Below, one piece after another: positions 1 through 64,000 of a stretch of DNA of 64,000 nucleotides. Under the pieces are notes generated by a model. That model had not been told where the DNA came from. It ran no database searches and was given only the letters and a program-made list of their open reading frames with translations. The stretch comes from a bacterium D16-76 (GTDB lineage: Bacteria > Bacillota > Clostridia > Oscillospirales > Acutalibacteraceae). The stretch's first letter is position 1. Each line of letters starts with the position of its first letter. The stretch lies in NCBI GenBank assembly GCA_009917445.1, contig QZEE01000009.1, positions 59,839 through 123,838 on the forward strand, read 5' to 3'. A program made the translations under genes and the position numbers.

Positions 1-3000
1 TACGACGTTGTCTCGCAGGTTGTCATCGCCGTCGCCTTTTACTTCAAAGGGCAGGGTATTATTGGGTTTAATGGTCATCAAGCTTGCGCCGCCCTGGGAC
101 TGCGAATCGGAAAGGACTTTCCCCTCGCCAACCTTATCCCAGCCTGCTAGGGGGTCACTCTGCTGTATCCGGCGGTAAAGGTTAAAGTCACAGCTAATGT
201 TGAACCACAGCATCATGTTCCACAGCAGGCCGTCTTCGGCTGAGCTGGTGGATTCTGGCGTGAGGGAGAATATCATATCGATATCCTCGGTTTTGCCTGT
301 GCCTGTTGCCGTAGTAGGTATTACTGTAGGCTGCAGGCCGGTCTTGCCCAGCACCGCCAGCGACGACACCGTAGTAAACGTGGGCGACTGGAAGGGCGCG
401 CGCATGGGGTTCTTCTGCATGGAGGCGTCGGTGATGTTGTTGGTGAACTCGAAATAATAGGTGGAGCCGCTGCCTAGCTCGTGGCCGGCGTCTTTATACG
501 TTTCGTTTGCGCTGCCCGGGAAGGTGATGACCAGCTTGCCCTCGCGGTTAAGCTCGATTACCACGTTCTTATATATCAGCACATCATCGCTTACGTCGGT
601 GGCGTTGCCGCCTATCATCTGGTACAGCTTGATGTTTTTCTCTAAGAATTCTATCAAGTTCTTTTCGGCTTTATCCCTCTCCTCCGAGGTAGAGGACGGG
701 CTCTTCCAGGTCTGGTACAGCTGCAGGGGCTGCCGGCCGGAGGGGCCGTCCAGTATATTTTCGCTGAACTCTACCCGCACGTCAGCGTCGGCATAGGGCT
801 GGGGCGGCACGGTGCCGGTGCCCGTATTGGGGGCCACGCGGCTAAAGGTGATCTCTGCCGTGGGCGGGGTATTGTCCTCGGTATAGACGGTAAAGTGCTT
901 CACGCTTTCGGAGAAGTTGCCGGGGTTGGCCTGGTCTACCGCTACGTAGTAGAACTCGTAGGCTTTTTCGGACTTCAGGCCGTTAATGGTGGCGTTGGCG
1001 TTTGTATTGCCGGCTGTTTTGATGGAGCCCTTAAAGTCGCCGCCGGTGCCGTTGAACACCTGCATTTTGGCGTGCTCGCTCTTCAAGTAGCCTTCCTCGG
1101 TGCCGTCGCCGTACTGGGGGTCGTCCTGCCAGTTTTGGGGCTTGGCGGGGTACTCCCGGCCAGAGCCTACCTCTACCATGACCCAGTAGATGGTGCCGGG
1201 CTCATTGATAACGCCGGTAACGCCCACGCTGGTGGGGCCCATGGTGGTCTGCTGCATGTCGGTGACAAACTCCGGCGGGGTCTTGTCGCGGGTGGTAAAG
1301 GTCAGCTTGGTTATGCTGGAGCTCTTGATGCCGTCGGAATCGCAGAGCCACAGGTACAGGTCATAGGTGGCTTTCTCGTTAAGCTCCGTCAGGGGGTCCA
1401 GGGGCGTGGTCTGCCCCATGGGGATCTTGCCGTTGACGGGGAAGGTCTCGGTGCGGTTTTTAGCCATGCGGATGCGCCCATAGCCCAAAGCGTCGTCCAA
1501 GTTGGCGTAAGCCAGGAAGTCGTTCTGGGTGGGGGGGGTGCTGCCCTGGGGGTAAAGCACGTAGTACAGGTCGCAGCTCTTGTTGGCCATTACGGTCACG
1601 TCAGACTCGTCGGTCTCGACCACGCTCATGTAGGGCTGGGTGCTAAAGGCCGGCACGATGTCGTCGGGGGTCTCGAAGCGTTCGCTGTACACAGGGCTGA
1701 TATGGCCGCGGGAATCTACCAGCACGGCAGAGACAAAGTAGGTGCCGCTGGCGGTAAGGCCTTTCAAGCCGTCGGGTATGGCGAAGTCTTTATTGGAGGA
1801 CTCGGCCGGGTAATTGCCGGAAAGCAGGAAGCCATCGCCATAAGAGGGGGACATCAGCTTGTGCTGGCCCTCTTCGGTATCGGGGATGGCGCCCACGGCG
1901 GCGGTGGTAAGGCCCCAGTAAATGGTGCCCTGCTTATTGGTGGAGTTGATGCCGTCCGCTGTTGTGGGGGCCACGTTCTCTACCTTGGGGTAGCCGCTCA
2001 AAATCCGGGGCTCCTCTGAGAACTCCTGGGCCTGGGAAGCGTCCATCTCTTCGCCGGAGATCTCGCCTTTCAGGCCCGGGCGGATGGTGATCTTATCAGG
2101 CAGCATGGTGGTGCTGGAACCCTCGGAGTTGATTACCAGGTGGTCAATGTCCCCAGAGCCTTCTACGGACGTGCCCACGTCCAGGTTAACCTCGTCGGCA
2201 GAGGCGTTGACCTCCAGTACGAGCTTGGAGTTTGTGGCCTTTTCGTCTATGGTGACCTTAGAGGCCTGGGCGTCGCCTAAGATCAGCGTGGAGTCCGGGG
2301 TGCGGTTGACCACGTTTTCCAGGTTGCCGGAAAGGGTGAAGCTGTCGCCGGGGTTACCCTCTAAGGAAACATTCAGGATGCCGTACTGGTCCCGGCAGCC
2401 GTCATCTAAGAAAGCGTTGGAGCGGAAAAGGCCGTTGGTGATATGGGTGCGGCCCTCGGTGCGCACGGAAACATACTGGTTGGTGGGCGCGTCGATGATC
2501 AGGGTGTTGGTGTCTACGCCCCGCAGGATCACGCTGTTCTGGCCCAGCTCGCTGGAGCCGCCGCCCGCCACCACAATGCGCCCGCGCACCTGGACGTTTT
2601 CCAGCACTACATCGCCCAGGCTGATGCCGCCGCTGATGTACAGGTCGCCGGTAATGATGGTGTCTTTTAAGACGACATTGGTGCAGTTAATGGTCACGTT
2701 GCCGAAAACGCCGCCGGGGGCATGGGTGCCCGGGGTGTTGATCAGGGATCCGATACCCACGCACATCATCTTGATGGCTTCGCCGCGGGTAAGGTTCTGC
2801 ATGGGCCGGCAGGAGCCGTCCTCATAGCCGTTGATGATGCCGGCACGGATGGCGGCCTTTACGTAGCCCCGGCTCCAGGAGCTGAACTGGCGGCCGTCGG
2901 TAAAGTCGATGATCTCGCCGGGGATCTCGTCCATGCGCATGGTGCGGGCCAGCAGGGTAATGGCCTGCTCGCGGGTGATGGGGGCATAGGGCTCGGCCGT

Positions 3001-3348
3001 GGTATCGGACGTGCCCTGGAAGATGCCCGCGGTGTATGCCTTATTGATGTCCTCATAGAACCAGTCCCAAGGGGTTACATCGGTAAAGGGCATGGTGCCC
3101 ATGTCGTTATAGCCGTAGGCCCGGTTCATCATGGCTACAAACTCGGCGCGGGTGATTACGTTGCCGGTGTTGTAGTTGCCATTGCCGTCGCCCTTTACCA
3201 CGTCCCAGCTTACCATCTTATCGAGATAAGGGGTGAGCCAGTCCGCCGCCGAGGCGGACGGGGTGGGCAATACGGGTACGGAGAGTGCCAGGGACAAGCA
3301 GAGCAGCAAGGCCAGCACTCGTTTGCCAGTACGTTTCAGGATGTTCAT
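1..3348 (-). CDS. Large SLH-domain surface protein, 3' end beyond window
   Basis: A secreted cell-wall-anchored protein; 1116 codons are visible and the frame is still open at base 1, so the C-terminus is missing. Read from the sequence: a signal peptide (residues 1-34, ending in an ASA/A-type cleavage site), then three S-layer homology repeats (about 35-80, 84-140 and 145-200; each has the FTDV...W or TR(A/E/G)E type core), then a repetitive short-strand segment (about 215-330) that looks like a right-handed beta-helix, then several fibronectin/Ig-like stretches around 500-900. SLH repeats are known to bind pyruvylated secondary wall polymer, so the rest should be displayed outside the cell. 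The start is chosen at an ATG preceded by GAGGTAA. It lies downstream of the PilZ/FliK-like genes but across a 186-base gap with hairpins, so co-transcription is uncertain. The ligand is unknown. Confidence 0.85.
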   Translation of the reverse strand, partial: MNILKRTGKRVLALLLCLSLALSVPVLPTPSASAADWLTPYLDKMVSWDVVKGDGNGNYNTGNVITRAEFVAMMNRAYGYNDMGTMPFTDVTPWDWFYEDINKAYTAGIFQGTSDTTAEPYAPITREQAITLLARTMRMDEIPGEIIDFTDGRQFSSWSRGYVKAAIRAGIINGYEDGSCRPMQNLTRGEAIKMMCVGIGSLINTPGTHAPGGVFGNVTINCTNVVLKDTIITGDLYISGGISLGDVVLENVQVRGRIVVAGGGSSELGQNSVILRGVDTNTLIIDAPTNQYVSVRTEGRTHITNGLFRSNAFLDDGCRDQYGILNVSLEGNPGDSFTLSGNLENVVNRTPDSTLILGDAQASKVTIDEKATNSKLVLEVNASADEVNLDVGTSVEGSGDIDHLVINSEGSSTTMLPDKITIRPGLKGEISGEEMDASQAQEFSEEPRILSGYPKVENVAPTTADGINSTNKQGTIYWGLTTAAVGAIPDTEEGQHKLMSPSYGDGFLLSGNYPAESSNKDFAIPDGLKGLTASGTYFVSAVLVDSRGHISPVYSERFETPDDIVPAFSTQPYMSVVETDESDVTVMANKSCDLYYVLYPQGSTPPTQNDFLAYANLDDALGYGRIRMAKNRTETFPVNGKIPMGQTTPLDPLTELNEKATYDLYLWLCDSDGIKSSSITKLTFTTRDKTPPEFVTDMQQTTMGPTSVGVTGVINEPGTIYWVMVEVGSGREYPAKPQNWQDDPQYGDGTEEGYLKSEHAKMQVFNGTGGDFKGSIKTAGNTNANATINGLKSEKAYEFYYVAVDQANPGNFSESVKHFTVYTEDNTPPTAEITFSRVAPNTGTGTVPPQPYADADVRVEFSENILDGPSGRQPLQLYQTWKSPSSTSEERDKAEKNLIEFLEKNIKLYQMIGGNATDVSDDVLIYKNVVIELNREGKLVITFPGSANETYKDAGHELGSGSTYYFEFTNNITDASMQKNPMRAPFQSPTFTTVSSLAVLGKTGLQPTVIPTTATGTGKTEDIDMIFSLTPESTSSAEDGLLWNMMLWFNISCDFNLYRRIQQSDPLAGWDKVGEGKVLSDSQSQGGASLMTIKPNNTLPFEVKGDGDDNLRDNVV

Positions 3349-3534
3349 AGCGGTTACCTCATCTTGGTCGTGGCAGGGGGGCCTGCCGGTTTTTTCGGGC
3401 GGAGCTCTTTGTGCTTTTATCCCCCCTGCGGCCCGGGGCCTGCCCGCGCCCAGTGAAAAGGGACGGGCAGGCCAAGGGCCAGAAGGGGGTGCAAACGCGG
3501 AAACCAAAGCGCGGGGCGGGGGCGAAAGCCCCCC
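3349..3534. other. Intergenic region with GC-rich hairpins
   Basis: It holds an inverted repeat built on GGCCTGCCCG / CGGGCAGGCC (about 3438-3475) and a GGGGGCTTTCGCCCCC hairpin directly after the PilZ stop codon (about 3517-3534). Neither is followed by a clear U-tract, so termination is possible but unproven. No coding signal is seen. Confidence 0.4.
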
Positions 3535-4158
3535 TTATGACGCCTGGTTTTCGCGGATATGCCGGATTTGGGCGCGGAAGACGGCCTCGCGCACGAGGCT
3601 TTCTTCTTCGTCGATCATGTCTACAAACTTGGCGGCGTACAGGATGTATTCGCCGTTGCTGCCGCCTTTGCGAAGGACCTGGCACTTTACCAGCAGGGGT
3701 GCGGTGCGGGTGATGGGTATGACGACCTCTACAATATCCCCCGGCTGGAAAGCCAGGGTGCAGTAAAAGGAGATGCCGCCGCCGGAAAGGTCGTTGGCCC
3801 GTATGGCCGCCCGGGCCCGGGAGGGGCCGGACAGGGGGTAGCAGTAGCTGGTAAAATCTACAGGCATGCGCAGGTTGGTGCGCACGCTTTCTTCTTTTAG
3901 CTCTCGCAGCGTGGTAAAGGTTACCACGTCGCCTTCGTCGCAGTCGATTACCCGGCCCAATATGGCGGGCTGGCCTTCTTGGGTGGGCACCACCTGCAGC
4001 TTATTGGTGCGCAGCACCTCTTTTACGCTGCCTTCGGTGATCCTTACCTTCCACGTGGTTTCCTGCTTGGATTCCAGCCGGCCTTTTGCCAGCACGCGGG
4101 ACATGCTGTCCATGAGCATGCAGTCGGTGGTGTCTTTTTTCTTTTTACCAAAGATCAT
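3535..4158 (-). CDS. PilZ domain (c-di-GMP receptor) protein
   Basis: A 207-residue soluble protein. The C-terminal half is a PilZ domain with both c-di-GMP signature motifs visible: RxxxR at residues 93-97 (RTNLR) and DxSxxG at 123-128 (DLSGGG). The N-terminal ~90 residues resemble the YcgR-N type beta-barrel found in flagellar-brake proteins, which I infer from layout rather than a motif. PilZ proteins bind cyclic di-GMP and typically slow flagellar rotation or switch surface behaviour. The start codon overlaps the stop of the upstream FlhB-like gene in an ATGA, so the two are translationally coupled. The gene therefore sits in a motility-associated unit with FliK-like and FlhB-like proteins. 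The exact target (motor, secretion or the SLH protein) cannot be read from sequence. Confidence 0.87.
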   Translation of the reverse strand: MIFGKKKKDTTDCMLMDSMSRVLAKGRLESKQETTWKVRITEGSVKEVLRTNKLQVVPTQEGQPAILGRVIDCDEGDVVTFTTLRELKEESVRTNLRMPVDFTSYCYPLSGPSRARAAIRANDLSGGGISFYCTLAFQPGDIVEVVIPITRTAPLLVKCQVLRKGGSNGEYILYAAKFVDMIDEEESLVREAVFRAQIRHIRENQAS

Positions 4159-4538
4159 GGTGTTTCCTCCTTTGCCTCCTCCCCGGGGGCAGGCTGGGGT
4201 GCCGCCTCTTCAGGAAGGGGGGGCTGGGCCTGCCGCCGGCCCCGGGTGGGATCGCCCGGGTCGAAATTCAAAAAGTATACGTAGATCTCTACCACCGCCC
4301 GGTACAGCTCCTCCGGGATCTCCTGCCCCAGCTCCAGCTGGGAAAGGATGGTGGCCAAAGAATTGTCCTCGTAAATGGGTACGCCGCTTTCGCCGGCTAC
4401 GTCCACAATCCGTTCCGCCAGGTGGCCCATGCCCGCGGCCACCACTACGGGGGCCTGGTCCATAACGCCGTACTGCAGGGCCACGGCCCGTTTGGCGGCG
4501 GGGCGGGGGTCCGGCTCGTTAGACCTTGACATCGACAC
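4155..4538 (-). CDS. FlhB C-terminal-domain-like protein (YlqH type)
   Basis: A 127-residue protein matching only the cytoplasmic CC domain of the type III export switch FlhB/EscU: conserved runs VALQYG, AAGMGHLAERI and GVPIYED, followed by the IPEELY segment at about residues 75-81. It has no membrane segments and no NPTH autocleavage motif, so it corresponds to the part of FlhB that follows the cleavage site. Such stand-alone proteins (B. subtilis YlqH) are known next to a FliK-like partner. Here it overlaps the upstream FliK-like gene by 20 bases and the downstream PilZ gene by 4. A Pro/Glu-rich tail (about 100-127) is extra. A role in hook-length or export substrate switching is inferred from family and context. 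Confidence 0.82.
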   Translation of the reverse strand: MSMSRSNEPDPRPAAKRAVALQYGVMDQAPVVVAAGMGHLAERIVDVAGESGVPIYEDNSLATILSQLELGQEIPEELYRAVVEIYVYFLNFDPGDPTRGRRQAQPPLPEEAAPQPAPGEEAKEETP

Positions 4539-5937
4539 CAGTCATCACCCTTTCAAATAATTTTGGGAACGCGTCGGAAATCTTCAAAGCCCGGCGCAGG
4601 GGGCCTACCCGGATATCCCCGGCCCGCAGGCCGTTGCGTTCCAGGATATCCCCCAGGGAGCGGCTGACCTCGCCGGAATGGGCGGCGACGCTCTCGGGGC
4701 AGGCCACGTTCATGGAGGTGCGGCCCCCGCCGCTGTCGATGAGCAGGTCAAAGGCCCCCAGGCCTTCTATGTCCATTTTGATCAGGATGCGGGGGGACGG
4801 GGCCTGCCCGCTTTGGCCTTTGTCCTCATCGGGGTCTACCCACATTTCGGAGAACACCGCCTTGTCGTCCCACTGGAAGGGGAGCAGCAGGTGCTTTAGG
4901 GGCATGTACACGCTTTCGTTTACCAGGATGGAGGCCATGATGTTTTTTAGGGCCTCCTGGGTCTGCATATTGGCTTCGCCCCCTAAGGCCCGGCCGGTAA
5001 GCTGGGTAAGGTGCTGGGCAAAGCGGTCGGTCCCGGCGGCTTTCATAAACTCTGTGTCTTTTAAAAGGCGCAGGATGTCTTCGTCGGAAAGCTTATCCAG
5101 GTCACCGGGGAAGATGCCGTAGCCGTTTAAGTGGCGGAAGGCCGCTATCATTTCCGGCTCGCTGCCGTTTTCGTAGCGCACCATGTCCAGGGTGAGCATG
5201 GAAAGGAGGGTGCGGGCCCGGCCGTGGTCGTGGGTGGTGCTGACATAGTTGGAGATGAGGGGGAACACCTGGTCCCGCAGGAGCTGCAGGTTGCCCTGGC
5301 GGTCCCCGGCGGCCACGCCGTTTTCCATCTGGGCGGCGGTGTCCAGCAGGCGGCTGGACCAATGGGAGGGCAGGGACTGGGTCATATCGTACAGGGTGCG
5401 CACCATGCGGCCCTCTAAGTGGCCGGTGGAGGAATAGTCGCTGTACTGGCGCAGGAACTGCAGGATTTCTGTGCGGAGCATCTCAGACCCGGAACGGTTG
5501 TAGGCCGTGCGCAGGGCCTGGAACAAGGCGCCCCCGAACCGGCTGCCGCTTTGCAGCTGGCCCTTTAAGAACTCCATGAGCTTTGCCTCGTCCATCTGCA
5601 TGTATTCCAGGAACTGGGCCATTTCCACCGCCAGCCCCTCGCTGATGCCGGAGCTGACCTGCAGGCCCCGCCCCAAGATCTGCAGGAAAGCGGTGGCTGT
5701 GTCCGGCGCGTTGCGCAGGCGCTGCACAAAGGTGAGGAAGTTGGATTCATACCGCAGATGCTGGGACCGCACGGCGTCCCCGGCCTGCTGCTGGTCGGTG
5801 CGCTGGTCGGCCCTGGTTACCCGGGTGGGGTCCACCACGTTCTGGATATTGGTGTCCCGGGGGGTAATGGGCTGGCTGCGGGCCCCTGCATTATCATAAT
5901 TGGGCACCGGGTTGGTTGGTCTCAAGATTTCGGGCAT
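4519..5937 (-). CDS. FliK-like hook-length-control related protein (YlqG type)
   Basis: A 472-residue, mostly helical, Gln/Leu-rich protein with no signal peptide. The last ~110 residues (PRILIKMDIEGLGAFDLLI onward) have the LG-x-(V/F)-x-(V/L) pattern of the Flg_hook C-terminal domain, and the long middle has no recognisable motif. The pairing with a stand-alone FlhB-C-like gene downstream (20-base overlap) matches the B. subtilis ylqG-ylqH order. That makes a FliK-type substrate-specificity function the best guess. The N-terminal 60 residues are polar and disordered-looking. It is the first gene of the ylqG-ylqH-PilZ unit and is read divergently from cheA. Confidence 0.6.
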   Translation of the reverse strand: MPEILRPTNPVPNYDNAGARSQPITPRDTNIQNVVDPTRVTRADQRTDQQQAGDAVRSQHLRYESNFLTFVQRLRNAPDTATAFLQILGRGLQVSSGISEGLAVEMAQFLEYMQMDEAKLMEFLKGQLQSGSRFGGALFQALRTAYNRSGSEMLRTEILQFLRQYSDYSSTGHLEGRMVRTLYDMTQSLPSHWSSRLLDTAAQMENGVAAGDRQGNLQLLRDQVFPLISNYVSTTHDHGRARTLLSMLTLDMVRYENGSEPEMIAAFRHLNGYGIFPGDLDKLSDEDILRLLKDTEFMKAAGTDRFAQHLTQLTGRALGGEANMQTQEALKNIMASILVNESVYMPLKHLLLPFQWDDKAVFSEMWVDPDEDKGQSGQAPSPRILIKMDIEGLGAFDLLIDSGGGRTSMNVACPESVAAHSGEVSRSLGDILERNGLRAGDIRVGPLRRALKISDAFPKLFERVMTGVDVKV

Positions 5938-6380
5938 GGTATCGACTCCTTGGCGCAGAGGGCCGTTTATCCGCCCCGCGCATAGTGGTGCGCAGGCCCC
6001 CTCGGCGCTTTTTTGCGGCGCCCGGCGGTCTGCGTAGTTTTTACGGTTTTTACTTGGGTGGGCCTCAGGGCCCTGCCCTGAGAACCCGCTTAAGGGGCCC
6101 CGCCCCTTAAGGATCCCCCGCTGCGCTTTTCGCGGTTTGGGCTGCCTGCGGGGGGCCGCCCCCTGCCCGCGCCGTGGGGCGGGGTGTGGGCCTGGCCCTT
6201 TTTATAATGTTATTTATTGCACAAAGTCTTATTTTCCATAAAAGACTGCCGATTAACTAACTAAGGGAACCGCGTTTTTACGCGGATGCGCCCCCGTGAA
6301 CGGGCGGCCCCGGGCTGCCTGGGGTTGGATCTACTGGCTTTGCAGGTCCCGAATTCTATTACAGAAAAGGTGGAAACGAT
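5938..6380. promoter_or_regulatory. Divergent regulatory region ahead of cheA, with structured leader
   Basis: About 440 bases between the FliK-like gene and cheA. It contains one copy of the chain-of-hairpins repeat (6064-6130). It then has a sigma-28-like -10 element GCCGATTA at 6248-6255, one mismatch from GCCGATAA, with only a poor -35 (TTAT, 6229-6232) 15 bases upstream. Short hairpins follow (CGCGTTTTTACGCG; CCCGTGAACGGG) before the cheA ribosome site. I looked for a c-di-GMP-I riboswitch core and did not find one. There is no coding signal. Confidence 0.35.
6064..6130 (+). repeat. Chain-of-hairpins intergenic repeat, copy A
   Basis: Stem 1 at 6064-6082 (CTCAGGG/CCCTGAG), spacer AACCCG, stem 2 at 6089-6111 (CTTAAGGGGC/GCCCCTTAAG), then GGATCC and a CGCTGCGCTTTT tail. 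It has the same architecture as the copies at 11018, 26531, 28463, 31264, 36111, 38134 (minus) and 41431. Confidence 0.8.
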
Positions 6381-8471
6381 ATGGGCAACGATATGATGGA
6401 AGCTTATTTGTATGAAATGAATACGCTTCTCGAGCAGCTGGACGACATTGTCCTGGCCGCAGAGGAGGCCAAGACCTTCTCCCAGGAAGACGTAAACGAG
6501 ATCTTCCGCATCATGCATACCTTCAAGGGCTCCTCTGCCATGATGGAGTTTAACACCCTGATGACGGTGGCCCACCGTATAGAGGATATGTTCTTTATCA
6601 TCCGCGACAAAGGCATGGATGTGGTGGCCGAAAACCTGCGGCCCGAGCTCTTTGAGCTGGTCTTCCATTCCATCGATTTCTTCCGCGGGGAGATTGAGAA
6701 GCTGGAAAATGACCAACCTCTCACAGAAGATATCGACAACATATTGGCGAATATTAATAGGTTCTCAAATAAAATTCAAGGCAAAGAGGCTGAAGAGGCC
6801 GCGGAAGAGCCTGCCGCGCCTGCCGGGGACGCCCCCTCTGCCGGCAGCGAGGAAATGTTTGGCAGCGACGAGTTCCCCTATGGCATCCGGGTCTTCTTCC
6901 AGGAGGGCTGCGGCATGGAGAACCTGCGCTCGTTTATGGTGCTTAACGCTGTGCGGGACCTTTGCGAGCCCGGACAGATGGACTGCTGGCCCGCCGACGT
7001 GGAGACAAACCCCGACACCGCCTCTTTTGTGGCGGAAAAGGGCTTCTTTGTACGGTTTGCCACCCCTGAGCTGCGGGATTTGGCCCTGCCCCTGGTAGCG
7101 GAGACGGGCTCGGTACAGGAGTACACCCCCTTTGACCATGTGGCCGCCGCGCCCGCGCCCGCAGAGGCCCCGGCCCCCGCACCCCAGAACGAGGTGCAGG
7201 CCGCCCCGGCTGCGGCCCCGGCGCCCGCACCCCAGGCACCGGCTAACGGCGGCAGCAAGCAGCCGCCCCAGGCTCAGCACAACAAGGAGAGCTTGATCAG
7301 CGTAAACCTTTCGAAGCTGGACGAGCTGCAGGCGGTTGTGGGCGAGATCGTGATTACGGAGTCTATGGTGACCGCTTCGCCGGATTTGAAGGGCTTGAAG
7401 CTGGACAGCTTTACCCAGGCCGCCCGGCAGCTGCGCTCCCTTACGGACCAGCTGCAGGATGTTTCCATGGCCCTGCGCATGGTGGCGGTTTCCGCTACGT
7501 TCCAGAAGATGCGCCGTATTGTGCGGGACATGAGCAAGAAGCTGGGCAAGGAAGTCACCCTGACTTTGGAGGGCGAAGACACGGAGGTCGACAAGACCAT
7601 TGTGGACAGCATTGGCGACCCCATTATGCATATTGTGCGCAACTCTATGGACCACGGCATTGAGGAGCACGTCGAGGACCGCATCCGGGCCGGCAAGGAC
7701 CCGGTGGGCAATATCACCCTTTCTGCCCGCCATACCGGCAGCGAGGTTATCATTCAAGTTATTGACGACGGCCAGGGCGCCGATGACGACGCTATTTTGA
7801 ACAAAGCTATCCGCCAGGGGCTGGCTGCCCCGGGGGTGGATTACTCCCATAAGGATATTTTGAATTTCCTGTTGATGCCCGGCTTCTCTACCAACACCGA
7901 GGTTACGGAGTTCTCCGGCCGCGGCGTGGGTATGGACGTGGTGAAGTCCAACGTGGAGAGCGTGGGCGGCACGGTTACTATTACCAGTGAGAAGGGCCAC
8001 GGCATGACTACCACGCTGAAGATCCCCCTGACCATGGCCATTATGGACGGCATGGAGGTGAAGGTGGGCCGGTCTACCTTTACGGTGCCTATCCAGAACA
8101 TCCGGCAGATTTTCCGCGTTACGGACGACCAGATCATCCACGACGCCGCCCGGGGCGAGATGATCGAGATTATGGACAATTTCTACTCCATTGTCCGGGC
8201 CAAGGAGTTCTACCAGATGATGGACGGCGTGGACAGCTTTGGCGACGGCATCCTCTTGTGGGTGGAAAGCGGCGATACCTCCTTCTGCCTGTTTGTGGAT
8301 GAGCTGATCGGCGAGCAGCAGGTGGTGGTAAAGCCCCTGCCCGGCTATGTTACCGACTTTGGCATACGGGATTACGGCGTGGGCGGCTGCACCATTCTGG
8401 GCGACGGCAGCATCAGCATTATCCTGGAGGTTTCCAGCATCTACGCTATGGCGCAGAGCTATGCACATTAA
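6381..8471 (+). CDS. cheA: Chemotaxis histidine kinase CheA
   Basis: A 696-residue cytoplasmic kinase that autophosphorylates in response to chemoreceptor arrays and passes phosphate to CheY and CheB. Domains in order: Hpt/P1 (1-105) with the phospho-acceptor His46 in HTFKGSS; a P2-like region (about 155-245); an Ala/Pro-rich linker (250-300); P3 dimerisation (about 302-370); the P4 ATPase with N-box VRNSMDHGIE near 418 and a GRGVGMDVV G-box; and a CheW-like P5 from about 555. The length is normal for the family. The start is an ATG behind AAAGGTGG. It heads a cheA-W-R-B cluster with gaps of 60 bases or less until cheB (107 bases). CheY, CheC and CheD are not in the cluster, so the response regulator must be encoded elsewhere. 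Confidence 0.97.
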   Translation: MGNDMMEAYLYEMNTLLEQLDDIVLAAEEAKTFSQEDVNEIFRIMHTFKGSSAMMEFNTLMTVAHRIEDMFFIIRDKGMDVVAENLRPELFELVFHSIDFFRGEIEKLENDQPLTEDIDNILANINRFSNKIQGKEAEEAAEEPAAPAGDAPSAGSEEMFGSDEFPYGIRVFFQEGCGMENLRSFMVLNAVRDLCEPGQMDCWPADVETNPDTASFVAEKGFFVRFATPELRDLALPLVAETGSVQEYTPFDHVAAAPAPAEAPAPAPQNEVQAAPAAAPAPAPQAPANGGSKQPPQAQHNKESLISVNLSKLDELQAVVGEIVITESMVTASPDLKGLKLDSFTQAARQLRSLTDQLQDVSMALRMVAVSATFQKMRRIVRDMSKKLGKEVTLTLEGEDTEVDKTIVDSIGDPIMHIVRNSMDHGIEEHVEDRIRAGKDPVGNITLSARHTGSEVIIQVIDDGQGADDDAILNKAIRQGLAAPGVDYSHKDILNFLLMPGFSTNTEVTEFSGRGVGMDVVKSNVESVGGTVTITSEKGHGMTTTLKIPLTMAIMDGMEVKVGRSTFTVPIQNIRQIFRVTDDQIIHDAARGEMIEIMDNFYSIVRAKEFYQMMDGVDSFGDGILLWVESGDTSFCLFVDELIGEQQVVVKPLPGYVTDFGIRDYGVGGCTILGDGSISIILEVSSIYAMAQSYAH

Positions 8472-8531
8472 GCGCGGCGCTTTTTGATATTTCGATGCCC
8501 GCAAATCCACAAGGAAAGGACTTGACTAGTT

Positions 8532-9026
8532 ATGTCTCAGGAAAATGGCTTGTTTGCCCGCAACGACGAACAGCAGGCGGCTACCGATGACCAGGTGCAG
8601 GTGGACATGGACAAATACCTGGTGGTTTCTTCGGCCGGGGTGCTGTATGGGGTGAAGACCCAGTACATCAACACCATCCTTACGGAGATTTCCATTACCT
8701 GGCTGCCTGTGCTGCCCCAGCACATCCGCGGGGTAATCAACCTTAGGGGCGCGGTGGTGCCTATTTTAGACTTCCGGCTGCTTTTGGGCCAAGAGGCTGG
8801 GGAAAAATCCTGCACCATTGTGCTGGAAAAGGACGGTACGCAGATCGGCATTATGGTGGACGAGGTGGACCAGACGGTGGACATCGAGCAAGGCCACATC
8901 CTGCCCGTCCCCTCCCAGCAGACGGCTGGGGAATCTAAGCTGGTGTCCGGCATGTGCACCCTGCCTAACCAGAACGGCACCCTGATGGTGCTGGATTGCG
9001 AGCCTTTGTTCCATGGCCAGCTCTAA
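8532..9026 (+). CDS. cheW: Chemotaxis adaptor CheW
   Basis: A 164-residue single CheW-domain scaffold linking chemoreceptors to CheA. The sequence shows the SH3-like fold signature VSSAGVLYGVKTQYI near the N-terminus, the HIRGVINLRG motif (about residues 66-75) and VPILDFR, all diagnostic. About 25 polar residues precede the domain. The ATG follows an AAGGAAAGGA ribosome site by about 10 bases. It lies 60 bases after cheA and its 3' end overlaps cheR by 14 bases, implying co-translation. Confidence 0.96.
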   Translation: MSQENGLFARNDEQQAATDDQVQVDMDKYLVVSSAGVLYGVKTQYINTILTEISITWLPVLPQHIRGVINLRGAVVPILDFRLLLGQEAGEKSCTIVLEKDGTQIGIMVDEVDQTVDIEQGHILPVPSQQTAGESKLVSGMCTLPNQNGTLMVLDCEPLFHGQL

Positions 9027-9852
9027 TGCAAAGGCCCCCGGCGCCATGGCCATTTCCGAAGCTGACTTCCACCGTCTGGTCAACTTCGTCAAGCAGAAGT
9101 ACGGCATAGACCTCCACGAGAAAAAGCAGCTCATCACCAGCCGTCTGGCTGGCACCGTGAAGGGCTTGGGCTTTAAGGATTTTACCGAATACGTGGACTA
9201 CCTGCTGAAAAGCGGCACCGGGGATGATATCAACAACCTTTTGTCCCGTCTTACCACCAACTATACCTATTTTATGCGCGAGGTGGAGTCTTTCGACTAT
9301 TTTACCGGCACCATCCTGCCTGAGCTGGTGCGGGCCCACCAGCGGGACAAGTCCCTCTCCATTTGGAGCGCGGGGTGCTCCTCTGGTGAAGAGCCTTACA
9401 ACATGACTATGTACATGATGGATTACCTGGGCCCCCAGTTTTCCCAGTGGGACACCCGGATTTTGGCCAGCGACCTTTCTTTGGAGGCGCTGAACAAGGC
9501 CAAGGCCGGCGTGTACCAGCTGCCCGACACCATCCCCCAGAAGTGGCGCAAGCAGTATTTTGTGCCGGTGCGGGAAAAGGCCGGGTCGTATACCGTTGCC
9601 CCTAGGGTAAAGGAGAATGTGCTTTTCAGGCAGTTTAATTTGATGGACCCCATCCAGTTCCGGCGTAAGTTCGACTTGATTTTTTGCCGCAATGTGATGA
9701 TCTATTTTGACCAGCCTACCAAGGATGCCTTGGTGCGGCGGTTTTACGATGCTACCGTACCCGGCGGGTACCTGGTTATCAGCAAGGCTGAGAACCTTTC
9801 CCCGGACACCCCCTACCATCGGGTGGCCACATCTATTTTCCGAAAAGTATAG
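9013..9852 (+). CDS. cheR: Chemoreceptor methyltransferase CheR
   Basis: A 279-residue S-adenosylmethionine-dependent methyltransferase that methylates glutamates of chemoreceptors for adaptation. The helical CheR-N domain spans about 12-75. The SAM-binding motif WSAGCSSGEEPYNM lies near residue 118, and FDLIFCRNVMIYFD near 218 is the family signature. The length is typical. Two starts are possible: ATG at 9013, overlapping cheW by 14 bases, or ATG at 9046, just before the conserved domain. Neither has a strong Shine-Dalgarno, so I keep the longer one. It works with CheB, encoded next. Confidence 0.95.
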   Translation: MASSNAKAPGAMAISEADFHRLVNFVKQKYGIDLHEKKQLITSRLAGTVKGLGFKDFTEYVDYLLKSGTGDDINNLLSRLTTNYTYFMREVESFDYFTGTILPELVRAHQRDKSLSIWSAGCSSGEEPYNMTMYMMDYLGPQFSQWDTRILASDLSLEALNKAKAGVYQLPDTIPQKWRKQYFVPVREKAGSYTVAPRVKENVLFRQFNLMDPIQFRRKFDLIFCRNVMIYFDQPTKDALVRRFYDATVPGGYLVISKAENLSPDTPYHRVATSIFRKV

Positions 9853-9959
9853 CCACAGGCGCAGCGCCCACAGCCCTGCCCGCCGCCGCGCGGGCCAGGG
9901 CAGGCGTGTTGCGCTTTTTGGTGTTTTATAAAGCCAGCAGAAAGTTAGGAGGTAGTAGG

Positions 9960-11006
9960 ATGAACATGGTGGGAAAGAAGATCCGTGTGCTGGTAGTGGA
10001 TGATTCCATCGTGGCCAGGAAGACCATTATCGACGGACTTAGCGCCGCCCCGAATATTGAGGTGGTGGGCTATGCTATAAATGCCATGGACGCACGGCGG
10101 AAAGTGGAGCAGCTGAACCCCGACGTGATGACCTGCGACGTACAGATGCCCGGCATGACGGGTATTGAGTTTTTGAAAAAGCTGCTGCCCGAACACCCCC
10201 TGCCCGTGGTGCTGGTGTCCTCTTTAAACCTTAAGGTGTTTGACGCCCTTCACGCCGGGGCCGTGGATTTTGTGCGCAAGCCCGACGGTGTAAAGAGCCG
10301 GGAGACCTTTGTGATGTCCCTGGTGCAGAAGGTGACGGTCGCCGCCCATGCCCGGGTGCGCCGCCCCCAGGCTGTAAAGGAGCCGGAGGTTGCTGTGACC
10401 CCTTTGGCCCAGCTGGCTGGGGCTGCGCCGTATATTATTGGCCTGGGGGCTTCTACGGGCGGCACAGAAGCTACTTTGGAGGTTATGAAGCGCTTGCCGG
10501 AGGATATCCCCGGCATGGTAATTGTACAGCACATGCCCCCGGGGTTTACCAAGATGTATGCCGAACGCTTGAACCGCCTGTGCCGCATGGAGGTGCGGGA
10601 GGCGGTCAACGGCGACCGGGTCCAGAAGGGTGTTGCTTTGGTGGCCCCGGCGGATTTGCAGTGCCGCATCAACCGCACCCCCGCGGGGGAGTATTATGTC
10701 AGCTGCACCCAGGGCGAGCGCGTTAGCGGCCACAGGCCCTCGGTAGACGCTTTGTTCCATTCTATGGCGGAAAATGTGCGCTGCAAGATGGTGGGGATTA
10801 TTATGACCGGCATGGGCGCCGATGGCGCCGCAGGCCTTTTGGCCATGCGCAAGCGCGGCGCCTACACCATCGGGCAGGACAAAGAGTCCTGCGTGGTTTA
10901 CGGCATGCCCGGTGTTGCCTATGAAAAAGGGGCTGTCTGCGAGCAGGCTTCTTGCGAGGCCATTGCCGGGGTACTGCTCCGTCGCCTGCGCATGGCCGGT
11001 GCGTGA
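9960..11006 (+). CDS. cheB: Chemotaxis response regulator/methylesterase CheB
   Basis: A 348-residue two-domain enzyme. The receiver domain (about 8-125) has the acidic pair in LVVDDS and phospho-acceptor Asp60 in CDVQMPG. The C-terminal methylesterase domain (about 160-345) has catalytic Ser165 in GASTGG, His near 191 in QHMPPGF and Asp near 284 in MTGMGADG. It removes methyl groups from (or deamidates) chemoreceptors when phosphorylated by CheA. I use the ATG at 9960 because TTAGGAGG lies just upstream; an in-frame start at 9906 would add 18 unconserved residues. It is the last che gene, followed by a repeat and a terminator. Confidence 0.96.
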   Translation: MNMVGKKIRVLVVDDSIVARKTIIDGLSAAPNIEVVGYAINAMDARRKVEQLNPDVMTCDVQMPGMTGIEFLKKLLPEHPLPVVLVSSLNLKVFDALHAGAVDFVRKPDGVKSRETFVMSLVQKVTVAAHARVRRPQAVKEPEVAVTPLAQLAGAAPYIIGLGASTGGTEATLEVMKRLPEDIPGMVIVQHMPPGFTKMYAERLNRLCRMEVREAVNGDRVQKGVALVAPADLQCRINRTPAGEYYVSCTQGERVSGHRPSVDALFHSMAENVRCKMVGIIMTGMGADGAAGLLAMRKRGAYTIGQDKESCVVYGMPGVAYEKGAVCEQASCEAIAGVLLRRLRMAGA

Positions 11007-11017
11007 GCCTCCGGCGG

Positions 11018-11085
11018 CCAAGGGCTCTGCCCTTGGAACCCGCCAGGGGGGCTTCCCCCCTGGACCCCACGCTTCGCTTCGTTTT
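11018..11085 (+). repeat. Chain-of-hairpins intergenic repeat, copy B
   Basis: Stem 1 is CCAAGGG/CCCTTGG (11018-11036), then spacer AACCCG, stem 2 CCAGGGGGG/CCCCCCTGG (11043-11063), and the tail ACCCCACGCTTCGCTTC. The stem sequences differ from copy A, but symmetry and connectors are kept. Confidence 0.8.
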
Positions 11086-11097
11086 GCCTTTTCTTTG

Positions 11098-11132
11098 CCC
11101 CCGCAAGCGGTATGGCTTGCCGGGGGTTTTTG
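11098..11132 (+). terminator. Rho-independent terminator after cheB
   Basis: The stem CCCCCGCAAGC / GCTTGCCGGGGG has a 6-base loop and is followed directly by TTTTTGTTTT. It closes the che cluster. Confidence 0.85.
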
Positions 11133-11212
11133 TTTTGCTTTCTTTCGCCCTGATATTTGCTTATGGAAAGGGGAAAAATAGGGCTGGCGGGAGATAATTG
11201 TTGGCCTGGGGC

Positions 11213-11239
11213 TTAATTTTTTGGGTCCCTATCCGATGA
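11213..11239 (+). promoter_or_regulatory. Putative sigma-28 (flagellar) promoter for flgM operon
   Basis: A TTAA -35-like box (11213-11216), 15-base spacer and TCCGATGA -10-like box (11232-11239), compared with the known consensus TAAA-N15-GCCGATAA. It lies 80 bases upstream of flgM, a gene class that sigma-28 usually transcribes. The match is partial, so this is a candidate. Confidence 0.5.
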
Positions 11240-11318
11240 ATTATATAGGAAGATACGAATTATCACGAGACGGCGCGGGCTTCCTAGGCCTCAGCCTTTT
11301 GAGAAAAGAGGGACAGTT

Positions 11319-11612
11319 ATGATCCAGTTTAACGGCATTGCCCCTGTAGGCGGTCCAGTTCGGGCTGGGCGGGCCAGGCCCGCTGCGGCGGCGCGGGTAA
11401 GTACCCCTGGCGGCAAGTATGACCAGGTGACCATCAGCGCCCATGAGAACGACCCCTTTATGATGGAGATGAAAAGCCGCATTGCCCAAGATGTGCGCAC
11501 CGCTACTACCACCGGGGAGATTACGGCTTTGCACGACCAGGTGCAGGCTGGCGAATACAAGATCGACGCCGGGAACATTGCCCGGAAAATGCTGCTTTTG
11601 GGGGAGGTTTGA
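11319..11612 (+). CDS. flgM: Anti-sigma-28 factor FlgM
   Basis: A 97-residue protein of typical FlgM size. The N-terminal half is disordered and basic. The C-terminal half carries the sigma-28-binding signature: helices followed by VQAGEYKIDAGNIARKML (about residues 74-91), matching the G-x-Y-x-(V/I)-D-x-x-x-(I/V)-A core. FlgM holds FliA/SigD inactive until the hook-basal body is complete and is then exported or inactivated. It is the first gene of a seven-gene operon and is followed after 3 bases by flgN. The ATG sits behind AAAGAGGGACAG. Confidence 0.9.
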   Translation: MIQFNGIAPVGGPVRAGRARPAAAARVSTPGGKYDQVTISAHENDPFMMEMKSRIAQDVRTATTTGEITALHDQVQAGEYKIDAGNIARKMLLLGEV

Positions 11613-11615
11613 CCT

Positions 11616-12068
11616 GTGAGCAAGCCCCATGGCGAGTTTTTGAAGCTGTTAGGTGAGCTGACCTCTACACTGGACCAGCTGGCCGGCATTGCGAAAAGGA
11701 AAATAGAGTGTACCAAGCAGGGGGATCTGGTGGAGTTGGACCAGTGCATGCGCCAGGAACAGGTGCATGCTTTAGCCTTGAAAACCCTGGAAAAAAGGCG
11801 GTTGGGGCTTTTGCAGGAAATGGGGCTGCAAGAGGTTCCCCTCAACCACCTTTTTGAGCATTACCCCGATGCCATGCGGCTGGAGGCTAAGGATGCCGTA
11901 GAGGCTTTGCTTACCCAGTTTACCCGGTACCAGAGCGCGGCCGACGCCGCCCATACCTTGATGGAGCGGGCTTTGCGGGACATTGAGAAGATGATGCCGG
12001 AAAACGCCCCGCCTCCCACAGAGCCCGGCGGCCCACCGCCCCGGATGAAAACGGACCTGCGGGCCTAA
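11616..12068 (+). CDS. flgN: Flagellar export chaperone FlgN
   Basis: A 150-residue, largely coiled-coil protein with a Pro-rich tail (residues 133-150). Position between flgM and flgK and the helical heptad pattern (LGELTSTLDQLAGIAKRKI...) fit FlgN, the cytoplasmic chaperone that delivers FlgK and FlgL to the export gate. The start is a GTG at 11616 behind GGGGAGG; no ATG fits better. Sequence conservation in this family is low, so the call leans on the operon order, which is the standard Firmicutes order. Confidence 0.83.
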   Translation: MSKPHGEFLKLLGELTSTLDQLAGIAKRKIECTKQGDLVELDQCMRQEQVHALALKTLEKRRLGLLQEMGLQEVPLNHLFEHYPDAMRLEAKDAVEALLTQFTRYQSAADAAHTLMERALRDIEKMMPENAPPPTEPGGPPPRMKTDLRA

Positions 12069-12101
12069 GCCCGCCCATTATACCAAGGAGGAATAACGAC
12101 C

Positions 12102-14303
12102 ATGAGCAATGTATCGACTTTCGGCGGGTTTTCTACCGCCCGCTTGGGCATATACGCTTCCCAGAAAGCCTTAGAGGTAGTGGGGAATAACATCTCCAAC
12201 ATCAATACCCCGAACTATACCCGGCAGGTCTTGCAGCAGAAGGCCCTGCATGTGGGCGGGGTTGACCATTACACCATTACCAACGACATCCGCGTGGGCG
12301 CGGGCGCTTTGTGCACCGGCGTCAGCCAGCTGCGGGACCCTTATCTGGACATCCGCTACCGCAACGAGTATTCAAACGTTGGCGCTATGGACGCTAAGTT
12401 GGCCGGTTTAGAGCAGCTGGCCGCCATCTTTGACGAGGTGGGCAAGGGCACGGAGAAAGACGGCGTTTTGGAGCTGGCTTTTAAAGAGTTTTTCGACAAA
12501 TTGCAGTCTAACAACACCGAGGGCGCCAGCCGCGACACCTATAACAACATTGTGCGCAACAGCGCCGAAAGCCTGGTGCGCTGGTTCAGGGACTATAGCG
12601 GCCAGCTGGAAACCTTGAAAAAGAACCACGAGGCCGCTTTCCGCCAGGATATAAAGCGGGTAAACACCGTGCTTACCGGCATACGGGATTTGAGCGAACA
12701 GATCCGCAAGGAGAACATACACGGCGGCGACGCCCTGGAATTGAAGGACGAACGCAACGCCCTGATCGATGAGCTCTCTGGCTACATGCGCATACATGTT
12801 ACCTACTCCGAGGAAGACATTGGCGCGGGCATGACCGTGGAAAATCTCAAAATCGAGATGGCCGACAAGACCAGCGTCTTTGGCGGTATTACCCTGATTG
12901 ATGGTATTTATGGGGCGCAGCTTTCTATCCAGAAAGAACTGATACAGAAAACGAATGCTGACGATAAGCCTCTTTGGAAATACAAAGATGGAACTGCCGG
13001 CGAGTTGACAAAGGATGATATGGACGCGCTGATAACAGCTGGAGCTGGCGGCGTAACGGCAGATGACTTTGAGCCTATTATGATTGAAAATCCGGATGAC
13101 TCGGACGACCCCATGTTCCGCCTGCAATCCTCGGTATTGCGGGACCGCCACGGCAACATTAAGCCCGGCGAAGAGCGGCGCTTTGACAAGGCTGTGGCCG
13201 ACCCTACTTTGGACGTGGAAAAATATGAGGGCGAAGACGGCGAGATGTACTTGAAGATTGGCGACAACTTCATGTATGGCTCCTTGCAGTCTACCCGGGA
13301 GATTTTGACCGAGGCCGGTGAATACTCTACCGTTAACGACGTGGCTATTGACCCCGACTGCACCACCAAGCGCGGCATCCCCTTCTATGAAAAAGCCCTG
13401 GACCACCTGGCCAACGTCTTTGCCAAGTGGTTTAACGATGCTAATACTATGGATATGAGTCCTACTACGAATCCTAACGTTTATTGGCATACGGTAACGG
13501 ACTCCAAAACGGACAATACTTTGGGTGCTGGTGTTGAGCATTTCCAATTCTATGATGGCGACCCAGAGGGTACGCCTCCTGCTAACCCAACCGGCGGCGA
13601 ATATTGGGCCTTAACAACAACCGATGCCGATGGGAAATCCACAACAAAATACTATCTTTCTGACCCCACAGGCCTAAGTGGAAAGCCCTTAACCGATATT
13701 GAAATGGGGCCTGCAGAAATAGCGGCCCTGCAAGAGAAGTGTGTTGTAAAAGACCAGGCGACGATTGACGACATGCGCGCGGGCGTACTGTTCAGCAACG
13801 GCGGCGATGGCGATGACCCCGAGGGCATTACCGCGAAAAACCTTTCTATCTCCAAAAGCTGGTCTACGGACCAGGTGCAGATTTTGCGCACCAAGGACCC
13901 GGAGAAATTTAAAAACGAAAGCACCGCCAGCGACAACCTGAACCACTTTGTGGCTATTATGGATAAGACCTTTGACTTTATGCCCGGCGACATTATCACA
14001 GACCCCCCTGCTGCGGACGGCGACAAGGCGTACTTCCAGGGCACGTTCTTTGGCATGCTGACAAAGGTAAACAGCACCCTGGGCACCGACCAAAAGGCCA
14101 CGCAGGAGGCACTGGAGAATTACAGCATTGCCCAAGAGGATTTGTATTTGGCGCGCGAGGGCGTTTCGGGCGTGGATTTGAACGATGAGACGGCGAACAT
14201 GATGCAGTTCCAGAAATCGTACACAGCGGCCTGCCGCCTGCTGACTACCATTGATGAGATGCTGGAACGGCTTATTGCCAACACCGGTATTGTGGGCCGG
14301 TAA
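12102..14303 (+). CDS. flgK: Hook-filament junction protein FlgK (HAP1)
   Basis: A 733-residue hook-associated protein exported through the flagellar type III apparatus. The N-terminus has the rod/hook signature (ALEVVGNNISNINTPNYTRQ, about 24-43). The C-terminus has the matching coiled-coil (ETANMMQFQKSYTAACRLL, about 699-717) that polymerises in the filament core. It is longer than most FlgK (450-650) because the middle is expanded. Two internal tracts (about 12950-13110 and 13430-13745) are visibly more AT-rich and Asp/Asn/Thr-rich than the flanks, consistent with a fast-evolving surface-exposed domain. The ATG follows AAGGAGGAATAACGACC. Confidence 0.95.
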   Translation: MSNVSTFGGFSTARLGIYASQKALEVVGNNISNINTPNYTRQVLQQKALHVGGVDHYTITNDIRVGAGALCTGVSQLRDPYLDIRYRNEYSNVGAMDAKLAGLEQLAAIFDEVGKGTEKDGVLELAFKEFFDKLQSNNTEGASRDTYNNIVRNSAESLVRWFRDYSGQLETLKKNHEAAFRQDIKRVNTVLTGIRDLSEQIRKENIHGGDALELKDERNALIDELSGYMRIHVTYSEEDIGAGMTVENLKIEMADKTSVFGGITLIDGIYGAQLSIQKELIQKTNADDKPLWKYKDGTAGELTKDDMDALITAGAGGVTADDFEPIMIENPDDSDDPMFRLQSSVLRDRHGNIKPGEERRFDKAVADPTLDVEKYEGEDGEMYLKIGDNFMYGSLQSTREILTEAGEYSTVNDVAIDPDCTTKRGIPFYEKALDHLANVFAKWFNDANTMDMSPTTNPNVYWHTVTDSKTDNTLGAGVEHFQFYDGDPEGTPPANPTGGEYWALTTTDADGKSTTKYYLSDPTGLSGKPLTDIEMGPAEIAALQEKCVVKDQATIDDMRAGVLFSNGGDGDDPEGITAKNLSISKSWSTDQVQILRTKDPEKFKNESTASDNLNHFVAIMDKTFDFMPGDIITDPPAADGDKAYFQGTFFGMLTKVNSTLGTDQKATQEALENYSIAQEDLYLAREGVSGVDLNDETANMMQFQKSYTAACRLLTTIDEMLERLIANTGIVGR

Positions 14304-14338
14304 TTAGGAACAGATAATTTAAAGAGAGGTGTTTTCTT

Positions 14339-15832
14339 ATGGTACGCCGCGTAACGACTAACGGCACGATGTATAGCTATAAATCTACTTTGCAGCGCAC
14401 ATACCGGGGGCTTAACCAGGCCAGCAACCGGGTTATTAGCAACCGCCAGTTTAACTCTTACTGCGAAGACCCCGCCGCGGCCAGCAAGGCTTTCCAGCTG
14501 CGCCGGGCCCGGTGGAACACCGAGTCCCAGATGAAGAGCAACGACCGGGTTTCCGGTAAGTTCAGCCAGGGCTGGGACGCTTTGGAGAAGGTATACAACA
14601 ACCTGGGCAACGAGCTGGGCAGCTTCTCGACCCTGCGCGGCTCTTCGGACTCTACGGCTTCGGGGCGTAAGGCCCTGGGGCAGTCGCTGATTGCTACGGC
14701 GGAGTCTATTGTGTTCACCATGAACAGCAAATATGCGGATGAGTATATTTTTGCCGGCGCGGACGGCATGAACGCCCCTTTTGCCTGGGATAAGGACGGC
14801 GATTTGACTTTCCGGGGCATTAAGGTTGATTTGGATCCTGCGGACCCGCAGTTTGACGCTGTAAAGGCTGTTTATGAGACGGGGAAGCTTGACCAGGCTC
14901 AAATAACCACAGCCCCCGGCCAAATCGATATTGGTAGGTATGTTGTCACTACAACTGCTACAGATTTTAAAGGCCAGCTGCAGGCATTTGCTGACGATTA
15001 TAACAAAAACCCGGCCCTCCCGTGTAAGGATTGGGAAGCGAAGGTCAACAGCAATGGCGATGGTATTATATTTACCGCTAGAAATGCTGGCGAGGTAGGA
15101 GGGGCTACGGCCGGTGCCCCGGCTAATCCTCCTTTAGACGCGGCCGTAAAGGTTACGACAGCTGGCAAGGACGAGGACGTGGAAGGCCGCAAGGCCGCCC
15201 AAGAGGCAAACGACGCCATGCAGAAGATGCTGCGCGAGACTACCTTTGTCGATTTGGGCATGGGCTTTGAAGAGGGCGAGGACGGGAAAATTAAGCCGGA
15301 CACGGCTTTTAACTCGGCCTTGTGCGGGTTGAAATACCTGGGGGGCAGCGACGACCAGGTTATGGCTGGCAAGGTCTACGGCGGCTACGGCAAGGATAAG
15401 GACGGCGACCCGCTGAACTTTATCAGCCTGATTAAAAAGACCGGCGAGCTGCTGTACAACTGCGACCAGGATACAGGCTCTTGGGGTGACGATGACAAAG
15501 CCCCCGCCTGGGGCACCACCGACGCGGACGGCAACGTTACGGAGTTTGAAAGCACCCGCACCATTGACCGCCTGCTGGGAAAGCTGCAGACGGCTTTGGG
15601 CAAGGTTAGCGTTACCCACGTGGATTTGGACACGGACGTGGCTTTCTTGAAGAGCAACAAGGACCGTTTGAAGGAATTGGACACCACCTTGAATGACCAG
15701 ATCGTGGGCACCGAGGATTTGGACCCTGCTGAGGCCATTACCTCTTTGATGTGGGCCCAGTATTCTTATAACGCCGCTTTGAAGATCGGCAATGGGATTT
15801 TGTCCCAATCTTTACTTGACTATTTGAGTTAA
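14339..15832 (+). CDS. flgL: Hook-filament junction protein FlgL (HAP3)
   Basis: A 497-residue flagellin-related junction protein that sits between FlgK and the filament. The conserved N-terminal helix (RVTTNGTMYSYKSTLQ, then QASNRVISNRQFNSYCEDPAAAS) and the C-terminal flagellin-like helix (AEAITSLMWAQYSYNAALKI) frame a long central domain. The usual length is about 300 residues, so roughly 200 residues are extra, in the middle. The part at about 14890-15150 is again more AT-rich than its surroundings. It is 35 bases after flgK with an AGAGAGGTG ribosome site. Confidence 0.93.
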   Translation: MVRRVTTNGTMYSYKSTLQRTYRGLNQASNRVISNRQFNSYCEDPAAASKAFQLRRARWNTESQMKSNDRVSGKFSQGWDALEKVYNNLGNELGSFSTLRGSSDSTASGRKALGQSLIATAESIVFTMNSKYADEYIFAGADGMNAPFAWDKDGDLTFRGIKVDLDPADPQFDAVKAVYETGKLDQAQITTAPGQIDIGRYVVTTTATDFKGQLQAFADDYNKNPALPCKDWEAKVNSNGDGIIFTARNAGEVGGATAGAPANPPLDAAVKVTTAGKDEDVEGRKAAQEANDAMQKMLRETTFVDLGMGFEEGEDGKIKPDTAFNSALCGLKYLGGSDDQVMAGKVYGGYGKDKDGDPLNFISLIKKTGELLYNCDQDTGSWGDDDKAPAWGTTDADGNVTEFESTRTIDRLLGKLQTALGKVSVTHVDLDTDVAFLKSNKDRLKELDTTLNDQIVGTEDLDPAEAITSLMWAQYSYNAALKIGNGILSQSLLDYLS

Positions 15833-15880
15833 GTAGTTTATCCTATAGATAAGGAGATTTGAGGAAGGGAGCCATGCACT

Positions 15881-16504
15881 ATGATGGGACCATTGATTGA
15901 AATACAAACCGTACCCATTCAAATTGAAATGCGTACAAAAAACGCCAAGCTGGTATACGACAATGCCAGTGCCGAGGTGGAAATCAGCCGGGATAAAGGT
16001 GGGCTGAATATCAAAAGCCGGCCCATCAAGGTAAAAATGGACTCCTTTGAGGCACAGAGTTCTATCCGTCCGACTGCCCCCCAGAGCATTGAGCAGGCTG
16101 CCCAAAAGGGCAAGCAATCGGTGTATGAGGCTACGGCTACCTACGCCCAGCGGGGCCAGCTGTGCTTAAACGCTAAGTTGGGGCAGGAACTGATTACCCA
16201 GTTTGCTGCCGAGGACTTTGACAAGACCATGATTGCCGGGGATCCCAACAATTTCGGGTTGGATTTCATCCCCAAGGGCGGGGTGAACTTGGAATGGGAA
16301 GACGGCACCATGCAGATCCGCTATGAGATGGATAAGCTGAATTTTGACTGGAAGACCGGCGGCGTGGGCTTTGAGTTTGAGCCTGGGGACATTGAAATCT
16401 CTGTGGTGCAGCGGCCTGAGGTGATTATCAAGTATGTGGGCGGCCCCATGTACGTGCCGCCTTCGGCAGACCCCAACTATGAGCCCATTGACGTGCAGGC
16501 GTAA
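15881..16504 (+). CDS. DUF6470 (YviE-type) protein of the flagellar operon
   Basis: A 207-residue protein with no signal peptide or membrane segment. It is recognised mainly by N-terminal features (IEIQTVPIQIEMRTKNA, the NAKLVYDNASAEVEI motif) and by its fixed place between flgL and fliW, where B. subtilis has yviE. Repeated ID/ET-rich beta-strand patterns run through it, and the C-terminus ends in a VQRPEVIIKYVGGPMYVPP segment. Its biochemical role is unknown; conservation in this operon argues for flagellar assembly or regulation. The start follows AAGGGAGCC. Confidence 0.82.
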   Translation: MMGPLIEIQTVPIQIEMRTKNAKLVYDNASAEVEISRDKGGLNIKSRPIKVKMDSFEAQSSIRPTAPQSIEQAAQKGKQSVYEATATYAQRGQLCLNAKLGQELITQFAAEDFDKTMIAGDPNNFGLDFIPKGGVNLEWEDGTMQIRYEMDKLNFDWKTGGVGFEFEPGDIEISVVQRPEVIIKYVGGPMYVPPSADPNYEPIDVQA

Positions 16505-16516
16505 CGAGGTAGAGCC

Positions 16517-16984
16517 GTGAAGCTTTTGACCAAGTATTTTGGAGAAATTGATTTTGAGAAAGAGGACGTTTTGTCCTTTCCCAAGGGCTTGTTTGCTTTT
16601 GAAGAGGAGAAGGGGTTTTTGCTGTTGCCTTTTTCTGGCAGCAGCGGCACCCTGCTTTGCCTGCAGAGCGTGGCTACGCCTCAGCTGGCTTTTGTGTGCA
16701 TAGACCCGTTTTCCTTTAACGGCGGCTATGCCCCGGCCTTGCAGCCGGAGGAGTTGAAGGCCCTGGGCGCGGCTGACAGCCAGGATTTGCGCTATTACGT
16801 GCTGTGCGTGGTGAAAAGCCCGGTATCCAGCAGCACGGTAAACCTGAAATGCCCTATTGTCATCCATGACGGGAACCGGGTGGGCATGCAGGTGATTTTA
16901 GAGGACGGCGGCTATGGCATGCGCCACCTGCTTTCGGAGTTCGGGGAAGGAGGCGGGGAAAATGCTGATTCTGCGCAGGCGTGA
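16517..16984 (+). CDS. fliW: Flagellar assembly factor FliW
   Basis: A 155-residue regulator that binds flagellin and allosterically antagonises CsrA, coupling flagellin synthesis to assembly. Family features: FGEIDFEKEDVLSFPKGLFAFEEEKGFLLLP at the N-terminus (conserved F-x-x-G-(L/I)-x-(A/G)-F-E) and NLKCPIVI near residue 115. The start is GTG at 16517, 12 bases after the DUF6470 stop. The 3' end overlaps csrA by 23 bases, so both partners of the FliW-CsrA switch are translated together. Confidence 0.95.
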   Translation: MKLLTKYFGEIDFEKEDVLSFPKGLFAFEEEKGFLLLPFSGSSGTLLCLQSVATPQLAFVCIDPFSFNGGYAPALQPEELKALGAADSQDLRYYVLCVVKSPVSSSTVNLKCPIVIHDGNRVGMQVILEDGGYGMRHLLSEFGEGGGENADSAQA

Positions 16985-17210
16985 AGGGGAGTCCTTCCGC
17001 ATTGGCGAAGACATCACGATTACCGTGCTGTCCACAAAGGACAGCGAAACCCAGATTGCCATCGACGCCCCAAAGGAAGTACCGGTGCTGCGCAGCGAGC
17101 TTTTCAGCGCCATGGTGGAAAACCGGGATGCCGCAGAGGAACAGTCCCAGCCGCAAGAGTTATTGGCTATGCTTAACGAGCTGCAGCATAAAGCCCCAGA
17201 GGGGCCGTGA
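16962..17210 (+). CDS. csrA: Carbon storage regulator CsrA
   Basis: An 82-residue RNA-binding translational repressor. The N-terminal strand LILRRREGESFRIG and the DAPKEVPVLRSEL motif (residues 36-48) are diagnostic of the GGA-binding dimer. In Gram-positives CsrA represses flagellin (hag) translation and is sequestered by FliW. I place the start at ATG 16962, behind GGAAGGAGGCGGGG; an in-frame upstream start at 16914 would add 16 non-homologous residues. The last ~25 residues extend past the core. It ends the flagellar operon at a terminator. Confidence 0.96.
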   Translation: MLILRRREGESFRIGEDITITVLSTKDSETQIAIDAPKEVPVLRSELFSAMVENRDAAEEQSQPQELLAMLNELQHKAPEGP

Positions 17211-17217
17211 AGTGTAT

Positions 17218-17251
17218 AAAAAAGCCCAAGGGTTTGCCTTTGGGCTTTTTT
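17218..17251 (+). terminator. Terminator after csrA
   Basis: AAAAAGCCCAAGG / CCTTTGGGCTTTTTT stem-loop, 8 bases past the csrA stop, with a T-run on the plus strand. Confidence 0.88.
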
Positions 17252-17262
17252 GATTGGGCGGA

Positions 17263-17305
17263 CAGAAAAAACGCATACCGGGCATCGGGAAGCCGGTATG
17301 CGTTT
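17263..17305 (-). terminator. Terminator for the minus-strand P-loop NTPase gene
   Basis: AAACGCATACCGG / CCGGTATGCGTTT stem read on the minus strand, followed by TTTTTTC. It is convergent with the csrA terminator. Confidence 0.85.
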
Positions 17306-17321
17306 CCTTTTGTTAAGGCTT

Positions 17322-18338
17322 TCAGCCAAAAAGTACCTGGGCGGCCCTTTCCTGTTCGGCCTCTATGGCGGCGGGGTCTGGCTGGGGCTGGGCGGCGTGG
17401 AGCTTGGTTAGGGCTTCTTGGGCCTCCTGCAAGTGGCTGGTGGCTTTTTGCACCAGCTGCTTATATTCGCCTTCCAGCTTGTTTAACTCCCCGGCATGGG
17501 CCTCGTCGGTGCCGGGCACTACGCACCGGGCGTACAGGTCAATGATCTCATCCCCTTCACGGGTGGGGAAATACTCGTGGGGCGGGGTGCTGTCCAGCAG
17601 GCAGAAGCCCAGCTGGCGCACGGCTACTAGATCTAGGCTGGCTAGGTCTAGGGCGCAGTGGTAGATTTCCACGTCGCAGCCCCGGCGCAGGGCCGCGGCG
17701 CATACTTTTTTCAGCAGGGTAGATTTCCCTGTCCCCGGCCGCCCTTTAATGAAGATACGGCAGTCCAGGCCGGCAATAACCTGGGGGATATGGTCTTGGT
17801 TCCCCTGGGCAGTGGCCGCCCCAAAAAACCGGTGGAGCTCACGCCCGGGCCGGGTGCCGCTTTTGTGCCCCAGCAGGCGCTTTACCAGGCCGTCGGCAAT
17901 GGCATCGGCGGCTTCAAAATCCATATGCTCCAAGTAGATGCGCTCTTGGCTGTTATGTATGGCCCGGGCCTGGGAAAAGGCGGCGCGGGCTTGGGATACG
18001 GCCTCCCGGTAGGCCGTAAGGCCATCGGCTGGCTGCAGCACCCCCGGGCCCCGTACAAGATCTGCGTCCATATCAAAGCCAAAGGCCCCGGCCGAAGCCT
18101 CTGGCAGACGGATGCCTTGTACATGGTCGTTAAGGGGGTGGTGTACCAGCTCATAGGCCAAGCCCTCCTGCTGGGCCATTTTCCGCAGGTTTTCAAAGAC
18201 GCCCTCCTGCACCTCATGGGGCCACCCGCTAAACGCCACCCGTTTTTGCAGCCCTCCAAAGTTGGACAGATAGAACCCACCGGCCTGGGGCCCGGTGGAA
18301 TCCACAAAAAAATGTATAGCCTCCTGCCTTTGCAGCAT
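17322..18338 (-). CDS. P-loop NTPase of PRK06851 type, function unknown
   Basis: A 338-residue soluble protein. A Walker A motif, GRPGTGKST, lies at residues 199-207. The N-terminal ~190 residues form a second, motif-poor half (HFFVDSTGPQAGGFYLSNF near the start). The last 70 residues are coiled-coil (EGEYKQLVQKATSHLQEAQEAL). The overall plan matches the uncharacterised clostridial/bacillar ATPase family PRK06851, whose first half also resembles a degenerate P-loop module. No substrate is known. The start is taken at ATG 18338 because AGGGAGG precedes it; the in-frame start at 18374 lacks a ribosome site. It is a stand-alone gene with its own terminator. Confidence 0.7.
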   Translation of the reverse strand: MLQRQEAIHFFVDSTGPQAGGFYLSNFGGLQKRVAFSGWPHEVQEGVFENLRKMAQQEGLAYELVHHPLNDHVQGIRLPEASAGAFGFDMDADLVRGPGVLQPADGLTAYREAVSQARAAFSQARAIHNSQERIYLEHMDFEAADAIADGLVKRLLGHKSGTRPGRELHRFFGAATAQGNQDHIPQVIAGLDCRIFIKGRPGTGKSTLLKKVCAAALRRGCDVEIYHCALDLASLDLVAVRQLGFCLLDSTPPHEYFPTREGDEIIDLYARCVVPGTDEAHAGELNKLEGEYKQLVQKATSHLQEAQEALTKLHAAQPQPDPAAIEAEQERAAQVLFG

Positions 18339-18464
18339 AGCACAGCCTCCCTGTGTTTGAGTGGGTGCGCACACACCCCTGGCTATAGATTATGCCGCCT
18401 TTATTCCTGCTATGCCGCTGGCTGGGAAATTTCTTTGGGGAAACGGCTGTTTTACCGCCATGCC

Positions 18465-19115
18465 TTACAGAAGGGCTTCGCAGGTTTTTTCCAGCTCTTC
18501 TACGCTTCCCGCCAGCCAGGTGGCCCCAGCCTCTTCCAATTCCCCGGGCTCGCTGTAACCGTAGCGGACGCCGATGCTCTCGATGCCCTGGGCTTTGGCG
18601 CCCAGGATATCCTGGCGCCGGTCCCCTATCATCACCACTTGCCCATGGGGCGGGCTACCCAGAAGCTCCAGGGCGTAGGCGATTACTTCTGCTTTGTCTG
18701 TTCGGGTGCCGTCCAACTCAGCCCCGGCCAGGTGGGTAAAGAGGCAGCTCACCTCCCGCAGCTCTAATATCTGCCTGGCAAACACCAGGGGCTTTGAGGT
18801 GGCCAGGCAGATGGTTGCTTTTGACGACAAGCGCTTTAAGAAACCGCCCATGCCTGGGTACAGGGGGCTTTCAAATACGCCCTTTGTGCGGTAGCGCTCC
18901 CGGTACTTTTCTACTGCCTGGGCGGCTTGGGTTGGGTTTAGCCCGTAGAAGCCCTCGAAAGAGCCTTGCAGCGGCGGGCCCACGAACCGGCGCAGCTGGG
19001 CTCCGGTTTGGGGCGGGAAGCCAAAGGCGTCCAGGGCGTATTGGGCAGATTTCATGATCCCCTCCCCGGTGTCGGTGATGGTGCCATCTAAGTCAAACAG
19101 AAAAAACTTTTTCAT
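18465..19115 (-). CDS. HAD-superfamily phosphatase, phosphoglycolate phosphatase-like
   Basis: A 216-residue HAD hydrolase. Motif I DLDGTITD is at residues 8-15 with nucleophile Asp8 and acid Asp10; motif II is in CLATSKP; motif III/IV is Lys with IGDRRQDILGA. The alpha-helical cap between I and II is the Gph/PpaX/PgmB type, so substrates could be 2-phosphoglycolate, pyrophosphate or a sugar phosphate. The start at ATG 19115 follows AAAAGGAGGACAAAG, and the first 56 residues of the longer open frame are non-homologous. It lies 85 bases downstream of the YczE-like gene and may be co-transcribed with it. Confidence 0.85.
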   Translation of the reverse strand: MKKFFLFDLDGTITDTGEGIMKSAQYALDAFGFPPQTGAQLRRFVGPPLQGSFEGFYGLNPTQAAQAVEKYRERYRTKGVFESPLYPGMGGFLKRLSSKATICLATSKPLVFARQILELREVSCLFTHLAGAELDGTRTDKAEVIAYALELLGSPPHGQVVMIGDRRQDILGAKAQGIESIGVRYGYSEPGELEEAGATWLAGSVEELEKTCEALL

Positions 19116-19200
19116 CTTTGTCCTCCTTTTCTGTGGCTCCCCCCAAAAGGGCCTGGGGAAGAGAAAGGCCCGCCGGGGTCCGGCAGGCTGGATAACCTGT

Positions 19201-19869
19201 TTATGTTTTGCGAATGTCGGCAATGCGCAGGGCAGGGGCCGCAATGTACTGGTTGCACAGGGGCAGCAGGGGGCCGGTGCCAAAGGCCATGATCAGGGTA
19301 CCGACACCCACGGTAGCCCCGCAGGCGAAGCCCACGGCCACGCAGATAAAGTCGCTGATAATGCGCCACCAGCGGAAGGGCAGCTTGGTCTTGTTGGGGA
19401 CAATGAAAGAGACGCAGTCATAGGGGGCCATGCCCAGGTTGGCGGTCACGTAAAAAGAACAGCCCAGGATTTGGCAGGCCACCCCGCAGAGGGTCAACAG
19501 CAGGCGCACGGGTATGCCCAGCTCTTCTGTGGGGGGCGCGGCTTCAGCCAGCCAGGCGTTGACAAAGTCTGCCGTAATGCCAATGAGGAACATGTTGCCC
19601 AAGGTGCCCAGGCCCAGCATAGAGCGGTCGATGAAGAACACCGCCGCCAGCATGGCACCGTTAAAGAGGATTTGCCAGGTGCCAAAGCTCAGGCCCAGCT
19701 TGGAGGACACCCCCAGGTTTAGGGTGGAGAAGGGGTCGGCCCCCATGCCCCCCAGCACGTAGAGGGATACCCCTAAGCCCATGACAATTACCGCTGCCAG
19801 CATGGCGAAAATCCGCCGGGGCAAAAACTGCCCGGCGTACCGCCCGTTATATTTTCTCATTTTACCCAT
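19201..19869 (-). CDS. YczE/YyaS/YitT-family membrane protein
   Basis: A 222-residue integral membrane protein with five or six hydrophobic helices. The family signature is the paired motif VLGGMGADPFSTLNLG near residue 40 and the equivalent NLGMAPYDCVSFIVP near 145, an internal two-fold repeat typical of YczE/YitT proteins. Function is not established; neighbours in other genomes suggest transport or envelope roles. The start at ATG 19869 (MGKMRK) follows AAAGGAGGAGCGAAC; the upstream in-frame ATG at 19890 lies inside the ribosome-site region. Confidence 0.85.
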   Translation of the reverse strand: MGKMRKYNGRYAGQFLPRRIFAMLAAVIVMGLGVSLYVLGGMGADPFSTLNLGVSSKLGLSFGTWQILFNGAMLAAVFFIDRSMLGLGTLGNMFLIGITADFVNAWLAEAAPPTEELGIPVRLLLTLCGVACQILGCSFYVTANLGMAPYDCVSFIVPNKTKLPFRWWRIISDFICVAVGFACGATVGVGTLIMAFGTGPLLPLCNQYIAAPALRIADIRKT

Positions 19870-19889
19870 GTTCGCTCCTCCTTTTTCCA

Positions 19890-19918
19890 AGTATACAGTT
19901 TACACAAAAAGACGGGAA
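19890..19918 (-). promoter_or_regulatory. Possible sigma-A promoter of the YczE-like gene
   Basis: -10 TATACT (19890-19895), 17-base spacer and a weak -35 TTCCCG (19913-19918) on the minus strand. It overlaps the prmC terminator stem. The -10 is good and the -35 poor. Confidence 0.4.
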
Positions 19919-19946
19919 AGCGCAATCCCCCATGCGCCTTCCCGCC
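19905..19946 (-). terminator. Terminator after prmC
   Basis: On the minus strand, GGCGGGAAGGCGCA pairs with TGCGCTTTCCCGTC around an 8-base loop, followed by TTTTTG. It closes the rbfA-to-prmC unit. Confidence 0.85.
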
Positions 19947-20001
19947 TAATTTCCACGTTTTTGCCGAATCCGGCCCAAAGCTCTGGCCCTTTCTTGTCCA
20001 A

Positions 20002-20865
20002 TTAGACTTGGGCTGTGGCTGTTACAGCCCGGTCCAGACCAGCCCAATCCTGATGCACGGCAATGCCGGTAAGACCAGCCTGCCGGAAGAGGCCGGCTAC
20101 GGCCTCGCCTTGTTCCTCCCCGATCTCTACACCTACAAGGCCCCCGGGCTTTAGCTTGGGCAGCCACAGGGCTGCTATGGCCCGGTAAAAGCCCAGGCCG
20201 TCCCCGCCGCCGTCCAGCGCCATGGAGGGCTCCCGGCGCACCTCAGGCTGCAGGGTGGGCAAAACGGCGCTGCGGATGTAGGGGGGGTTGGACACCAGCA
20301 CATCTAAGGGCCCAATGGCTTGGGCATCTTGGGGGCTGCATATGTCCCCTTGGCGGGCCTGGATGGGGTACTGGGGGTAAGACGCCAGGTTTTCCCGCAA
20401 AAAAAACAGGGCTTTTTCGGAAAGCTCTATACAATCTATGCGCACCCCTGGGCAAAGGCTGCACAGCCCTAAGGCTACCGCGCCGGTGCCAGCACACAGG
20501 TCTACCCCATATAAGCCCTTCCGGCGGGGCAGGCGGGCGGCTACGGCTTCTACTAGGGCGGCGGTGTCCTCACGGGGGGCCAGCACGCCTTCGCCTACTT
20601 TTAGGGGCAGGCCCATAAAGTCCCATTGGCCCAGAATATATTGCAGGGGCCTGCGGCCAGCCCGTTCCTCCTGGGCTTGCAGGAATTTTTCCCGCAGGCC
20701 TTCCGGGCAGGCTTCTTCTCCATGCACGGCCAGGCCCGCCCGGTCCAGGGAGAAAAAATGCCTACACAGCAGCGCGGCATCTGTGCCGGGGTCTTCCACC
20801 CCTGCCCTTTGCAGCCGCGCCCGGCAGGCCAGGTAAAGCTCCCGGTAGGTAGCGCCCTTGCTCAT
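20002..20865 (-). CDS. prmC: Release factor glutamine methyltransferase PrmC
   Basis: A 287-residue SAM-dependent methyltransferase that methylates the GGQ glutamine of release factors RF1/RF2. The catalytic NPPY motif is at residues 193-196 and the SAM loop DLCAGTGAVA at 122-131. The helical N-terminal substrate-recognition domain spans 1-85. The start codon is fused to the upstream stop (TGATG), so translation is coupled to yqhQ. An alternative upstream start at 20973 would read through the yqhQ 3' end and is rejected. The yqhQ-prmC pairing is common in Firmicutes, usually next to prfA, which is absent here. Confidence 0.93.
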   Translation of the reverse strand: MSKGATYRELYLACRARLQRAGVEDPGTDAALLCRHFFSLDRAGLAVHGEEACPEGLREKFLQAQEERAGRRPLQYILGQWDFMGLPLKVGEGVLAPREDTAALVEAVAARLPRRKGLYGVDLCAGTGAVALGLCSLCPGVRIDCIELSEKALFFLRENLASYPQYPIQARQGDICSPQDAQAIGPLDVLVSNPPYIRSAVLPTLQPEVRREPSMALDGGGDGLGFYRAIAALWLPKLKPGGLVGVEIGEEQGEAVAGLFRQAGLTGIAVHQDWAGLDRAVTATAQV

Positions 20866-21809
20866 CAACGGATTATGTCCTCCCCGTTTTCCGGTATTAC
20901 GGCCTCCATGGCGGCAATGGCGGCTTCGATCATCTTGTCCTCCGGCTCCCTTACGGTGATCCGCTGCATCCACAGCCCCGGCGCTGTGATGATGCGGGAC
21001 AAAAGCCCTGTGTGCCGGGCGCAGGCCTTTTGCAGCTCATAGCCGATGTTGACCATCAGCGGTATGCACAGAAGCTTGGTGAAGGTGCGCAAAAAAGGGT
21101 TTTCAAAGGGGATGAAGAAGCCCACTACTACGCCGATAAGCAACATCAAAATTAAAAAGCTGGTGCCGCACCGGGGATGGAAACGCTTTTGCCTGCGCAC
21201 GTTTTCCACGGTCAAGGGCAGGCCATATTCGTAGCAGAAGATGGTCTTATGCTCGGCGCCGTGGTACTGGAAGGTCCGGCGCATATCCGGCAGCAGGGAC
21301 ACCAGCAGGATATACCCCACAAAGATCGCGATGCGCAAAAGCCCCTCGAACAGCGAACGGAGGCTGCTGATGTCCCCGGGCACCGCCTTTTGCAGCAGGT
21401 TAAAAAGCACGGTGGGCAAAAAGAAGAACAGCAAAATGGCAAGCCCTACCCCCAGCACGCCGCCCACGGCCATGACCACGCCGGTGAGCTTTTCCCCCAG
21501 GTGGTCATTCAGCCACTTGTCAAAGCCGGAAAGCTCCTCCTCTCCGCCCTCTTCGGTGAGCTTGTCCGCTGAGACCGACAGGGCCTTGTACCCCAGGCGG
21601 AAGGTGTCGACCATGGCGAAAATCCCCCGGATAAAGGGCTTGCCTAACAGGGGCCACTTGTCCCGCAGGCGGGGGGCTGTGATGTCTTCGGTAGAGATGT
21701 TGCCCTTTTCATCGCAAAAGGCTGCTGTTGTGCGGGTGGGGCCTACCATCATAATGCCCTCTAACAAAGCCTGGCCGCCTATGGTGGTGATCTTCTCGGT
21801 TTTTTCCAT
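20865..21809 (-). CDS. yqhQ: DUF1385 membrane protein (YqhQ type)
   Basis: A 314-residue DUF1385 protein. The N-terminal signature GGQALLEGIMMVGP (about 11-24) and the AEHKTIFCYE motif near 190 are conserved; the latter carries a potential metal-binding His. Four or five hydrophobic helices follow. The molecular role is not established. It starts one base after the histidine kinase stop and is translationally coupled to prmC, the usual Firmicutes partner. Confidence 0.88.
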   Translation of the reverse strand: MEKTEKITTIGGQALLEGIMMVGPTRTTAAFCDEKGNISTEDITAPRLRDKWPLLGKPFIRGIFAMVDTFRLGYKALSVSADKLTEEGGEEELSGFDKWLNDHLGEKLTGVVMAVGGVLGVGLAILLFFFLPTVLFNLLQKAVPGDISSLRSLFEGLLRIAIFVGYILLVSLLPDMRRTFQYHGAEHKTIFCYEYGLPLTVENVRRQKRFHPRCGTSFLILMLLIGVVVGFFIPFENPFLRTFTKLLCIPLMVNIGYELQKACARHTGLLSRIITAPGLWMQRITVREPEDKMIEAAIAAMEAVIPENGEDIIR

Positions 21810-23285
21810 TTATTCCCTATTCCTTTCCAAGAGCTTTTGTATCTCCGGGGTGTTCTGGGCCCGGTCCGGTTCGGCTTCTAGGGTAGAACACAGGGGCAGG
21901 CGGATGGCTACCGACGTGCCCACCCCTTCCTCGCTGGCGATTTCTAAGATGCCCCCGTGCATGGTGATGATCTCGTCTGCCACGGCCAGGCCAATGCCGG
22001 AGCCCCTTACCAGCTGGTTTGCCTTATAGAATTTTTTCTTCACATTGGGCAGGTGTTCCGCTGGTATGCCGCAGCCGGTGTCTGCCACGGTTACCTGCAC
22101 AAAGCCCCCATCCTCCTGGGGGGTGACGGTGACGGCGCCCCCTTCCCCCGTATACTTCAGGGCGTTGTCCAGGATGTTCACAAACACCTGCCGGATACGG
22201 TTACGGTCGCCATATACAGGGGCTAGCTGGGCGATTTCTTCATAGTGCAGCTCCTTGCGCTCGGTGCGGGCCCGGTCGGTAAACAGGTACACAGCCTCGT
22301 CCAGCTCGGCGATCAGGTCCAGGCGCTCTACCAGCAGGCGCATGCGGCCGTTTTGCAGGCGGGAAAAATCCAGGAGCTCTTCTACCAGCCCGGAAAGCCG
22401 TTCCGATTCCCGTATGATGACCCCCATGCCCTTTTCCTCGGTGCGGGGGTCTGCGCCTACCTGCAGGGTTTCGGCCCAGCCCTTTATGGCTGTAAGGGGG
22501 GTGCGCAGCTCGTGGGAGACCGAAGAGATGAAGTCGTTTTTCATCCGTTCCGCCGCCCCCAGCTCCCCGGCCATGTCGTTAATAGCGTCGCACAGCTGGC
22601 CAATCTCGTCGTCCTTGGCTTTTTCAATGCGCACGTCAAAGTCCCCCTGGGCGATCTGCCGGGCGCTTTGGCTTACCAGCCGCACCGGCACCAGGATGGA
22701 GCGGATAAAGTACGCGCCGCTTAAGGTCAACAGCAGCATAATAAAAGCCCCGCCCACCACTAAGGCGCTGATGACCAGGGTGGTCTGCCGGTCGGCCCGT
22801 TCCAGGGAGACCATGTAGCGGATAGACCCTATAAGCCCCCCGCTGCTGTCCCGCACGGCCCGGGTAATGGCCATGACCCGCTCGCCTGTGTTCAGCTCCC
22901 CCACCCATTTCCCAGCGGAGTCCTGGCTCTTCAGGGCCATTTCATAGTCGGGCATGGCCTGCTCCTGGTCTGGCTCAAACCCGGTTGAGGTTATGAACAC
23001 CCGGCCGTCTTTGCTTAGGGCCATGACCTCTATCCGGTTCTTGTCCTGGAACACGTTTTCGATGTAGTCCCGGGTGATGGCCGCAAACTCTGAGGTCTCA
23101 TAGCCCCCGGAGCTGCCGGAAAGCCAGTTCAGCAGCTCTTCTACGCGGCCGGTAAGGGCCAGCTCTAAGCCGTTGTAGGTAGAGCTTTGCACCATCAGCG
23201 ACAGCGTTAAAATGGACACCAGCAAAATTACAAACACCACCCCTATGGTGTTGATGAACCATCTGCGCGATATACCCCTTTTCAC
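21810..23285 (-). CDS. Sensor histidine kinase (orphan, HAMP-HisKA-HATPase)
   Basis: A 491-residue membrane sensor kinase. TM1 is about 9-32, followed by a ~140-residue extracytoplasmic sensor (33-172), TM2 about 173-195, HAMP about 196-250, a HisKA domain with the phospho-acceptor His258 in SVSHELRTPLTAIKGW, and a HATPase with N-box NILDNALKYT and G-boxes DTGCGIP and GSGIGLAV. No response regulator is adjacent. The gene sits between nrnA and yqhQ, a position normally filled by housekeeping genes, with a 41-base gap to nrnA and no gap to yqhQ. The layout is PhoR/ResE-like, but the signal and partner cannot be read from sequence. Confidence 0.88.
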   Translation of the reverse strand: MKRGISRRWFINTIGVVFVILLVSILTLSLMVQSSTYNGLELALTGRVEELLNWLSGSSGGYETSEFAAITRDYIENVFQDKNRIEVMALSKDGRVFITSTGFEPDQEQAMPDYEMALKSQDSAGKWVGELNTGERVMAITRAVRDSSGGLIGSIRYMVSLERADRQTTLVISALVVGGAFIMLLLTLSGAYFIRSILVPVRLVSQSARQIAQGDFDVRIEKAKDDEIGQLCDAINDMAGELGAAERMKNDFISSVSHELRTPLTAIKGWAETLQVGADPRTEEKGMGVIIRESERLSGLVEELLDFSRLQNGRMRLLVERLDLIAELDEAVYLFTDRARTERKELHYEEIAQLAPVYGDRNRIRQVFVNILDNALKYTGEGGAVTVTPQEDGGFVQVTVADTGCGIPAEHLPNVKKKFYKANQLVRGSGIGLAVADEIITMHGGILEIASEEGVGTSVAIRLPLCSTLEAEPDRAQNTPEIQKLLERNRE

Positions 23286-23326
23286 GTCTGCCGCCTCCTT
23301 TCAAGGCCTGCTGGCCCGGCATCTGG

Positions 23327-24289
23327 TTAGAGAAGGTTCAGCCCGGCCAGATGCTCTTGCACCGCAGCGGTTATTTTCCCTGCGGCTTCCGCCAGGGACG
23401 CGCCTTCAAAGGTACACCCGGCCGCGTACTTGTGGCCGCCGCCGCCGAATTTTTCGCAGATGGCGCAGGCGCTTACCGGCGGGTTGCTCCGCAGCGAGGC
23501 TTTCACCCTGCCGTCTTCTTTTTCCTTTAGGGTCACGCCCACCAGCACCCCTTCAATCTGCCGGGGCAGCGAGGCCACCCCTTCCAGGTCGCTTTCCTGG
23601 GCGCCGGTGTCCTTATAAACAGACTGGGGGACCTGCACCATAGCGCACTTCCCCTCAAAAAAGAACTCCATGCCTGCCAGGATACGCTTCTCGGCTTCTA
23701 CCTGGGCCTTTGGCTTGCACTCAAACATCCGGCGGTTGATTTCCCCGGCATCGGCCCCCAGCTCCAGCAGCTCGGCAGCTATACGGTGGGTAAGGGGCGT
23801 GACGTTTGTATAGCGGAAACAGCCGGTGTCGGTGGTAAGCCCGGTGTAGAGGCAATCGGCCATGGGTTTGTCTATGGGCGCCCCCAGCTCCTTTAGCAGC
23901 TGGTAAAGGAGCTCGCAGGCAGCGGCGGCCTTTGGGTCTACCCAGCTTTCCTTGGCAAAAGGTTTGTGGCTGCCGTGGTGGTCAATAGCAAGCTCTATGG
24001 CCGCGGCGTATTCCTTTTCCAGCGGGCCTAAAAGCTCGGGCGTGGCTACGTCTACAGACAGGACATGGGCAGGCGCTTCCCCGCCTGCCAGCAGCCCGTC
24101 TACCAGGTAGCGGTACTTTTCGCCGACCTCATCCCCACAAGCAGCCCAGGCCCTTTTCCCCAGGGCCCGCAGCCCCTGCACCAGGGCCCCGGCTGCGCCC
24201 AGGGTATCCCCGTCCGGGGAAGCATGGCAAAGCACGAGGATATCATCCCAGCCCCGCAAAAGGGCGGCGCATCCGGCGCAGTCCGTCAT
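23327..24289 (-). CDS. nrnA: Bifunctional oligoribonuclease/pAp phosphatase NrnA
   Basis: A 320-residue DHH/DHHA1 phosphoesterase that degrades nanoRNAs to mononucleotides and dephosphorylates 3'-phosphoadenosine 5'-phosphate. Metal-binding motifs visible: SPDGDTLGA (Asp26, Asp28) and the DHH triad at residues 103-105. The substrate-handling GGGHKYAAG motif lies in DHHA1 near 280. The length is standard. The start overlaps the rbfA stop by 4 bases (coupled translation), the usual rbfA-nrnA order. Confidence 0.94.
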   Translation of the reverse strand: MTDCAGCAALLRGWDDILVLCHASPDGDTLGAAGALVQGLRALGKRAWAACGDEVGEKYRYLVDGLLAGGEAPAHVLSVDVATPELLGPLEKEYAAAIELAIDHHGSHKPFAKESWVDPKAAAACELLYQLLKELGAPIDKPMADCLYTGLTTDTGCFRYTNVTPLTHRIAAELLELGADAGEINRRMFECKPKAQVEAEKRILAGMEFFFEGKCAMVQVPQSVYKDTGAQESDLEGVASLPRQIEGVLVGVTLKEKEDGRVKASLRSNPPVSACAICEKFGGGGHKYAAGCTFEGASLAEAAGKITAAVQEHLAGLNLL

Positions 24290-24663
24290 ATGCCTTCCTC
24301 CTTTTCCTCTGGGGCTTCGGGTATGTCCAAGTCGTGCAGCATACGGGAGATGGACGCCCCATATTCAATGGAATCGGTGGGCTTGAAAATCAGCTCTGGC
24401 ACATGGCGAAGCTGCAAACGCCTGCCCAGCTCGCGCCGGATAAACCCCGCGGCGGACTTAAGCCCCTGCACCGCGTTTTTGGTACGGTCCATGCCCTCCA
24501 TGGTGCTGACATATATGGTGCCGTAAGAAAGGTCGTTTGTCACCTCTACCCGCACCACGCTTAACAGGCAGCCCCTTACCCGGGGGTCTTTCACATCCCG
24601 CAGGATTGCCGTTATTTCCCGGTGCACGTCCTCTGTTACCCGGGCGATCTTATTCCCTGCCAT
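24286..24663 (-). CDS. rbfA: Ribosome-binding factor A
   Basis: A 125-residue KH-like 30S maturation factor acting on the 5' end of 16S rRNA. Signature: R-x-x-x-x-(V/I)-x-(R/K)-E-(I/L) in ARVTEDVHREITAILRD, then DPRVRGCLLSVVRVEVTNDLSYGTIYVS. I choose the ATG at 24663 because AGGAG lies 9 bases upstream; a GTG two codons earlier is only 3 bases from it. It probably heads the rbfA-nrnA-kinase-yqhQ-prmC unit. The usual upstream neighbours nusA/infB are absent. Confidence 0.92.
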   Translation of the reverse strand: MAGNKIARVTEDVHREITAILRDVKDPRVRGCLLSVVRVEVTNDLSYGTIYVSTMEGMDRTKNAVQGLKSAAGFIRRELGRRLQLRHVPELIFKPTDSIEYGASISRMLHDLDIPEAPEEKEEGI

Positions 24664-24748
24664 CTTCACACACTCCTTTCACCCTATGCCGCAATGGCCT
24701 TGTCTCTATCCTTCCCGGCAGCCAGGAAATTATCGACCGCAGCGGGCT

Positions 24749-26062
24749 TTAGCCACCGAAGCGCTGCATAAAGTCCGTGTAATAGTCCCCGGCCTTAAAC
24801 CGCGGGTCCCGGACGATCTCGATTTGGCTTTCGATGTTGTTGTGGGTGCCGCCCACTACCAGCTCGCACAGGGCCGACTGCATTTTGCGTATGGCTTCCT
24901 CGCGGGTAGAGGAATAGACGATCATCTTCCCCAGCATGGAATCGTAATAGGGGGGGATGTCGTAGCCTTGGTAGAGGAAGGTGTCAAAGCGCACCCAGGG
25001 CCCGCCGGGGGTGTGGAAGAACCCCACCTTGCCAGCGCCCAGGGCATTTATGCGGCACTCGATGGCCGCACCCTGGACCTGTATGTCCTTTTGGACAAAG
25101 TCTAAGGGCACACCGGCTGCTATACGGATCTGCCACTTGACAATGTCCACCCCTGTCACCAGCTCCGACACCGGGTGCTCTACCTGCAGGCGGGTGTTCA
25201 TTTCCATAAAATAGAAATGCCCCTCTTTGTCCATCAAAAATTCTACGGTGCCCGCGTTTTCATAGCCCACGGCCCGGGCGGCCCGGCTGGCGGTTTCCAT
25301 CAGCTGTTCCCGCACCGCCGGGCTTACCGCCGGGGAGGGGGACTCTTCGATGAGCTTCTGGTTGTTCTTTTGTATAGAACATTCCCGCTCCCCCAGGCAC
25401 ACGATGCGCCCATCCTGATCGGCCAGCAGCTGCACTTCAATGTGCTTGACAGGGGCCAGGTATTTTTCCAGGTACATGCGGCCGTCGCCAAAGGCTTTTT
25501 CTGCCTCTTGGCTGGCGGTCTGGAAGGCCTTTTCCATTTCTTCCGGCCCTTTTACCAGGCGGATGCCCTTGCCTCCGCCCCCGGCGCTGGCCTTGATCAG
25601 CACTGGGTAGCCAATGGCCTCGGCTTCTTCCACCGCCTGCCCCGCGTCCTTTAGGATATCTGTGCCGGGAGTGACGGGCACGCCGTTTTCCTTCATCAGC
25701 CGGCGGGCGCAGTCCTTATCCCCCATGCTGGCAATGACTTCTGCCGGCGGCCCGATGAACACCACGCCATACTGCTTGCACAGCGACGCAAAATCCGGGT
25801 TCTCGGCCAAAAAGCCATAGCCCGGGTGTATGGCCTGGGCCCCGGTGGCTATGGCCGCGCTGACAATCCGTTTGCCGTCCAGGTAGCTTTCCTCGGCCCT
25901 GGGGCCCCCTATGCACACCGCCTGGTCGGCCAGCGCCACGTGCAGCGACTCTTTATCCGCCTGGGAGTACACCGCCACCGTCGAGATGCCCATCTCTTTA
26001 CAGGCCCGTATGACGCGGATGGCGATCTCACCCCGGTTTGCGATCAAAATTTTTGTGAACAA
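24749..26062 (-). CDS. accC: Acetyl-CoA carboxylase, biotin carboxylase subunit AccC
   Basis: A 437-residue ATP-grasp enzyme that carboxylates biotin on AccB, the first half of malonyl-CoA synthesis. The family N-terminus FTKILIANRGEIAIRVIRAC, the Gly-rich ATP loop GGGGKGIRLV near residue 160 and EMNTRLQVEHPVSE near 288 are all present. The true start is best read as a TTG at 26062, behind AAAGGATGGAAGGAA, because homology begins exactly there; the longer frame to 26206 runs antiparallel into fabZ. It is the last gene of the fab cluster. The carboxyltransferase genes accD/accA normally follow but do not. Confidence 0.93.
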   Translation of the reverse strand: MFTKILIANRGEIAIRVIRACKEMGISTVAVYSQADKESLHVALADQAVCIGGPRAEESYLDGKRIVSAAIATGAQAIHPGYGFLAENPDFASLCKQYGVVFIGPPAEVIASMGDKDCARRLMKENGVPVTPGTDILKDAGQAVEEAEAIGYPVLIKASAGGGGKGIRLVKGPEEMEKAFQTASQEAEKAFGDGRMYLEKYLAPVKHIEVQLLADQDGRIVCLGERECSIQKNNQKLIEESPSPAVSPAVREQLMETASRAARAVGYENAGTVEFLMDKEGHFYFMEMNTRLQVEHPVSELVTGVDIVKWQIRIAAGVPLDFVQKDIQVQGAAIECRINALGAGKVGFFHTPGGPWVRFDTFLYQGYDIPPYYDSMLGKMIVYSSTREEAIRKMQSALCELVVGGTHNNIESQIEIVRDPRFKAGDYYTDFMQRFGG

Positions 26063-26088
26063 ATTCCTTCCATCCTTTCGCTTTGCCC

Positions 26089-26508
26089 TTATTCCCCTAC
26101 GTCTACCAGCGCAAAAGAGAACTCGGCGCTTACGCACACCTTGCCGTTTACCCGGCCTACGCCCTTGGCAAAATAAAAGCTGCCCCTCTGCCGGGTGATC
26201 TCGCACTCTGTTTCCAGGGTATCCCCCGGCTTTACCTGGCCCCTGAACTTTACGTTGGTAAGGCTGGTGAACAGCGGCGTTTTGCCTTGCCCCGCCCCTG
26301 CCAGCAGTACGCAGGCCGACTGGGCCATCATCTCACACTGTATCACCCCCGGCACCACAGGGTTTCCCGGGAAATGCCCCTGCAAAAAGTATTCGTCCCC
26401 CTTGACATGGCATTTGCCATGGGCCTTGCCGTCTACCAGCTCTACCTCGTCCACCAGCAGCATAGGCTCCCGGTGGGGCAGCAGCTTTTTGATCTCTTCC
26501 TTGTTCAT
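26089..26508 (-). CDS. fabZ: (3R)-hydroxyacyl-ACP dehydratase FabZ
   Basis: A 139-residue hot-dog-fold dehydratase of type II fatty acid elongation. Active-site His45 lies in GHFPGNPVVPGV and Glu59 in the following helix. The N-terminal IKKLLPHREPMLLVDEV is characteristic. The start at ATG 26508 follows TAGGAGGC; the upstream codons to 26556 lie in repeat sequence. It is separated from accB upstream by a 219-base gap holding a hairpin repeat. Confidence 0.95.
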   Translation of the reverse strand: MNKEEIKKLLPHREPMLLVDEVELVDGKAHGKCHVKGDEYFLQGHFPGNPVVPGVIQCEMMAQSACVLLAGAGQGKTPLFTSLTNVKFRGQVKPGDTLETECEITRQRGSFYFAKGVGRVNGKVCVSAEFSFALVDVGE

Positions 26509-26530
26509 ACGCTTTATGCCTCCTAAGACC

Positions 26531-26592
26531 TTGGGACTCTGTCCCAAACCCTGCAACCCCTTTTGGAAAAGGGGTTGATCCGAAAACTATCC
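26531..26592 (+). repeat. Chain-of-hairpins intergenic repeat, copy C
   Basis: Stem 1 TTGGGAC/GTCCCAA (26531-26547), spacer ACCCTGC, stem 2 AACCCCTTTT/AAAAGGGGTT (26555-26576), then GATCCGAAAACT. It lies inside the fab cluster between accB and fabZ and is oriented opposite to transcription. Confidence 0.75.
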
Positions 26593-26727
26593 GCAGCCCC
26601 GCTGCGGGGGGCGCGGCGTTTGCGGCCCGGTATCGTTACGCGGCGGGGTGGGGGTTCTTATTTTTTGATGGCCTGCCCGGTATTCCGTTTGGATTTCCTT
26701 CTTTTGGGGGCAGGGCCTATTAAAAGC

Positions 26728-27156
26728 TTAAACGATGCGGAACAGGGCTTGCCCGTATTCGACTACCTGGCCGTTGCCCACACAGACCTCCGCTACTTTG
26801 CCGGAGACCTCTGCCGGTATTTCGTTCATCAGCTTCATGGCTTCGATTATGCACAGGGTGTCGCCTTTTTCTACCCGGTCGCCTACCGCTACAAAGGGCT
26901 TGCTTTCCGGCGAGGCCGCCGCGTAAAATACACCTACTGTGGGCGAAACGACTACGGTGCCCTCCTTTTCTTCCGGGGCTTGCTCGGGTGCTTCTACAGG
27001 CGCGGGCATAAAGGGCGACCCCGCCGCCTGCTGGAAGGCTGCGGCCTCTTGCCTGCGTTCCAGTTTCAGGGAGACCTCCCCCGCTTTATATTCCAGCCCG
27101 GTCAGGCCGTTTTCGCTCATCAGCCTTGCTAGGCTTTCAATTTCTTTTATTTCCAT
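26728..27156 (-). CDS. accB: Biotin carboxyl carrier protein AccB
   Basis: A 142-residue carrier with the biotinyl-lysine motif EAMKLMNE (Lys108) in a C-terminal lipoyl/biotinyl domain (about 67-142). A Glu/Ala/Pro-rich flexible linker spans 35-66 and a short helical N-terminus is typical of AccB. It delivers carboxybiotin from AccC to the carboxyltransferase. It lies 46 bases after fabF. The partner accC is two genes downstream. Confidence 0.94.
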
Positions 27157-27202
27157 CGCCGTCTCCTTTCTGTCCCCATGGGGACGGGCCCCAGGCCCTT
27201 GC

Positions 27203-28438
27203 TTACTCTGCCGGCTTAAACGCTAGGTAAGCGTTGTGCCCGCCAAATCCCAAAGACGCCGACAGCGCCAGCTGGATTTCTGCCTTCCGGGCGGTGTTGG
27301 GTACATAGTCCAAGTCACAGGCCGGGTCTGGCTCTTTGTAGCCGATGGTGGGGGGTACAAGGCCCTCTTTCACCGCCATGATGCAGGCAATGGCTTCTAC
27401 CGCCCCTGCCGCCCCCAGCATGTGGCCGGTCATGGACTTTGTCGAGCTTACCATGCAGCGATAGGCGGCTTCTTCCCCTAAGCCTTTTTTGATAGCCAGT
27501 GTTTCCCCGGAATCGTTGAGGGGCGTGCTGGTGCCGTGGGCGTTTACATAGATTTTCGATGCGTCTTCGCACCCGCCCGCCTCGTCATAAGCCATTTTCA
27601 GGGCCCGGGCCCCGCCAATGGCCTCTGGGTGGGGGGCGGTGATGTGGTAGGCGTCGCAGGTTACGCCGTAGCCGCACAGCTCGCCGTAGATTTTGGCCCC
27701 CCGGGCCTTGGCGTGCTCGTATTCCTCCAGCATCAGCGCCCCGGCGCCCTCGCCCATTACAAAGCCGTCCCGCCGGGCGTCAAAGGGCACACAGGCGTTT
27801 TCTGGGTCTTCGACGGTAGAAAGGGCTTTCATGTTGGCAAACCCGGCTACCCCCAGGGGGATAATGGCCGCCTCTGCGCCGCCGGTGAGCACCGCGTCTA
27901 AGTATCCGTGCTTGATGGCCCGGTAGGCCTCGCCAATGGCGTTGTTGCCGGTGGCGCAGGCCGTCACCGCAGGGATGGCCGCCCCCTGGAAATTGTATTT
28001 GATGGCAATCAGGCCGCTGGCCATATTGATGATCAGGGCTGGGATAAAGAACGGGGACACCCGCCGGGGGCCTTTTTCCATCAGGGCTGTTTGCTGCTGC
28101 GAGAAGGTCTCAATGCCGCCAATGCCTGAGCCAAAGTAGGTGCCAATGCGCTCTGGGTCCAGCGTGCCTACTACGCCGCTTTCCTCTACCGCTTGGCTGG
28201 CCGCTGCCAGGGCGTACTGGCAGAACAGGTCGTACTTGCGCACGTCACCCTTTTCCATATACGGCAAGGGGTCAAACCCTTTTACCTGGGCCGCCACCTT
28301 GACTTTATACCCGTCCGTGTCAAATTTCGTAATGGGCCCAATGCCGCACGTGCCGGCCTTTAGGCCCTCCCAAAAGCTGGGCACATCGTTCCCAATGGGG
28401 GTAACGGCCCCCATGCCGGTTATCACAACTCTACGCAA
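27203..28438 (-). CDS. fabF: Beta-ketoacyl-ACP synthase II FabF
   Basis: A 411-residue condensing enzyme elongating acyl-ACP with malonyl-ACP. Catalytic Cys161 (in VTACATGNN), His in [12 protein letters not shown] and His in [14 protein letters not shown] form the KAS II triad; the GFGGHN loop is near the end. The start is a TTG at 28438 ([10 protein letters not shown]) preceded by AAAGGAGACGTTACACA, since the longer frame lies in the upstream repeat. It is downstream of fabG, across a repeat-bearing 160-base gap. Confidence 0.95.
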
Positions 28439-28462
28439 TGTGTAACGTCTCCTTTCCCTGTA

Positions 28463-28530
28463 CCGCCTACGGCGGCTTAAGAAGCTTTTTTGAGGAAAAA
28501 GTTTCTTAAGGATCTTCAAAAACCTTTGCC
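28463..28530 (+). repeat. Chain-of-hairpins intergenic repeat, copy D
   Basis: Short stem CCGCC/GGCGG (28463-28475), stem 2 CTTAAGAA.../...TTCTTAAG (28476-28510), then GATCTTCAAAAACC. The tail is shared base-for-base with copy E at 31319. Confidence 0.75.
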
Positions 28531-28598
28531 CCGCTTTTGGGGGTGTGCTTTCACGGCGTTTGCGGCCCGCGCCCCATGCTGGGGGCGGGGGGCCTTTT

Positions 28599-29336
28599 TT
28601 ATGTTGCCAGGCCGCCGTCTACCCGTATGGTCTCGCCGTTGATGTAGTCGGAGTCCGGCGAGGCCAGGAACAGGGCGCAGTTGGCTACGTCCTCGGGCTT
28701 GCCCATGCGCTTCATGGGGACTTGCTGGAGGAGGGGGTTGTCTTCTTTGATGTCCTTTGTCATGTCGGTTTCAATGAAGCCGGGGGCAATGCAGTTGCAG
28801 CAAATGCCCCGGCCGCCCAGCTCTTTGGCTACCGATTTGGACATGCCGATCAGCCCGGCTTTTGATGCCGCGTAGTTTACCTGCCCGGCGTTGCCCACCA
28901 GCCCCGCTATGGAGCTGATATTGATGATCTTTCCATACCGGCGCCGCATAAAGTCCCGGCAGCAGGTGCGGGTCATGTGGAACGCCCCTTTTAGGTTGAT
29001 GTCCAGCACCATGTCATAGTCTGCGTCATCCATCTTGACCATCAGCCCGTCCCGGGTGACGCCTGCGTTGTTTACCAATATGTCGATTTTGCCCAGGTCG
29101 TTCGCAACAGCCTTGACGGTTTCCTTTACTGCCTCTTCATCCCGGACGTCGCAAAGGTAAGCCTTTGCCCGCCGGCCCATGGCCTCGATCTCTTGGCAGA
29201 CCTGCAGTGCGGGCTCCTCCGGCCCCACGTACACTACCGCGATATCCGCGCCGTTCTCTGCAAATTTCAAGGCAATGGCTTTGCCAAGCCCCTGGGAAGC
29301 CCCCGTGATTAGGGCGATCCGGTTTTCCAGTTTCAT
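28599..29336 (-). CDS. fabG: 3-oxoacyl-ACP reductase FabG
   Basis: A 245-residue short-chain dehydrogenase that reduces 3-ketoacyl-ACP with NADPH. Rossmann motif TGASQGLGKA (about 11-20), NNAGV near 88, and the catalytic Ser-Tyr-Lys in NISSIAG...VNYAASKAG. The C-terminal YINGETIRVDGG is typical of FabG. The start at ATG 29336 follows AGGAGTGCGCAT. Its neighbours fabD upstream and fabF downstream fix its identity over the SDR paralogue at 32646. Confidence 0.95.
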   Translation of the reverse strand: MKLENRIALITGASQGLGKAIALKFAENGADIAVVYVGPEEPALQVCQEIEAMGRRAKAYLCDVRDEEAVKETVKAVANDLGKIDILVNNAGVTRDGLMVKMDDADYDMVLDINLKGAFHMTRTCCRDFMRRRYGKIINISSIAGLVGNAGQVNYAASKAGLIGMSKSVAKELGGRGICCNCIAPGFIETDMTKDIKEDNPLLQQVPMKRMGKPEDVANCALFLASPDSDYINGETIRVDGGLAT

Positions 29337-29400
29337 ATGCGCACTCCTTTATGATGAAAGATAACCCGCGGGGCCCCAAAAAAGCGCCCGCCCCGGGGGT

Positions 29401-30315
29401 TTATGCCCGGTAAGCCGCCAGGGCCGCCTGCAGCGACTCCGCGTCCTGTACGGGATATGCCTGTACATCCTTTGAAATCTTTTTAATAAGCCCGCAAAGG
29501 GTCTTGCCCGGGCCGCACTCAAAGAAGGTGTCGACGCCGGAATCGATTAAAGCTTCTACCGTAGCCTGCCAGCGGACAGGGCTTTGCACCTGGCGCACCA
29601 AAAGGGCGGCTATGTCGCCCCCATAGGCTTCGGCTGTAGCGTTGGCATAAACGGGGACGCAGGGCCCATGGAGCTTTCTTTGGGCCAGGTCGGCTTTCAG
29701 CTTTTCGCCGGCGCTGGCCATAAAGGGGGTGTGGAAGCCGCCGCCCACCGCCAGCTTTTTAGCACGCCCGCCTGCCGCGGCGGCGTTTTCGCAAAAAGCG
29801 TCCAGCTGGGCGGGGTCGCCCGCCACTACCAGCTGGCCGGGGCAGTTGTAGTTTACAGGCCAGACCTTGGTAAAGGCCCCGCAAAGCTCTTCCACCTTTT
29901 CGTTGGGGAGCTTTAGCACCGCCGCCATAGCGCCGGGGTTTTCCTGGGCCGCCTGCTGCATGGCTTCGGCCCGCTTGCAGACAAAGGCGAAGCCGTCTTC
30001 TGGGGTGAATACCCCGGTAAAGGTAAGGGCCGCGATCTCCCCTAAGGAGAAGCCCGCCGCGTAGTCGGGCTCTATACCGGCTTCCTGCAATGCGCGGGCA
30101 GCGGCCAGGTCTACACAGTAGACGCAGGGCTGGGTGTTCTGGGTAATGGCCAGTTCCTCGGCTGTGCCGGTAAAGCACTGGGCCGAGGTACCCGGCCGCG
30201 CCCCGTCTGCCAGGTCAAAAACCTGCCGGGCCGCAGGGCTCCCTTTGCACAGGGATTCCCCCATGCCCGGGTACTGGGCCCCCTGGCCCGAAAACACAAA
30301 GGCTACTTTACCCAT
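29401..30315 (-). CDS. fabD: Malonyl-CoA:ACP transacylase FabD
   Basis: A 304-residue transacylase that loads malonate onto ACP. The oxyanion motif FSGQGAQYPGMG is at 8-19, nucleophile Ser90 in GFSLGE, and catalytic His in GGGFHTPFM near 197. The length is standard. The start overlaps the fabK 3' end by 13 bases, suggesting translational coupling. Confidence 0.95.
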   Translation of the reverse strand: MGKVAFVFSGQGAQYPGMGESLCKGSPAARQVFDLADGARPGTSAQCFTGTAEELAITQNTQPCVYCVDLAAARALQEAGIEPDYAAGFSLGEIAALTFTGVFTPEDGFAFVCKRAEAMQQAAQENPGAMAAVLKLPNEKVEELCGAFTKVWPVNYNCPGQLVVAGDPAQLDAFCENAAAAGGRAKKLAVGGGFHTPFMASAGEKLKADLAQRKLHGPCVPVYANATAEAYGGDIAALLVRQVQSPVRWQATVEALIDSGVDTFFECGPGKTLCGLIKKISKDVQAYPVQDAESLQAALAAYRA

Positions 30316-31247
30316 TTCCCCGCCCCCTTCAAAATTTCTTCCGCTTCGGCAAACATCTCTTCTATGATCTCTGCGGCGGGCTGCTCTTTGTTTACCATGC
30401 CCGCGATCTGCCCGGCCAAAAAGTCGCCGGTTTTTTCATCGCCTTCGACTGCCGCCCGGTACAGGGCCCCGCTGCCCAGCTTTTCCAGCTCTTCGTCGCT
30501 TATCTGGCTGTATTCCGCTTTCAGGAAATCCTTGGCAAACTGGTTCTTGATCTGCCGCACCGGGTGCCCCAGCCGCTTGCCGGTGGTCATGGTGGCAATG
30601 TCGTTTGCTTTCAGCACCTTTTTCTTGTAATTGGGGTGCACGCCGCACTCGTGGGCCACCAGGAACCTTGTGCCCACCTGCACGCCTACGGCCCCCAGCA
30701 TAAAGGCGGCGGCTACGCCCCGGCCGTCGCCAATGCCCCCGGCTGCCAGCACAGGCAGGTCTGTGGCGTCGCACACCTGGGGCACCAGCACCATGGTGGT
30801 CAGCTCCCCCACGTGCCCGCCAGATTCGCCGCCCTCGGCGATGATGGCCGAGGCCCCGGCCTTTGTCACCAGCTTGGCCATGCCTACGCTTGCCACTACC
30901 GGTATCACTTTTACCCCGGCTTCCAGCCACATGGGCATATATTTGGAGGGGTTGCCCGCGCCGGTGGTCACCACGGCCACCTTTTCTTCTGCGGCCACCT
31001 GGGCCACCTCCCCGGCAAAGGGCGACATCAGCATGATATTTACCCCAAAGGGCTTATCCGTCAGGCTTTTTGCCAGATGTATCTGCTCCCGCACATACTG
31101 GGCGTTGGCGTTCATGGCCGAGATGATGCCCAGCCCCCCGCCGTTTGACACCGCCGCCGCCAGTTTCCCGTCGGATATCCACGCCATCCCCCCTTGGAAA
31201 ATGGGGTACTGGATGCCTATGAGCTCACACAAGGGTGTTTTTAGCAT
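30303..31247 (-). CDS. fabK: Enoyl-ACP reductase II FabK
   Basis: A 314-residue FMN-dependent TIM-barrel enoyl-ACP reductase of the nitronate-monooxygenase superfamily. Motifs: IQYPIFQGGMAWIS at the N-terminus, GAGNPSKYMP, and the FMN-phosphate loop GGESGGHVGE near 140. Its place within the fab cluster distinguishes it from nitronate monooxygenase. FabK is known to be insensitive to triclosan. The start at ATG 31247 follows AAAGGAAGGAATCAA. It lies immediately after fabH, where acpP often sits in related clusters. Confidence 0.93.
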   Translation of the reverse strand: MLKTPLCELIGIQYPIFQGGMAWISDGKLAAAVSNGGGLGIISAMNANAQYVREQIHLAKSLTDKPFGVNIMLMSPFAGEVAQVAAEEKVAVVTTGAGNPSKYMPMWLEAGVKVIPVVASVGMAKLVTKAGASAIIAEGGESGGHVGELTTMVLVPQVCDATDLPVLAAGGIGDGRGVAAAFMLGAVGVQVGTRFLVAHECGVHPNYKKKVLKANDIATMTTGKRLGHPVRQIKNQFAKDFLKAEYSQISDEELEKLGSGALYRAAVEGDEKTGDFLAGQIAGMVNKEQPAAEIIEEMFAEAEEILKGAGKWVK

Positions 31248-31263
31248 TTGATTCCTTCCTTTC

Positions 31264-31338
31264 TTGGGGCGCTGCCCCAAACCCCGCTTAAGGGATTTTT
31301 TGGAAAAAGTCCCTTAAGGATCTTCAAAAACTTTTGCC
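31264..31338 (+). repeat. Chain-of-hairpins intergenic repeat, copy E
   Basis: Stem 1 TTGGGGC/GCCCCAA (31264-31280), spacer ACCCCGC, stem 2 TTAAGGGA.../...TCCCTTAA (31288-31317), then GATCTTCAAAAACTTTTGCC. It lies between fabH and fabK, antisense to transcription. Confidence 0.8.
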
Positions 31339-31355
31339 TGGCTTTTGGGGGCCTG

Positions 31356-32318
31356 CTATTTTGTCCAGCGCACTACGCAGGACGCGCTGGACAGCCCGCC
31401 CCCAAAGGCCGATAGTACGATATAGTCGCCTTTTTGGAACATGCCTTTGCGGTATGCCTCGTCCAGGAGGATGGGCTCGCTGGCGGAAGAGGTGTTGCCG
31501 TATTGTTCTATATTGATTAAGAACCGCTCCGGCTGGATTTCGGGCAGCCGCCTGCGGGCCTCGTTGATGATGCGGTAGTTGGCCTGGTGGGGGATTACGG
31601 CTTTTACCTGTTCCCCGGTAATGCCCGCTTTCTCCATTACAGACCGTATGTCGTTTACCATGGAGGTCACCGCAAATTTGTAGGTTGCCTGGCCTTCCAT
31701 GTGGACTACGTTTTTGGGCAGCTCGTGGTTATAAAAGGGCGAGTTGTCCCATTTGGCAGGGATGGAGATGATGTCGTCCCCGCCCTGGGTGTGCAGCTCG
31801 CTGGCCAGGTAGGCGTCCCCTTCCCCCAGCACAGCGGCCCCGGCTCCATCGCCAAAGATGCAGCAGGTGCCCCGGTCTCCCCAGTCTAGAAGGCCGCTCA
31901 TGCGCTCGGCACTTACTACCAGGACTTTTTTTACGGTCTTCCGGGCAAAGAATCCTGCCGCTACGTCCAGCGCAAACAGGAACCCCGGGCAGGCTACGTT
32001 CATGTCAAAGGCTGGGCAGTGGGCCCCCAGCCGGTTCTGTACCATACCGGCAAGCCCCGGCGAAATGGTATCCGCGCTGATCGTCGCCGCGATAATCAAA
32101 TCCAGCTCCTCGGCTTTTACGCCCGCGTCCTCCAGCGCCCGCTTGGATGCCTCTACCCCTAAATCCGTCACGGTCTCGGTGGTGCATACATGCCGCTGCT
32201 TTACGCCTATCCGCTTTACAATCCATTCGTCCGAGGTCTCCACCATACGGGAAAGCTCATCGTTTGTCACGACCTTCTCCGGCACAAAGCTGCCGACGCC
32301 CAATATCTGAAAACTCAT
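31356..32318 (-). CDS. fabH: Beta-ketoacyl-ACP synthase III FabH
   Basis: A 320-residue initiating condensing enzyme joining acyl-CoA and malonyl-ACP. The catalytic triad is visible: Cys110 in NVACPGF, His near 243 in VIPHQANYRI, and Asn in YGNTSSAS. Arg-Ile-Gly near residue 36 (RIGVKQRH) is the usual CoA-contact segment. It is first in the fab unit, 62 bases downstream of the predicted transcription start. The start ATG 32318 follows GGGAGTAAAAATAT. No FapR- or FabT-type regulator gene or obvious operator was seen beside it. Confidence 0.95.
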   Translation of the reverse strand: MSFQILGVGSFVPEKVVTNDELSRMVETSDEWIVKRIGVKQRHVCTTETVTDLGVEASKRALEDAGVKAEELDLIIAATISADTISPGLAGMVQNRLGAHCPAFDMNVACPGFLFALDVAAGFFARKTVKKVLVVSAERMSGLLDWGDRGTCCIFGDGAGAAVLGEGDAYLASELHTQGGDDIISIPAKWDNSPFYNHELPKNVVHMEGQATYKFAVTSMVNDIRSVMEKAGITGEQVKAVIPHQANYRIINEARRRLPEIQPERFLINIEQYGNTSSASEPILLDEAYRKGMFQKGDYIVLSAFGGGLSSASCVVRWTK

Positions 32319-32386
32319 ATATTTTTACTCCCGTCCTAAATTTGCCCGCCCTTCTCCGGCCTTTCTGAAAAGAAGCGTCCGTTTTT

Positions 32387-32415
32387 ATTTTACCCCAAAA
32401 AGCCAGCCCTGTCAA
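32387..32415 (-). promoter_or_regulatory. Sigma-A promoter of the fab operon
   Basis: On the minus strand: -35 TTGACA (32410-32415), exactly 17 bases, -10 TAAAAT (32387-32392). It has one mismatch to consensus in total. The leader to fabH is about 60 bases. Confidence 0.85.
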
Positions 32416-32598
32416 TGTTTGCCGCCTTTTCGGGGCTGCCTGAAGCGCAGCTTTTCCGCGCGGCATAAGGGCGTGGGGGCAAAGATTTGTGTCTTCCTTC
32501 TTACAGGGAAAAAAGATTTTCGGGATATGGCAGAGCCCCCTGCTGAGTGGGCATCCCCGGACGCTGCCGCCCTGCTGGGATTACACGGGCGCTTAACC
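32416..32598. other. Intergenic region between fab promoter and SDR terminator
   Basis: About 180 bases upstream of the fab promoter, with no coding signal and no repeat copy. I see no recognisable regulator site. Confidence 0.3.
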
Positions 32599-32646
32599 AA
32601 AAAGCAATAGGCCGTTACCCAAACCAGGCGACAGCCTATTGCTTTT
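32599..32646 (-). terminator. Terminator after the SDR gene
   Basis: AAAAGCAATAGGC / GCCTATTGCTTTTT stem on the minus strand, starting at the stop codon of the dehydrogenase. T-runs on both sides could make it bidirectional. Confidence 0.8.
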
Positions 32647-33368
32647 CATCGCATCAAAAACCCGCCGTTTACCCCCAGGCTCTGCCCGGTAATAAACGTA
32701 TTTTCTATCAAGAACACAGCGGCCTGGGCTGCCTCTTGGGGTGTGCCCATGCGCCCCAGGGGCGTTTCCTCCGCCAGCGCCCCCAGCTCGCCGGGGGTGA
32801 GGGAAGCGTTCATGGGCGTGTCGATAACGCCCGGGCACAGGCAGTTTACCCGTATGCCCGAGGGCCCTACCTCTTGGGCCAGGGCCTGGGTGAGCCCGAT
32901 CACCGCCGCTTTCGACGCCGAATACGCCGCCTCGCAGGAGGCCCCCTGCTGCCCCCACATGGAGCTGATATTGAGGATAGCCCCCCGCTTCCGGCGCACC
33001 ATGGCCGGCAGGGCCCGGCGGCAGCACAGGAACACCCCGCGGGTGTTCACCGCAAAGACCCTTTCCCACTCTTCCAACGTCATGTCGGTAAGCAGCCCCC
33101 GCCAGGAGACCCCCGCGTTGTTCACCACTGCGTCTATAAAACCGTAGGCTTCTTCTGCGGCGGAAAACAGGGCGTCCACCTCTTCCTCCCGGGTGATGTC
33201 GCAGGTAAACACCTGCGCCCCAATCCTATTGGCTACGTCCTGCGCCCGCTGGGGATGGGCGCAGCAGGCCATGGCCACCCCATAGCCTTTTTCCGTAAAA
33301 GCTTCCGCCATTGCCCGCCCTATGCCCCCGGAAGCCCCGGTAATGAGCACGTTCTTCCGTCTTTCCAT
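32646..33368 (-). CDS. SDR-family oxidoreductase (FabG paralogue)
   Basis: A 240-residue classical short-chain dehydrogenase: TGASGGIGRA cofactor loop (about 11-20), NNAGV near 88, and catalytic Ser and Tyr-Lys in NISSMWG...AAYSASKAA. It resembles the YmfI/FabG-like group, but it is outside the fab operon and grouped with rsmE (24-base gap). Its substrate is therefore probably not acyl-ACP during bulk fatty acid synthesis. An NAD(P)H-dependent oxidoreductase is all that can be said firmly. Confidence 0.85.
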   Translation of the reverse strand: MERRKNVLITGASGGIGRAMAEAFTEKGYGVAMACCAHPQRAQDVANRIGAQVFTCDITREEEVDALFSAAEEAYGFIDAVVNNAGVSWRGLLTDMTLEEWERVFAVNTRGVFLCCRRALPAMVRRKRGAILNISSMWGQQGASCEAAYSASKAAVIGLTQALAQEVGPSGIRVNCLCPGVIDTPMNASLTPGELGALAEETPLGRMGTPQEAAQAAVFLIENTFITGQSLGVNGGFLMR

Positions 33369-33392
33369 GGCCCGGACCTCCTTGCGTAAAGT

Positions 33393-34124
33393 TTATAGCT
33401 CCCAGCCGCCCTTCTCATAGAGGATGGCGGCAAGCGCCGCTAAAGGCGCTGTTTCTGTCCGTAAAATACGCGGGCCCAGGGTAAGCAGCGGCACGCCCAT
33501 CTTTTGGGCCAAGGCCGCTTCCTCTGGGGCAAAGCCGCCCTCTGGCCCAATAAAGAGGTAATAGGGCCCCTGCGTGCCCGCCAGCGCCTGCTTTACACTG
33601 TAGGTACCCTTCTCATAAAAGAACAGGATTATCCCCTGCCCCGCCGCTTCCTCCAAAGCCTGCCGGAAGGGTACCGGCTCCCGCACCCCGGGCACAACGC
33701 CCCGGCCGCTTTGCTTGGCCGCTTCCAGGGCGATCCGTTGGAGGCGGGCGGTTTTTTTCTTGGCCCCCTTGGGGTCGGGCCTGGCAATGCACCGGGCGCT
33801 CTCGATCTGCCACAAGCCCGCCGCCCCCAGTTCTACGGCCTTTTGGGCTACGGTGTCCAGCTTGTCGCCTTTGGGCAGGCATTGGCACACCGTCACCTTT
33901 ACCGGCGGTTCTGCCCGGTTGGGCACGGGATCCCCTACCCGCAGCCAAAGCCCGTCCCGCTCTATGCGGTCTACGGTGCAGGGGTAATCGGTACCCGCGC
34001 CGTCGCACAGGGTGGCTTCTTCGCCGGGCTTCATCCGCAAGGATTTGGCCCCATGGGCCCCCTCCTCCCCTCCCAGGAAGTAGCTGGGACCGGCCGGGGG
34101 CTCCGGGATAAAAAATCTTGGCAT
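33393..34124 (-). CDS. rsmE: 16S rRNA (m3U1498) methyltransferase RsmE
   Basis: A 243-residue SPOUT-class methyltransferase acting on U1498 of 16S rRNA. An N-terminal PUA-like domain (1-75; MPRFFIPEP and H-x-x-x-x-LR-like HGAKSLRMKPG) is followed by the SPOUT knot with LFIGPEGGF near 200 and the terminal LGPRILRTETAPLAAL. The length is typical. It usually lies beside prmA, which is not here. It is 18 bases downstream of the ABC exporter gene and may be read from the same transcript. Confidence 0.93.
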   Translation of the reverse strand: MPRFFIPEPPAGPSYFLGGEEGAHGAKSLRMKPGEEATLCDGAGTDYPCTVDRIERDGLWLRVGDPVPNRAEPPVKVTVCQCLPKGDKLDTVAQKAVELGAAGLWQIESARCIARPDPKGAKKKTARLQRIALEAAKQSGRGVVPGVREPVPFRQALEEAAGQGIILFFYEKGTYSVKQALAGTQGPYYLFIGPEGGFAPEEAALAQKMGVPLLTLGPRILRTETAPLAALAAILYEKGGWEL

Positions 34125-34142
34125 AAGGGCCTCCTGTCCCGC

Positions 34143-35972
34143 TTAGGCGCTGAACACGCTTTCCGCGCTTTCGGTCTCAAACTGCTTGTTGTACAGGTTG
34201 GCGTAATAGCCCTTTTGGGCCATCAGCTCCTGGTGGGTGCCCTGCTCAATGATCTTGCCCCCCCGCACCACCAGGATCAAATCCGCCTTGCGGATGGTGG
34301 AAAGCCGGTGGGCAATCAGGAACGACGTGCGCCCTGTAAGCAGGGTGGAAATGGCCTCTTGGATCAGCGCCTCAGTCTTGGTGTCGATAGAGGCCGTGGC
34401 CTCGTCCAGCACAAAGATGCGGGGGTCTGCCAATACCGCCCGGGCAAAGGACACCAGCTGCTTTTCTCCCGTGGAGAGCTGCCCGCCCCCTTCGCCTACG
34501 TCGCTGTCATAACCCTTTTCCATGCGCGTGATGAAATCGTGGGCGTTCACAAGCTTCGCCGCGGCCACCACTTCCTCGTCGGTAGCGTCCAGCCGCCCAT
34601 ACCGTATGTTCTCCTTTACCGAGCCCGAAAACAGGTGGGGCGTCTGCAGCACATAGCCGATGCTGCTGTGCAGCCACAGCATGCTGCGTTCCTTGTAGTC
34701 CCGGCCGTCTATGAGGATGCGCCCGCCGGTGGGCTCGAAGAACCGGCAGGCCAGGTTCACCAGGGTGGACTTGCCCGCCCCTGTCTCCCCTACAATGGCT
34801 ACCGTAGTGCCCGCGGGCACGTCCAGGGTAAAGTGTTCCAGCACATTTTCTGTGCCGTCCGGGTACTGGAAGGTGATATCGTCAAAGGTGATGTGCCCTT
34901 TCAGGGGCTCCCACTCCTCCCGCTTCGGCTCAAAGGAGGTGCCGTATTTTTCGATGACTTCCGGGGCGTCCTTGATCTGGGGCTCTAGCTCCAAAAGGGC
35001 GGAGACCCGTTCAATATTGGCCTGCGTGGCAATAAAGTTGGAAATGGTGCGGGCCAGGGTCTGCACCGGGTCGGCAATGACCAGGGCAAAGTTCACAAAC
35101 ACTGTTAGCTCGCCAATGCCAATGTCCCCCCACATGGCCATGCTGCCGCCCCCAGTGATGACAAACGCCACCGCCAAAGCCGTCAAAAAGCCGATGATGG
35201 GCACATACACCGCGTTGAGCATGACCGCCTTTATGGTCGTGCCCTTCATGCGCCCTGTCACTTCCTGGAAAGCCGCGGTGTTCTTGTCCTCTATCACCAG
35301 GGTTTTCGAGGTCTTCGCCCCCGAAATGCCCTCGTTATAGTGCCGGGTAATTTCGGCGTTGATTTTCCGCACCTTCCGGTTCAGGTTCAAAATGCGCTTC
35401 TGGAAGTACAGCGTGGCCAGGGCTATGGCCGGCACTACTACAAGGATCAGCAGCGCCAGCTTCCAGTTGATAAACAGCATGACGCCCATGCACCCTATAA
35501 CATAGGCCAGGCTCCAAAAAATGTCTACCAGGCTCCAGGCGAACACGCCGCCAATGCGGTTGGTGTCGCTCATGACCCGGGCCATAATAACGCCTACAGG
35601 CGTGGTATTGTAATAGGAAAAGCTCAGGGTTTGCAAATGGGTGAACAGGGTCTTTTTCAGGTCCCGGCCCAAGTACATCTCTACCTTTAGCGCCGTCCGG
35701 GCAAACACGATGATGCAGGCCATTTGCAGCAGCACCACCAGCATATACACAATGGCAAACCCCGTGACGCCCTGGGTACTCTGGGGCTCGATAAACCGGT
35801 CTACCGCATAGCCTGACAGCAGCGGGCAGCAGATATCTACCGCCGCGTTCACCAGCATGGTGCCGATGATTACCGCCATCAGCCCCCGGTACGGCCGCAG
35901 AAAGGGCAAAAGCTTGGCCCAGGTCTTTAGCGATGCGAACCTTTCCTTTCTTTCTGTTTTTGTATGTTCCAT
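34143..35972 (-). CDS. ABC exporter half-transporter, consensus-Walker-B subunit
   Basis: A 609-residue type IV (MsbA-like) half transporter. Six membrane helices lie in residues ~25-330 and the nucleotide-binding domain is ~365-600. Walker A GETGAGKST (~395-403), Walker B FVLDEATASID with the catalytic Glu, but a non-consensus signature LSTGEKQLV in place of LSGGQ (~497). With the next gene upstream it should form a heterodimer of the LmrCD/BmrCD/TM287-288 type. I place the start at ATG 35972 (MEHTKTE), behind AAAGGAG; the open frame to 36059 has no ribosome site. The substrate is unknown (drug, peptide or lipid are all possible). Confidence 0.92.
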   Translation of the reverse strand: MEHTKTERKERFASLKTWAKLLPFLRPYRGLMAVIIGTMLVNAAVDICCPLLSGYAVDRFIEPQSTQGVTGFAIVYMLVVLLQMACIIVFARTALKVEMYLGRDLKKTLFTHLQTLSFSYYNTTPVGVIMARVMSDTNRIGGVFAWSLVDIFWSLAYVIGCMGVMLFINWKLALLILVVVPAIALATLYFQKRILNLNRKVRKINAEITRHYNEGISGAKTSKTLVIEDKNTAAFQEVTGRMKGTTIKAVMLNAVYVPIIGFLTALAVAFVITGGGSMAMWGDIGIGELTVFVNFALVIADPVQTLARTISNFIATQANIERVSALLELEPQIKDAPEVIEKYGTSFEPKREEWEPLKGHITFDDITFQYPDGTENVLEHFTLDVPAGTTVAIVGETGAGKSTLVNLACRFFEPTGGRILIDGRDYKERSMLWLHSSIGYVLQTPHLFSGSVKENIRYGRLDATDEEVVAAAKLVNAHDFITRMEKGYDSDVGEGGGQLSTGEKQLVSFARAVLADPRIFVLDEATASIDTKTEALIQEAISTLLTGRTSFLIAHRLSTIRKADLILVVRGGKIIEQGTHQELMAQKGYYANLYNKQFETESAESVFSA

Positions 35973-36110
35973 GTATTTTCTCCTTTTCGTTCCTTGCTTC
36001 AACATCTTGCAGAAAACTGCGCTGAACGTGGCCGCGTGCGTATGGCGTCTCGCGCTCACTTTTACTAAAAAAGTGTCGCGCTCTGTCTTTTGGCTTGGGG
36101 ATTTAAGGCC

Positions 36111-36256
36111 TTAGGGGCTTTGCCCCTAAAACCCCGCTTACGCTTTTATGGCCTCTGGCAGCTTAAGGCTTCGCCTTAAGGATCCACCAGGGGCTTCGCG
36201 CCCCTGGACCCCGCCAAAGGGCTTGCGCCCTCTGGACTCCCACGCTTCGCTTCTTT
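36111..36256 (+). repeat. Chain-of-hairpins intergenic repeat, copy F (longest)
   Basis: Four stems: TTAGGGGC/GCCCCTAA (36111-36129), CTTAAGGC/GCCTTAAG (36162-36180), CCAGGGGC/GCCCCTGG (36187-36207) and AAGGGC/GCCCTC (about 36216-36233). They are linked by ACCCCGC and GGATCCA and end in the CCCACGCTTCGCTTC tail seen in copy B. It lies between the two exporter genes. Confidence 0.85.
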
Positions 36257-36265
36257 TGCTTGCCG

Positions 36266-38086
36266 TTACGTCGCTTTCTGCATATCGAATATCTTCTTGT
36301 AAATTCCTTCCTGCTGGGAAAGCTCCTCGTGGGTACCCATCTGCGCCACCTTGCCCCGGTCCAGCACCAGAATCTGGTCGGCATTCATAAGGGTAGTGAT
36401 ACGGTGGGCAATCAAAATCGTCGTACCGTGGACATTCTCTTTTATCGAGTGGCGGATCTTCGCGTCTGTTTCCATATCCACCGCCGAAAGGGAATCATCA
36501 AAAATTTTAATAGCCGTGTCCTGCATCAGCATACGGGCAATGGCCACCCTCTGCTTCTGCCCGCCAGATATCGTCACACCCCGTTCGCCAATAGGCGTCT
36601 CATACCCCTGGGCAAAATTCTCAATGGCATCATCGATCACGGCAAGCCTGGCAAAATGCCGCACCGTCTCCAAATCCTCCCGGGCCGCCCCATCGGCAAT
36701 ACTCTCCCGGAAAGTCTTGGAAAACAGGAAAGGCTCCTGCAAAACAATGCCCAAATTCTTCCGCAGGTGGGCTATGTCCATCTTCCGTATATCCACCCCG
36801 CCAATGGTGATGCTCCCCTGGCCCTCCGGCAGCTCATAAAGCCTGTCCAGCAAATACATCAAGGTAGATTTACCGCTGCCCGTAGCCCCCAGTATGCCAA
36901 AGGTAGACCCCGCCTTTATGGTAAAGCTTACGTCTTCCAGCACCCCAGTGCCCCCAGGGTAGCCAAAGCTTACATGGTCAAACACAATGTCCCCATTAAG
37001 CCCGGGCTTTACCGGGGCAGGGCAATTGGTTTCTTCCTCTGCGTCCAAAATATCAAACAACCGGGTAGCGCTGATAGAAGTTTTGCTCAATTCGCTAAGC
37101 AGGCGCCCTAAGTTGCGCACCGGCCACACCAGCATAGAGTTATACGCCGTAAACGCCAAAAACTCCCCGGCCGTCAGCTGCCCCCGTTCTACCAGGAACG
37201 CCCCGGCCACAATAATCACGCACACCTGGAAGCCCGCAAAAAAGTCTCCCAGGCCCCAGTTTACGCCCATCACTTTACCCAGGCGCACCCACATGCCGGT
37301 AAACTCCTCATTCTTCTTATTAAAACGGTCAATCTCAAACCTTTCCCGGCCAAAGGCCCGTACCACCCGTACCCCGGTCAAGTTCTCCTGTACCAAGGCG
37401 GTCAATTCGCCCTCGGTCTCGTCGGCCTGCTGGAACTTCTTGCCCACAATGCCAAAGAAGACAAAGGAGGTGACAAACACCACCGGTATAAAAGCCATAA
37501 CCAACAGGGACAGCTGTACATTCATGGCAAACATCAGCCCCAGGGAAACCACAATCAGCAGCACAATACGGATGCACTCCATCAGCTGGTCGCTGACAAA
37601 GTTGCGGATCAGGTCCACGTCCATGGTGCACCGCTGGATAATATCCCCGGTCTGGTGGGAGTTATGCCAGGCATAGGGCAGCCGCTGGATATGGTCAAAA
37701 AGCGTATCCCGTATGCGGGCCACGGTACCCTCGCAGGCCCGGGCCAGGTTCATGCGGGAAGAATAGGTGGTAAGGCTGGCCAGCGCCGCAAAGGCCAGGG
37801 AAACCCCCGCGCAGATCACAATGCTGCCCCGCAGCATTTCCCGCAGGGCCGCTTCGCCGCCCACAGACGCCACCCACCCCGCCAGGAACCCCGGCAGCTG
37901 GAAGGGGTTGTCGTTAATCACCGAATCAACGGTGACCCGGATAACCTGGGGCGTCATATAGTTCGCCACCACCGAAACAACCACCATCACAACGGATAAA
38001 AGGAACTGGAAGCGGAAACCCTTGGTATAAGGGTAAAACCGCAAAATGCTGGACTTCTTCTGTTCATTTGCCTGTTTCTTTTTCAT
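36266..38086 (-). CDS. ABC exporter half-transporter, degenerate-Walker-B subunit
   Basis: A 606-residue partner of the preceding half transporter: six membrane helices (~25-330) and an NBD with Walker A GATGSGKST (~399) and a consensus signature ISGGQKQRVA (~504). The Walker B is IKIFDDSLSAVD, where Asp replaces the catalytic Glu. Together with the LSTGEKQ signature of the partner, this makes one ATP site degenerate and one canonical, the known pattern of heterodimeric exporters. It is transcribed first of the two from a promoter at 38343-38371, with a leader of about 250 bases. The ribosome site is weak. Confidence 0.92.
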   Translation of the reverse strand: MKKKQANEQKKSSILRFYPYTKGFRFQFLLSVVMVVVSVVANYMTPQVIRVTVDSVINDNPFQLPGFLAGWVASVGGEAALREMLRGSIVICAGVSLAFAALASLTTYSSRMNLARACEGTVARIRDTLFDHIQRLPYAWHNSHQTGDIIQRCTMDVDLIRNFVSDQLMECIRIVLLIVVSLGLMFAMNVQLSLLVMAFIPVVFVTSFVFFGIVGKKFQQADETEGELTALVQENLTGVRVVRAFGRERFEIDRFNKKNEEFTGMWVRLGKVMGVNWGLGDFFAGFQVCVIIVAGAFLVERGQLTAGEFLAFTAYNSMLVWPVRNLGRLLSELSKTSISATRLFDILDAEEETNCPAPVKPGLNGDIVFDHVSFGYPGGTGVLEDVSFTIKAGSTFGILGATGSGKSTLMYLLDRLYELPEGQGSITIGGVDIRKMDIAHLRKNLGIVLQEPFLFSKTFRESIADGAAREDLETVRHFARLAVIDDAIENFAQGYETPIGERGVTISGGQKQRVAIARMLMQDTAIKIFDDSLSAVDMETDAKIRHSIKENVHGTTILIAHRITTLMNADQILVLDRGKVAQMGTHEELSQQEGIYKKIFDMQKAT

Positions 38087-38342
38087 TCACTATGTACCTC
38101 GTGCGCTAAAGAGCGTGTCACAAAATGGTTTTTTCGAGATTCTTAAGAACCTTTTTATCAAAAAAGGTTCTTAAGCGGGTGTGGGCAGAGCCCGCGGCCC
38201 TGCGCCCGCGGCGCCATAAAAAAAGCGCGGCAAGCCAAGGCTTCCGGCCCCGTGACACGGGTGGGGCGGATGCGGTTTGGCTATGCCAGCGCGGTTCTGT
38301 GCAACGTACAGCAGACAGCGGGCAGAAATGACGGTATACAAA
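38087..38342 (-). promoter_or_regulatory. Long hairpin-bearing leader of the ABC exporter operon
   Basis: About 250 transcribed, non-coding bases between the predicted transcription start and the exporter ATG. They contain repeat copy G. No attenuator-type U-tract follows the stem in the transcribed strand. Confidence 0.4.
38134..38195 (-). repeat. Chain-of-hairpins intergenic repeat, copy G (reverse orientation)
   Basis: Read on the minus strand: stem 1 GGGCTCTGCCC, spacer ACACCCG, stem 2 CTTAAGAACC/GGTTCTTAAG (38142-38175), then AATCTCGAAAAA. It is the only copy whose consensus reads on the minus strand. Confidence 0.7.
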
Positions 38343-38371
38343 ATAGTAGCACGGCCCTGGAAAAAAGTCAA
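38343..38371 (-). promoter_or_regulatory. Sigma-A promoter of the ABC exporter operon
   Basis: -35 TTGACT (38366-38371), 17-base spacer, -10 TACTAT (38343-38348) on the minus strand. The -35 is strong and the -10 moderate. Confidence 0.6.
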
Positions 38372-38421
38372 CCGTGGAAAAAAGGTTTTTAGAAAATTCA
38401 CAAAAAGGCGGTATAAAAGGG

Positions 38422-38450
38422 TTGATTTTTCCGGTTGTGGCGTGTATACT
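38422..38450 (+). promoter_or_regulatory. Sigma-A promoter of the hemolysin III gene
   Basis: TTGATT (38422-38427), 17 bases, TATACT (38445-38450), divergent from the exporter promoter. The start point would lie about 70 bases before the gene. Confidence 0.75.
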
Positions 38451-38526
38451 ATAGGCACACATAGTTTTTAAAACTATATATCAAGTTTCTGATATCGCAT
38501 AATATATCGAGAAAGGATGGTTATAG

Positions 38527-39225
38527 ATGGAGCAAGCCATAAAACTCAGCCGGATGCAGAAAAAAGAACAGCAGGCCGAAAAACGCCGGCGCCTGGGCCT
38601 GCCCCGGTATACCCTGGGGGAAGAGGTCTTTTCCTCGGTGTCCCATGGGGTGTCGGCGCTGCTGGCTGTGGCGGGGCTGGTGCTGCTGCTGGTCTTCTGC
38701 CAGAAAACGCCCCTGTATGTGGGCTGTGTGTCGGTCTATGGGGCTACCATGGTGCTGCTTTACACGGTGTCCACCCTATACCATGCCTTGGGGCTCAACC
38801 GGGCCAAGGTGGTCTTCCGCTCTTTAGACCACTGCACCATCTTCCTCCTTATTGCCGGCACCTATACGCCCATTACCCTTATCAGCCTGGGCAGCCGCCA
38901 GGGCTGGGTGATGTTCTGCGTGGTGTGGGCCGCGGCTGTGCTGGGCATCGTGCTTAACGCTATCAGTGTCGAGCGCTTTAAGATTGTCTCTATGGTCTGC
39001 TATTTGGCTATGGGCTGGGTGGTGGTGCTGGCCATGAAGGACGTTATGGCCAATGTTTCCCCTGTGGGGTTCTGGTGCCTGCTGGCCGGGGGACTCAGCT
39101 ACACCGTAGGGGCTGTGCTCTATGGGCTGGGGAAAAAAATCCCCTACATCCACTCGGTCTTCCATCTGTTTGTGCTGGCAGGCAGCGTGCTGCACACCAT
39201 TACCGTGTACCAAATCGTAAAATGA
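38527..39225 (+). CDS. Hemolysin III / PAQR-family membrane protein
   Basis: A 232-residue, seven-helix membrane protein of the PAQR superfamily (YqfA/hemolysin III). Conserved metal-site elements are visible: SVSHGVSALLA near residue 39, a YHALGLNRAKVVFRSLDHCTIFLLIAGTYTPI block (about 84-115) and the C-terminal HSVFHLFVLAGSVLHTI with spaced histidines. A zinc-dependent hydrolase activity is proposed for the superfamily; the haemolysin name is historical. It is monocistronic, with its own promoter and a bidirectional terminator. The start follows GAAAGGATGG. Confidence 0.9.
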   Translation: MEQAIKLSRMQKKEQQAEKRRRLGLPRYTLGEEVFSSVSHGVSALLAVAGLVLLLVFCQKTPLYVGCVSVYGATMVLLYTVSTLYHALGLNRAKVVFRSLDHCTIFLLIAGTYTPITLISLGSRQGWVMFCVVWAAAVLGIVLNAISVERFKIVSMVCYLAMGWVVVLAMKDVMANVSPVGFWCLLAGGLSYTVGAVLYGLGKKIPYIHSVFHLFVLAGSVLHTITVYQIVK

Positions 39226-39234
39226 AGCGCCTCA

Positions 39235-39290
39235 CAAAAAAGGCCGCGCCCCCGTCTAGATAACGGCGGCGCGGCCCCTCTTTCTTTTTT
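39235..39290 (+). terminator. Bidirectional terminator between hemolysin III gene and PNP gene
   Basis: GGCCGCGCC / GGCGCGGCC stem with a T-rich tail to the right (plus strand) and an A-run to the left that becomes a U-run on the minus strand. It serves both convergent genes. Confidence 0.85.
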
Positions 39291-40116
39291 ATCCTGCCAG
39301 CGAACACAGCAGCTCCCACAAAAGCCCCTGGAAATCCCCGGACACCCGGTCCGCGATCTCCTGTACCTCTTTGTGGTTTAGGGCCTTGCCGCTCAGCCCG
39401 GCGGCCAGGTTTGTCACACAGCTGATGCCGCAGACCTCCAAGCCCATATGCCGGGCCGCCATGGCCTCGCAGGCGGTGCTCATGCCCACGGCCCCGGCCC
39501 CCAGGGCTTTGAACATCCGTATCTCCGCCGGGGTCTCATAGTTGGGCCCCGTGCACTGCACATAGACCCCCTCTTTTAAGCCGATGCCCTTTTTCCCCGC
39601 CGCCTGCCGTGCCAGGCCCTGCAAACGCTTGGAGTACACCTCCGACATATCCGGGAACCGCGTCCCCAGCCCTTCCTCGTTGGGCCCGATCAGGGGCGAG
39701 GGCACAAAGGTGGTAATGTGGTCCGTAATGAGCATCAAGCTTCCACTGGCCAGCTCTGGGCTGATGCCCCCGGCGGCGTTGGTAAGGATAAGCTCTTTAG
39801 CCCCCAAGGCTCCCAGCACCCGTATGGGCAGCACCACGTCTTCCATTGGGTACCCTTCATAATAATGCACCCGGCCCTGCATGACGGCCACCGGGGTACC
39901 CTCTACATAGCCGAAGACGAACCGCCCCGCGTGCCCCGGCACTGTAGACACCGGGAACCCGCTGATCTCCCCATACCCCACCTGGGCCACAGTTTGCAGC
40001 TTGTCCGCAAAGCCCCCCAGCCCCGAGCCCAGCACCAGCGCGGCCCGGGGCACAAAGTCCGTATGCGTGCGGATATCTTCCACGCAGCGGTGGATCCGAT
40101 CCATTACCTTTCCCAT
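39289..40116 (-). CDS. punA: Purine-nucleoside phosphorylase, class I
   Basis: A 275-residue enzyme cleaving inosine/guanosine with phosphate to base and ribose-1-phosphate. Motifs: phosphate loop VLGSGLGGFAD (about 29-39), the segment VMQGRVHYYEGYPM, TNAAGG, the purine-site VQCTGPNYETPAEIRM, and Asn in SCVTNLAAG. The trimeric class I (PNP/MTAP) length fits. The start at ATG 40116 follows AAAGGAGGCTTACC; the extra 18 codons upstream cover the promoter. It is downstream of eno but has its own promoter. Confidence 0.93.
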   Translation of the reverse strand: MGKVMDRIHRCVEDIRTHTDFVPRAALVLGSGLGGFADKLQTVAQVGYGEISGFPVSTVPGHAGRFVFGYVEGTPVAVMQGRVHYYEGYPMEDVVLPIRVLGALGAKELILTNAAGGISPELASGSLMLITDHITTFVPSPLIGPNEEGLGTRFPDMSEVYSKRLQGLARQAAGKKGIGLKEGVYVQCTGPNYETPAEIRMFKALGAGAVGMSTACEAMAARHMGLEVCGISCVTNLAAGLSGKALNHKEVQEIADRVSGDFQGLLWELLCSLAG

Positions 40117-40158
40117 GGTAAGCCTCCTTTGCAAAATCATGCAAAAAATCTTACCATC

Positions 40159-41410
<1,252 letters not shown>

Positions 41411-41430
41411 TTACGTCCCTGCCTTTCTGG

Positions 41431-41515
41431 TTGGGGCTTTGCCCCAAACCCCATGAGGGGCGCCGCCCCTCAACCCCGCCAGGGGACACGGTCCCCTGGA
41501 CCCCGTCTGCTGCCG
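41431..41515 (+). repeat. Chain-of-hairpins intergenic repeat, copy H
   Basis: Three stems: TTGGGGC/GCCCCAA (41431-41447), TGAGGGGC/GCCCCTCA (41454-41472) and CCAGGGGAC/GTCCCCTGG (41479-41499). The spacers are ACCCCA and ACCCCG, and the tail is ACCCCGTCTGCTGCC. It lies upstream of eno. Confidence 0.85.
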
Positions 41516-41544
41516 GTTTTTTTCGTATGTTCTAGTATGGGGAA

Positions 41545-41573
41545 TTGCGGGGGCGTTTAATCTGTGCTATACT
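41545..41573 (+). promoter_or_regulatory. Sigma-A promoter of the MBL-fold hydrolase gene
   Basis: TTGCGG (41545-41550), 17 bases, TATACT (41568-41573). It gives a leader of about 120 bases. Confidence 0.6.
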
Positions 41574-41698
41574 TATTTTTGTAAAGGCTTTTGGTTTTTG
41601 GGAAAAGGTGTATGTTGTTCGTTTGGTGTGCTTTTGAAATTTTATAGCCGTTTTTTCGCAAATTGTTCCCGGTCCTTCTGTAGAAGAGGAGGTGCGCT

Positions 41699-42319
41699 AT
41701 GCCTATCCAGATTCTTCCCCTGCCTGCCAGCGGGGCCCATGCTTACCTGCTTCGCGGGGAAAAATCCAGTGTCCTGGTGGACACCGGCACCGAAAAGCTG
41801 GGCGAGCAGACCTTGGCCGCCTGCCACCATATGGGCGTAAAGCTTATCCTGCTTACCCACGGCCATTTTGACCATTGCCAAAATGCCGCGTATTTCGCCC
41901 AAGAGCTCCATTGCCCCGTAGCCATCAGCCGCCAGGACGCCCCCCTGCTTACCGCCGGGGCCCAGCGGCCCGTGCAGGGTCAGGGCCTTTGGGGCAGCGC
42001 TTTTGCCTGGGTTTCCAACCGCAGCATCCGTAAACAGCCCATTCCGGCTATAGAGCCAACCGTCTTTTTAGAGGACGGCATGCCCCTTGCCCCCTACGGC
42101 ATAGACGGGAAGGTCGTGGCCCTGCCCGGCCACACGGCAGGCTCTGTAGGCGTCTTGCTGGCTACCCGTGAGCTGCTGGTGGGGGACGCCATGTCCGGCT
42201 TGTGGGCCCCTGGCCCCGCCTGGTGCTATGAAGACAAATCCCAGATGGAAGAAAGCCTGGAAAAAATAAAAGCCCTCCGGCCCCGGCGCATTTACACCGG
42301 GCACAGCCTGAGGGCTTGA
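41699..42319 (+). CDS. MBL-fold metallohydrolase, glyoxalase II-like
   Basis: A 206-residue metallo-beta-lactamase-fold hydrolase. The binuclear metal motif THGHFDH gives His54, His56, Asp58 and His59. Further ligands are His in LPGHTAGS (near 143) and Asp in VGDAMSG (near 162), with His in YTGHS at the end. The fold serves thioesterases, lactonases, phosphodiesterases and more. The short length and TGT/GHTAGS pattern place it in the glyoxalase II-like group, with no substrate assigned. The start ATG follows AGAAGAGGAGGTGCGCT. Confidence 0.9.
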   Translation: MPIQILPLPASGAHAYLLRGEKSSVLVDTGTEKLGEQTLAACHHMGVKLILLTHGHFDHCQNAAYFAQELHCPVAISRQDAPLLTAGAQRPVQGQGLWGSAFAWVSNRSIRKQPIPAIEPTVFLEDGMPLAPYGIDGKVVALPGHTAGSVGVLLATRELLVGDAMSGLWAPGPAWCYEDKSQMEESLEKIKALRPRRIYTGHSLRA

Positions 42320-42340
42320 GAGAAACGGTTTGCCGCTGCT

Positions 42341-42818
42341 TTACAATCGGCGCTCCATATGGCCGACGGTAAAGGGCAGCTGGGAGATTTTTTCTATACC
42401 CACATGCACAAAGCCCTGGCTTTCGTACCAGGCGCGCAGCCGGGTGTTTTCTTCTATAATGCCGATCAGGAGCCTTTTCCCGCCCAGGGCGCGGGCTTCC
42501 TGGCATACATGGCTTACCAGCTTTGCGCCTATGCCCTGGCGGCGGCGCCCCGGCAATACCGCCAGCTTTTCCAGCTTATACGCTTCCCCTGGCCGGGGGC
42601 ACAGCATGGCAAAGCCTATGGGCCTGCCGTCTTCCATATAGGCATAGGCAGCGCTGGCCCCTGCAAATTCGGCCTGTAGGCGGGCAAGGGGCATGAAAGC
42701 GCCGTTTGTCGGGCAGTTCTCTTTTGTCAATCCGAATTCCTCTGCCAAGGTGCCGCAGGCTGTGTGTATCAGGCCCAGGCACGCGGGCAGAAGGGCTTCT
42801 GTTACATTTTCTATACAT
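42341..42818 (-). pseudogene. GNAT acetyltransferase with N-terminal frameshift
   Basis: The open part (42341-42748) encodes a GNAT fold with acetyl-CoA loop RRRQGIGAKLV. Homology-like coding continues upstream in the same frame (ENVTEALLPACLGLIHTACG...) but meets no start codon. A very good ATG with AAAGGAGG sits at 42818, behind a consensus promoter, but in another frame. Removing one A from the AAAA run near 42806-42809 would fuse them into a reading beginning MYRNVTEALL. As written the gene can only start at a TTG (42748) with no ribosome site. It is a recent frameshift, a slippery run, or a sequencing error. Confidence 0.75.
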
Positions 42819-42840
42819 AGCGGGGCCTCCTTTTGCGCCT

Positions 42841-42869
42841 ATTATAGCCCCGGTTTATAGCTTTGTCAA
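42841..42869 (-). promoter_or_regulatory. Consensus sigma-A promoter of the GNAT gene
   Basis: TTGACA (42864-42869), 17 bases, TATAAT (42841-42846) on the minus strand: a perfect match at both boxes and spacing. Confidence 0.88.
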
Positions 42870-42894
42870 TTTTTTAGAAAGGTCGTGTATACAT

Positions 42895-44424
42895 ATGAAC
42901 CTGCAGCACTGTACGCCGGAAAGCGTCGGTATCCCTTCTTCTGCCGTCACCGCCATGTTGGAGGAGCTTTACGCCCAAGGCATTGAGATGCACAGCTTTA
43001 TGCTGCTGCGCCACGGGAAGGTCTGCGCCCAAGGGGCTTGGAAGCCCTACGCCATGGACGAGCCCCACATTATGTTTTCCTTCAGCAAGAGCTTGACCTC
43101 TACGGCCATCGGCTTTGCCCGGCAGGAAGGGCTTGTGTCTTTAGAAGAAAGGCTTGTGGACCTTTTCCCGGACAAAATACCCGAAAACCCCAGCGAAAAC
43201 CTGCAAAAAGCCTGCGTTAAGCACCTGCTGATGATGGGCTGCGGCCATGAAACCGAAATCAGCTGGGGCCCCACCCAAACCAACGACTGGGTAAAGGATT
43301 TCCTCCACCACCCCTTTGTGTATGAGCCGGGCACCCATTTCCTCTACAACACGGCAGGTACCAATATGCTCTGCGCCATTTTAAAGGAAAAGACCGGCCT
43401 TTCCCTCACCCAATTTTTGAAGCCACGCCTTTTTGAGCCTCTGGGCATGAGCGACATCCAGTGCCACCAGCTTCCCAACGGCATCTCCATGGGCGGCGCC
43501 GGGTGCTGCCTCACCATTGAGGACATGGCGCGGTTTGTACAGTTTGTGGCAAACCGGGGCCAATGGGACGGCAAGCAGCTTTTAGGGGAAGATTGGTTTG
43601 ACCTGGCCACTGCCAAGCAGATCGAAAACGCCGGGGCCGGCTGGGGCGGCGACCCGGACTGGCAGGCCGGGTACGGCTTCCAGTTCTGGCGGTGCGCGCC
43701 CAAGGGCGTGTTCCGGGGGGATGGGGCCTTTGGCCAGTACGGGGTAGTCATGGCAGACCAAGGGGCCGTACTGGTAATCCAGTCGGCTTCTATGAAGCTG
43801 CAGGCCGTGCTTACCGCTGTGTGGCAAAAGCTTCTGCCCGCTATGGCCAGCGCCCCCCTGCCCGAAGACCCCAAAGCCCTGCATATCCTGCAAAACCGCC
43901 TGAAAAACCTGGAGCTCAACCCCATGCTGGGCATGCGCAGCCCCGGCGCGGAGGAGTCCCTGAGCGGGGCGGTGTATGTGCCCGATGCGCCCTTGCCCGG
44001 CTTTGCCGATATCCTCGGCGGCGTAGGGCGCTTTACCCCCGAGGGCGGCGCTTTGCAGGCCCTCTCCTTCCAGTTTGACGAAAGCGGGCTGAAGCTCACC
44101 TGCCAGCAGGACAACGGCAGCTTTACCTTTGACGTAGGCATGCAGGGCCACTTTGCCCAAAGCCGTGTAAACGGCGTCCTCTACGGGGCCAACGGCCGCT
44201 GGCGGGCAAAAGACAAGCTGGAAATAGAAATGCGCAACACCCGGGCCGTGGCAGGCAAACGGTTCGTTTTCCAGTTCGCGGGGGATAAGCTGCGGGTGAC
44301 CGCGGATTCAACCATCCCGGAAATCGGCGGCCTGGGCGAGCCTTTAATGGAGCCCCTGAGCTTTACGCTGAAAGAGGGCGAAGTCAGCACAAAAACCAAA
44401 ATGTACTGGGAAGTAAACGGATAA
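42895..44424 (+). CDS. Serine hydrolase, class C beta-lactamase-like
   Basis: A 509-residue penicillin-binding-protein-fold hydrolase. SxxK nucleophile motif SFSK at residues 62-65, a YNTAG (YxN-like) motif near 150, and a GxxGQYG segment near 285 where HxG/KTG would sit. The N-terminal hydrolase (about 10-345) is followed by a C-terminal beta-rich domain (about 370-509). There is no signal peptide, so it is probably cytoplasmic, which argues for an esterase or peptidase rather than antibiotic resistance. The start at ATG 42895 (MNLQHCTPESVG) follows GAAAGG; the long in-frame extension upstream overlaps the GNAT promoter and is not used. Confidence 0.87.
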   Translation: MNLQHCTPESVGIPSSAVTAMLEELYAQGIEMHSFMLLRHGKVCAQGAWKPYAMDEPHIMFSFSKSLTSTAIGFARQEGLVSLEERLVDLFPDKIPENPSENLQKACVKHLLMMGCGHETEISWGPTQTNDWVKDFLHHPFVYEPGTHFLYNTAGTNMLCAILKEKTGLSLTQFLKPRLFEPLGMSDIQCHQLPNGISMGGAGCCLTIEDMARFVQFVANRGQWDGKQLLGEDWFDLATAKQIENAGAGWGGDPDWQAGYGFQFWRCAPKGVFRGDGAFGQYGVVMADQGAVLVIQSASMKLQAVLTAVWQKLLPAMASAPLPEDPKALHILQNRLKNLELNPMLGMRSPGAEESLSGAVYVPDAPLPGFADILGGVGRFTPEGGALQALSFQFDESGLKLTCQQDNGSFTFDVGMQGHFAQSRVNGVLYGANGRWRAKDKLEIEMRNTRAVAGKRFVFQFAGDKLRVTADSTIPEIGGLGEPLMEPLSFTLKEGEVSTKTKMYWEVNG

Positions 44425-44434
44425 AAGCCAAAAC

Positions 44435-44468
44435 AAGAAGGGCCGTGCCACTGTGCACGGCCCTTCTT
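44435..44468 (+). terminator. Terminator after the serine hydrolase gene
   Basis: A perfect 14-bp stem AAGAAGGGCCGTGC / GCACGGCCCTTCTT with a 6-base loop. The T-tract is short. Confidence 0.75.
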
Positions 44469-44584
44469 AGGCAAAATGGGGGCAGCAACCCGCGAAAAAG
44501 CACACGTGGGTGCGGCCTGTTTTTTCGGCCAGCCCTTTTTTAAGGCTGGCAATTTCCTTGGCCTAGCTGATCTAGGCCCACGCC

Positions 44585-46771
44585 TTACAGGGCTGTGAAG
44601 TGCTTCACCACACAGGTACCGTCGGCCAGGTCTTCCCAGCGCTTGGCCGAAAGGTCCAGGCCTGCGTGCATGAGGATGGCGCCGGAGTAGACCTCGCCGG
44701 AATCCTCGTCCCGGTAAAGGCGGTCGGGGTCCAGGCCCCGGAGCTTTGCCACCTGGTAGACAACGCCGGGGCGGCGCATGATTACCCGGGTGTACAGGGC
44801 CTGGGATTTATCTGGGCTTACGAACATCCAATCGCAGAGGAAGGGGTTTTCGGTGGGGAGGGTCAAGCGGTACAGGTCGCCGTAGTGGGTAAGGTCGTAG
44901 TATTTGTGGTAGGCGGCTGCCTGGGCTTTTACGGCCTCCTTTTCCTCTTCGGTAAGCTTGTAGGGGTCCAGCTCATAGCCAAAGGTACCCCACAGGGCCA
45001 CGGCCGCACGGGTATGGATGTCTGTGCGGGGGCAGGCAGAGACATGGGCCCCCAGGGAAGCCGCCGGGTAGCACAGGGATGCCCCGAACTGGATGGTCAG
45101 GCGCTCGATGGGGTCGGTGTTGTCGCTGGCCCAAATCTGGGGGGAATAGTACAGCATGCCGGGGTCAAAACGGGCGCCGCCGGAAGAACAGTTTTCCAGC
45201 AGGATGTGGGGGAACGCGGTGGTGATGCGGTCCATTAAGTCGTAGACGCCCAGCACGTAGCGGTGGAAGAACTCGCCCTGGCGCTGGGGCGGCAGGGAAA
45301 GGGTAGCCGCTTCGCTGATATGGCGGTTGCAGTCCCACTTGATATACTCAATGTTGTTCTGGGAAATCACATCGTACATCTGCTGGAAGATGTTGTCCCG
45401 CACGTCCTCCCGGGTCATGTCCAGCACACACTGGTGGCGGGAGAGGGATTTCCCCCGGCCCGGGGCGCAGACGGCCCAGTCCGGGTGTGCCCGGTAGAGG
45501 CCGCTGTCGGGGTTGATCATTTCCGGCTCGTACCAGATGCCGAATTTTACGCCCAGGGCGTTCACCCGGTCGATAAGGCTTTTAAGCCCCCCTTTCAGCT
45601 TCTGCTCATTTACCTGCCAGTCCCCCAGGGCCCGGAAGTCGTCGTGGCGGTCGCCGAACCAGCCGTCGTCCATAACCAGCAGCTCAATGCCCAGGTCTTT
45701 GGCGGCCCGGGCGAAATCCACCAGCTTTTCGTCGTCAAAGTCAAAGTATGCGGCCTCCCAGCTGTTAATGAGAAGGGGGCGCTTTTTCTTCGCCCACTGG
45801 CTGCGCATTAAGCGGTCCAGGTAGAATTTGTGGAAAGCCCGGCTCATGCCGCCTAAGCCTGTGTCCGAGTAAACCAAAACCGCTTCGGGGGCCGTAAAGC
45901 TTTCCCCAGGGGCCAGGTGCCAGCGGAACTCCGCGGGGTTGATGCCGGTGAGGGCGCGGGTGCAGCCGCGCTCGTCCACTTCTATGTCTATGGCAAAGTT
46001 GCCGCTGTAAATGAGGCTCAGGCCGTAGGCCTCGCCAGCATCTTCGGTACAGGCGGGGCCGGCAAGGGCCATGAAAGGGTTGTGGTTGGGGCCGGTCATG
46101 CCGCGCTTGGACTGGATGCCCTGCTGGCCGTGGTGCAGCGGGTGGCGGGTGGCGGTGTTCTCCTTGGCCCAGCGGCCATGAAGGTGCACACAGTCAAAGT
46201 CCATAGAGGGCAAATCCAGGCAGGCGCTGTAGGCACGCTCCAGCCAGGCTGGGCTCTCCCCCTTGTTTTCCAGGCGGGCGCTGCGGGCGATAGCCTCATA
46301 CCCCACAAAGACCGTGTACAGCAAATAGGCGTGCAGGCCCGTCACCTTGTCTACCAGCTGGATTTCCAGGGTCTCCGCCTCGTCTTCTTGGGCAAAGGAG
46401 GCTGGCAGGCCTAAAAGCCCCGGCTTGCCTTTTAGCAGGCGGTGGCTTTCATAGTGCAGGTCGGTTACGGCGTTGCCCTCTTCCCCCCGCACCGAAAGGG
46501 CCGCGATGCGCATATCCCCCGCACCGCCGCAGGGGTATTCCAGGGGGGCAATGTCCAGGGAGAAATAGGGGTCGTCCACATAGGGGCTCTGGGGGCTTAG
46601 GGAGTCGTACACGCCCCGGAAGGAGAGCCTTTCCAGGCCCTGGTCTGTGGGGAGCTTTTTGCCGTAATACAGGTGGACAAGGTAGCCCCCTTGGTTGATT
46701 TGCAGGGCATAGGTGGAGTTTTCCGTGTCCAGCTTAAAAATGCGGGTTTCTGGGTTATAAGAGATAGGCAT
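44585..46771 (-). CDS. Alpha-galactosidase, glycoside hydrolase family 36
   Basis: A 728-residue GH36 enzyme, the usual length for the AgaA/RafA group, with no signal peptide (cytoplasmic). The N-terminal beta-supersandwich spans about 1-330. The TIM barrel then carries the nucleophile Asp479 in KWDCNRH and the acid/base Asp near 551 in WASDNTD, with GIWYEPEMI and MDDGWFGDR substrate-site motifs. It hydrolyses raffinose-family and other alpha-galactosides. No transporter or regulator is adjacent, so substrate uptake is encoded elsewhere. It is monocistronic, transcribed from an extended -10 promoter. Confidence 0.94.
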   Translation of the reverse strand: MPISYNPETRIFKLDTENSTYALQINQGGYLVHLYYGKKLPTDQGLERLSFRGVYDSLSPQSPYVDDPYFSLDIAPLEYPCGGAGDMRIAALSVRGEEGNAVTDLHYESHRLLKGKPGLLGLPASFAQEDEAETLEIQLVDKVTGLHAYLLYTVFVGYEAIARSARLENKGESPAWLERAYSACLDLPSMDFDCVHLHGRWAKENTATRHPLHHGQQGIQSKRGMTGPNHNPFMALAGPACTEDAGEAYGLSLIYSGNFAIDIEVDERGCTRALTGINPAEFRWHLAPGESFTAPEAVLVYSDTGLGGMSRAFHKFYLDRLMRSQWAKKKRPLLINSWEAAYFDFDDEKLVDFARAAKDLGIELLVMDDGWFGDRHDDFRALGDWQVNEQKLKGGLKSLIDRVNALGVKFGIWYEPEMINPDSGLYRAHPDWAVCAPGRGKSLSRHQCVLDMTREDVRDNIFQQMYDVISQNNIEYIKWDCNRHISEAATLSLPPQRQGEFFHRYVLGVYDLMDRITTAFPHILLENCSSGGARFDPGMLYYSPQIWASDNTDPIERLTIQFGASLCYPAASLGAHVSACPRTDIHTRAAVALWGTFGYELDPYKLTEEEKEAVKAQAAAYHKYYDLTHYGDLYRLTLPTENPFLCDWMFVSPDKSQALYTRVIMRRPGVVYQVAKLRGLDPDRLYRDEDSGEVYSGAILMHAGLDLSAKRWEDLADGTCVVKHFTAL

Positions 46772-46799
46772 AAAAAGGCCCCTTTCTTTTTTTATCTTG

Positions 46800-46820
46800 G
46801 CGCCATTATAGCACAGCGCC
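46800..46820 (-). promoter_or_regulatory. Extended -10 promoter of alpha-galactosidase inside an inverted repeat
   Basis: TGCTATAAT on the minus strand (TATAAT at 46805-46810, TG motif next to it) with no good -35. The box is flanked by GGCGC and GCGCC arms (46800-46820), a possible operator. Confidence 0.55.
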
Positions 46821-46843
46821 GGGGGGCGTGCTACCCGCGTTTG

Positions 46844-47548
46844 TTAGGGAAACCTGTCCATTTGTTGCATAGGGGGCTGTTCCAGGCGCAAGGCTTCCTC
46901 GTAGGCCTCCCGGAAGAAACGGTAAAGGGGCAGCAGGGCCGTAAAGGAATCCGCCAAAAGCCCGGACAGGCCAGGGTCAAAGAGGCTGGGGCCAAAGTAG
47001 TTCTCATAGCCCCAGCTGGCCTGCTTGCGGTTGTACCAGGGGTTTAGGGCCGGCCCTAAATCCCCCTTGGGGCGCTTGTATTCGTCGCCCCAGACGCGGC
47101 CTTTTTCCGGGTCTGGCAGGGCGGCCAGCAGCTTCTCAAAGGCCTTTGGGTCTTTATCCAGCTTTTGACGGAACGCCTCTGCCTGCCGGGCGGTGCGGTC
47201 CCAGAATCCCACCCCGTGGGAGGTGCCCTCTTTGCCCAGCTCGAACCAGAGCATAGGCCCCCGGGATTCGCCCCCGCGCTTTTGCAGGGAAAACCACAGG
47301 CTGTCCTGATAAGGGCCCCGGCCGTACAGGCGCCGGGCGTCCCGGTAGATGCGGGAGACGTGGAGGGAAAAATCCAGGCCCGGGTGGCGGGCCTCCATCA
47401 TGGCCAGTACCTCCCCGGCCAGCTCTTTAAAGGGGCGGTGCAGCACCCTTTCAAACTCCTCCTTGCGGGGCAAAAACCAGCTGCGCTCGTTGTGCAGGGC
47501 CAGTTCCCAGAGGAAATCCAGGCTTTGATTTGTGAGACATTGCTTCAT
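46844..47548 (-). CDS. DUF2461-family protein
   Basis: A 234-residue soluble protein of the DUF2461 (TIGR02453) family. The conserved opening FLWELALHNERSWFLPRKEEFE, the RIYRDARRLYGRGPYQDSLWF block (about 72-92) and the C-terminal GYENYFGPSLFDP fit. The function is unknown across the family. The start at ATG 47548 follows AAAGGAGGCGCCCC; upstream in-frame codons lie in the NlpC/SLH gene region. It is 19 bases downstream of that gene and so co-transcribed. Confidence 0.87.
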   Translation of the reverse strand: MKQCLTNQSLDFLWELALHNERSWFLPRKEEFERVLHRPFKELAGEVLAMMEARHPGLDFSLHVSRIYRDARRLYGRGPYQDSLWFSLQKRGGESRGPMLWFELGKEGTSHGVGFWDRTARQAEAFRQKLDKDPKAFEKLLAALPDPEKGRVWGDEYKRPKGDLGPALNPWYNRKQASWGYENYFGPSLFDPGLSGLLADSFTALLPLYRFFREAYEEALRLEQPPMQQMDRFP

Positions 47549-47567
47549 GGGGCGCCTCCTTTGGGTG

Positions 47568-48887
47568 TCAGGGCTGGGCAGGGGGCGTTTGGGGCTGGTA
47601 ATAGTTTTGGAGGATTTGGGCCAGCTGGGCCCGGGTGCAGGGGTCCTGGGGGGCCAAGGCCTGGCCCCCCTTGCCGGAAAGCAGGCCATACCCGACAGCC
47701 CAGGCCATGCCCTCTAAAGCCCAGGGGCTGATAGCGCCGCTGTCGGTGTAAAGGGACAGGACGGCCGGGTCGGCCTCTGGGGGCTCGGAAGCCATGTAGG
47801 TACAAAAGCCCAAAAACAGCTGGGCCACCTGCTCACGGGTAACAGGGAGGGCAGGGCTGAAAAGCCCGTCCCCGGTGCCGGTGGAGATGCCAGCCTCTTG
47901 TGCCCAGGCAATGGCTGTAGAGGCCCAGTGGCCTTCTATGTCCGGAAAAGGGGCTGGGGCGCTGGGGGTGGGCCTGCCCGCCATATTGTGCAGGACAGAC
48001 ACGGCCTGGGCACGGGTAACGGTGCCCGCGGGGTCAAAGAGGGTGGGGGCCACGCCCTGCATAAAGCCGTTTTCTTTGGCAAACTGGATGGGGGCCGCGT
48101 ACCAGTCCTCGGCGCGGACATCGGTAAAACCGGCAAAGGCAGGCGGGGGCTCGGGGGCAAATTTGATGAGGACAAAGGCGGTGGCGGCGGTCTCGGCTAT
48201 GGGGCTGATCTGGTTGCCGCCGATGGTGTTCTGCCAGACCTTGTCCTCATGGGGGTTGTCGCCCCAATAGATCATCAGGTGGTTGTCCGCGTCGCCGCCG
48301 GTAAACCGGTCGGTCCAAAAGCGCAGGATGACATCGCCCTTTTCCGCCTGGCCGGAAGCCAGGAGCTCCCATTTTGTTTCAAACACATGGGCGACCAGGT
48401 TGCCATACTGGATGAGGTTTAAATAGTTGCTGGCTCCGGAAAGGTACTGGAAGGGCCTGCCGCTTCCCCAGGTGATGGCTGTGGGGCTTTGGCGTATGAC
48501 TGCGGTGACGGTGTCGCCGTCCATACCGGCGCGGCGCAGGGCATAGGAGACAAACCCGGCGCAGTTCATGCCTGGGGCGCCGTTATAAGAAACGTCCCCC
48601 CGGGGGGACTGCCAGTCGCCGCCTACCTGGGGGGTGCCCAGGTAAAAGCCGTCATACTGGTGGGCGGAAAGCTCGGAAACCAGGGACTTGCGGGTGACGC
48701 CGAATTTATCCAGGTATTCGGTGCCCCCGGCGCAGCGCTGGCGCACTTCGGCAAGGGGGACCTGCTGGTTTAGGGACGGGGCGGGGTCAACCCCCTCTTC
48801 AGGGGCAAGGGTCGTGTGGGCCAGGGCCGGGCAGGGGGTAAGGGCCAGGCATAGGCCCAAAAGGGCGCTGATAAGCTTCTTTTTCAT
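47568..48887 (-). CDS. Secreted NlpC/CHAP-like hydrolase with three C-terminal SLH domains
   Basis: A 439-residue exported protein. A signal peptide covers residues 1-23 (cleavage around ALA-H). The catalytic-looking domain (about 45-230) has Cys109 in GMNCAGFVSYAL and His203 in DNHLMIYWG, the Cys/His arrangement of NlpC/P60-type cysteine peptidases. Three SLH repeats then follow (about 253-310, 315-370, 375-432). A wall-tethered peptidoglycan hydrolase or amidase is the natural inference. The start at ATG 48887 lies 8 bases after GGAGG; the in-frame start at 48902 lacks that spacing. It is expressed with DUF2461. Confidence 0.82.
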   Translation of the reverse strand: MKKKLISALLGLCLALTPCPALAHTTLAPEEGVDPAPSLNQQVPLAEVRQRCAGGTEYLDKFGVTRKSLVSELSAHQYDGFYLGTPQVGGDWQSPRGDVSYNGAPGMNCAGFVSYALRRAGMDGDTVTAVIRQSPTAITWGSGRPFQYLSGASNYLNLIQYGNLVAHVFETKWELLASGQAEKGDVILRFWTDRFTGGDADNHLMIYWGDNPHEDKVWQNTIGGNQISPIAETAATAFVLIKFAPEPPPAFAGFTDVRAEDWYAAPIQFAKENGFMQGVAPTLFDPAGTVTRAQAVSVLHNMAGRPTPSAPAPFPDIEGHWASTAIAWAQEAGISTGTGDGLFSPALPVTREQVAQLFLGFCTYMASEPPEADPAVLSLYTDSGAISPWALEGMAWAVGYGLLSGKGGQALAPQDPCTRAQLAQILQNYYQPQTPPAQP

Positions 48888-48922
48888 GTTCCATTCCTCC
48901 AAATTACTCCATAGCTTATCCC

Positions 48923-48951
48923 ATTGTACCAGAACAAGGCCAGGGGCGCAA
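48923..48951 (-). promoter_or_regulatory. Sigma-A promoter of the NlpC/SLH-DUF2461 operon
   Basis: TTGCGC (48946-48951), 17 bases, TACAAT (48923-48928) on the minus strand. It gives a leader of about 30 bases. Confidence 0.7.
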
Positions 48952-48987
48952 GGGGAGGCTGGCGGCTTTTGGCGTTTGGGGAAAGGG

Positions 48988-49019
48988 AAAGGCGCGCAGC
49001 CTTTTAGCCGCGCGCCTTT
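48988..49019 (-). terminator. Terminator after the DUF4179 gene
   Basis: AAAGGCGCGC / GCGCGCCTTT hairpin with a short T-rich tail on the minus strand. Confidence 0.7.
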
Positions 49020-49035
49020 CCTTCTTCCCTTTTTA

Positions 49036-50667
49036 TCACCAGTTTTCCAGCGTCACGGTTTTTTCAACCAGCAGTTCCCCTGTATCTTCATCGTATACCT
49101 TTACATCTGTAGGTTGGCCTGGGGCCACGGCAAACCAGAATTTGCCGTTAAATACACAGTAAGAGCCATCTGGGTTGTCTATCCTGCTGGACTCGGTCTG
49201 GTTTGCTTCCCCTTCCCCCAGCAATTCGCCGTTTTGCCAGGCTTCCATTTTCACGTGGCGGCGGCTCTCCCCCGCCGGGCCAAACACCTGCCAGCGGCCT
49301 TCGCCGGATTCCACCGTGAAGCTGCCCAGGAACATTTCGCCGGTATAATCGCCGTTATACAGGTTATGGGCCTCCTCGTCCGTATCGAACCAGGCATAGT
49401 TGGCCATTTCGGGGACCTGGCTGGCATCACTGACCTCTATGGCCCCTGCCTGGAAATCCAGCTTAAAGACAGCTTCAAACTGCTGGCTGCCGTTTTTGTC
49501 GTAGAGGGTAAGGTAGATGGGCCGGCCTTCGTTTTCGCGCGTGCCTCCCCATACGCCTACATCGCGGGTATAGCCGTTGCCCAGGTCCTGGGGCACACAC
49601 ATGCCCTGCCCGCCTAAAGAGTACCCGTCTGAAAAGCGGGAGCCGATAACCGGGTTTTCGTAACGGTTTTCATAGTCCACCACAACGAGGGTGCCCGCCG
49701 GGGTAGAAATGGCCCGCTGCACCGTGACGCCGTTCTGGGTGATGCCACCGCAGTCGATCTCTTTTATGGGGACGTCGCTGCGCTGGGCGGCAAAGCGCAG
49801 GGAAAATTCGCTGGTATTCACAGCCTTGTCCTCTTCCTCCCCTTCGGGGCGGTACGGGTGATAGGTAAAGAAGCCCTTATAGGCCAGCTCTATATCCAGG
49901 CTGTCCTGGCCCCAATACACCTCTGGCAGCAGGAAGGCCCGCTGGCAAATGTACTCCCGTTCGCCGGTGCGGCTCCATGTATCGTAACCCAGGGTGCAGA
50001 AACCCGGTACATCCATGCCGCGCCCGCCCTTTTCGTTCCAGCCGTAGCAACCCTGGCCATTGATCAGCAGGTCATAGCCGGGGACGGCCTTGTCGTATAT
50101 CCGGTTGTAAGCCTCCGGGTAGCTTTCCTCCACTTCCATGCGCATGCCCGCATAGAGGAAGTAACCATCGTAATACGCCTCTTCCAAGGTAATGTGCACG
50201 TTCTGTTCCCCGTCCCCGTTGGGGGCTACATCCAGGGCCAGCACCGGGGCGGCCTCCCGCCCGGCAGAGCCCTCTGGGGCAGAAGCGTCCTCTGGCCCGC
50301 CGCTTTCTACTGGCGCGGCCTCGGGGGCCGTCAAAGGCTGGGCGTACTTTTGGATGTCCCGCTGGGTATCCCGCAGGTTTTCAGACCCGTTTACGTTGAT
50401 GCTCCGGAAAATGCCGCCTACCAGGGGCAGGCCCTCTGCCAGGGCGGGGTTCACGGCGTTAAGGCCGAACAGCCCGCCAGAAAGGGCAAACATCATGGCC
50501 AGGCTTGCCAGGGCCACCCGCAGGCCGCGCACAAGGGCGTGCTTTTTCGGGCGTTCGGGCAGGTACATGCAGGCCGATACAATAGCTTCGTGGATTTGCC
50601 GGGGCGGCTTTTCCTGCTGGAAATGGGCCCGGATAACCTGTTCTTTACGGCTGCTTTCACTTGTCAT
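49036..50667 (-). CDS. DUF4179 membrane protein, probable anti-sigma factor
   Basis: A 543-residue single-pass protein: a cytoplasmic N-terminus (1-47) with a short basic domain, one membrane helix (about 48-72), an Ala/Pro/Glu linker (about 110-145) and a large extracellular beta-rich domain. DUF4179 proteins are regularly encoded after ECF sigma genes and are presumed to hold the sigma factor at the membrane. This one overlaps the sigma gene by 11 bases. The start at ATG 50667 follows AGGAGGGACTATGCT. No protease site is visible, so how the signal would be released is open. Confidence 0.83.
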   Translation of the reverse strand: MTSESSRKEQVIRAHFQQEKPPRQIHEAIVSACMYLPERPKKHALVRGLRVALASLAMMFALSGGLFGLNAVNPALAEGLPLVGGIFRSINVNGSENLRDTQRDIQKYAQPLTAPEAAPVESGGPEDASAPEGSAGREAAPVLALDVAPNGDGEQNVHITLEEAYYDGYFLYAGMRMEVEESYPEAYNRIYDKAVPGYDLLINGQGCYGWNEKGGRGMDVPGFCTLGYDTWSRTGEREYICQRAFLLPEVYWGQDSLDIELAYKGFFTYHPYRPEGEEEDKAVNTSEFSLRFAAQRSDVPIKEIDCGGITQNGVTVQRAISTPAGTLVVVDYENRYENPVIGSRFSDGYSLGGQGMCVPQDLGNGYTRDVGVWGGTRENEGRPIYLTLYDKNGSQQFEAVFKLDFQAGAIEVSDASQVPEMANYAWFDTDEEAHNLYNGDYTGEMFLGSFTVESGEGRWQVFGPAGESRRHVKMEAWQNGELLGEGEANQTESSRIDNPDGSYCVFNGKFWFAVAPGQPTDVKVYDEDTGELLVEKTVTLENW

Positions 50668-51196
50668 AGCATAGTCCCTCCTGTTCGGTGTAGATGACGG
50701 CAAAGCGCCGGCGCGCCCGGTGCAGCCGTTGTTTTACGGCAGTCTCGCTCAGGTGCAGCACCTGGGCGATCTCCCGGGCCGAAAGCCCGTCGCCGTAAAA
50801 GAACCCTAAAACCACCTGGTCGTCCTCCCCCAGCTCCCGCAGGGCCGCCCGCACGTCCAGCAGGGCGTCCCGGTCGGCGGCAGGGCGGGCGGCATCCAGG
50901 GCGTCGTCCAGGTCCTCGTGGCCGTGCTTTTGCCGCTGGTGCAAAAGGGCATAGCACTGGCGTATGAGGATCTGCGTCAGCCAGGTTTTAAAGTACCGGG
51001 CGGCCCGCAGGCCCCCCAAGCCCCGCCACGCGGCGAACACCGTCTCCTGCACGGCGTCTGCGCTGTCCTCCGGGTTTTTCAGGATGGACATGGCCACCCG
51101 TCCCAGCATGCTTTCGTTTTCCAGGATAAGGGCGGTAAAGGCTTCCTTATCCCCCTTTTTGGCCTTGCGTATGAGCTCCAGGCTGTGATCCGCCAT
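50657..51196 (-). CDS. ECF-type RNA polymerase sigma factor
   Basis: A 179-residue sigma-70 family protein with only regions 2 and 4. Region 2 runs about 20-90 (DSADAVQETVFAAWRGLGGL, then FKTWLTQILIRQCY); region 4 about 115-168 with the helix-turn-helix LSAREIAQVLHLSETAVKQRLHRAR. It forms a two-gene unit with the DUF4179 anti-sigma partner. I could not find a convincing autoregulatory promoter upstream. The stimulus is unknown; such pairs often sense cell-envelope stress. The start follows GGAAAGGAGCTGGGAAT. Confidence 0.92.
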   Translation of the reverse strand: MADHSLELIRKAKKGDKEAFTALILENESMLGRVAMSILKNPEDSADAVQETVFAAWRGLGGLRAARYFKTWLTQILIRQCYALLHQRQKHGHEDLDDALDAARPAADRDALLDVRAALRELGEDDQVVLGFFYGDGLSAREIAQVLHLSETAVKQRLHRARRRFAVIYTEQEGLCYDK

Positions 51197-51272
51197 ATTC
51201 CCAGCTCCTTTCCGCTGTTTTGCTGCTCATCTGTTAGAGGCCGGGTCCTGGGGAAAGGTGACAAGCTTCTGC

Positions 51273-51303
51273 AAAAAAGCGCGCCCCCTCCGGCGCGCCT
51301 TTC
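51273..51303 (-). terminator. Terminator after the solute-binding protein gene
   Basis: GGCGCGCC / GGGCGCGC stem on the minus strand, followed by TTTTTT. Confidence 0.88.
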
Positions 51304-51306
51304 CAT

Positions 51307-52926
51307 TTATTCGTTTAACCAGATGTACGCCCGGCCCTGTATCTTCTCCGCAGCCTGCTCTGGGGTGGTCAGCTCGTTTATGTAGAATTCATCCAGGTAG
51401 TCCTGCAGGTCAATGTTATATTTGCCCAGGTCCACCGGGTCATTGGTGAGCAGCTCGTCCATATAGGCCTCCATGTCCGCGCCGTCCACCGGGTCAAAAT
51501 GGAGGTGCTCTAGGCCTGCGGCGCCTAAACGGCTAAGGTCTTCCGGCGCGTCCTCCATGATTTTCCGATAATTGGAACGGGTGACGGGTATGCCGCTGTG
51601 GGTGTAATAGTGCTGGCCGGTATAGCCGAAATGGTCAAAGGTAATGTCCTCCCGCCGGGACAGGCAGTATTTTATGAACTCCCAGGCCAGCTCTTTGTTT
51701 TTCAGGCTTTGGGGCATGACAAAGGTCTCGTCCACGCAGGTGATGCCCAGCCGGCCGTCGGAGCTGGTGAGGAAATAAGGCCCGGCCACGTATTGGAACG
51801 AGCGCTGGCGGGACTCTGCCAGCTCATAAGGGGCCAAGGGTTCGATTCGGCCGCACAGGGCGGGGCGGGCTTTTAATAGGATGTTTTTGTCGGCCGGGTA
51901 GCCTGCCTGGGCCATGACCTCGGCGTGCGGGGATATTTCCCCTGTGGCCCGGTAGGAGAGCGCGGCTTCCAGCGTGGAACCGAACCCGTAGTTTATCTCT
52001 TTTTCCGGGTCCAGGTCCGGGTCTTCATGGGCCGCGTCCCGGCTCTGCGCCAGGAAGCTTACAAACTCCGGGGAATCAAAAGCGGCCCGACGGTTTTCCA
52101 GGTCGATATAGGCGGGGCGTTCCAGGGGGAAAAGGGAGGCTTTGGGGGAACAGGCAAACAGCAGGTTCAGGTCTGGATGCTGGGGGCGCAGCTGGCCGTA
52201 CCAGTCCAAAATTTGAACCGCGTTTGTGAGGGTGACGCTGTCCGGGTCTACGTTGATTTCCCCCAGCAGGGCCCGGTTACAGTATACACCGGTCAAATTA
52301 AAGCTGTAGGGCATCACGGGCCGCCGGCCTTCTACCAGAAAGGCGTCCAGTACAGGCATGAAGTAATCTTCCTCCCGGATGTCCGGGTCGTTCTGCCAGA
52401 ACTCTTGGAAATCGGCCAGGGCGCCGTTTTTGGACAGGGATGTGTAATCCAGGTCCTGGGTAACGCCGTAAAGCAGGCAGTCGGCCTCCCCGGCGGCGAT
52501 CTCTACCCTTAACCGGGTGTAATAGTCCTGCCGGGTGTCCTGCCTCTCCTGCTTGGTCTCCTCTTGGCCGAACCGGTCGCCAAACTCGCAGGAAATGGCC
52601 ACGTTGGGGTGCAGCTCCATAAACTCTTTGGCCAGCCACGTTACCGCCGGGGTGTAGCCATACATGTTGTAAGACCGGATGGCAAGGGTGCCGCTGAGGT
52701 TGTCCCCCGGCACTGGGGTGGTGAGGTCATCCTCGTCGGGCTTGGGCGGGCCTATGTAATTGGGGGCGTCGTAGTCCACCTCTAACTCGCTGGGCAGGGC
52801 CGAGGCTTCGGCCTGGTTGGCGCTGACCAGGGCGTCGTATTTTTTGTCCTTCTCCGTCTGGCAGGCAGGAAAGCTGATAAGCAAGCACAAGGCCAGGCAT
52901 AGGGCTAAGGCTTTCTGCATTTTCAT
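51307..52926 (-). CDS. Extracellular solute-binding lipoprotein (orphan)
   Basis: A 539-residue family 1-like solute-binding protein. The signal peptide ends in SFPAC, so Cys22 is the likely lipidation site, although the residue at -3 (Phe) is unusual. The mature protein shows the cluster B pattern: VTWLAKEFMELHPNV near residue 97, GITCVDETFVMPQSLKNKELAWEFIKY near 405. No permease or ATPase gene lies on either side, so the cognate transporter is elsewhere, or it acts as a sensor lectin. The C-terminal ~60 residues (Asp/Glu-rich, ending LNE) extend beyond the common fold. The promoter is strong, with a hairpin in the leader. Confidence 0.82.
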   Translation of the reverse strand: MKMQKALALCLALCLLISFPACQTEKDKKYDALVSANQAEASALPSELEVDYDAPNYIGPPKPDEDDLTTPVPGDNLSGTLAIRSYNMYGYTPAVTWLAKEFMELHPNVAISCEFGDRFGQEETKQERQDTRQDYYTRLRVEIAAGEADCLLYGVTQDLDYTSLSKNGALADFQEFWQNDPDIREEDYFMPVLDAFLVEGRRPVMPYSFNLTGVYCNRALLGEINVDPDSVTLTNAVQILDWYGQLRPQHPDLNLLFACSPKASLFPLERPAYIDLENRRAAFDSPEFVSFLAQSRDAAHEDPDLDPEKEINYGFGSTLEAALSYRATGEISPHAEVMAQAGYPADKNILLKARPALCGRIEPLAPYELAESRQRSFQYVAGPYFLTSSDGRLGITCVDETFVMPQSLKNKELAWEFIKYCLSRREDITFDHFGYTGQHYYTHSGIPVTRSNYRKIMEDAPEDLSRLGAAGLEHLHFDPVDGADMEAYMDELLTNDPVDLGKYNIDLQDYLDEFYINELTTPEQAAEKIQGRAYIWLNE

Positions 52927-52947
52927 GGTTTTTGGCCCCTTTCGTGC

Positions 52948-52972
52948 AAATCGCCCAAGGGAAAAGCGATTT
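52948..52972 (-). promoter_or_regulatory. Leader hairpin just upstream of the solute-binding protein ribosome site
   Basis: AAATCGC / GCGATTT inverted repeat in the 5' leader, about 10 bases before the GAAAGGGG ribosome site. It may be an operator or RNA structure. Confidence 0.4.
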
Positions 52973-52985
52973 GTTTATGGTTTCT

Positions 52986-53014
52986 ATTATAATGCACAGT
53001 ATAGGAAAAGTCAA
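52986..53014 (-). promoter_or_regulatory. Strong sigma-A promoter of the solute-binding protein gene
   Basis: TTGACT (53009-53014), 17 bases, TATAAT (52986-52991) on the minus strand. Confidence 0.85.
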
Positions 53015-53091
53015 CGGCAGGGCCCATGGGCGCGCAAAAGAAAAATATTTCAAAATCTTCCCAATTTACACTGGTATTTTTGGGATTTCTT

Positions 53092-53100
53092 TGGTATAAT
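53092..53100 (+). promoter_or_regulatory. Extended -10 promoter of ppdK
   Basis: TGGTATAAT (TG motif plus TATAAT at 53095-53100) without a clear -35. The leader to the gene is about 105 bases. Confidence 0.6.
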
Positions 53101-53208
53101 TCTGGTAGCAGCCCGTTGGACAGGCTTTTTTGCCCTGCCCGGACGGTTAGCTTTGCTGTCACCCGGAGGTTTACGTCCGGTTGAACATTATTTTGGAGGT
53201 TGATACCA

Positions 53209-55839
53209 ATGAGCCACAAGTATGTGTATCTGTTCAGCGAAGGCGACGGCTCCATGAGGGAGCTCCTTGGCGGCAAGGGCGCAAACCTGGCGGAAATGAC
53301 TAAGCTGGGCCTGCCTGTGCCCCAGGGCTTCACCATCAGCACCGAAGCCTGCACCCAGTATTATGAGGACGGCCGCAGCATTAACGACGGCATCCAGGCC
53401 GAGATCATGGAGTACGTAGGCAAAATGGAAGAAATCACCGGCAAGAAGTTCGGCGACAAGGAGAACCCTCTCCTGGTTTCCGTGCGTTCCGGCGCCCGGG
53501 CCTCTATGCCCGGCATGATGGACACTATCCTGAACCTGGGCATCAACGAGGAAGTTGTGGAGTACATGGCCAAGGCTTCCGGCAACCCCCGGTGGGCTTA
53601 TGACTGCTACCGCCGTTTCATCCAGATGTATTCCGACGTGGTTATGGAAGTGGGCAAGAAGTACTTCGAAGAGCTCATCGACGAGATGAAGGAAAAGAAG
53701 GGCGTCACCCAGGATACCGAGCTGACCGCCGAGGACCTGAAGGAGCTGGCCGAGCAGTTTAAGGCTGAGTATAAGGCCAAGATTGGCTCTGACTTCCCCA
53801 CCGACCCCAAGGAACAGCTGATGGGCGCTGTAAAGGCCGTGTTCCGTTCCTGGGACAACCCCCGCGCCAACTACTACCGTATGCAGAACGAGATCCCCTA
53901 TTCCTGGGGCACCGCTGTAAACGTACAGATGATGGCCTTTGGCAACATGGGCGACGACTGCGGCACTGGCGTGGCCTTTACCCGTGACCCCGCTACCGGC
54001 GAGAAGAAGCTTATGGGCGAGTTCCTCACCAATGCCCAGGGCGAAGACGTGGTGGCCGGCGTGCGTACCCCCATGCCCATTGCCCAAATGGAGGAGAAGT
54101 TCCCCGCTGCTTTCAAGCAGTTCCAGGAGGTTTGCAAGACCCTGGAGGACCACTACCATGACATGCAGGACATGGAGTTTACCGTAGAGCACGAGAAGCT
54201 GTTTATGCTGCAGACCCGCAACGGCAAGCGCACCGCCGCTGCCGCTATCAAGATTGCCTGCGACCTGATCGACGAAGGCATGAAGACCGAGGAAGAGGCC
54301 CTGCTGATGCTGGAAGCCAAGCAGCTGGACGCTTTGCTGCATCCCCAGTTTGACGCTGCCGCTTTGAAGGCCGCTACCCCTGTGGCTTCCGCTTTGGCCG
54401 CCTCCCCTGGCGCTGCCTGCGGCAAGATCGTCTTTACCGCTGAGGACGCTGTAGAGCAGGGCAAGGCCGGCGAGAAGGTTGTGCTGGTGCGTTTGGAGAC
54501 TTCCCCCGAGGATATCGAGGGCATGCACTACTCCCAGGGCATCCTCACCGTGCGTGGCGGCATGACCAGCCACGCGGCTGTTGTGGCCCGCGGCATGGGC
54601 ACCTGCTGTGTATCTGGCTGCGGCGCCATTAAGATGGACGAAGCCAACAAGAAGTTCGAGCTTAACGGCCGCACCTATGTAGAGGGCGACTATATCTCCC
54701 TGGACGGCACCACCGGCAACATCTACGGCGAAGCCATCCCCACTGTGCCCGCTTCCACCGAGGGCGGCTACTTTGGCCGTATTATGGAGCTCTCTGACAA
54801 GTACCGCACCCTGCAGGTGCGCACCAACGCCGACACCCCCGCCGACGCCAAGCAGGCTGTGGCCTTTGGCGCCGAGGGTATTGGTCTGTGCCGTACCGAG
54901 CACATGTTCTTTGACCCGGACCGCATTGCCGCTATCCGCGAGATGATCTGCTCGGACACCGTAGAGCAGCGCAAGGCTGCCTTGGCTAAGCTGGAGCCCA
55001 TGCAGCAGGGCGACTTCGAGAAGCTGTACGAGGCTCTCGAGGGCAAGCACGTGAACATCCGCTTCCTAGATCCCCCGCTGCACGAGTTCGTCCCCACCGA
55101 CGAGAAGGACATCGAGCTGCTGGCTAAGGCCCAGGGCAAGAGCGTAGAGGATATTAAGGCCATCATTTCCGGCCTGCACGAGTTCAACCCCATGATGGGC
55201 CACCGCGGCTGCCGTCTGGCTGTCACCTATCCCGAAATCGCCGAGATGCAGACCGAGGCTGTGATCAAGGCTGCTATCAACGTGAACAAGTCCCATCCCG
55301 ATTGGAACGTGGTGCCTGAGATTATGATCCCGCTGGTAGGCGAGGTCAAGGAGCTCAAGTTCGTGAAGAAGACCGTAGTGGACACCGCCGACAAGATCAT
55401 CGCCGAGGCTGGCGTTGACATGAAGTACAAGGTGGGCACCATGATCGAGATCCCCCGTGCAGCGCTGACTGCCGACAAGATCGCCGAGGAAGCCGAGTTC
55501 TTCAGCTTCGGCACCAACGACCTGACCCAGATGACCTTCGGCTTCAGCCGTGACGACGCGGGCAAGTTCCTGACCTCTTACTATGAGAACAAGATTTACG
55601 AGAACGACCCGTTCGCCCGTCTGGACCAGGAGGGCGTGGGCCAGCTGGTGAAGATTGCTGCCGAGAAGGGCAAGTCTGTGCGCAAGGATATCATCCTGGG
55701 CATCTGCGGCGAGCACGGCGGCGACCCCACCACCATCGAGTTCTGCCACAATGTGGGCTTGACCTACGTTTCCTGCTCGCCTTACCGTGTGCCGATTGCC
55801 CGTTTGGCGGCTGCACAGGCGGCTATCAAAAGTAGGTAG
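53209..55839 (+). CDS. ppdK: Pyruvate, phosphate dikinase
   Basis: An 876-residue enzyme interconverting pyruvate + ATP + phosphate and PEP + AMP + pyrophosphate, central to clostridial PEP metabolism. Order: N-terminal ATP-grasp (1-340; GGKGANLAEM near 23), the swivelling phosphohistidine domain with the catalytic His at residue 455 in GGMTSHAAVVARG, and the C-terminal PEP barrel with Cys833 in ICGEHGGDP. The positions nearly coincide with the Clostridium symbiosum enzyme. The start is ATG 53209 behind TTGGAGGTTGATACCA; a TTG three codons earlier is inside the spacing. Codon use is highly biased (CTG, AAG, GCC), suggesting high expression. Confidence 0.97.
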   Translation: MSHKYVYLFSEGDGSMRELLGGKGANLAEMTKLGLPVPQGFTISTEACTQYYEDGRSINDGIQAEIMEYVGKMEEITGKKFGDKENPLLVSVRSGARASMPGMMDTILNLGINEEVVEYMAKASGNPRWAYDCYRRFIQMYSDVVMEVGKKYFEELIDEMKEKKGVTQDTELTAEDLKELAEQFKAEYKAKIGSDFPTDPKEQLMGAVKAVFRSWDNPRANYYRMQNEIPYSWGTAVNVQMMAFGNMGDDCGTGVAFTRDPATGEKKLMGEFLTNAQGEDVVAGVRTPMPIAQMEEKFPAAFKQFQEVCKTLEDHYHDMQDMEFTVEHEKLFMLQTRNGKRTAAAAIKIACDLIDEGMKTEEEALLMLEAKQLDALLHPQFDAAALKAATPVASALAASPGAACGKIVFTAEDAVEQGKAGEKVVLVRLETSPEDIEGMHYSQGILTVRGGMTSHAAVVARGMGTCCVSGCGAIKMDEANKKFELNGRTYVEGDYISLDGTTGNIYGEAIPTVPASTEGGYFGRIMELSDKYRTLQVRTNADTPADAKQAVAFGAEGIGLCRTEHMFFDPDRIAAIREMICSDTVEQRKAALAKLEPMQQGDFEKLYEALEGKHVNIRFLDPPLHEFVPTDEKDIELLAKAQGKSVEDIKAIISGLHEFNPMMGHRGCRLAVTYPEIAEMQTEAVIKAAINVNKSHPDWNVVPEIMIPLVGEVKELKFVKKTVVDTADKIIAEAGVDMKYKVGTMIEIPRAALTADKIAEEAEFFSFGTNDLTQMTFGFSRDDAGKFLTSYYENKIYENDPFARLDQEGVGQLVKIAAEKGKSVRKDIILGICGEHGGDPTTIEFCHNVGLTYVSCSPYRVPIARLAAAQAAIKSR

Positions 55840-55982
55840 GAGTTCTCTTTCCTTGGAATTACCGCTATCTTTCGAGCAGGCGGCAGCTTACCGAAAGGCT
55901 AACGGACAGTATGTAAGGAAAAATCAATGGAGAGAAACTACCGTAACGGTATATATCGACCTTGATTAAGAACTGAATTAGG

Positions 55983-56022
55983 ATAAGCGTATCATTAGAA
56001 ATAGTGGTACGCTTATTTTTTT
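55983..56022 (+). terminator. Terminator after the remnant frame
   Basis: ATAAGCGTA / TACGCTTAT stem followed by TTTTTTT on the plus strand. Confidence 0.8.
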
Positions 56023-56214
56023 CACTCGTTTGCATCTTTGAATATCAAGCCGTCTTTAATTATAATGAAGCCAAGAAAGGACGGTGGACGGTATGAGAGA
56101 AAAGAAAACTCACATACGCAATACCTCCTTCTTGGTTTTCTGGCATGAAAAAAGGGCTTGACCTCTCTTGTCAAGCCCCGGTAGTTGGGTTGCCTCCTTT
56201 CCCTGCGCCCATGA

Positions 56215-56248
56215 AAAAACCGCCCTTCGTTGTGAAAGAGCGGTTTTT
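56215..56248. terminator. Bidirectional terminator-like hairpin
   Basis: AAAAACCGC / GCGGTTTTT stem with T/A-runs at both ends. It isolates the two-component module from upstream. Confidence 0.65.
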
Positions 56249-56406
56249 CAGTAGGTTGGCAGTCCATTATTTTGCTTTTTTATATGTATCCCTTTGTACA
56301 CTGTTGCAAGGAAAACCGCATTGACAGTGTACTACATATCAATCGGGTATGGCTTATACCCAAAGAAGCGAAAAAGCCTGCTGACAGGCGAAGAAAAACG
56401 GAAAAT

Positions 56407-56438
56407 CTAACTAAAAACTAACTAAGCCTTAGTATAAT
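56407..56438 (+). promoter_or_regulatory. Direct repeats and -10 box upstream of the response regulator
   Basis: Two CTAAC half-sites with an 11-base period (56407 and 56418), followed by TATAAT at 56433-56438. The same arrangement recurs at 58558-58573. It is a probable binding site for the encoded OmpR-type regulator. Confidence 0.55.
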
Positions 56439-56457
56439 CAGATTGGAGGTTTAAGAT

Positions 56458-57132
56458 ATGGCAAAGACAATACTGATTATTGAAGATGAAATCGCAATAC
56501 AAAACATCTTAGCCGAGCCACTTAGGGCATGCGGCTATGAAGTTGTGACTGCATCGGATGGTCTGGAGGGTATCAATGCTTTTCACTCCCACCATATAGA
56601 CCTTATCCTTTTAGATATTATGCTGCCGAAAATCAATGGATATGCTGTTTGTGAAATGATACGACAAGAAGCCCAGACCCCTATTATCCTTTTGACTGCC
56701 CTTGACACAGAGGACGACCAGATAAAAGGATTTGATTTGTTGGCAGATGACTATATCACGAAGCCGTTTTCGATTAAATTGGTGCTAAAGCGTGTAGAAG
56801 CACTGTTTAGAAGAACAGAAACAGCGGATATGGATATAGATACCCTTCGATACAAGGAACTTCAGATAAGTGCAAAGCAAAGGCAGGTCCTTGTATCGGG
56901 TGCAAAGGTCATTCTCACGCAATCCGAGTTTGATATTTTACTGTTGTTCCTTAAAAATCAAGGGCGAGTATTCACAAGAGATGAACTGCTTAACCTTGTG
57001 TGGGGATATGAATTTATCGGCGAGGAAAAAAGCGTCAATTTCCACATTATGAATTTGAGAAAAAAGTTAGGCGTGGATTATATAGAAACTGTCAGAGGGG
57101 TGGGGTACAAAATTGCAAAAGAAAATCAGTAA
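56458..57132 (+). CDS. OmpR/PhoB-family response regulator
   Basis: A 224-residue regulator. The receiver domain (1-118) has an acidic pair near 10-11, phospho-acceptor Asp53 in LLDIMLP and Lys103 in TKPFS. The C-terminal winged helix (about 128-222) shows LTQSEFDILLLFLKNQGRVFTRDEL and the terminal VRGVGYKI. It resembles regulators paired with FtsX/MacB-type peptide-antibiotic ABC transporters (VanR/BceR-like context). Codon use is AT-rich, unlike the GC-rich genes on both sides, so it was transferred. It overlaps the kinase gene by 20 bases. The start follows TTGGAGGTTTAAGAT. Confidence 0.93.
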   Translation: MAKTILIIEDEIAIQNILAEPLRACGYEVVTASDGLEGINAFHSHHIDLILLDIMLPKINGYAVCEMIRQEAQTPIILLTALDTEDDQIKGFDLLADDYITKPFSIKLVLKRVEALFRRTETADMDIDTLRYKELQISAKQRQVLVSGAKVILTQSEFDILLLFLKNQGRVFTRDELLNLVWGYEFIGEEKSVNFHIMNLRKKLGVDYIETVRGVGYKIAKENQ

Positions 57133-58480
57133 CTCTCTAAGTACAAAAGTCTTCTTGTGGGTATTTGCCGCATTGGCTTTGTGCAGCGTTTTGATATACG
57201 GCATCGTCCTTGTATTTGTGCCGCAAAGCTATCAACTCACAGGCAGCAAACAGTTTGAAACCAATGCGGGAGCATTATTCTCTGTCCTGAAAAACAAAAG
57301 CTATGAGGAAGGGACGACGCTGATTACAAATTTCTGCATTGAGAACAACGCCGTGGCGATGTTAGGAAACGAAAAGGACAGCGTTACTTTCGGGGGCTTT
57401 GAAACTATTGGCGATGACCTGTCAACGGCACAGACCTATACAACTGATGTGACCTTTGCTGAAGATAAAGCAAGCTATACGCTTTCCGTTATCTCCCTTT
57501 CCAAAACGGCAAGCGAACTGTTCAGTCTGCTGCTCCGTTTTATTCCGTTGGTATTGACTGTTATTCTGCTTCTCTCTGCTCTCAGTGCTTTTATTTGCAG
57601 CCGAGTGATTGTTGCACCGATTGCAAAAATCAGTCAGATTTCCAAGCGGATGACAGAGCTTGATATGACTTGGAGGTGTGATACAGACAGGGGGGACGAA
57701 ATCGGCGTACTTTCTTCCAGTCTGAATACAATGGCGGCAAGGCTGCAAAGTACAATGGAAGAACTGGAAACGGCAAATCAGCAGCTAACCAAAGATGTTA
57801 AGAAATTTCAAAGGTTGGAGGAACAGCATAGGAATTTTTTTGCGGCTGTTTCCCACGAGCTGAAAACACCGTTGACTATTCTGAAAGGTCAGCTTGAGAA
57901 TACGATATTAGGTTTTGGAGATTACCAGAACCACGACAAATATCTGCCGCAGGCACTAAAATCCACCGAGGACATCGAATACTTAGTTAAAGAGATACTA
58001 TCTATTACCAAAATGGAAACAATGAACATCGGCAGCTCTTTGGAAACACTTTCTTTAGCTGATATGGTAAGTAAAGTAGTTACAGAGTTGCAGCCTTTGG
58101 CGACTGAAAAAGACATTGCTATTTTTCAGAATATCTCCGAAGATATAAGTGTGTCAGTCAACCGCAACCTGTTCGGTAAGGCGTTATCCAACATCATTGG
58201 CAACGCCATCCGTCACTCTAAAGCAGATGCTAAGGTTTATGCAGATTATGACACGGATACGCACATTTTGGTTGTAGAAAATACAGGCGTATTTTTAGGC
58301 GAGGATAATTTGGAAAATATGTTTACGCCGTTTTATAGGGCGGACAAATCCCGCAGCAAAGCCACAGGCGGAAGCGGTCTGGGTTTATACATTGTAAAGA
58401 CTATTCTTGACCTACACGGAATGGAATACAAAATTTCGAATACCGACAAGGGTGTTGCGTTCTATCTGAAATTAAATTAA
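57113..58480 (+). CDS. Sensor histidine kinase of the transferred two-component system
   Basis: A 455-residue kinase. TM1 is about 14-36, a sensor loop of ~100 residues follows, TM2 about 140-163, then HAMP, a HisKA domain with His248 in AAVSHELKTPLTILKGQ, and a HATPase with N-box IGNAIRHS and G-box GGSGLGLYIV. The start is a TTG at 57113 behind GAGGGGTGGGG, inside the regulator's last codons, so translation is coupled. It is AT-rich like its partner. It probably senses a cell-envelope or peptide signal to control the adjacent ABC permease, which is truncated here. Confidence 0.92.
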   Translation: MQKKISNSLSTKVFLWVFAALALCSVLIYGIVLVFVPQSYQLTGSKQFETNAGALFSVLKNKSYEEGTTLITNFCIENNAVAMLGNEKDSVTFGGFETIGDDLSTAQTYTTDVTFAEDKASYTLSVISLSKTASELFSLLLRFIPLVLTVILLLSALSAFICSRVIVAPIAKISQISKRMTELDMTWRCDTDRGDEIGVLSSSLNTMAARLQSTMEELETANQQLTKDVKKFQRLEEQHRNFFAAVSHELKTPLTILKGQLENTILGFGDYQNHDKYLPQALKSTEDIEYLVKEILSITKMETMNIGSSLETLSLADMVSKVVTELQPLATEKDIAIFQNISEDISVSVNRNLFGKALSNIIGNAIRHSKADAKVYADYDTDTHILVVENTGVFLGEDNLENMFTPFYRADKSRSKATGGSGLGLYIVKTILDLHGMEYKISNTDKGVAFYLKLN

Positions 58481-58557
58481 GCCATCTTCTAAAGGAGCCG
58501 TCAGTTATCTGGCGGCTTCCTTGCGTTTGGAAAAACGAACGAAACGCATATCAAATG

Positions 58558-58573
58558 CTAACCAAAAACTAAT
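58558..58573 (+). promoter_or_regulatory. Direct repeats upstream of the truncated permease
   Basis: CTAAC (58558) and CTAAT (58569), 11 bases apart, in the context CTAACCAAAAACTAATCAA. It is nearly the same as the element at 56407. Confidence 0.5.
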
Positions 58574-58616
58574 CAAAAAAAGATATGATTGTCAGCGGAA
58601 AGGAGATGAAGCCTAA

Positions 58617-58937
58617 ATGGATTGTAAAAAGCGGGCAGGCCTGTATCTGCTCCGTAAAAAAGGAAAAGCCATCAGTATCCTTCTGCTCATTATGGTCGTT
58701 TCGACCTTTCTTATTTCCTGTTTTTCGCTCCTTGCCGCATCCGAGAAGTTAGCGAGTGATATCCGAGAAGCTTTAGGCGCTGCCTTTTATCTAAGGGCAA
58801 GTACAGGCGTAGTATCAGACGAGAATGGCGAAATGACTGTTACGGAAAATCATATCCGTATTACTGACAATGAGATAAAGCGGATACAAAACTGCGGCAA
58901 TATTGCGTACTACAATCCTATGAATGACTCCTATTAG
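58617..58937 (+). pseudogene. Truncated FtsX/MacB-type ABC permease, N-terminal fragment
   Basis: 106 residues: a basic start (MDCKKRAGLYLLRKKGK), one membrane helix (about 18-41) and the first ~60 residues of a MacB-type periplasmic domain, ending abruptly at YYNPMNDSY. Intact relatives have four helices and 400 or more further residues, and an ATPase gene. The ribosome site (AAAGGAGATGAAGCCTAA) and upstream regulator repeats are intact, so the promoter end survives and the rest was lost where the conjugative-element core begins. The module was probably a peptide-antibiotic sensing and export cargo. Confidence 0.8.
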
Positions 58938-59014
58938 GAACACTGTAATATCAAGGCTTTTCGGAGCCTACACCCACAAAAAAATATTATTTGAGCTATC
59001 ACATTACGCAGAAA

Positions 59015-59047
59015 GCCGTCCGGCATGAAAAAACGGGCGGCTTTTTT
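59015..59047 (+). terminator. Terminator at the end of the AT-rich island
   Basis: GCCGTCC / GGGCGGC stem followed by TTTTTT. GC content rises sharply after it. Confidence 0.75.
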
Positions 59048-59140
59048 GCGTGGATAGCCGGGAGGGAGGCGAAAAAATAGTAACAAAGTTTTAGCGCAAG
59101 ATTTGTGCAACATTCACGAAATTGAAAAAGGAGGTAACGA

Positions 59141-60646
59141 ATGGCAGACGAAAAATTAAACGTGAGCCCGAAGGAAAATCCCCAGCCCAGCTTGTTTGAT
59201 GCCGGCCCGGAGGGTGCTCCTGCCCAGGACGCTCCCGCCCCGGAGCCCCCGGCTCCAGAGAACGCCCCCGAGCAGACTGGCGGCGAACCACCCGCCCAGG
59301 ATGCCCCGGCTGGGGCCCCCGGCGCGGTGAATGTCTCCGCTGACCAGATTGAAAAGCTGATGGCAGAACAGCGGGCGGCGGGACGTGCGGAGGTGGAAAA
59401 GAACGAGCCGCCCGAACCGGAACAGCCGCCCACCCCGGCCCCGGAGGAAAAGGCCGCCGGGGAAAAGGGGCCCGCCCAAAAGGACAAGGCCGCCAAAGAA
59501 AAAACGCCCGAGCCGGATAAGTCCAAGGGCAGGCGGGGCCGCAAGCCCAAGGAAGAAAAAGCGGGGCCCGGCGAACCGGGAGGGACGGGGGCCCGCCGTG
59601 GCCGCCCGGCCAAGGCTGATAAGGCGGCCCCGGACAGGCCCCCGTCCCAACCTCGAGACAAAATGTCCCAAAGCAAGGGGGCCAAGGCCGCCACGGTAAA
59701 GGGCAAGGAAGAGGCCCCCGCTCCCCCTCCTGCGCCGGAACAGCCGCCCCAGCCTCGTGACGCGACCCGCGCCGAAAAGGAAGAGATTGTCTATCTCAAC
59801 CTCTCGGAGCTGTTCCCGTTCAAAGACCATCCCTTTGGGGTGCGGGACGATGCGGAAATGAAAGGGCTTGTGGAGTCCGTCAAGGACAACGGCGTACACC
59901 AGCCCGCGCTGGTGCGTCCCCGGGAGGGCGGCGGCTATGAAATCATCGCGGGCCACCGCCGCCAGCGGGCCAGTGAGCTGGCCGGGTTTGCAAATATGCC
60001 TTGTATCGTCCGCAACATGACGGATGACGAGGCCATCCTTGCGATGACGGACGACAACCTGCGCCACCGGGAAAAGATTCTGCCGATGGAAAAGGCCCAG
60101 TCTCTGAAAATGCAGGTGGAGGCCATCAGCCATCAAGGGACGAAGATGGAGGGCGTGGCCGCCGGGGACGTTGGAAAACGCTCCACGGAAATCGTGGGGG
60201 AACGGAACGGCATGAATTACAAGCAGGTACAGCGGTATATCCGGCTGACCGAGCTTGTGCCGGAGCTCCAGTCTATGGTGAACGAGAAAAAGCTGTCTTT
60301 CACCCCCGCCGTGGAAATCTCGTTCATCAAGCCCAAAAACCAGAGGTTTATCGCCGTTTCCATTGAGGGCGAGCAGGCGTCCCCCTCGCTCTCCCAGGCG
60401 CAGGAGCTCCGCAAGCTGGATAAGGACGGGAAACTGAACGGCGATGTGATAGACGGCATTTTGAGCCGTGAAAAAAAGGAGGTAGACAAAGTGATTATTT
60501 CCGCCGCTGAACTGAACAAGTATTTCGGCAAGGACGCCACGCCCCGGGAAATGAAAGACCAGATTATGTCCCTGCTGGCCGAATGGAAAGAGAAACAGCC
60601 CCCGGAGCGCACCGCCCCGGAGAAAAAGACCGACCGGGAAAAGTAA
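59141..60646 (+). CDS. parB: ParB/Spo0J-family partition protein of a conjugative element
   Basis: A 501-residue protein. Residues 1-205 are low-complexity, rich in Pro, Ala, Glu and Lys, and probably disordered. The ParB N-terminal (CTPase) domain follows (about 222-320): LSELFPFKDHPFGVRDD, then the GHRRQRA box near 272 and NLRHREKILPMEKA. A helix-turn-helix and helical C-terminus follow (about 335-480). Chromosomal Spo0J lacks such a long leader. The neighbours (ArdA, PcfB, VirD4) mark it as part of a Tn1549-like integrative conjugative element, where it may stabilise the excised circle or regulate transfer. A ParA is not in the window. The start follows AAAAAGGAGGTAACGA. Confidence 0.9.
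   Translation: MADEKLNVSPKENPQPSLFDAGPEGAPAQDAPAPEPPAPENAPEQTGGEPPAQDAPAGAPGAVNVSADQIEKLMAEQRAAGRAEVEKNEPPEPEQPPTPAPEEKAAGEKGPAQKDKAAKEKTPEPDKSKGRRGRKPKEEKAGPGEPGGTGARRGRPAKADKAAPDRPPSQPRDKMSQSKGAKAATVKGKEEAPAPPPAPEQPPQPRDATRAEKEEIVYLNLSELFPFKDHPFGVRDDAEMKGLVESVKDNGVHQPALVRPREGGGYEIIAGHRRQRASELAGFANMPCIVRNMTDDEAILAMTDDNLRHREKILPMEKAQSLKMQVEAISHQGTKMEGVAAGDVGKRSTEIVGERNGMNYKQVQRYIRLTELVPELQSMVNEKKLSFTPAVEISFIKPKNQRFIAVSIEGEQASPSLSQAQELRKLDKDGKLNGDVIDGILSREKKEVDKVIISAAELNKYFGKDATPREMKDQIMSLLAEWKEKQPPERTAPEKKTDREK
59655..59669. repeat. 15-bp near-palindrome, copy 1 (inside parB)
   Basis: GAGACA-AAA-TGTCCC, lying within the low-complexity part of parB. The flank CGAGACAAAATGTCCCAAAG is identical to copy 3. 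Confidence 0.75.
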
Positions 60647-60651
60647 GCCTT

Positions 60652-60666
60652 GAGACATTTTGTCCC
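60652..60666. repeat. 15-bp near-palindrome, copy 2 (after parB stop)
   Basis: GAGACA-TTT-TGTCCC, 6 bases past the parB stop. The arms match copies 1 and 3 and the central triplet is complementary (TTT). Confidence 0.75.
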
Positions 60667-60724
60667 GAGGTTTTTCTTTTTCCCGCGCCCCTCCCCCGCG
60701 CCTTGCATAGCGTTCTTTTAGAGA

Positions 60725-60893
60725 GGGGCTCTGGTGGTATATCCCCCGTCGCCGCCTGCTACTGAGCACAGCCGGGAGTGGGCGGTCAAGGGGCGGAACG
60801 CCCGCCGCCTGCGGCGGCTTGCCCTTGACGGCCCGCCCCGGCTGTGCCACCCCTCCCGGCGCGGCGGGGGATATATCCTCCAGAGCCGCCCCC
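60725..60893. repeat. Long imperfect inverted repeat (~170 bases)
   Basis: The left outer arm GGGGCTCTGGTGGTATATCC (from 60725) pairs with GGATATATCCTCCAGAGC (ending near 60889). The inner arms CACAGCCGGG and GGGCGGTCAAGGG pair with CCCTTGACGGCCC and CCGGCTGTG (60819-60847). The centre is GC-rich (CGCCGCCTGCGGCGG). It could be an oriT, a structured RNA or a MITE-like insertion. Confidence 0.65.
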
Positions 60894-60965
60894 TTTCCCA
60901 TGAATGGGAAAGGGCGGGGGGATAGGGTTGAACGACAACTATTAAAATATCGGAGGTAAACGACT

Positions 60966-61307
60966 ATGAAACGACCCCTTGCTTACATCACCGCCGCTTG
61001 GTATGGCGGCGACACGGAAAATGCGGAGCTGGCCGCGCAGTACTGCCGGGCGGTTTACGATGCGGGCTTTGCCCCTATCTGTCCGGCCTTGTTCCTGCCC
61101 CTTTTCCTCAATGACGCGGTTCCCGAGGAGCACAAGAGCAGCATCGACATTGGCCGTGACCTGCTCCGCCGCTCCCGGGTGCTGGTGGTGTGCGGACATA
61201 CCGTCACCGAGTCCATGAAGAACGACATTGCCGTGGCCCAGCGGCTGGGCATCACCGCCACTACCCTTGAGGGCATCCTGACCGTCAAGGGCCAGGGCCG
61301 CCGCTGA
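60966..61307 (+). CDS. DUF7768/DUF4406-like protein
   Basis: A 113-residue protein with the fold pattern of nucleoside deoxyribosyltransferase-like domains: the opening PLAYITAAWYGG, the middle GFAPICPALFLP and VLVVCGHTVTESMKNDIAVAQRLGI. The family is uncharacterised and common in conjugative elements and phages of gut Firmicutes. Nucleotide or nucleoside binding is inferred. The ATG follows ATCGGAGGTAAACGACT. It is one base from the ardA start (coupled). Confidence 0.8.
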   Translation: MKRPLAYITAAWYGGDTENAELAAQYCRAVYDAGFAPICPALFLPLFLNDAVPEEHKSSIDIGRDLLRRSRVLVVCGHTVTESMKNDIAVAQRLGITATTLEGILTVKGQGRR

Positions 61308-61308
61308 C

Positions 61309-62010
61309 GTGGCCGCGCTGTTCGAGGCGTACATTACCAATCTGGGGAAATACAATGAGGGCGAGCTGGTGGGGGAAACGCTGAAATTCCCCACCAGCCC
61401 CCAGGCGGTGGAGGCGCTGTTAAAAAATATCGGCGTGGACGGCATACGCTACGAGGAATTTTTCATCACCAGCTTTGACGGCGATGTGCTGGGGCTCTAT
61501 GACTATCTGGGCGAGTATGAAAATCTGGACGAGCTGAACCATCTGGCCTGCCTGCTCTCGGAGCTCCCCCAAAGTGAGATTGAAAAATTCGAGGCCGCGC
61601 TCCATATCGGGGCGCATACCTCCAGCGTGGCGGACATCATCAACCTTGCGGAAAATCTGGACAGCTTTGAGTTTTACCCGGAGATTGAAAGCGAGGAGGA
61701 TTTGGGCCGTTATTATGCGGAGGATTTGCCGATCCCCGCCGAGCTGAAAGACTACTTTGACTATGAGGCATACGGGCGGGACATATCCATCAACGAGGAC
61801 GGCCACCTTGCCCCCGGCGGCTATATCGTCCAGACGGGCGATATTAAGGAAGTTTATCACGGGATAGAGGATATTCCCAAGGAGCACAAGGTTTTTGCCC
61901 TCCCCCGGCTCTCCATCCGGGAGCAGATGGCCGCCTACAAGGAAGTGATTGACCGTTCCTCTCTGGCGGCTGAACGCAAGCACCCGGAAACGGGCCGGGA
62001 GGAGCGGTGA
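61309..62010 (+). CDS. ardA: Antirestriction protein ArdA
   Basis: A 233-residue, strongly acidic DNA-mimic protein that inhibits type I restriction enzymes, protecting incoming element DNA. Family cues: the opening FEAYITNLGKYNEGEL, the LYDYLGEYENLDELNHLA block (about 63-80), and many surface Asp/Glu throughout. It is longer than Tn916 Orf18 (about 166), with a C-terminal extension. The start is GTG at 61309, one base after the upstream stop. Near-palindrome copy 3 follows its stop. Confidence 0.93.
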   Translation: MAALFEAYITNLGKYNEGELVGETLKFPTSPQAVEALLKNIGVDGIRYEEFFITSFDGDVLGLYDYLGEYENLDELNHLACLLSELPQSEIEKFEAALHIGAHTSSVADIINLAENLDSFEFYPEIESEEDLGRYYAEDLPIPAELKDYFDYEAYGRDISINEDGHLAPGGYIVQTGDIKEVYHGIEDIPKEHKVFALPRLSIREQMAAYKEVIDRSSLAAERKHPETGREER

Positions 62011-62014
62011 CTTC

Positions 62015-62029
62015 GAGACAAAATGTCCC
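62015..62029. repeat. 15-bp near-palindrome, copy 3 (after ardA stop)
   Basis: GAGACA-AAA-TGTCCC, 5 bases past the ardA stop and 43 bases before the pcfB start. Confidence 0.75.
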
Positions 62030-62071
62030 AAAGGCCGGAGGGCTATCCCCCATGAAAGGAGGCGGTTCTGA

Positions 62072-62554
62072 TTGATTGACGAGGATGTTTCCCGGCGCAC
62101 TATTGCGTTATCCATGCGGACGGGAAAGCTGACGGCCCGGGTGCTGGCCTATGCGCTCCGGGCGGCTGGCCGGAAGATACAAAAGGAACGCCGGGCCCAC
62201 CAGACGCCCCACGGCAGGCAGTCCGTGAAAAAGCTGATGGCCCACGGCGCGGCCACGAACAGTATCGAGCTCACCGGGGCCCCAAAAGAATTTGACCGGG
62301 TGGCCCGGAAGTGGAACGTGGATTATGCCTTTTACAAGACCGGGCCGGACAAATATCTGCTGTTCTTCAAGTCCGGGCAGGCGGACGCAATCACCGCTTG
62401 TTTTTCAGAATACTCCCGCCGGGTGCTGGATAAGGCAAAGACTGACCGCGTACCCATCCGGGAACAGCTCAGACGGGCCGCCGCCGAGATACTGCGCCAG
62501 CCCGCGCCCCAAAAGAAAGACCGCGTAAAGGAGGCCGCCCATGAGGACAGATAA
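62072..62554 (+). CDS. PcfB/DUF3801-family conjugation protein
   Basis: A 160-residue protein matching PcfB (DUF3801), a component encoded beside the coupling ATPase in pCF10 and Tn1549-like elements. Typical features: SRRTIALSMRTGKLTARVLAYALR at the start, an IELTGAPKEFDRVARKWNVDYAFYK middle, and a basic tail. It is thought to assist relaxosome or coupling-protein function. The start is TTG at 62072 behind GAAAGGAGG. It overlaps the VirD4 gene by 14 bases. Confidence 0.88.
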   Translation: MIDEDVSRRTIALSMRTGKLTARVLAYALRAAGRKIQKERRAHQTPHGRQSVKKLMAHGAATNSIELTGAPKEFDRVARKWNVDYAFYKTGPDKYLLFFKSGQADAITACFSEYSRRVLDKAKTDRVPIREQLRRAAAEILRQPAPQKKDRVKEAAHEDR

Positions 62555-64000
62555 GCTGAAAAAGTACCTTTTGCCGAACCTCCCCTATCTGTTCATCGCG
62601 TGGGCCTGCCTGAAAGTGGGGACGGCCTACCGTCTGGCGGCGGGGGCGGATTTGGCCCACAAGCTGGTGGGGATGGTGGCGGCCCTCGGCCCGGCCTTTG
62701 CCGACTTCGCGCCGGGGCTCAACCCTTTTGACTGGCTCACTGGCATTGCGGGGGCCGTGGCGATCCGGCTGATTATCTATCAGAAAAGCAAAAAAGCCCA
62801 AAAATACCGCCGGGATGAAGAATATGGTTCGGCCCGCTGGGGAACGGAAAAAGACATCAAGCCGTTCACCGACCCCAGGTTTGAGAACAACATCATTCTG
62901 ACCGGGACGGAATTTCTCACCACCAACACCCGGCCCGCCGTCCCCGCCAATGCCCGGAACCTGAATTGCTGTGTTGTCGGTTCATCCGGCTCCGGCAAGA
63001 CCCGGTTCTGGCTCACGCCCCAGCTTCTGCAGGCCCATTCCTCCTATGTGGTGGTAGACCCCAAAGGCGGGGTGCTGGAGCAGGCCGGGTATTTCCTGCA
63101 AAAGAAAAAGGGATATAAAATCAAGGTTTTTAACAGCATTGATTTTTCCCGCTCCATGCACTATAACCCGCTGGCCTATATCCGCAACGAGGCCGACATT
63201 TTGAAATTCGTCAATACCTTAATAGCCAACACCAAAGGCGAGGGCAAAGAGGGCGACCCATTCTGGACGAAATCAGAAACGCTTTTATACTGTGCCCTTA
63301 TCGCCTATATCATCTTCGAGGGCCCGGACGAGGATAAAAACATGAACACCCTTGTAGACATGATTTCCGGCATGGAGGTCAAGGAGGACGATGACGATTT
63401 TATGAACGCGGTGGACTATATGTTCGCCGGGCTGGAAAAGAGAAAGCCGGACTATTTTGCCGTGAAGCAGTACAAAAAGTACAAGCTGGCCAGCGGCAAG
63501 ACAGCGCGGAGCATACTTATTAGCTGTGGCGCAAGGCTGGCCCCATTTGACATCCCGCAACTCCGGGAGATTATGAGCTATGACGAGATGGAGCTTGACA
63601 AGCTGGGGGACAGACGGACGGCGGCGTTCTTCATCATCAGCGATACCGACACGACCTATAACTTCATCGTGGCCCTTGCCTTTTCGCAGATGTTCAACCT
63701 GCTTTGTGAAAGGGCGGACAACGTACACGGGGGCCGCCTGCCCCATCATGTGCGGGTGCTGTGGGACGAGGCCGCCAACACCGGGCAAGTGCCCAACCTC
63801 GAAAAGCTGGTGGCGGTCATCCGCTCCCGGGAGGTGAGCCTGACGCTGTTCTACCAGCAGTTGGCCCAATGCAAAGCCATCTACGATAAAAACGCGGAAA
63901 CTATTTTAGGCAACATGGACAGCGTGGTGTTCCTCGGGGGCCGGGAGGCCAGCACCATCAAGGAAATATCGGAGAACTGGCTGGGCAAGGCCACCATCTC
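62541..64000 (+). CDS. VirD4/TraG-type coupling ATPase, 3' end beyond window
   Basis: 486 codons are visible. Two N-terminal membrane helices (about 12-30 and 58-76) are followed by the conjugative ATPase: Walker A GSSGSGKT from about residue 147, a VVDPKGG motif near 170, and Walker B LWDEAANTGQ near 415 followed by EKLVAVIRSREVSLTLFYQQLAQ. It brings relaxase-bound DNA to the type IV secretion channel. The sequence stays open to base 64000, so the C-terminus is outside. The ATG follows AAAGGAGGCCGCCC. Confidence 0.93.
   Translation, partial: MRTDKLKKYLLPNLPYLFIAWACLKVGTAYRLAAGADLAHKLVGMVAALGPAFADFAPGLNPFDWLTGIAGAVAIRLIIYQKSKKAQKYRRDEEYGSARWGTEKDIKPFTDPRFENNIILTGTEFLTTNTRPAVPANARNLNCCVVGSSGSGKTRFWLTPQLLQAHSSYVVVDPKGGVLEQAGYFLQKKKGYKIKVFNSIDFSRSMHYNPLAYIRNEADILKFVNTLIANTKGEGKEGDPFWTKSETLLYCALIAYIIFEGPDEDKNMNTLVDMISGMEVKEDDDDFMNAVDYMFAGLEKRKPDYFAVKQYKKYKLASGKTARSILISCGARLAPFDIPQLREIMSYDEMELDKLGDRRTAAFFIISDTDTTYNFIVALAFSQMFNLLCERADNVHGGRLPHHVRVLWDEAANTGQVPNLEKLVAVIRSREVSLTLFYQQLAQCKAIYDKNAETILGNMDSVVFLGGREASTIKEISENWLGKATI

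Follow-up and report, generated by a model that had tools for sequence, protein, structure and literature searches.

An element-wide array of palindromes that changes in coordination with the recognition helix of an orphan ParB in an integrative conjugative element

Three palindromes at the start of the element

Three copies of a short near-palindrome lie in or just beyond parB and ardA in the 64-kb stretch of DNA that we analysed (the window), and they raise the question of which protein reads them and to what end. Exact matches to GAGACANNNTGTCCC number three in the window, all in the + orientation, and the mean count in 100 dinucleotide shuffles was 0.00. This confirms the first-pass annotation, which had placed the three copies in the surroundings of parB and ardA and had noticed none elsewhere in the window. 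When up to two mismatches were allowed, four further matches appeared at three places; the shuffle mean was 3.98 matches.

An integrative conjugative element (ICE) begins at about position 58,919 of the window, with parB as its first gene. We compared 65 loci with enough upstream sequence, of which 31 gave a match; the alignment starts at window 58902-58932 in 29 of these 31 relatives, and that of the closed genome G154 begins at 58932. The boundary interrupts an open reading frame (58617-58937) that had no match in a Pfam search, and on contig C79 of the source genome a piece of an FtsX-like permease adjoins the contig's recombinase. The ICE backbone comprises a coupling protein, Maff2, TrbL, PrgI, a TraG/VirB4-like ATPase and NlpC/P60, and further a CD1107-like protein, NikA/MobC, a relaxase and a serine recombinase. 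The features in the window are as follows.

58919..64000, + strand: left part of the ICE, with its left boundary between about 58902 and 58932; continues past the contig end
59141..60646, + strand: parB, encoding an orphan ParB of 501 aa
ParB residues 219-301: ParB_N CTPase-type domain (Pfam PF02195, 7.8e-18)
59651..59673, no strand assigned: site 1, CCTCGAGACAAAATGTCCCAAAG; core 59655-59669, within parB
60648..60670, no strand assigned: site 2, CCTTGAGACATTTTGTCCCGAGG; core 60652-60666, just 3' of the parB stop
60966..61307, + strand: DUF7768 protein (Pfam 4.4e-21), between sites 2 and 3
61309..62010, + strand: ArdA antirestriction protein (Pfam 1.3e-40)
62011..62033, no strand assigned: site 3, CTTCGAGACAAAATGTCCCAAAG; core 62015-62029, just 3' of the ardA stop
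62072..62554, + strand: DUF3801 protein (Pfam 7.1e-26)
62541..64000, + strand: VirD4/TraG-type coupling protein (Pfam T4SS-DNA_transf 2.9e-41), cut by the window end

Counted from the preceding stop codon, the start of copy 2 is 6 nt downstream (parB) and that of copy 3 is 5 nt downstream (ardA, stop at 62010). Copies 1 and 3 had been described as identical over 20 bases; the identity is real, and at 21 bases (TCGAGACAAAATGTCCCAAAG) it is one base longer. The suggestion that the nucleotide sequence itself is selected is also supported, as no other 18-nt segment of the parB linker has an entropy as low as that of the in-gene copy in an alignment of 49 distinct rows. Site 1 is present in 56 of 71 linkers of relatives, and 13 of the 15 linkers without it have another helix type, the other two (L069 and L088) having no such difference.

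Beyond the gene, a site of type A, B or C follows within 40 nt of the parB stop in 55 of the 57 loci with an intact parB end (23 of 80 loci, without an intact parB 3' end plus 50 nt beyond, were excluded), and in both exceptions (L092 and L121) the C-terminal ends are altered. The position before the DUF3801 gene likewise bears a site, of type A in G154, G149 and G153 and of type B in G157. Far from being missing near parB in related elements, the motif holds conserved positions in these relatives. As a separate observation, G149 has no ardA match among those listed, yet it has the site before the DUF3801 gene.

An array across the whole element

The three window sites are the start of an ICE-wide array of about a dozen. 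In relatives the site reads CTTYGRGACA-N3-TGTCCCRAAG and recurs every 0.4-4.6 kb across 19-23 kb, mainly between genes; the four ICEs examined have 10-13 candidate sites each, and the array reaches close to the recombinase end. Mean spacing is 1.7-2.1 kb. The sites of G157 are evenly spaced (CV 0.26; 3 of 20,000 random placements were as even), and spacing in G149 and G153 is not clearly regular, as 2,293 and 1,684 of 20,000 random placements, respectively, were no less even.

We judged scarcity outside the ICE in the genomes in which all sites could be placed. On the closed 2.92-Mb chromosome of G154, 12 of 12 sites fall inside 19 kb of one 22.4-kb ICE (control, 0), as do 13 of 13 inside 20.4 kb in G149 and 13 of 14 inside 23 kb in G153. 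Rather than being frequent across the host chromosome, the motif is thus scarce outside the ICE in all three. In 80 ParB loci, the best 80 of 162, which together hold 1,257,794 bases, we counted 246 occurrences of the core and none of either of two control patterns. The source 3.78-Mb draft genome has 19 sites matching GRGACANNNTGTCYC versus 2 for the reversed pattern: three contigs account for 16 of them (C79 has 8, C92 has 5 and C148, to which the window belongs, has 3), and the others are single sites on C54, C91 and C119.

The extended type-A palindrome was found in 9 of 391 class genomes (reversed control, 2), with 10 copies in the window's own genome and one or two in each of the other eight, and in 5 of 147 genomes of the order sample. 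Arrays of this type are thus patchy among species. What speaks against the explanation that we prefer below is that some genomes hold one or a few extended type-A copies where no array was seen. Scans of viral_contigs gave 1, 0 and 3 loci, and when the phylum was searched with the G230 ParB, 3 of 398 genomes had a match at E <= 1e-60.

The first-pass annotation had read the copies as a candidate parS cluster beside parB. The ParB family fold and the palindromic sites would suit parS centromeres that segregate an excised, replicating circular ICE, with ParB using host ParA or some other mechanism. In addition, a circular 13.5-kb plasmid record, OY725853.1, carries a related parB, 62% identical over residues 212-501, with one site upstream of the conserved part of this gene and one past its stop. 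However, no ParA domain was found among the 19 ORFs of the G154 ICE or among the four window genes after parB, and no AAA_31 match fell inside the ICE ranges of G149, G150, G151, G153, G154 and G157. This placement excludes G147 and G148, whose contigs were not matched to loci; a weak partial match in G148 (C16:447006) corresponds to a place in L065 with no open frame, the identity of the contigs being unproven. The window ParB also lacks the ParA-binding motif [LFI]G[KR]G[LFI], as given in the available part of PMC12704722. Nor are the sites concentrated near parAB, as they run across about 19-23 kb, and a dozen element-wide sites would exceed the usual need of partition. With no ParA recognised in the ICE and a ParB without the ParA-binding motif, classical partition is not supported, and we regard parS centromeres as an unlikely explanation.

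An operator for an element-encoded repressor had been offered as the alternative. In essence this was correct, provided that ParB itself is the repressor; in the narrow sense of a promoter operator it is unsupported at the three window sites, since no sigma-70 promoter was predicted adjoining them. In G154 one predicted sigma-70 promoter lies just past a site. Counting against repression by ParB, many sites lie past stop codons in a one-directional gene run, away from recognisable promoters.

Copies that follow stop codons, as many do, could also be RNA hairpins after genes, acting as terminators or processing sites. The post-parB copy folds well (z -3.82) and has a T-run behind it, the z values of three copies in G154 were -1.99, -0.83 and -4.08, and a terminator scan returned one whole G154 site (L132:3491-3513, minus strand). 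Yet a stable sense-strand hairpin did not form at each of the six copies folded: four form hairpins to some degree, and window sites 1 and 3 (z 0.28 each) do no better than shuffles. Site 1 is moreover within a gene, GAGACA...TGTCCC leaves an A.C mismatch in the sense RNA, and the centre triplets AAA (51 of 130) and TTT (43 of 130) are about equally common. The stem sequence, beyond mere pairing, is conserved and switches with ParB. We rejected the hairpin reading on this conservation and on the poor folding of window sites 1 and 3, and give it next to no weight.

Covariation of the sites with the ParB recognition helix

Downstream of a long, disordered-looking N-terminal linker rich in Pro, Ala and Glu, the window ParB carries a GxRRxR motif (as GHRRQR) and a match to HTH_ParB (residues 350-402) of 19.5 bits, below the 22.6 cut-off. 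The ParB of L118, of type B (15.3 bits), is also below it, and P0122 and P0301 are above. An AlphaFold model of residues 206-501 reached a pLDDT of 84.2 with 44 input sequences (58 with an earlier 8), and has structural matches to Noc, ParB and KorB, including ParB-nucleotide entries. We aligned the DBD of this model to ParB-parS, Noc-NBS and KorB-operator structures. The central HTH consists of model helices 136-150 and 155-166, and the recognition-helix residues NYKQ (ParB 359-362) are at the start of its second helix. A weak alignment (2.4 bits) of a relative, the L181 ParB, places helix position 2 opposite the Arg in the GKARSTV segment of T. thermophilus Spo0J; by our reading this corresponds to Caulobacter R173, a proven specificity residue according to the available part of PMC7383237.

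ICEs in which this helix is changed at two positions have a different palindrome at the same gene junctions. The arrays of G154, G149 and G153 are of type A and that of G157 of type B, and eight junctions used by type A sites also hold type B sites. Helices NYKQ, NYKK and NAKQ go with GGGACA, SGKT with TGGACA, SVKT with TGG(C/T)CA, and SVKQ and TVKQ with GGG(C/T)CA. Among the loci where the helix can be read and a strict site follows parB, helix and site agree in all 63, the two-residue rule being drawn from these same loci, 46 of which have NYKQ. The helix was not readable at four of 83 loci, and 16 of the other 79 were left out for lack of a strict post-stop site: five (L083, L084, L085, L088 and L090) have GGGACT-TTT-TGTCCC, with a mismatch adjoining the centre, and several others have parB ends that are altered or cut. 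When the helix residues were left out of the tree, proteins with V at helix position 2 still fell into two clades that lie well apart.

Site arrays that are largely confined to the ICE, with conserved gene junctions and a conserved in-gene copy, therefore change as wholes in coordination with two residues of the ParB recognition helix. Because the arrays change in step with its DNA-reading helix, ParB is, on this sequence evidence, the likely binder. The proposal that the copies are candidate sites of the element's own ParB thus gains support from covariation within the ICE family, from conserved positions and from scarcity outside the ICE.

It is possible to imagine that another element-encoded DNA-binding protein reads the palindromes. 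The ICE encodes other small, possibly DNA-binding proteins (NikA/MobC and DUF6870), and hitch-hiking could explain part of the covariation, examined for ParB alone, because backbone genes co-evolve. This is very improbable, given that the match concerns two particular residues where the ParB recognition helix begins and is seen in four combinations and in separate clades; the occurrence of in-gene parB palindromes in the wider ParB family also counts against it.

In that wider family of short ParBs the two-residue rule fails: among 17 in-gene palindromes, only that of L190 (GYKT) fits both positions. Where helix position 4 is Q, base -6 is mostly T. L167 (SYKQ), with an imperfect palindrome, fits the rule, and L169 (SSKQ), L154 (NARN), L149 (SATQ), L192 (SGIQ), L177 and L148 (both SGDT) and others do not. 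The sites, at +418 to +604, came from a search for any N3-centred palindrome and were found at 17 of 42 loci, and therefore at 17 of 37 places, because five loci are duplicated (L145/L175, L146/L181, L147/L180, L157/L179 and L164/L176); one additional palindrome, at +10, was left uncounted. L146/L181 (SVKQ) has no in-gene N3-centred palindrome, and palindromes with a GG.CA core were mostly absent near the short-ParB paralogues.

Proposed function and comparison with known systems

The explanation that we prefer, with a probability of roughly 0.6, is that the palindromes are sites of the ICE's orphan ParB clamp, which would coat and repress the whole element in a KorB-like manner. ParB would bind the palindromes of its own ICE and may load there, every 1-3 kb, as a CTP-dependent clamp, CTP switching being suggested by the fold and the GxRRxR motif. 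Loaded clamps could then slide and, given the spacing of the sites, coat the entire integrated element, and by analogy with KorB on RK2 this coat might keep the transfer genes quiet.

The same array might instead condense or mark ICE DNA, in a Noc-like or SMC-loading role that affects DNA topology or cell division and not transcription. However, the window ParB scores 70.6 bits against TIGR04285 (Noc), whose cut-off is 315, its Pro/Ala/Glu-rich N-terminal linker has no evident membrane helix in the alignment, and sites on a 22-kb element would be expected to have little effect on the whole nucleoid. We consider this role improbable.

More tentatively, we advance the idea that the ParA-less ParB is a whole-element chromatin protein with site codes insulated per ICE, so that it coats its own DNA only. 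A dozen sites that have switched with two helix residues could mean that ICEs sharing a cell keep mutually insulated codes. The wider ParB family is very common, with at least close to 8,000 related clusters per protein search, in sets that may overlap. ICEs move conjugation genes among gut Clostridia, and the available parts of the literature give no account of what keeps these elements silent. If the KorB-like reading is true, one orphan ParB covers the whole length of an ICE, and two helix residues predict its site within this ICE family. The family would then contain naturally occurring candidates for insulated ParB-site pairs, allow a direct test of how one protein changes jointly with a dozen DNA sites, and provide a defined target for work on transfer control.

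We take the window ICE to resemble the Tn1549/CTn-type ICEs of Clostridia in its backbone. The available portions of the literature on those ICEs, PMC5512222 included, mention no ParB site array. PMC12704722 reports orphan ParB homologues encoded away from parAB operons, frequently by mobile elements; its accessible part does not deal with Tn1549-like ICEs, arrays of sites or a joint switch of helix and site. Like chromosomal ParB/Spo0J, the ICE ParB has a ParB_N domain, an HTH and a palindromic site; unlike it, it has no adjoining parA and no ParA-binding motif. The canonical parS of chromosomal ParB/Spo0J also differs from the N3 centre and GGGACA halves of the ICE sites. The NBS sites of Noc are spread over the chromosome, whereas the palindromes described here lie for the most part within the ICE itself; the window ParB also scores far under the Noc family cut-off. 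NBS sites are 16 bp long, according to the available parts of PMC7383237 and PMC8429893.

KorB has a ParA partner (IncC) and the co-repressor KorA, whereas no ParA was recognised in the window ICE. Its O_B sites are placed relative to promoters, whereas the ICE sites are mostly intergenic, with one in parB, and unlike O_B the ICE site is a 23-bp palindrome with a 3-bp centre. Nevertheless, like the KorB and O_B operator system of plasmid RK2 described in the available part of PMC11790492, these conjugative elements appear to carry many dispersed candidate operators, 10-13 per ICE.

Palindromic sites in and beside parB

The first-pass annotation had reported three copies of a palindrome around parB and ardA, and exact matching confirms them: GAGACANNNTGTCCC occurs three times in the 64 kb of the window, against 0.00 expected. 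The palindromes are a real feature.

Exact copies of GAGACANNNTGTCCC in the window
Site 1: inside parB
Site 2: just 3' of the parB stop
Site 3: just 3' of the ardA stop

The long identity described between copies 1 and 3 is also present, with 21 bases in common. The proposal that the nucleotide sequence itself is selected is borne out at site 1. Across 49 distinct parB sequences of type A (types A, B and C denote site variants and the loci or integrative conjugative elements, ICEs, carrying them), the 18 nt at this site have a mean entropy of 0.13 bits versus 0.88 for the parB linker, the lowest of all linker windows, and GAC, TCC and CAA show no variation at their third positions. The in-gene site is found in 56 of the 71 loci with a linker; 13 of the 15 loci lacking it are type B or C, and in the members aligned these linkers also lack the site-encoded peptide.

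The full type-A site is 23 bp, CTTYGRGACA-N3-TGTCCCRARG. In the 130 distinct but related contexts that define it, the four flanking bases per side carry 0.9–1.7 bits, while information beyond the 23 bp is at most 0.33 bits, save 0.88 at the base adjoining the left end. GAGACA forms the left half in 59 of these contexts and, read on the sense strand of parB, always comes 5'; the opposite arrangement, GGGACA...TGTCTC on that strand, was found in none of the 130. This weaker half keeps its orientation in type A ICEs both at sites close to parB and at those close to the recombinase. It places an A·C mismatch in the sense-RNA hairpin, and it may prevent a transcript hairpin yet preserve the DNA site.

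An array along the ICE

Left of parB, 31 of the 65 relatives with enough upstream sequence match the window. Because 29 of these begin matching at 58,902–58,932, with no match further left, and this point interrupts an ORF (58617–58937, no match to Pfam), we take ~58,902–58,932 as the left ICE end and parB as the first ICE gene. The ICE extends beyond the contig end. Another contig of the same genome, C79, matches the right part of the ICE in Clostridium sp. MD294 ASF356 (G154, closed chromosome), a stretch running from methylase through serine recombinase. C79 probably carries the remainder of the window's insertion. A piece of FtsX-like permease adjoins the recombinase on C79 (L006:7591-8577); the ICE may have a permease gene of this type, next to a two-component system, as its insertion target. 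Pfam matches served to assign the backbone genes, and the backbone resembles Tn1549/CTn. Another ICE, partly degenerate, lies on a third contig, C92 (L008); its five sites differ slightly at the centre, and a remnant of a broken parB is present at C92:579-1103.

The pattern GRGACANNNTGTCYC gives 19 sites in the window's genome versus 2 for its reverse, 8 of the 19 on C79. Relatives were the best 80 of 162 places matched by the window ParB, mostly Clostridia by record titles. Scanned for the motif near parB, nearly all loci with a close ParB carry it at the same places: in parB, after parB, after ardA and onward through the transfer genes. There were 246 core matches in 1,257,794 bases and none for two control patterns. 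Among the matches listed, confinement could be stated for three genomes: 12/12 sites lie within a 19-kb stretch of the ICE (22.4 kb) in G154, 13/13 within 20.4 kb in G149, and 13/14 within about 23 kb in G153. The sites in and beside parB are thus part of an array along the ICE and not the parS-like cluster first suggested. Three places in one genome (L045, L046 and L047 in G035) have one perfect GGGACAACTTGTCCC-core site each, with a near-copy ending TGTCCA 4–10 kb away.

A stop codon lies at most 60 nt ahead of the site start in 7/12, 7/13, 4/13 and 4/10 cases in four ICEs, compared to 4–6% for random positions. With gene calls that are simple longest-ORF choices, 10 of the 12 sites in G154 fall between mapped genes and the other two close to where the methylase and NlpC ORFs, as drawn, begin. 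The sites of G157 are remarkably evenly spaced (CV 0.26, an evenness reached by 3 of 20,000 random placements), those of G154 fairly evenly (218 of 20,000); G149 and G153 showed no clear evenness relative to random placements.

ParB as the likely reader of the sites

Loci with a more distant ParB carry another palindrome in an unchanged layout. The palindrome directly after parB is TCTGGACA-CNG-TGTCCAGA at type B loci and TCTGGYCA-N3-TGRCCAGA at type C loci. G157 has a type B ICE in which 8 of 10 sites occupy type-A junctions, the other two having no place assigned, which indicates that whole arrays changed as a set.

Type-A junctions occupied in G157 (type B ICE)
After parB
After ardA
Before Maff2
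Before PrgI
VirB4-like/NlpC
NlpC/CD1107
MobC/relaxase
After relaxase

The site change follows the first residues of the ParB recognition helix. At helix position 2, V (versus Y, A or G) pairs with C/T (versus A) at base -3; at position 4, T (versus Q or K) pairs with T (versus G) at base -6. Each of the four combinations is present, V with Q coming from G230 and G386. Where the helix is readable and a strict post-parB site is present, this two-residue rule holds at 63/63 loci; since those loci also served to derive the rule, and 46 have NYKQ as their first four helix residues, its independent support is smaller than 63. When the ParB tree was computed with the helix residues left out, types B and C grouped in a single clade (support 1.0) whose placement among NYKQ proteins is weakly supported, and G230 and G386 fell in a separate one (0.997), so V at position 2 was gained or lost more than once. 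The NYKK branch (L191, L194, L173) lies outside all others with weak support; its type A sites flank the conserved part of parB, upstream and immediately behind it. One member, L191 (OY725853.1), is recorded as a circular plasmid of 13.5 kb; it carries a related parB with type A sites ahead of the conserved part, behind the stop and again further downstream. It seems likely from this covariation that ParB reads the palindromes.

Of 42 loci from the wider short-ParB family, representing 37 distinct places, 17 carry a perfect N3-centred palindrome within the parB gene, between +418 and +604. Density inside the gene is ~16 times that outside, with one palindrome at +10 included in the inside count, and the letters vary between lineages. 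These palindromes are 23 bp with a 3-bp centre and ends often CTTC...GAAG (L010, L038, L140, L149, L158, L162, L163, L165, L190, L192 and others), and look like an in-gene parS. Because only 1 of the 17 (L190) fits the two-residue rule at both positions, the rule is a property of this ICE family and not of all ParBs.

Proposed role and known ParB systems

No ParA-type domain was found among the 19 ORFs of the G154 ICE or in the four window genes after parB, and AAA_31 had no match inside the ICE range in the six of eight host genomes where that range was placed. The ParA-binding motif is absent from the window ParB. According to PMC11790492, ParB-family proteins close on their sites as CTP clamps and then slide off, and sliding of the KorB clamp silences genes at a distance. 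We favour a model in which ParB coats and represses the ICE, the repression step by analogy only. With sites spaced 1–3 kb apart between its own gene and the recombinase, an orphan ParB would cover the ICE from end to end, and through the copies in and after parB it would be able to limit its own expression.

In three assemblies a type A locus occurs together with one of type B, and differing site codes could insulate such co-resident ICEs from each other.

Assemblies with type A + type B loci
CAJTCG: L060 + L118
CAJTFN: L062 + L109
NZ_CALPCP: L070 and L072 + L113

Among the matches listed, in a literature scope excluding most subscription papers and all of bioRxiv, there was no report of a ParB site array on ICEs, Tn1549 or C. 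difficile transposons, and the accessible portions of PMC5512222 and PMC12416852 make no mention of one; we found no earlier description of an element-wide array. Many orphan ParBs are linked to mobile elements, as stated in PMC12704722, and the ICE-borne ParB here fits with these. The palindromes are likely ParB sites, forming an element-wide array whose sequence switches with ParB. We regard this array as a variant of the kind formed with KorB of plasmid RK2 and with Noc, and we infer a regulatory role for it.
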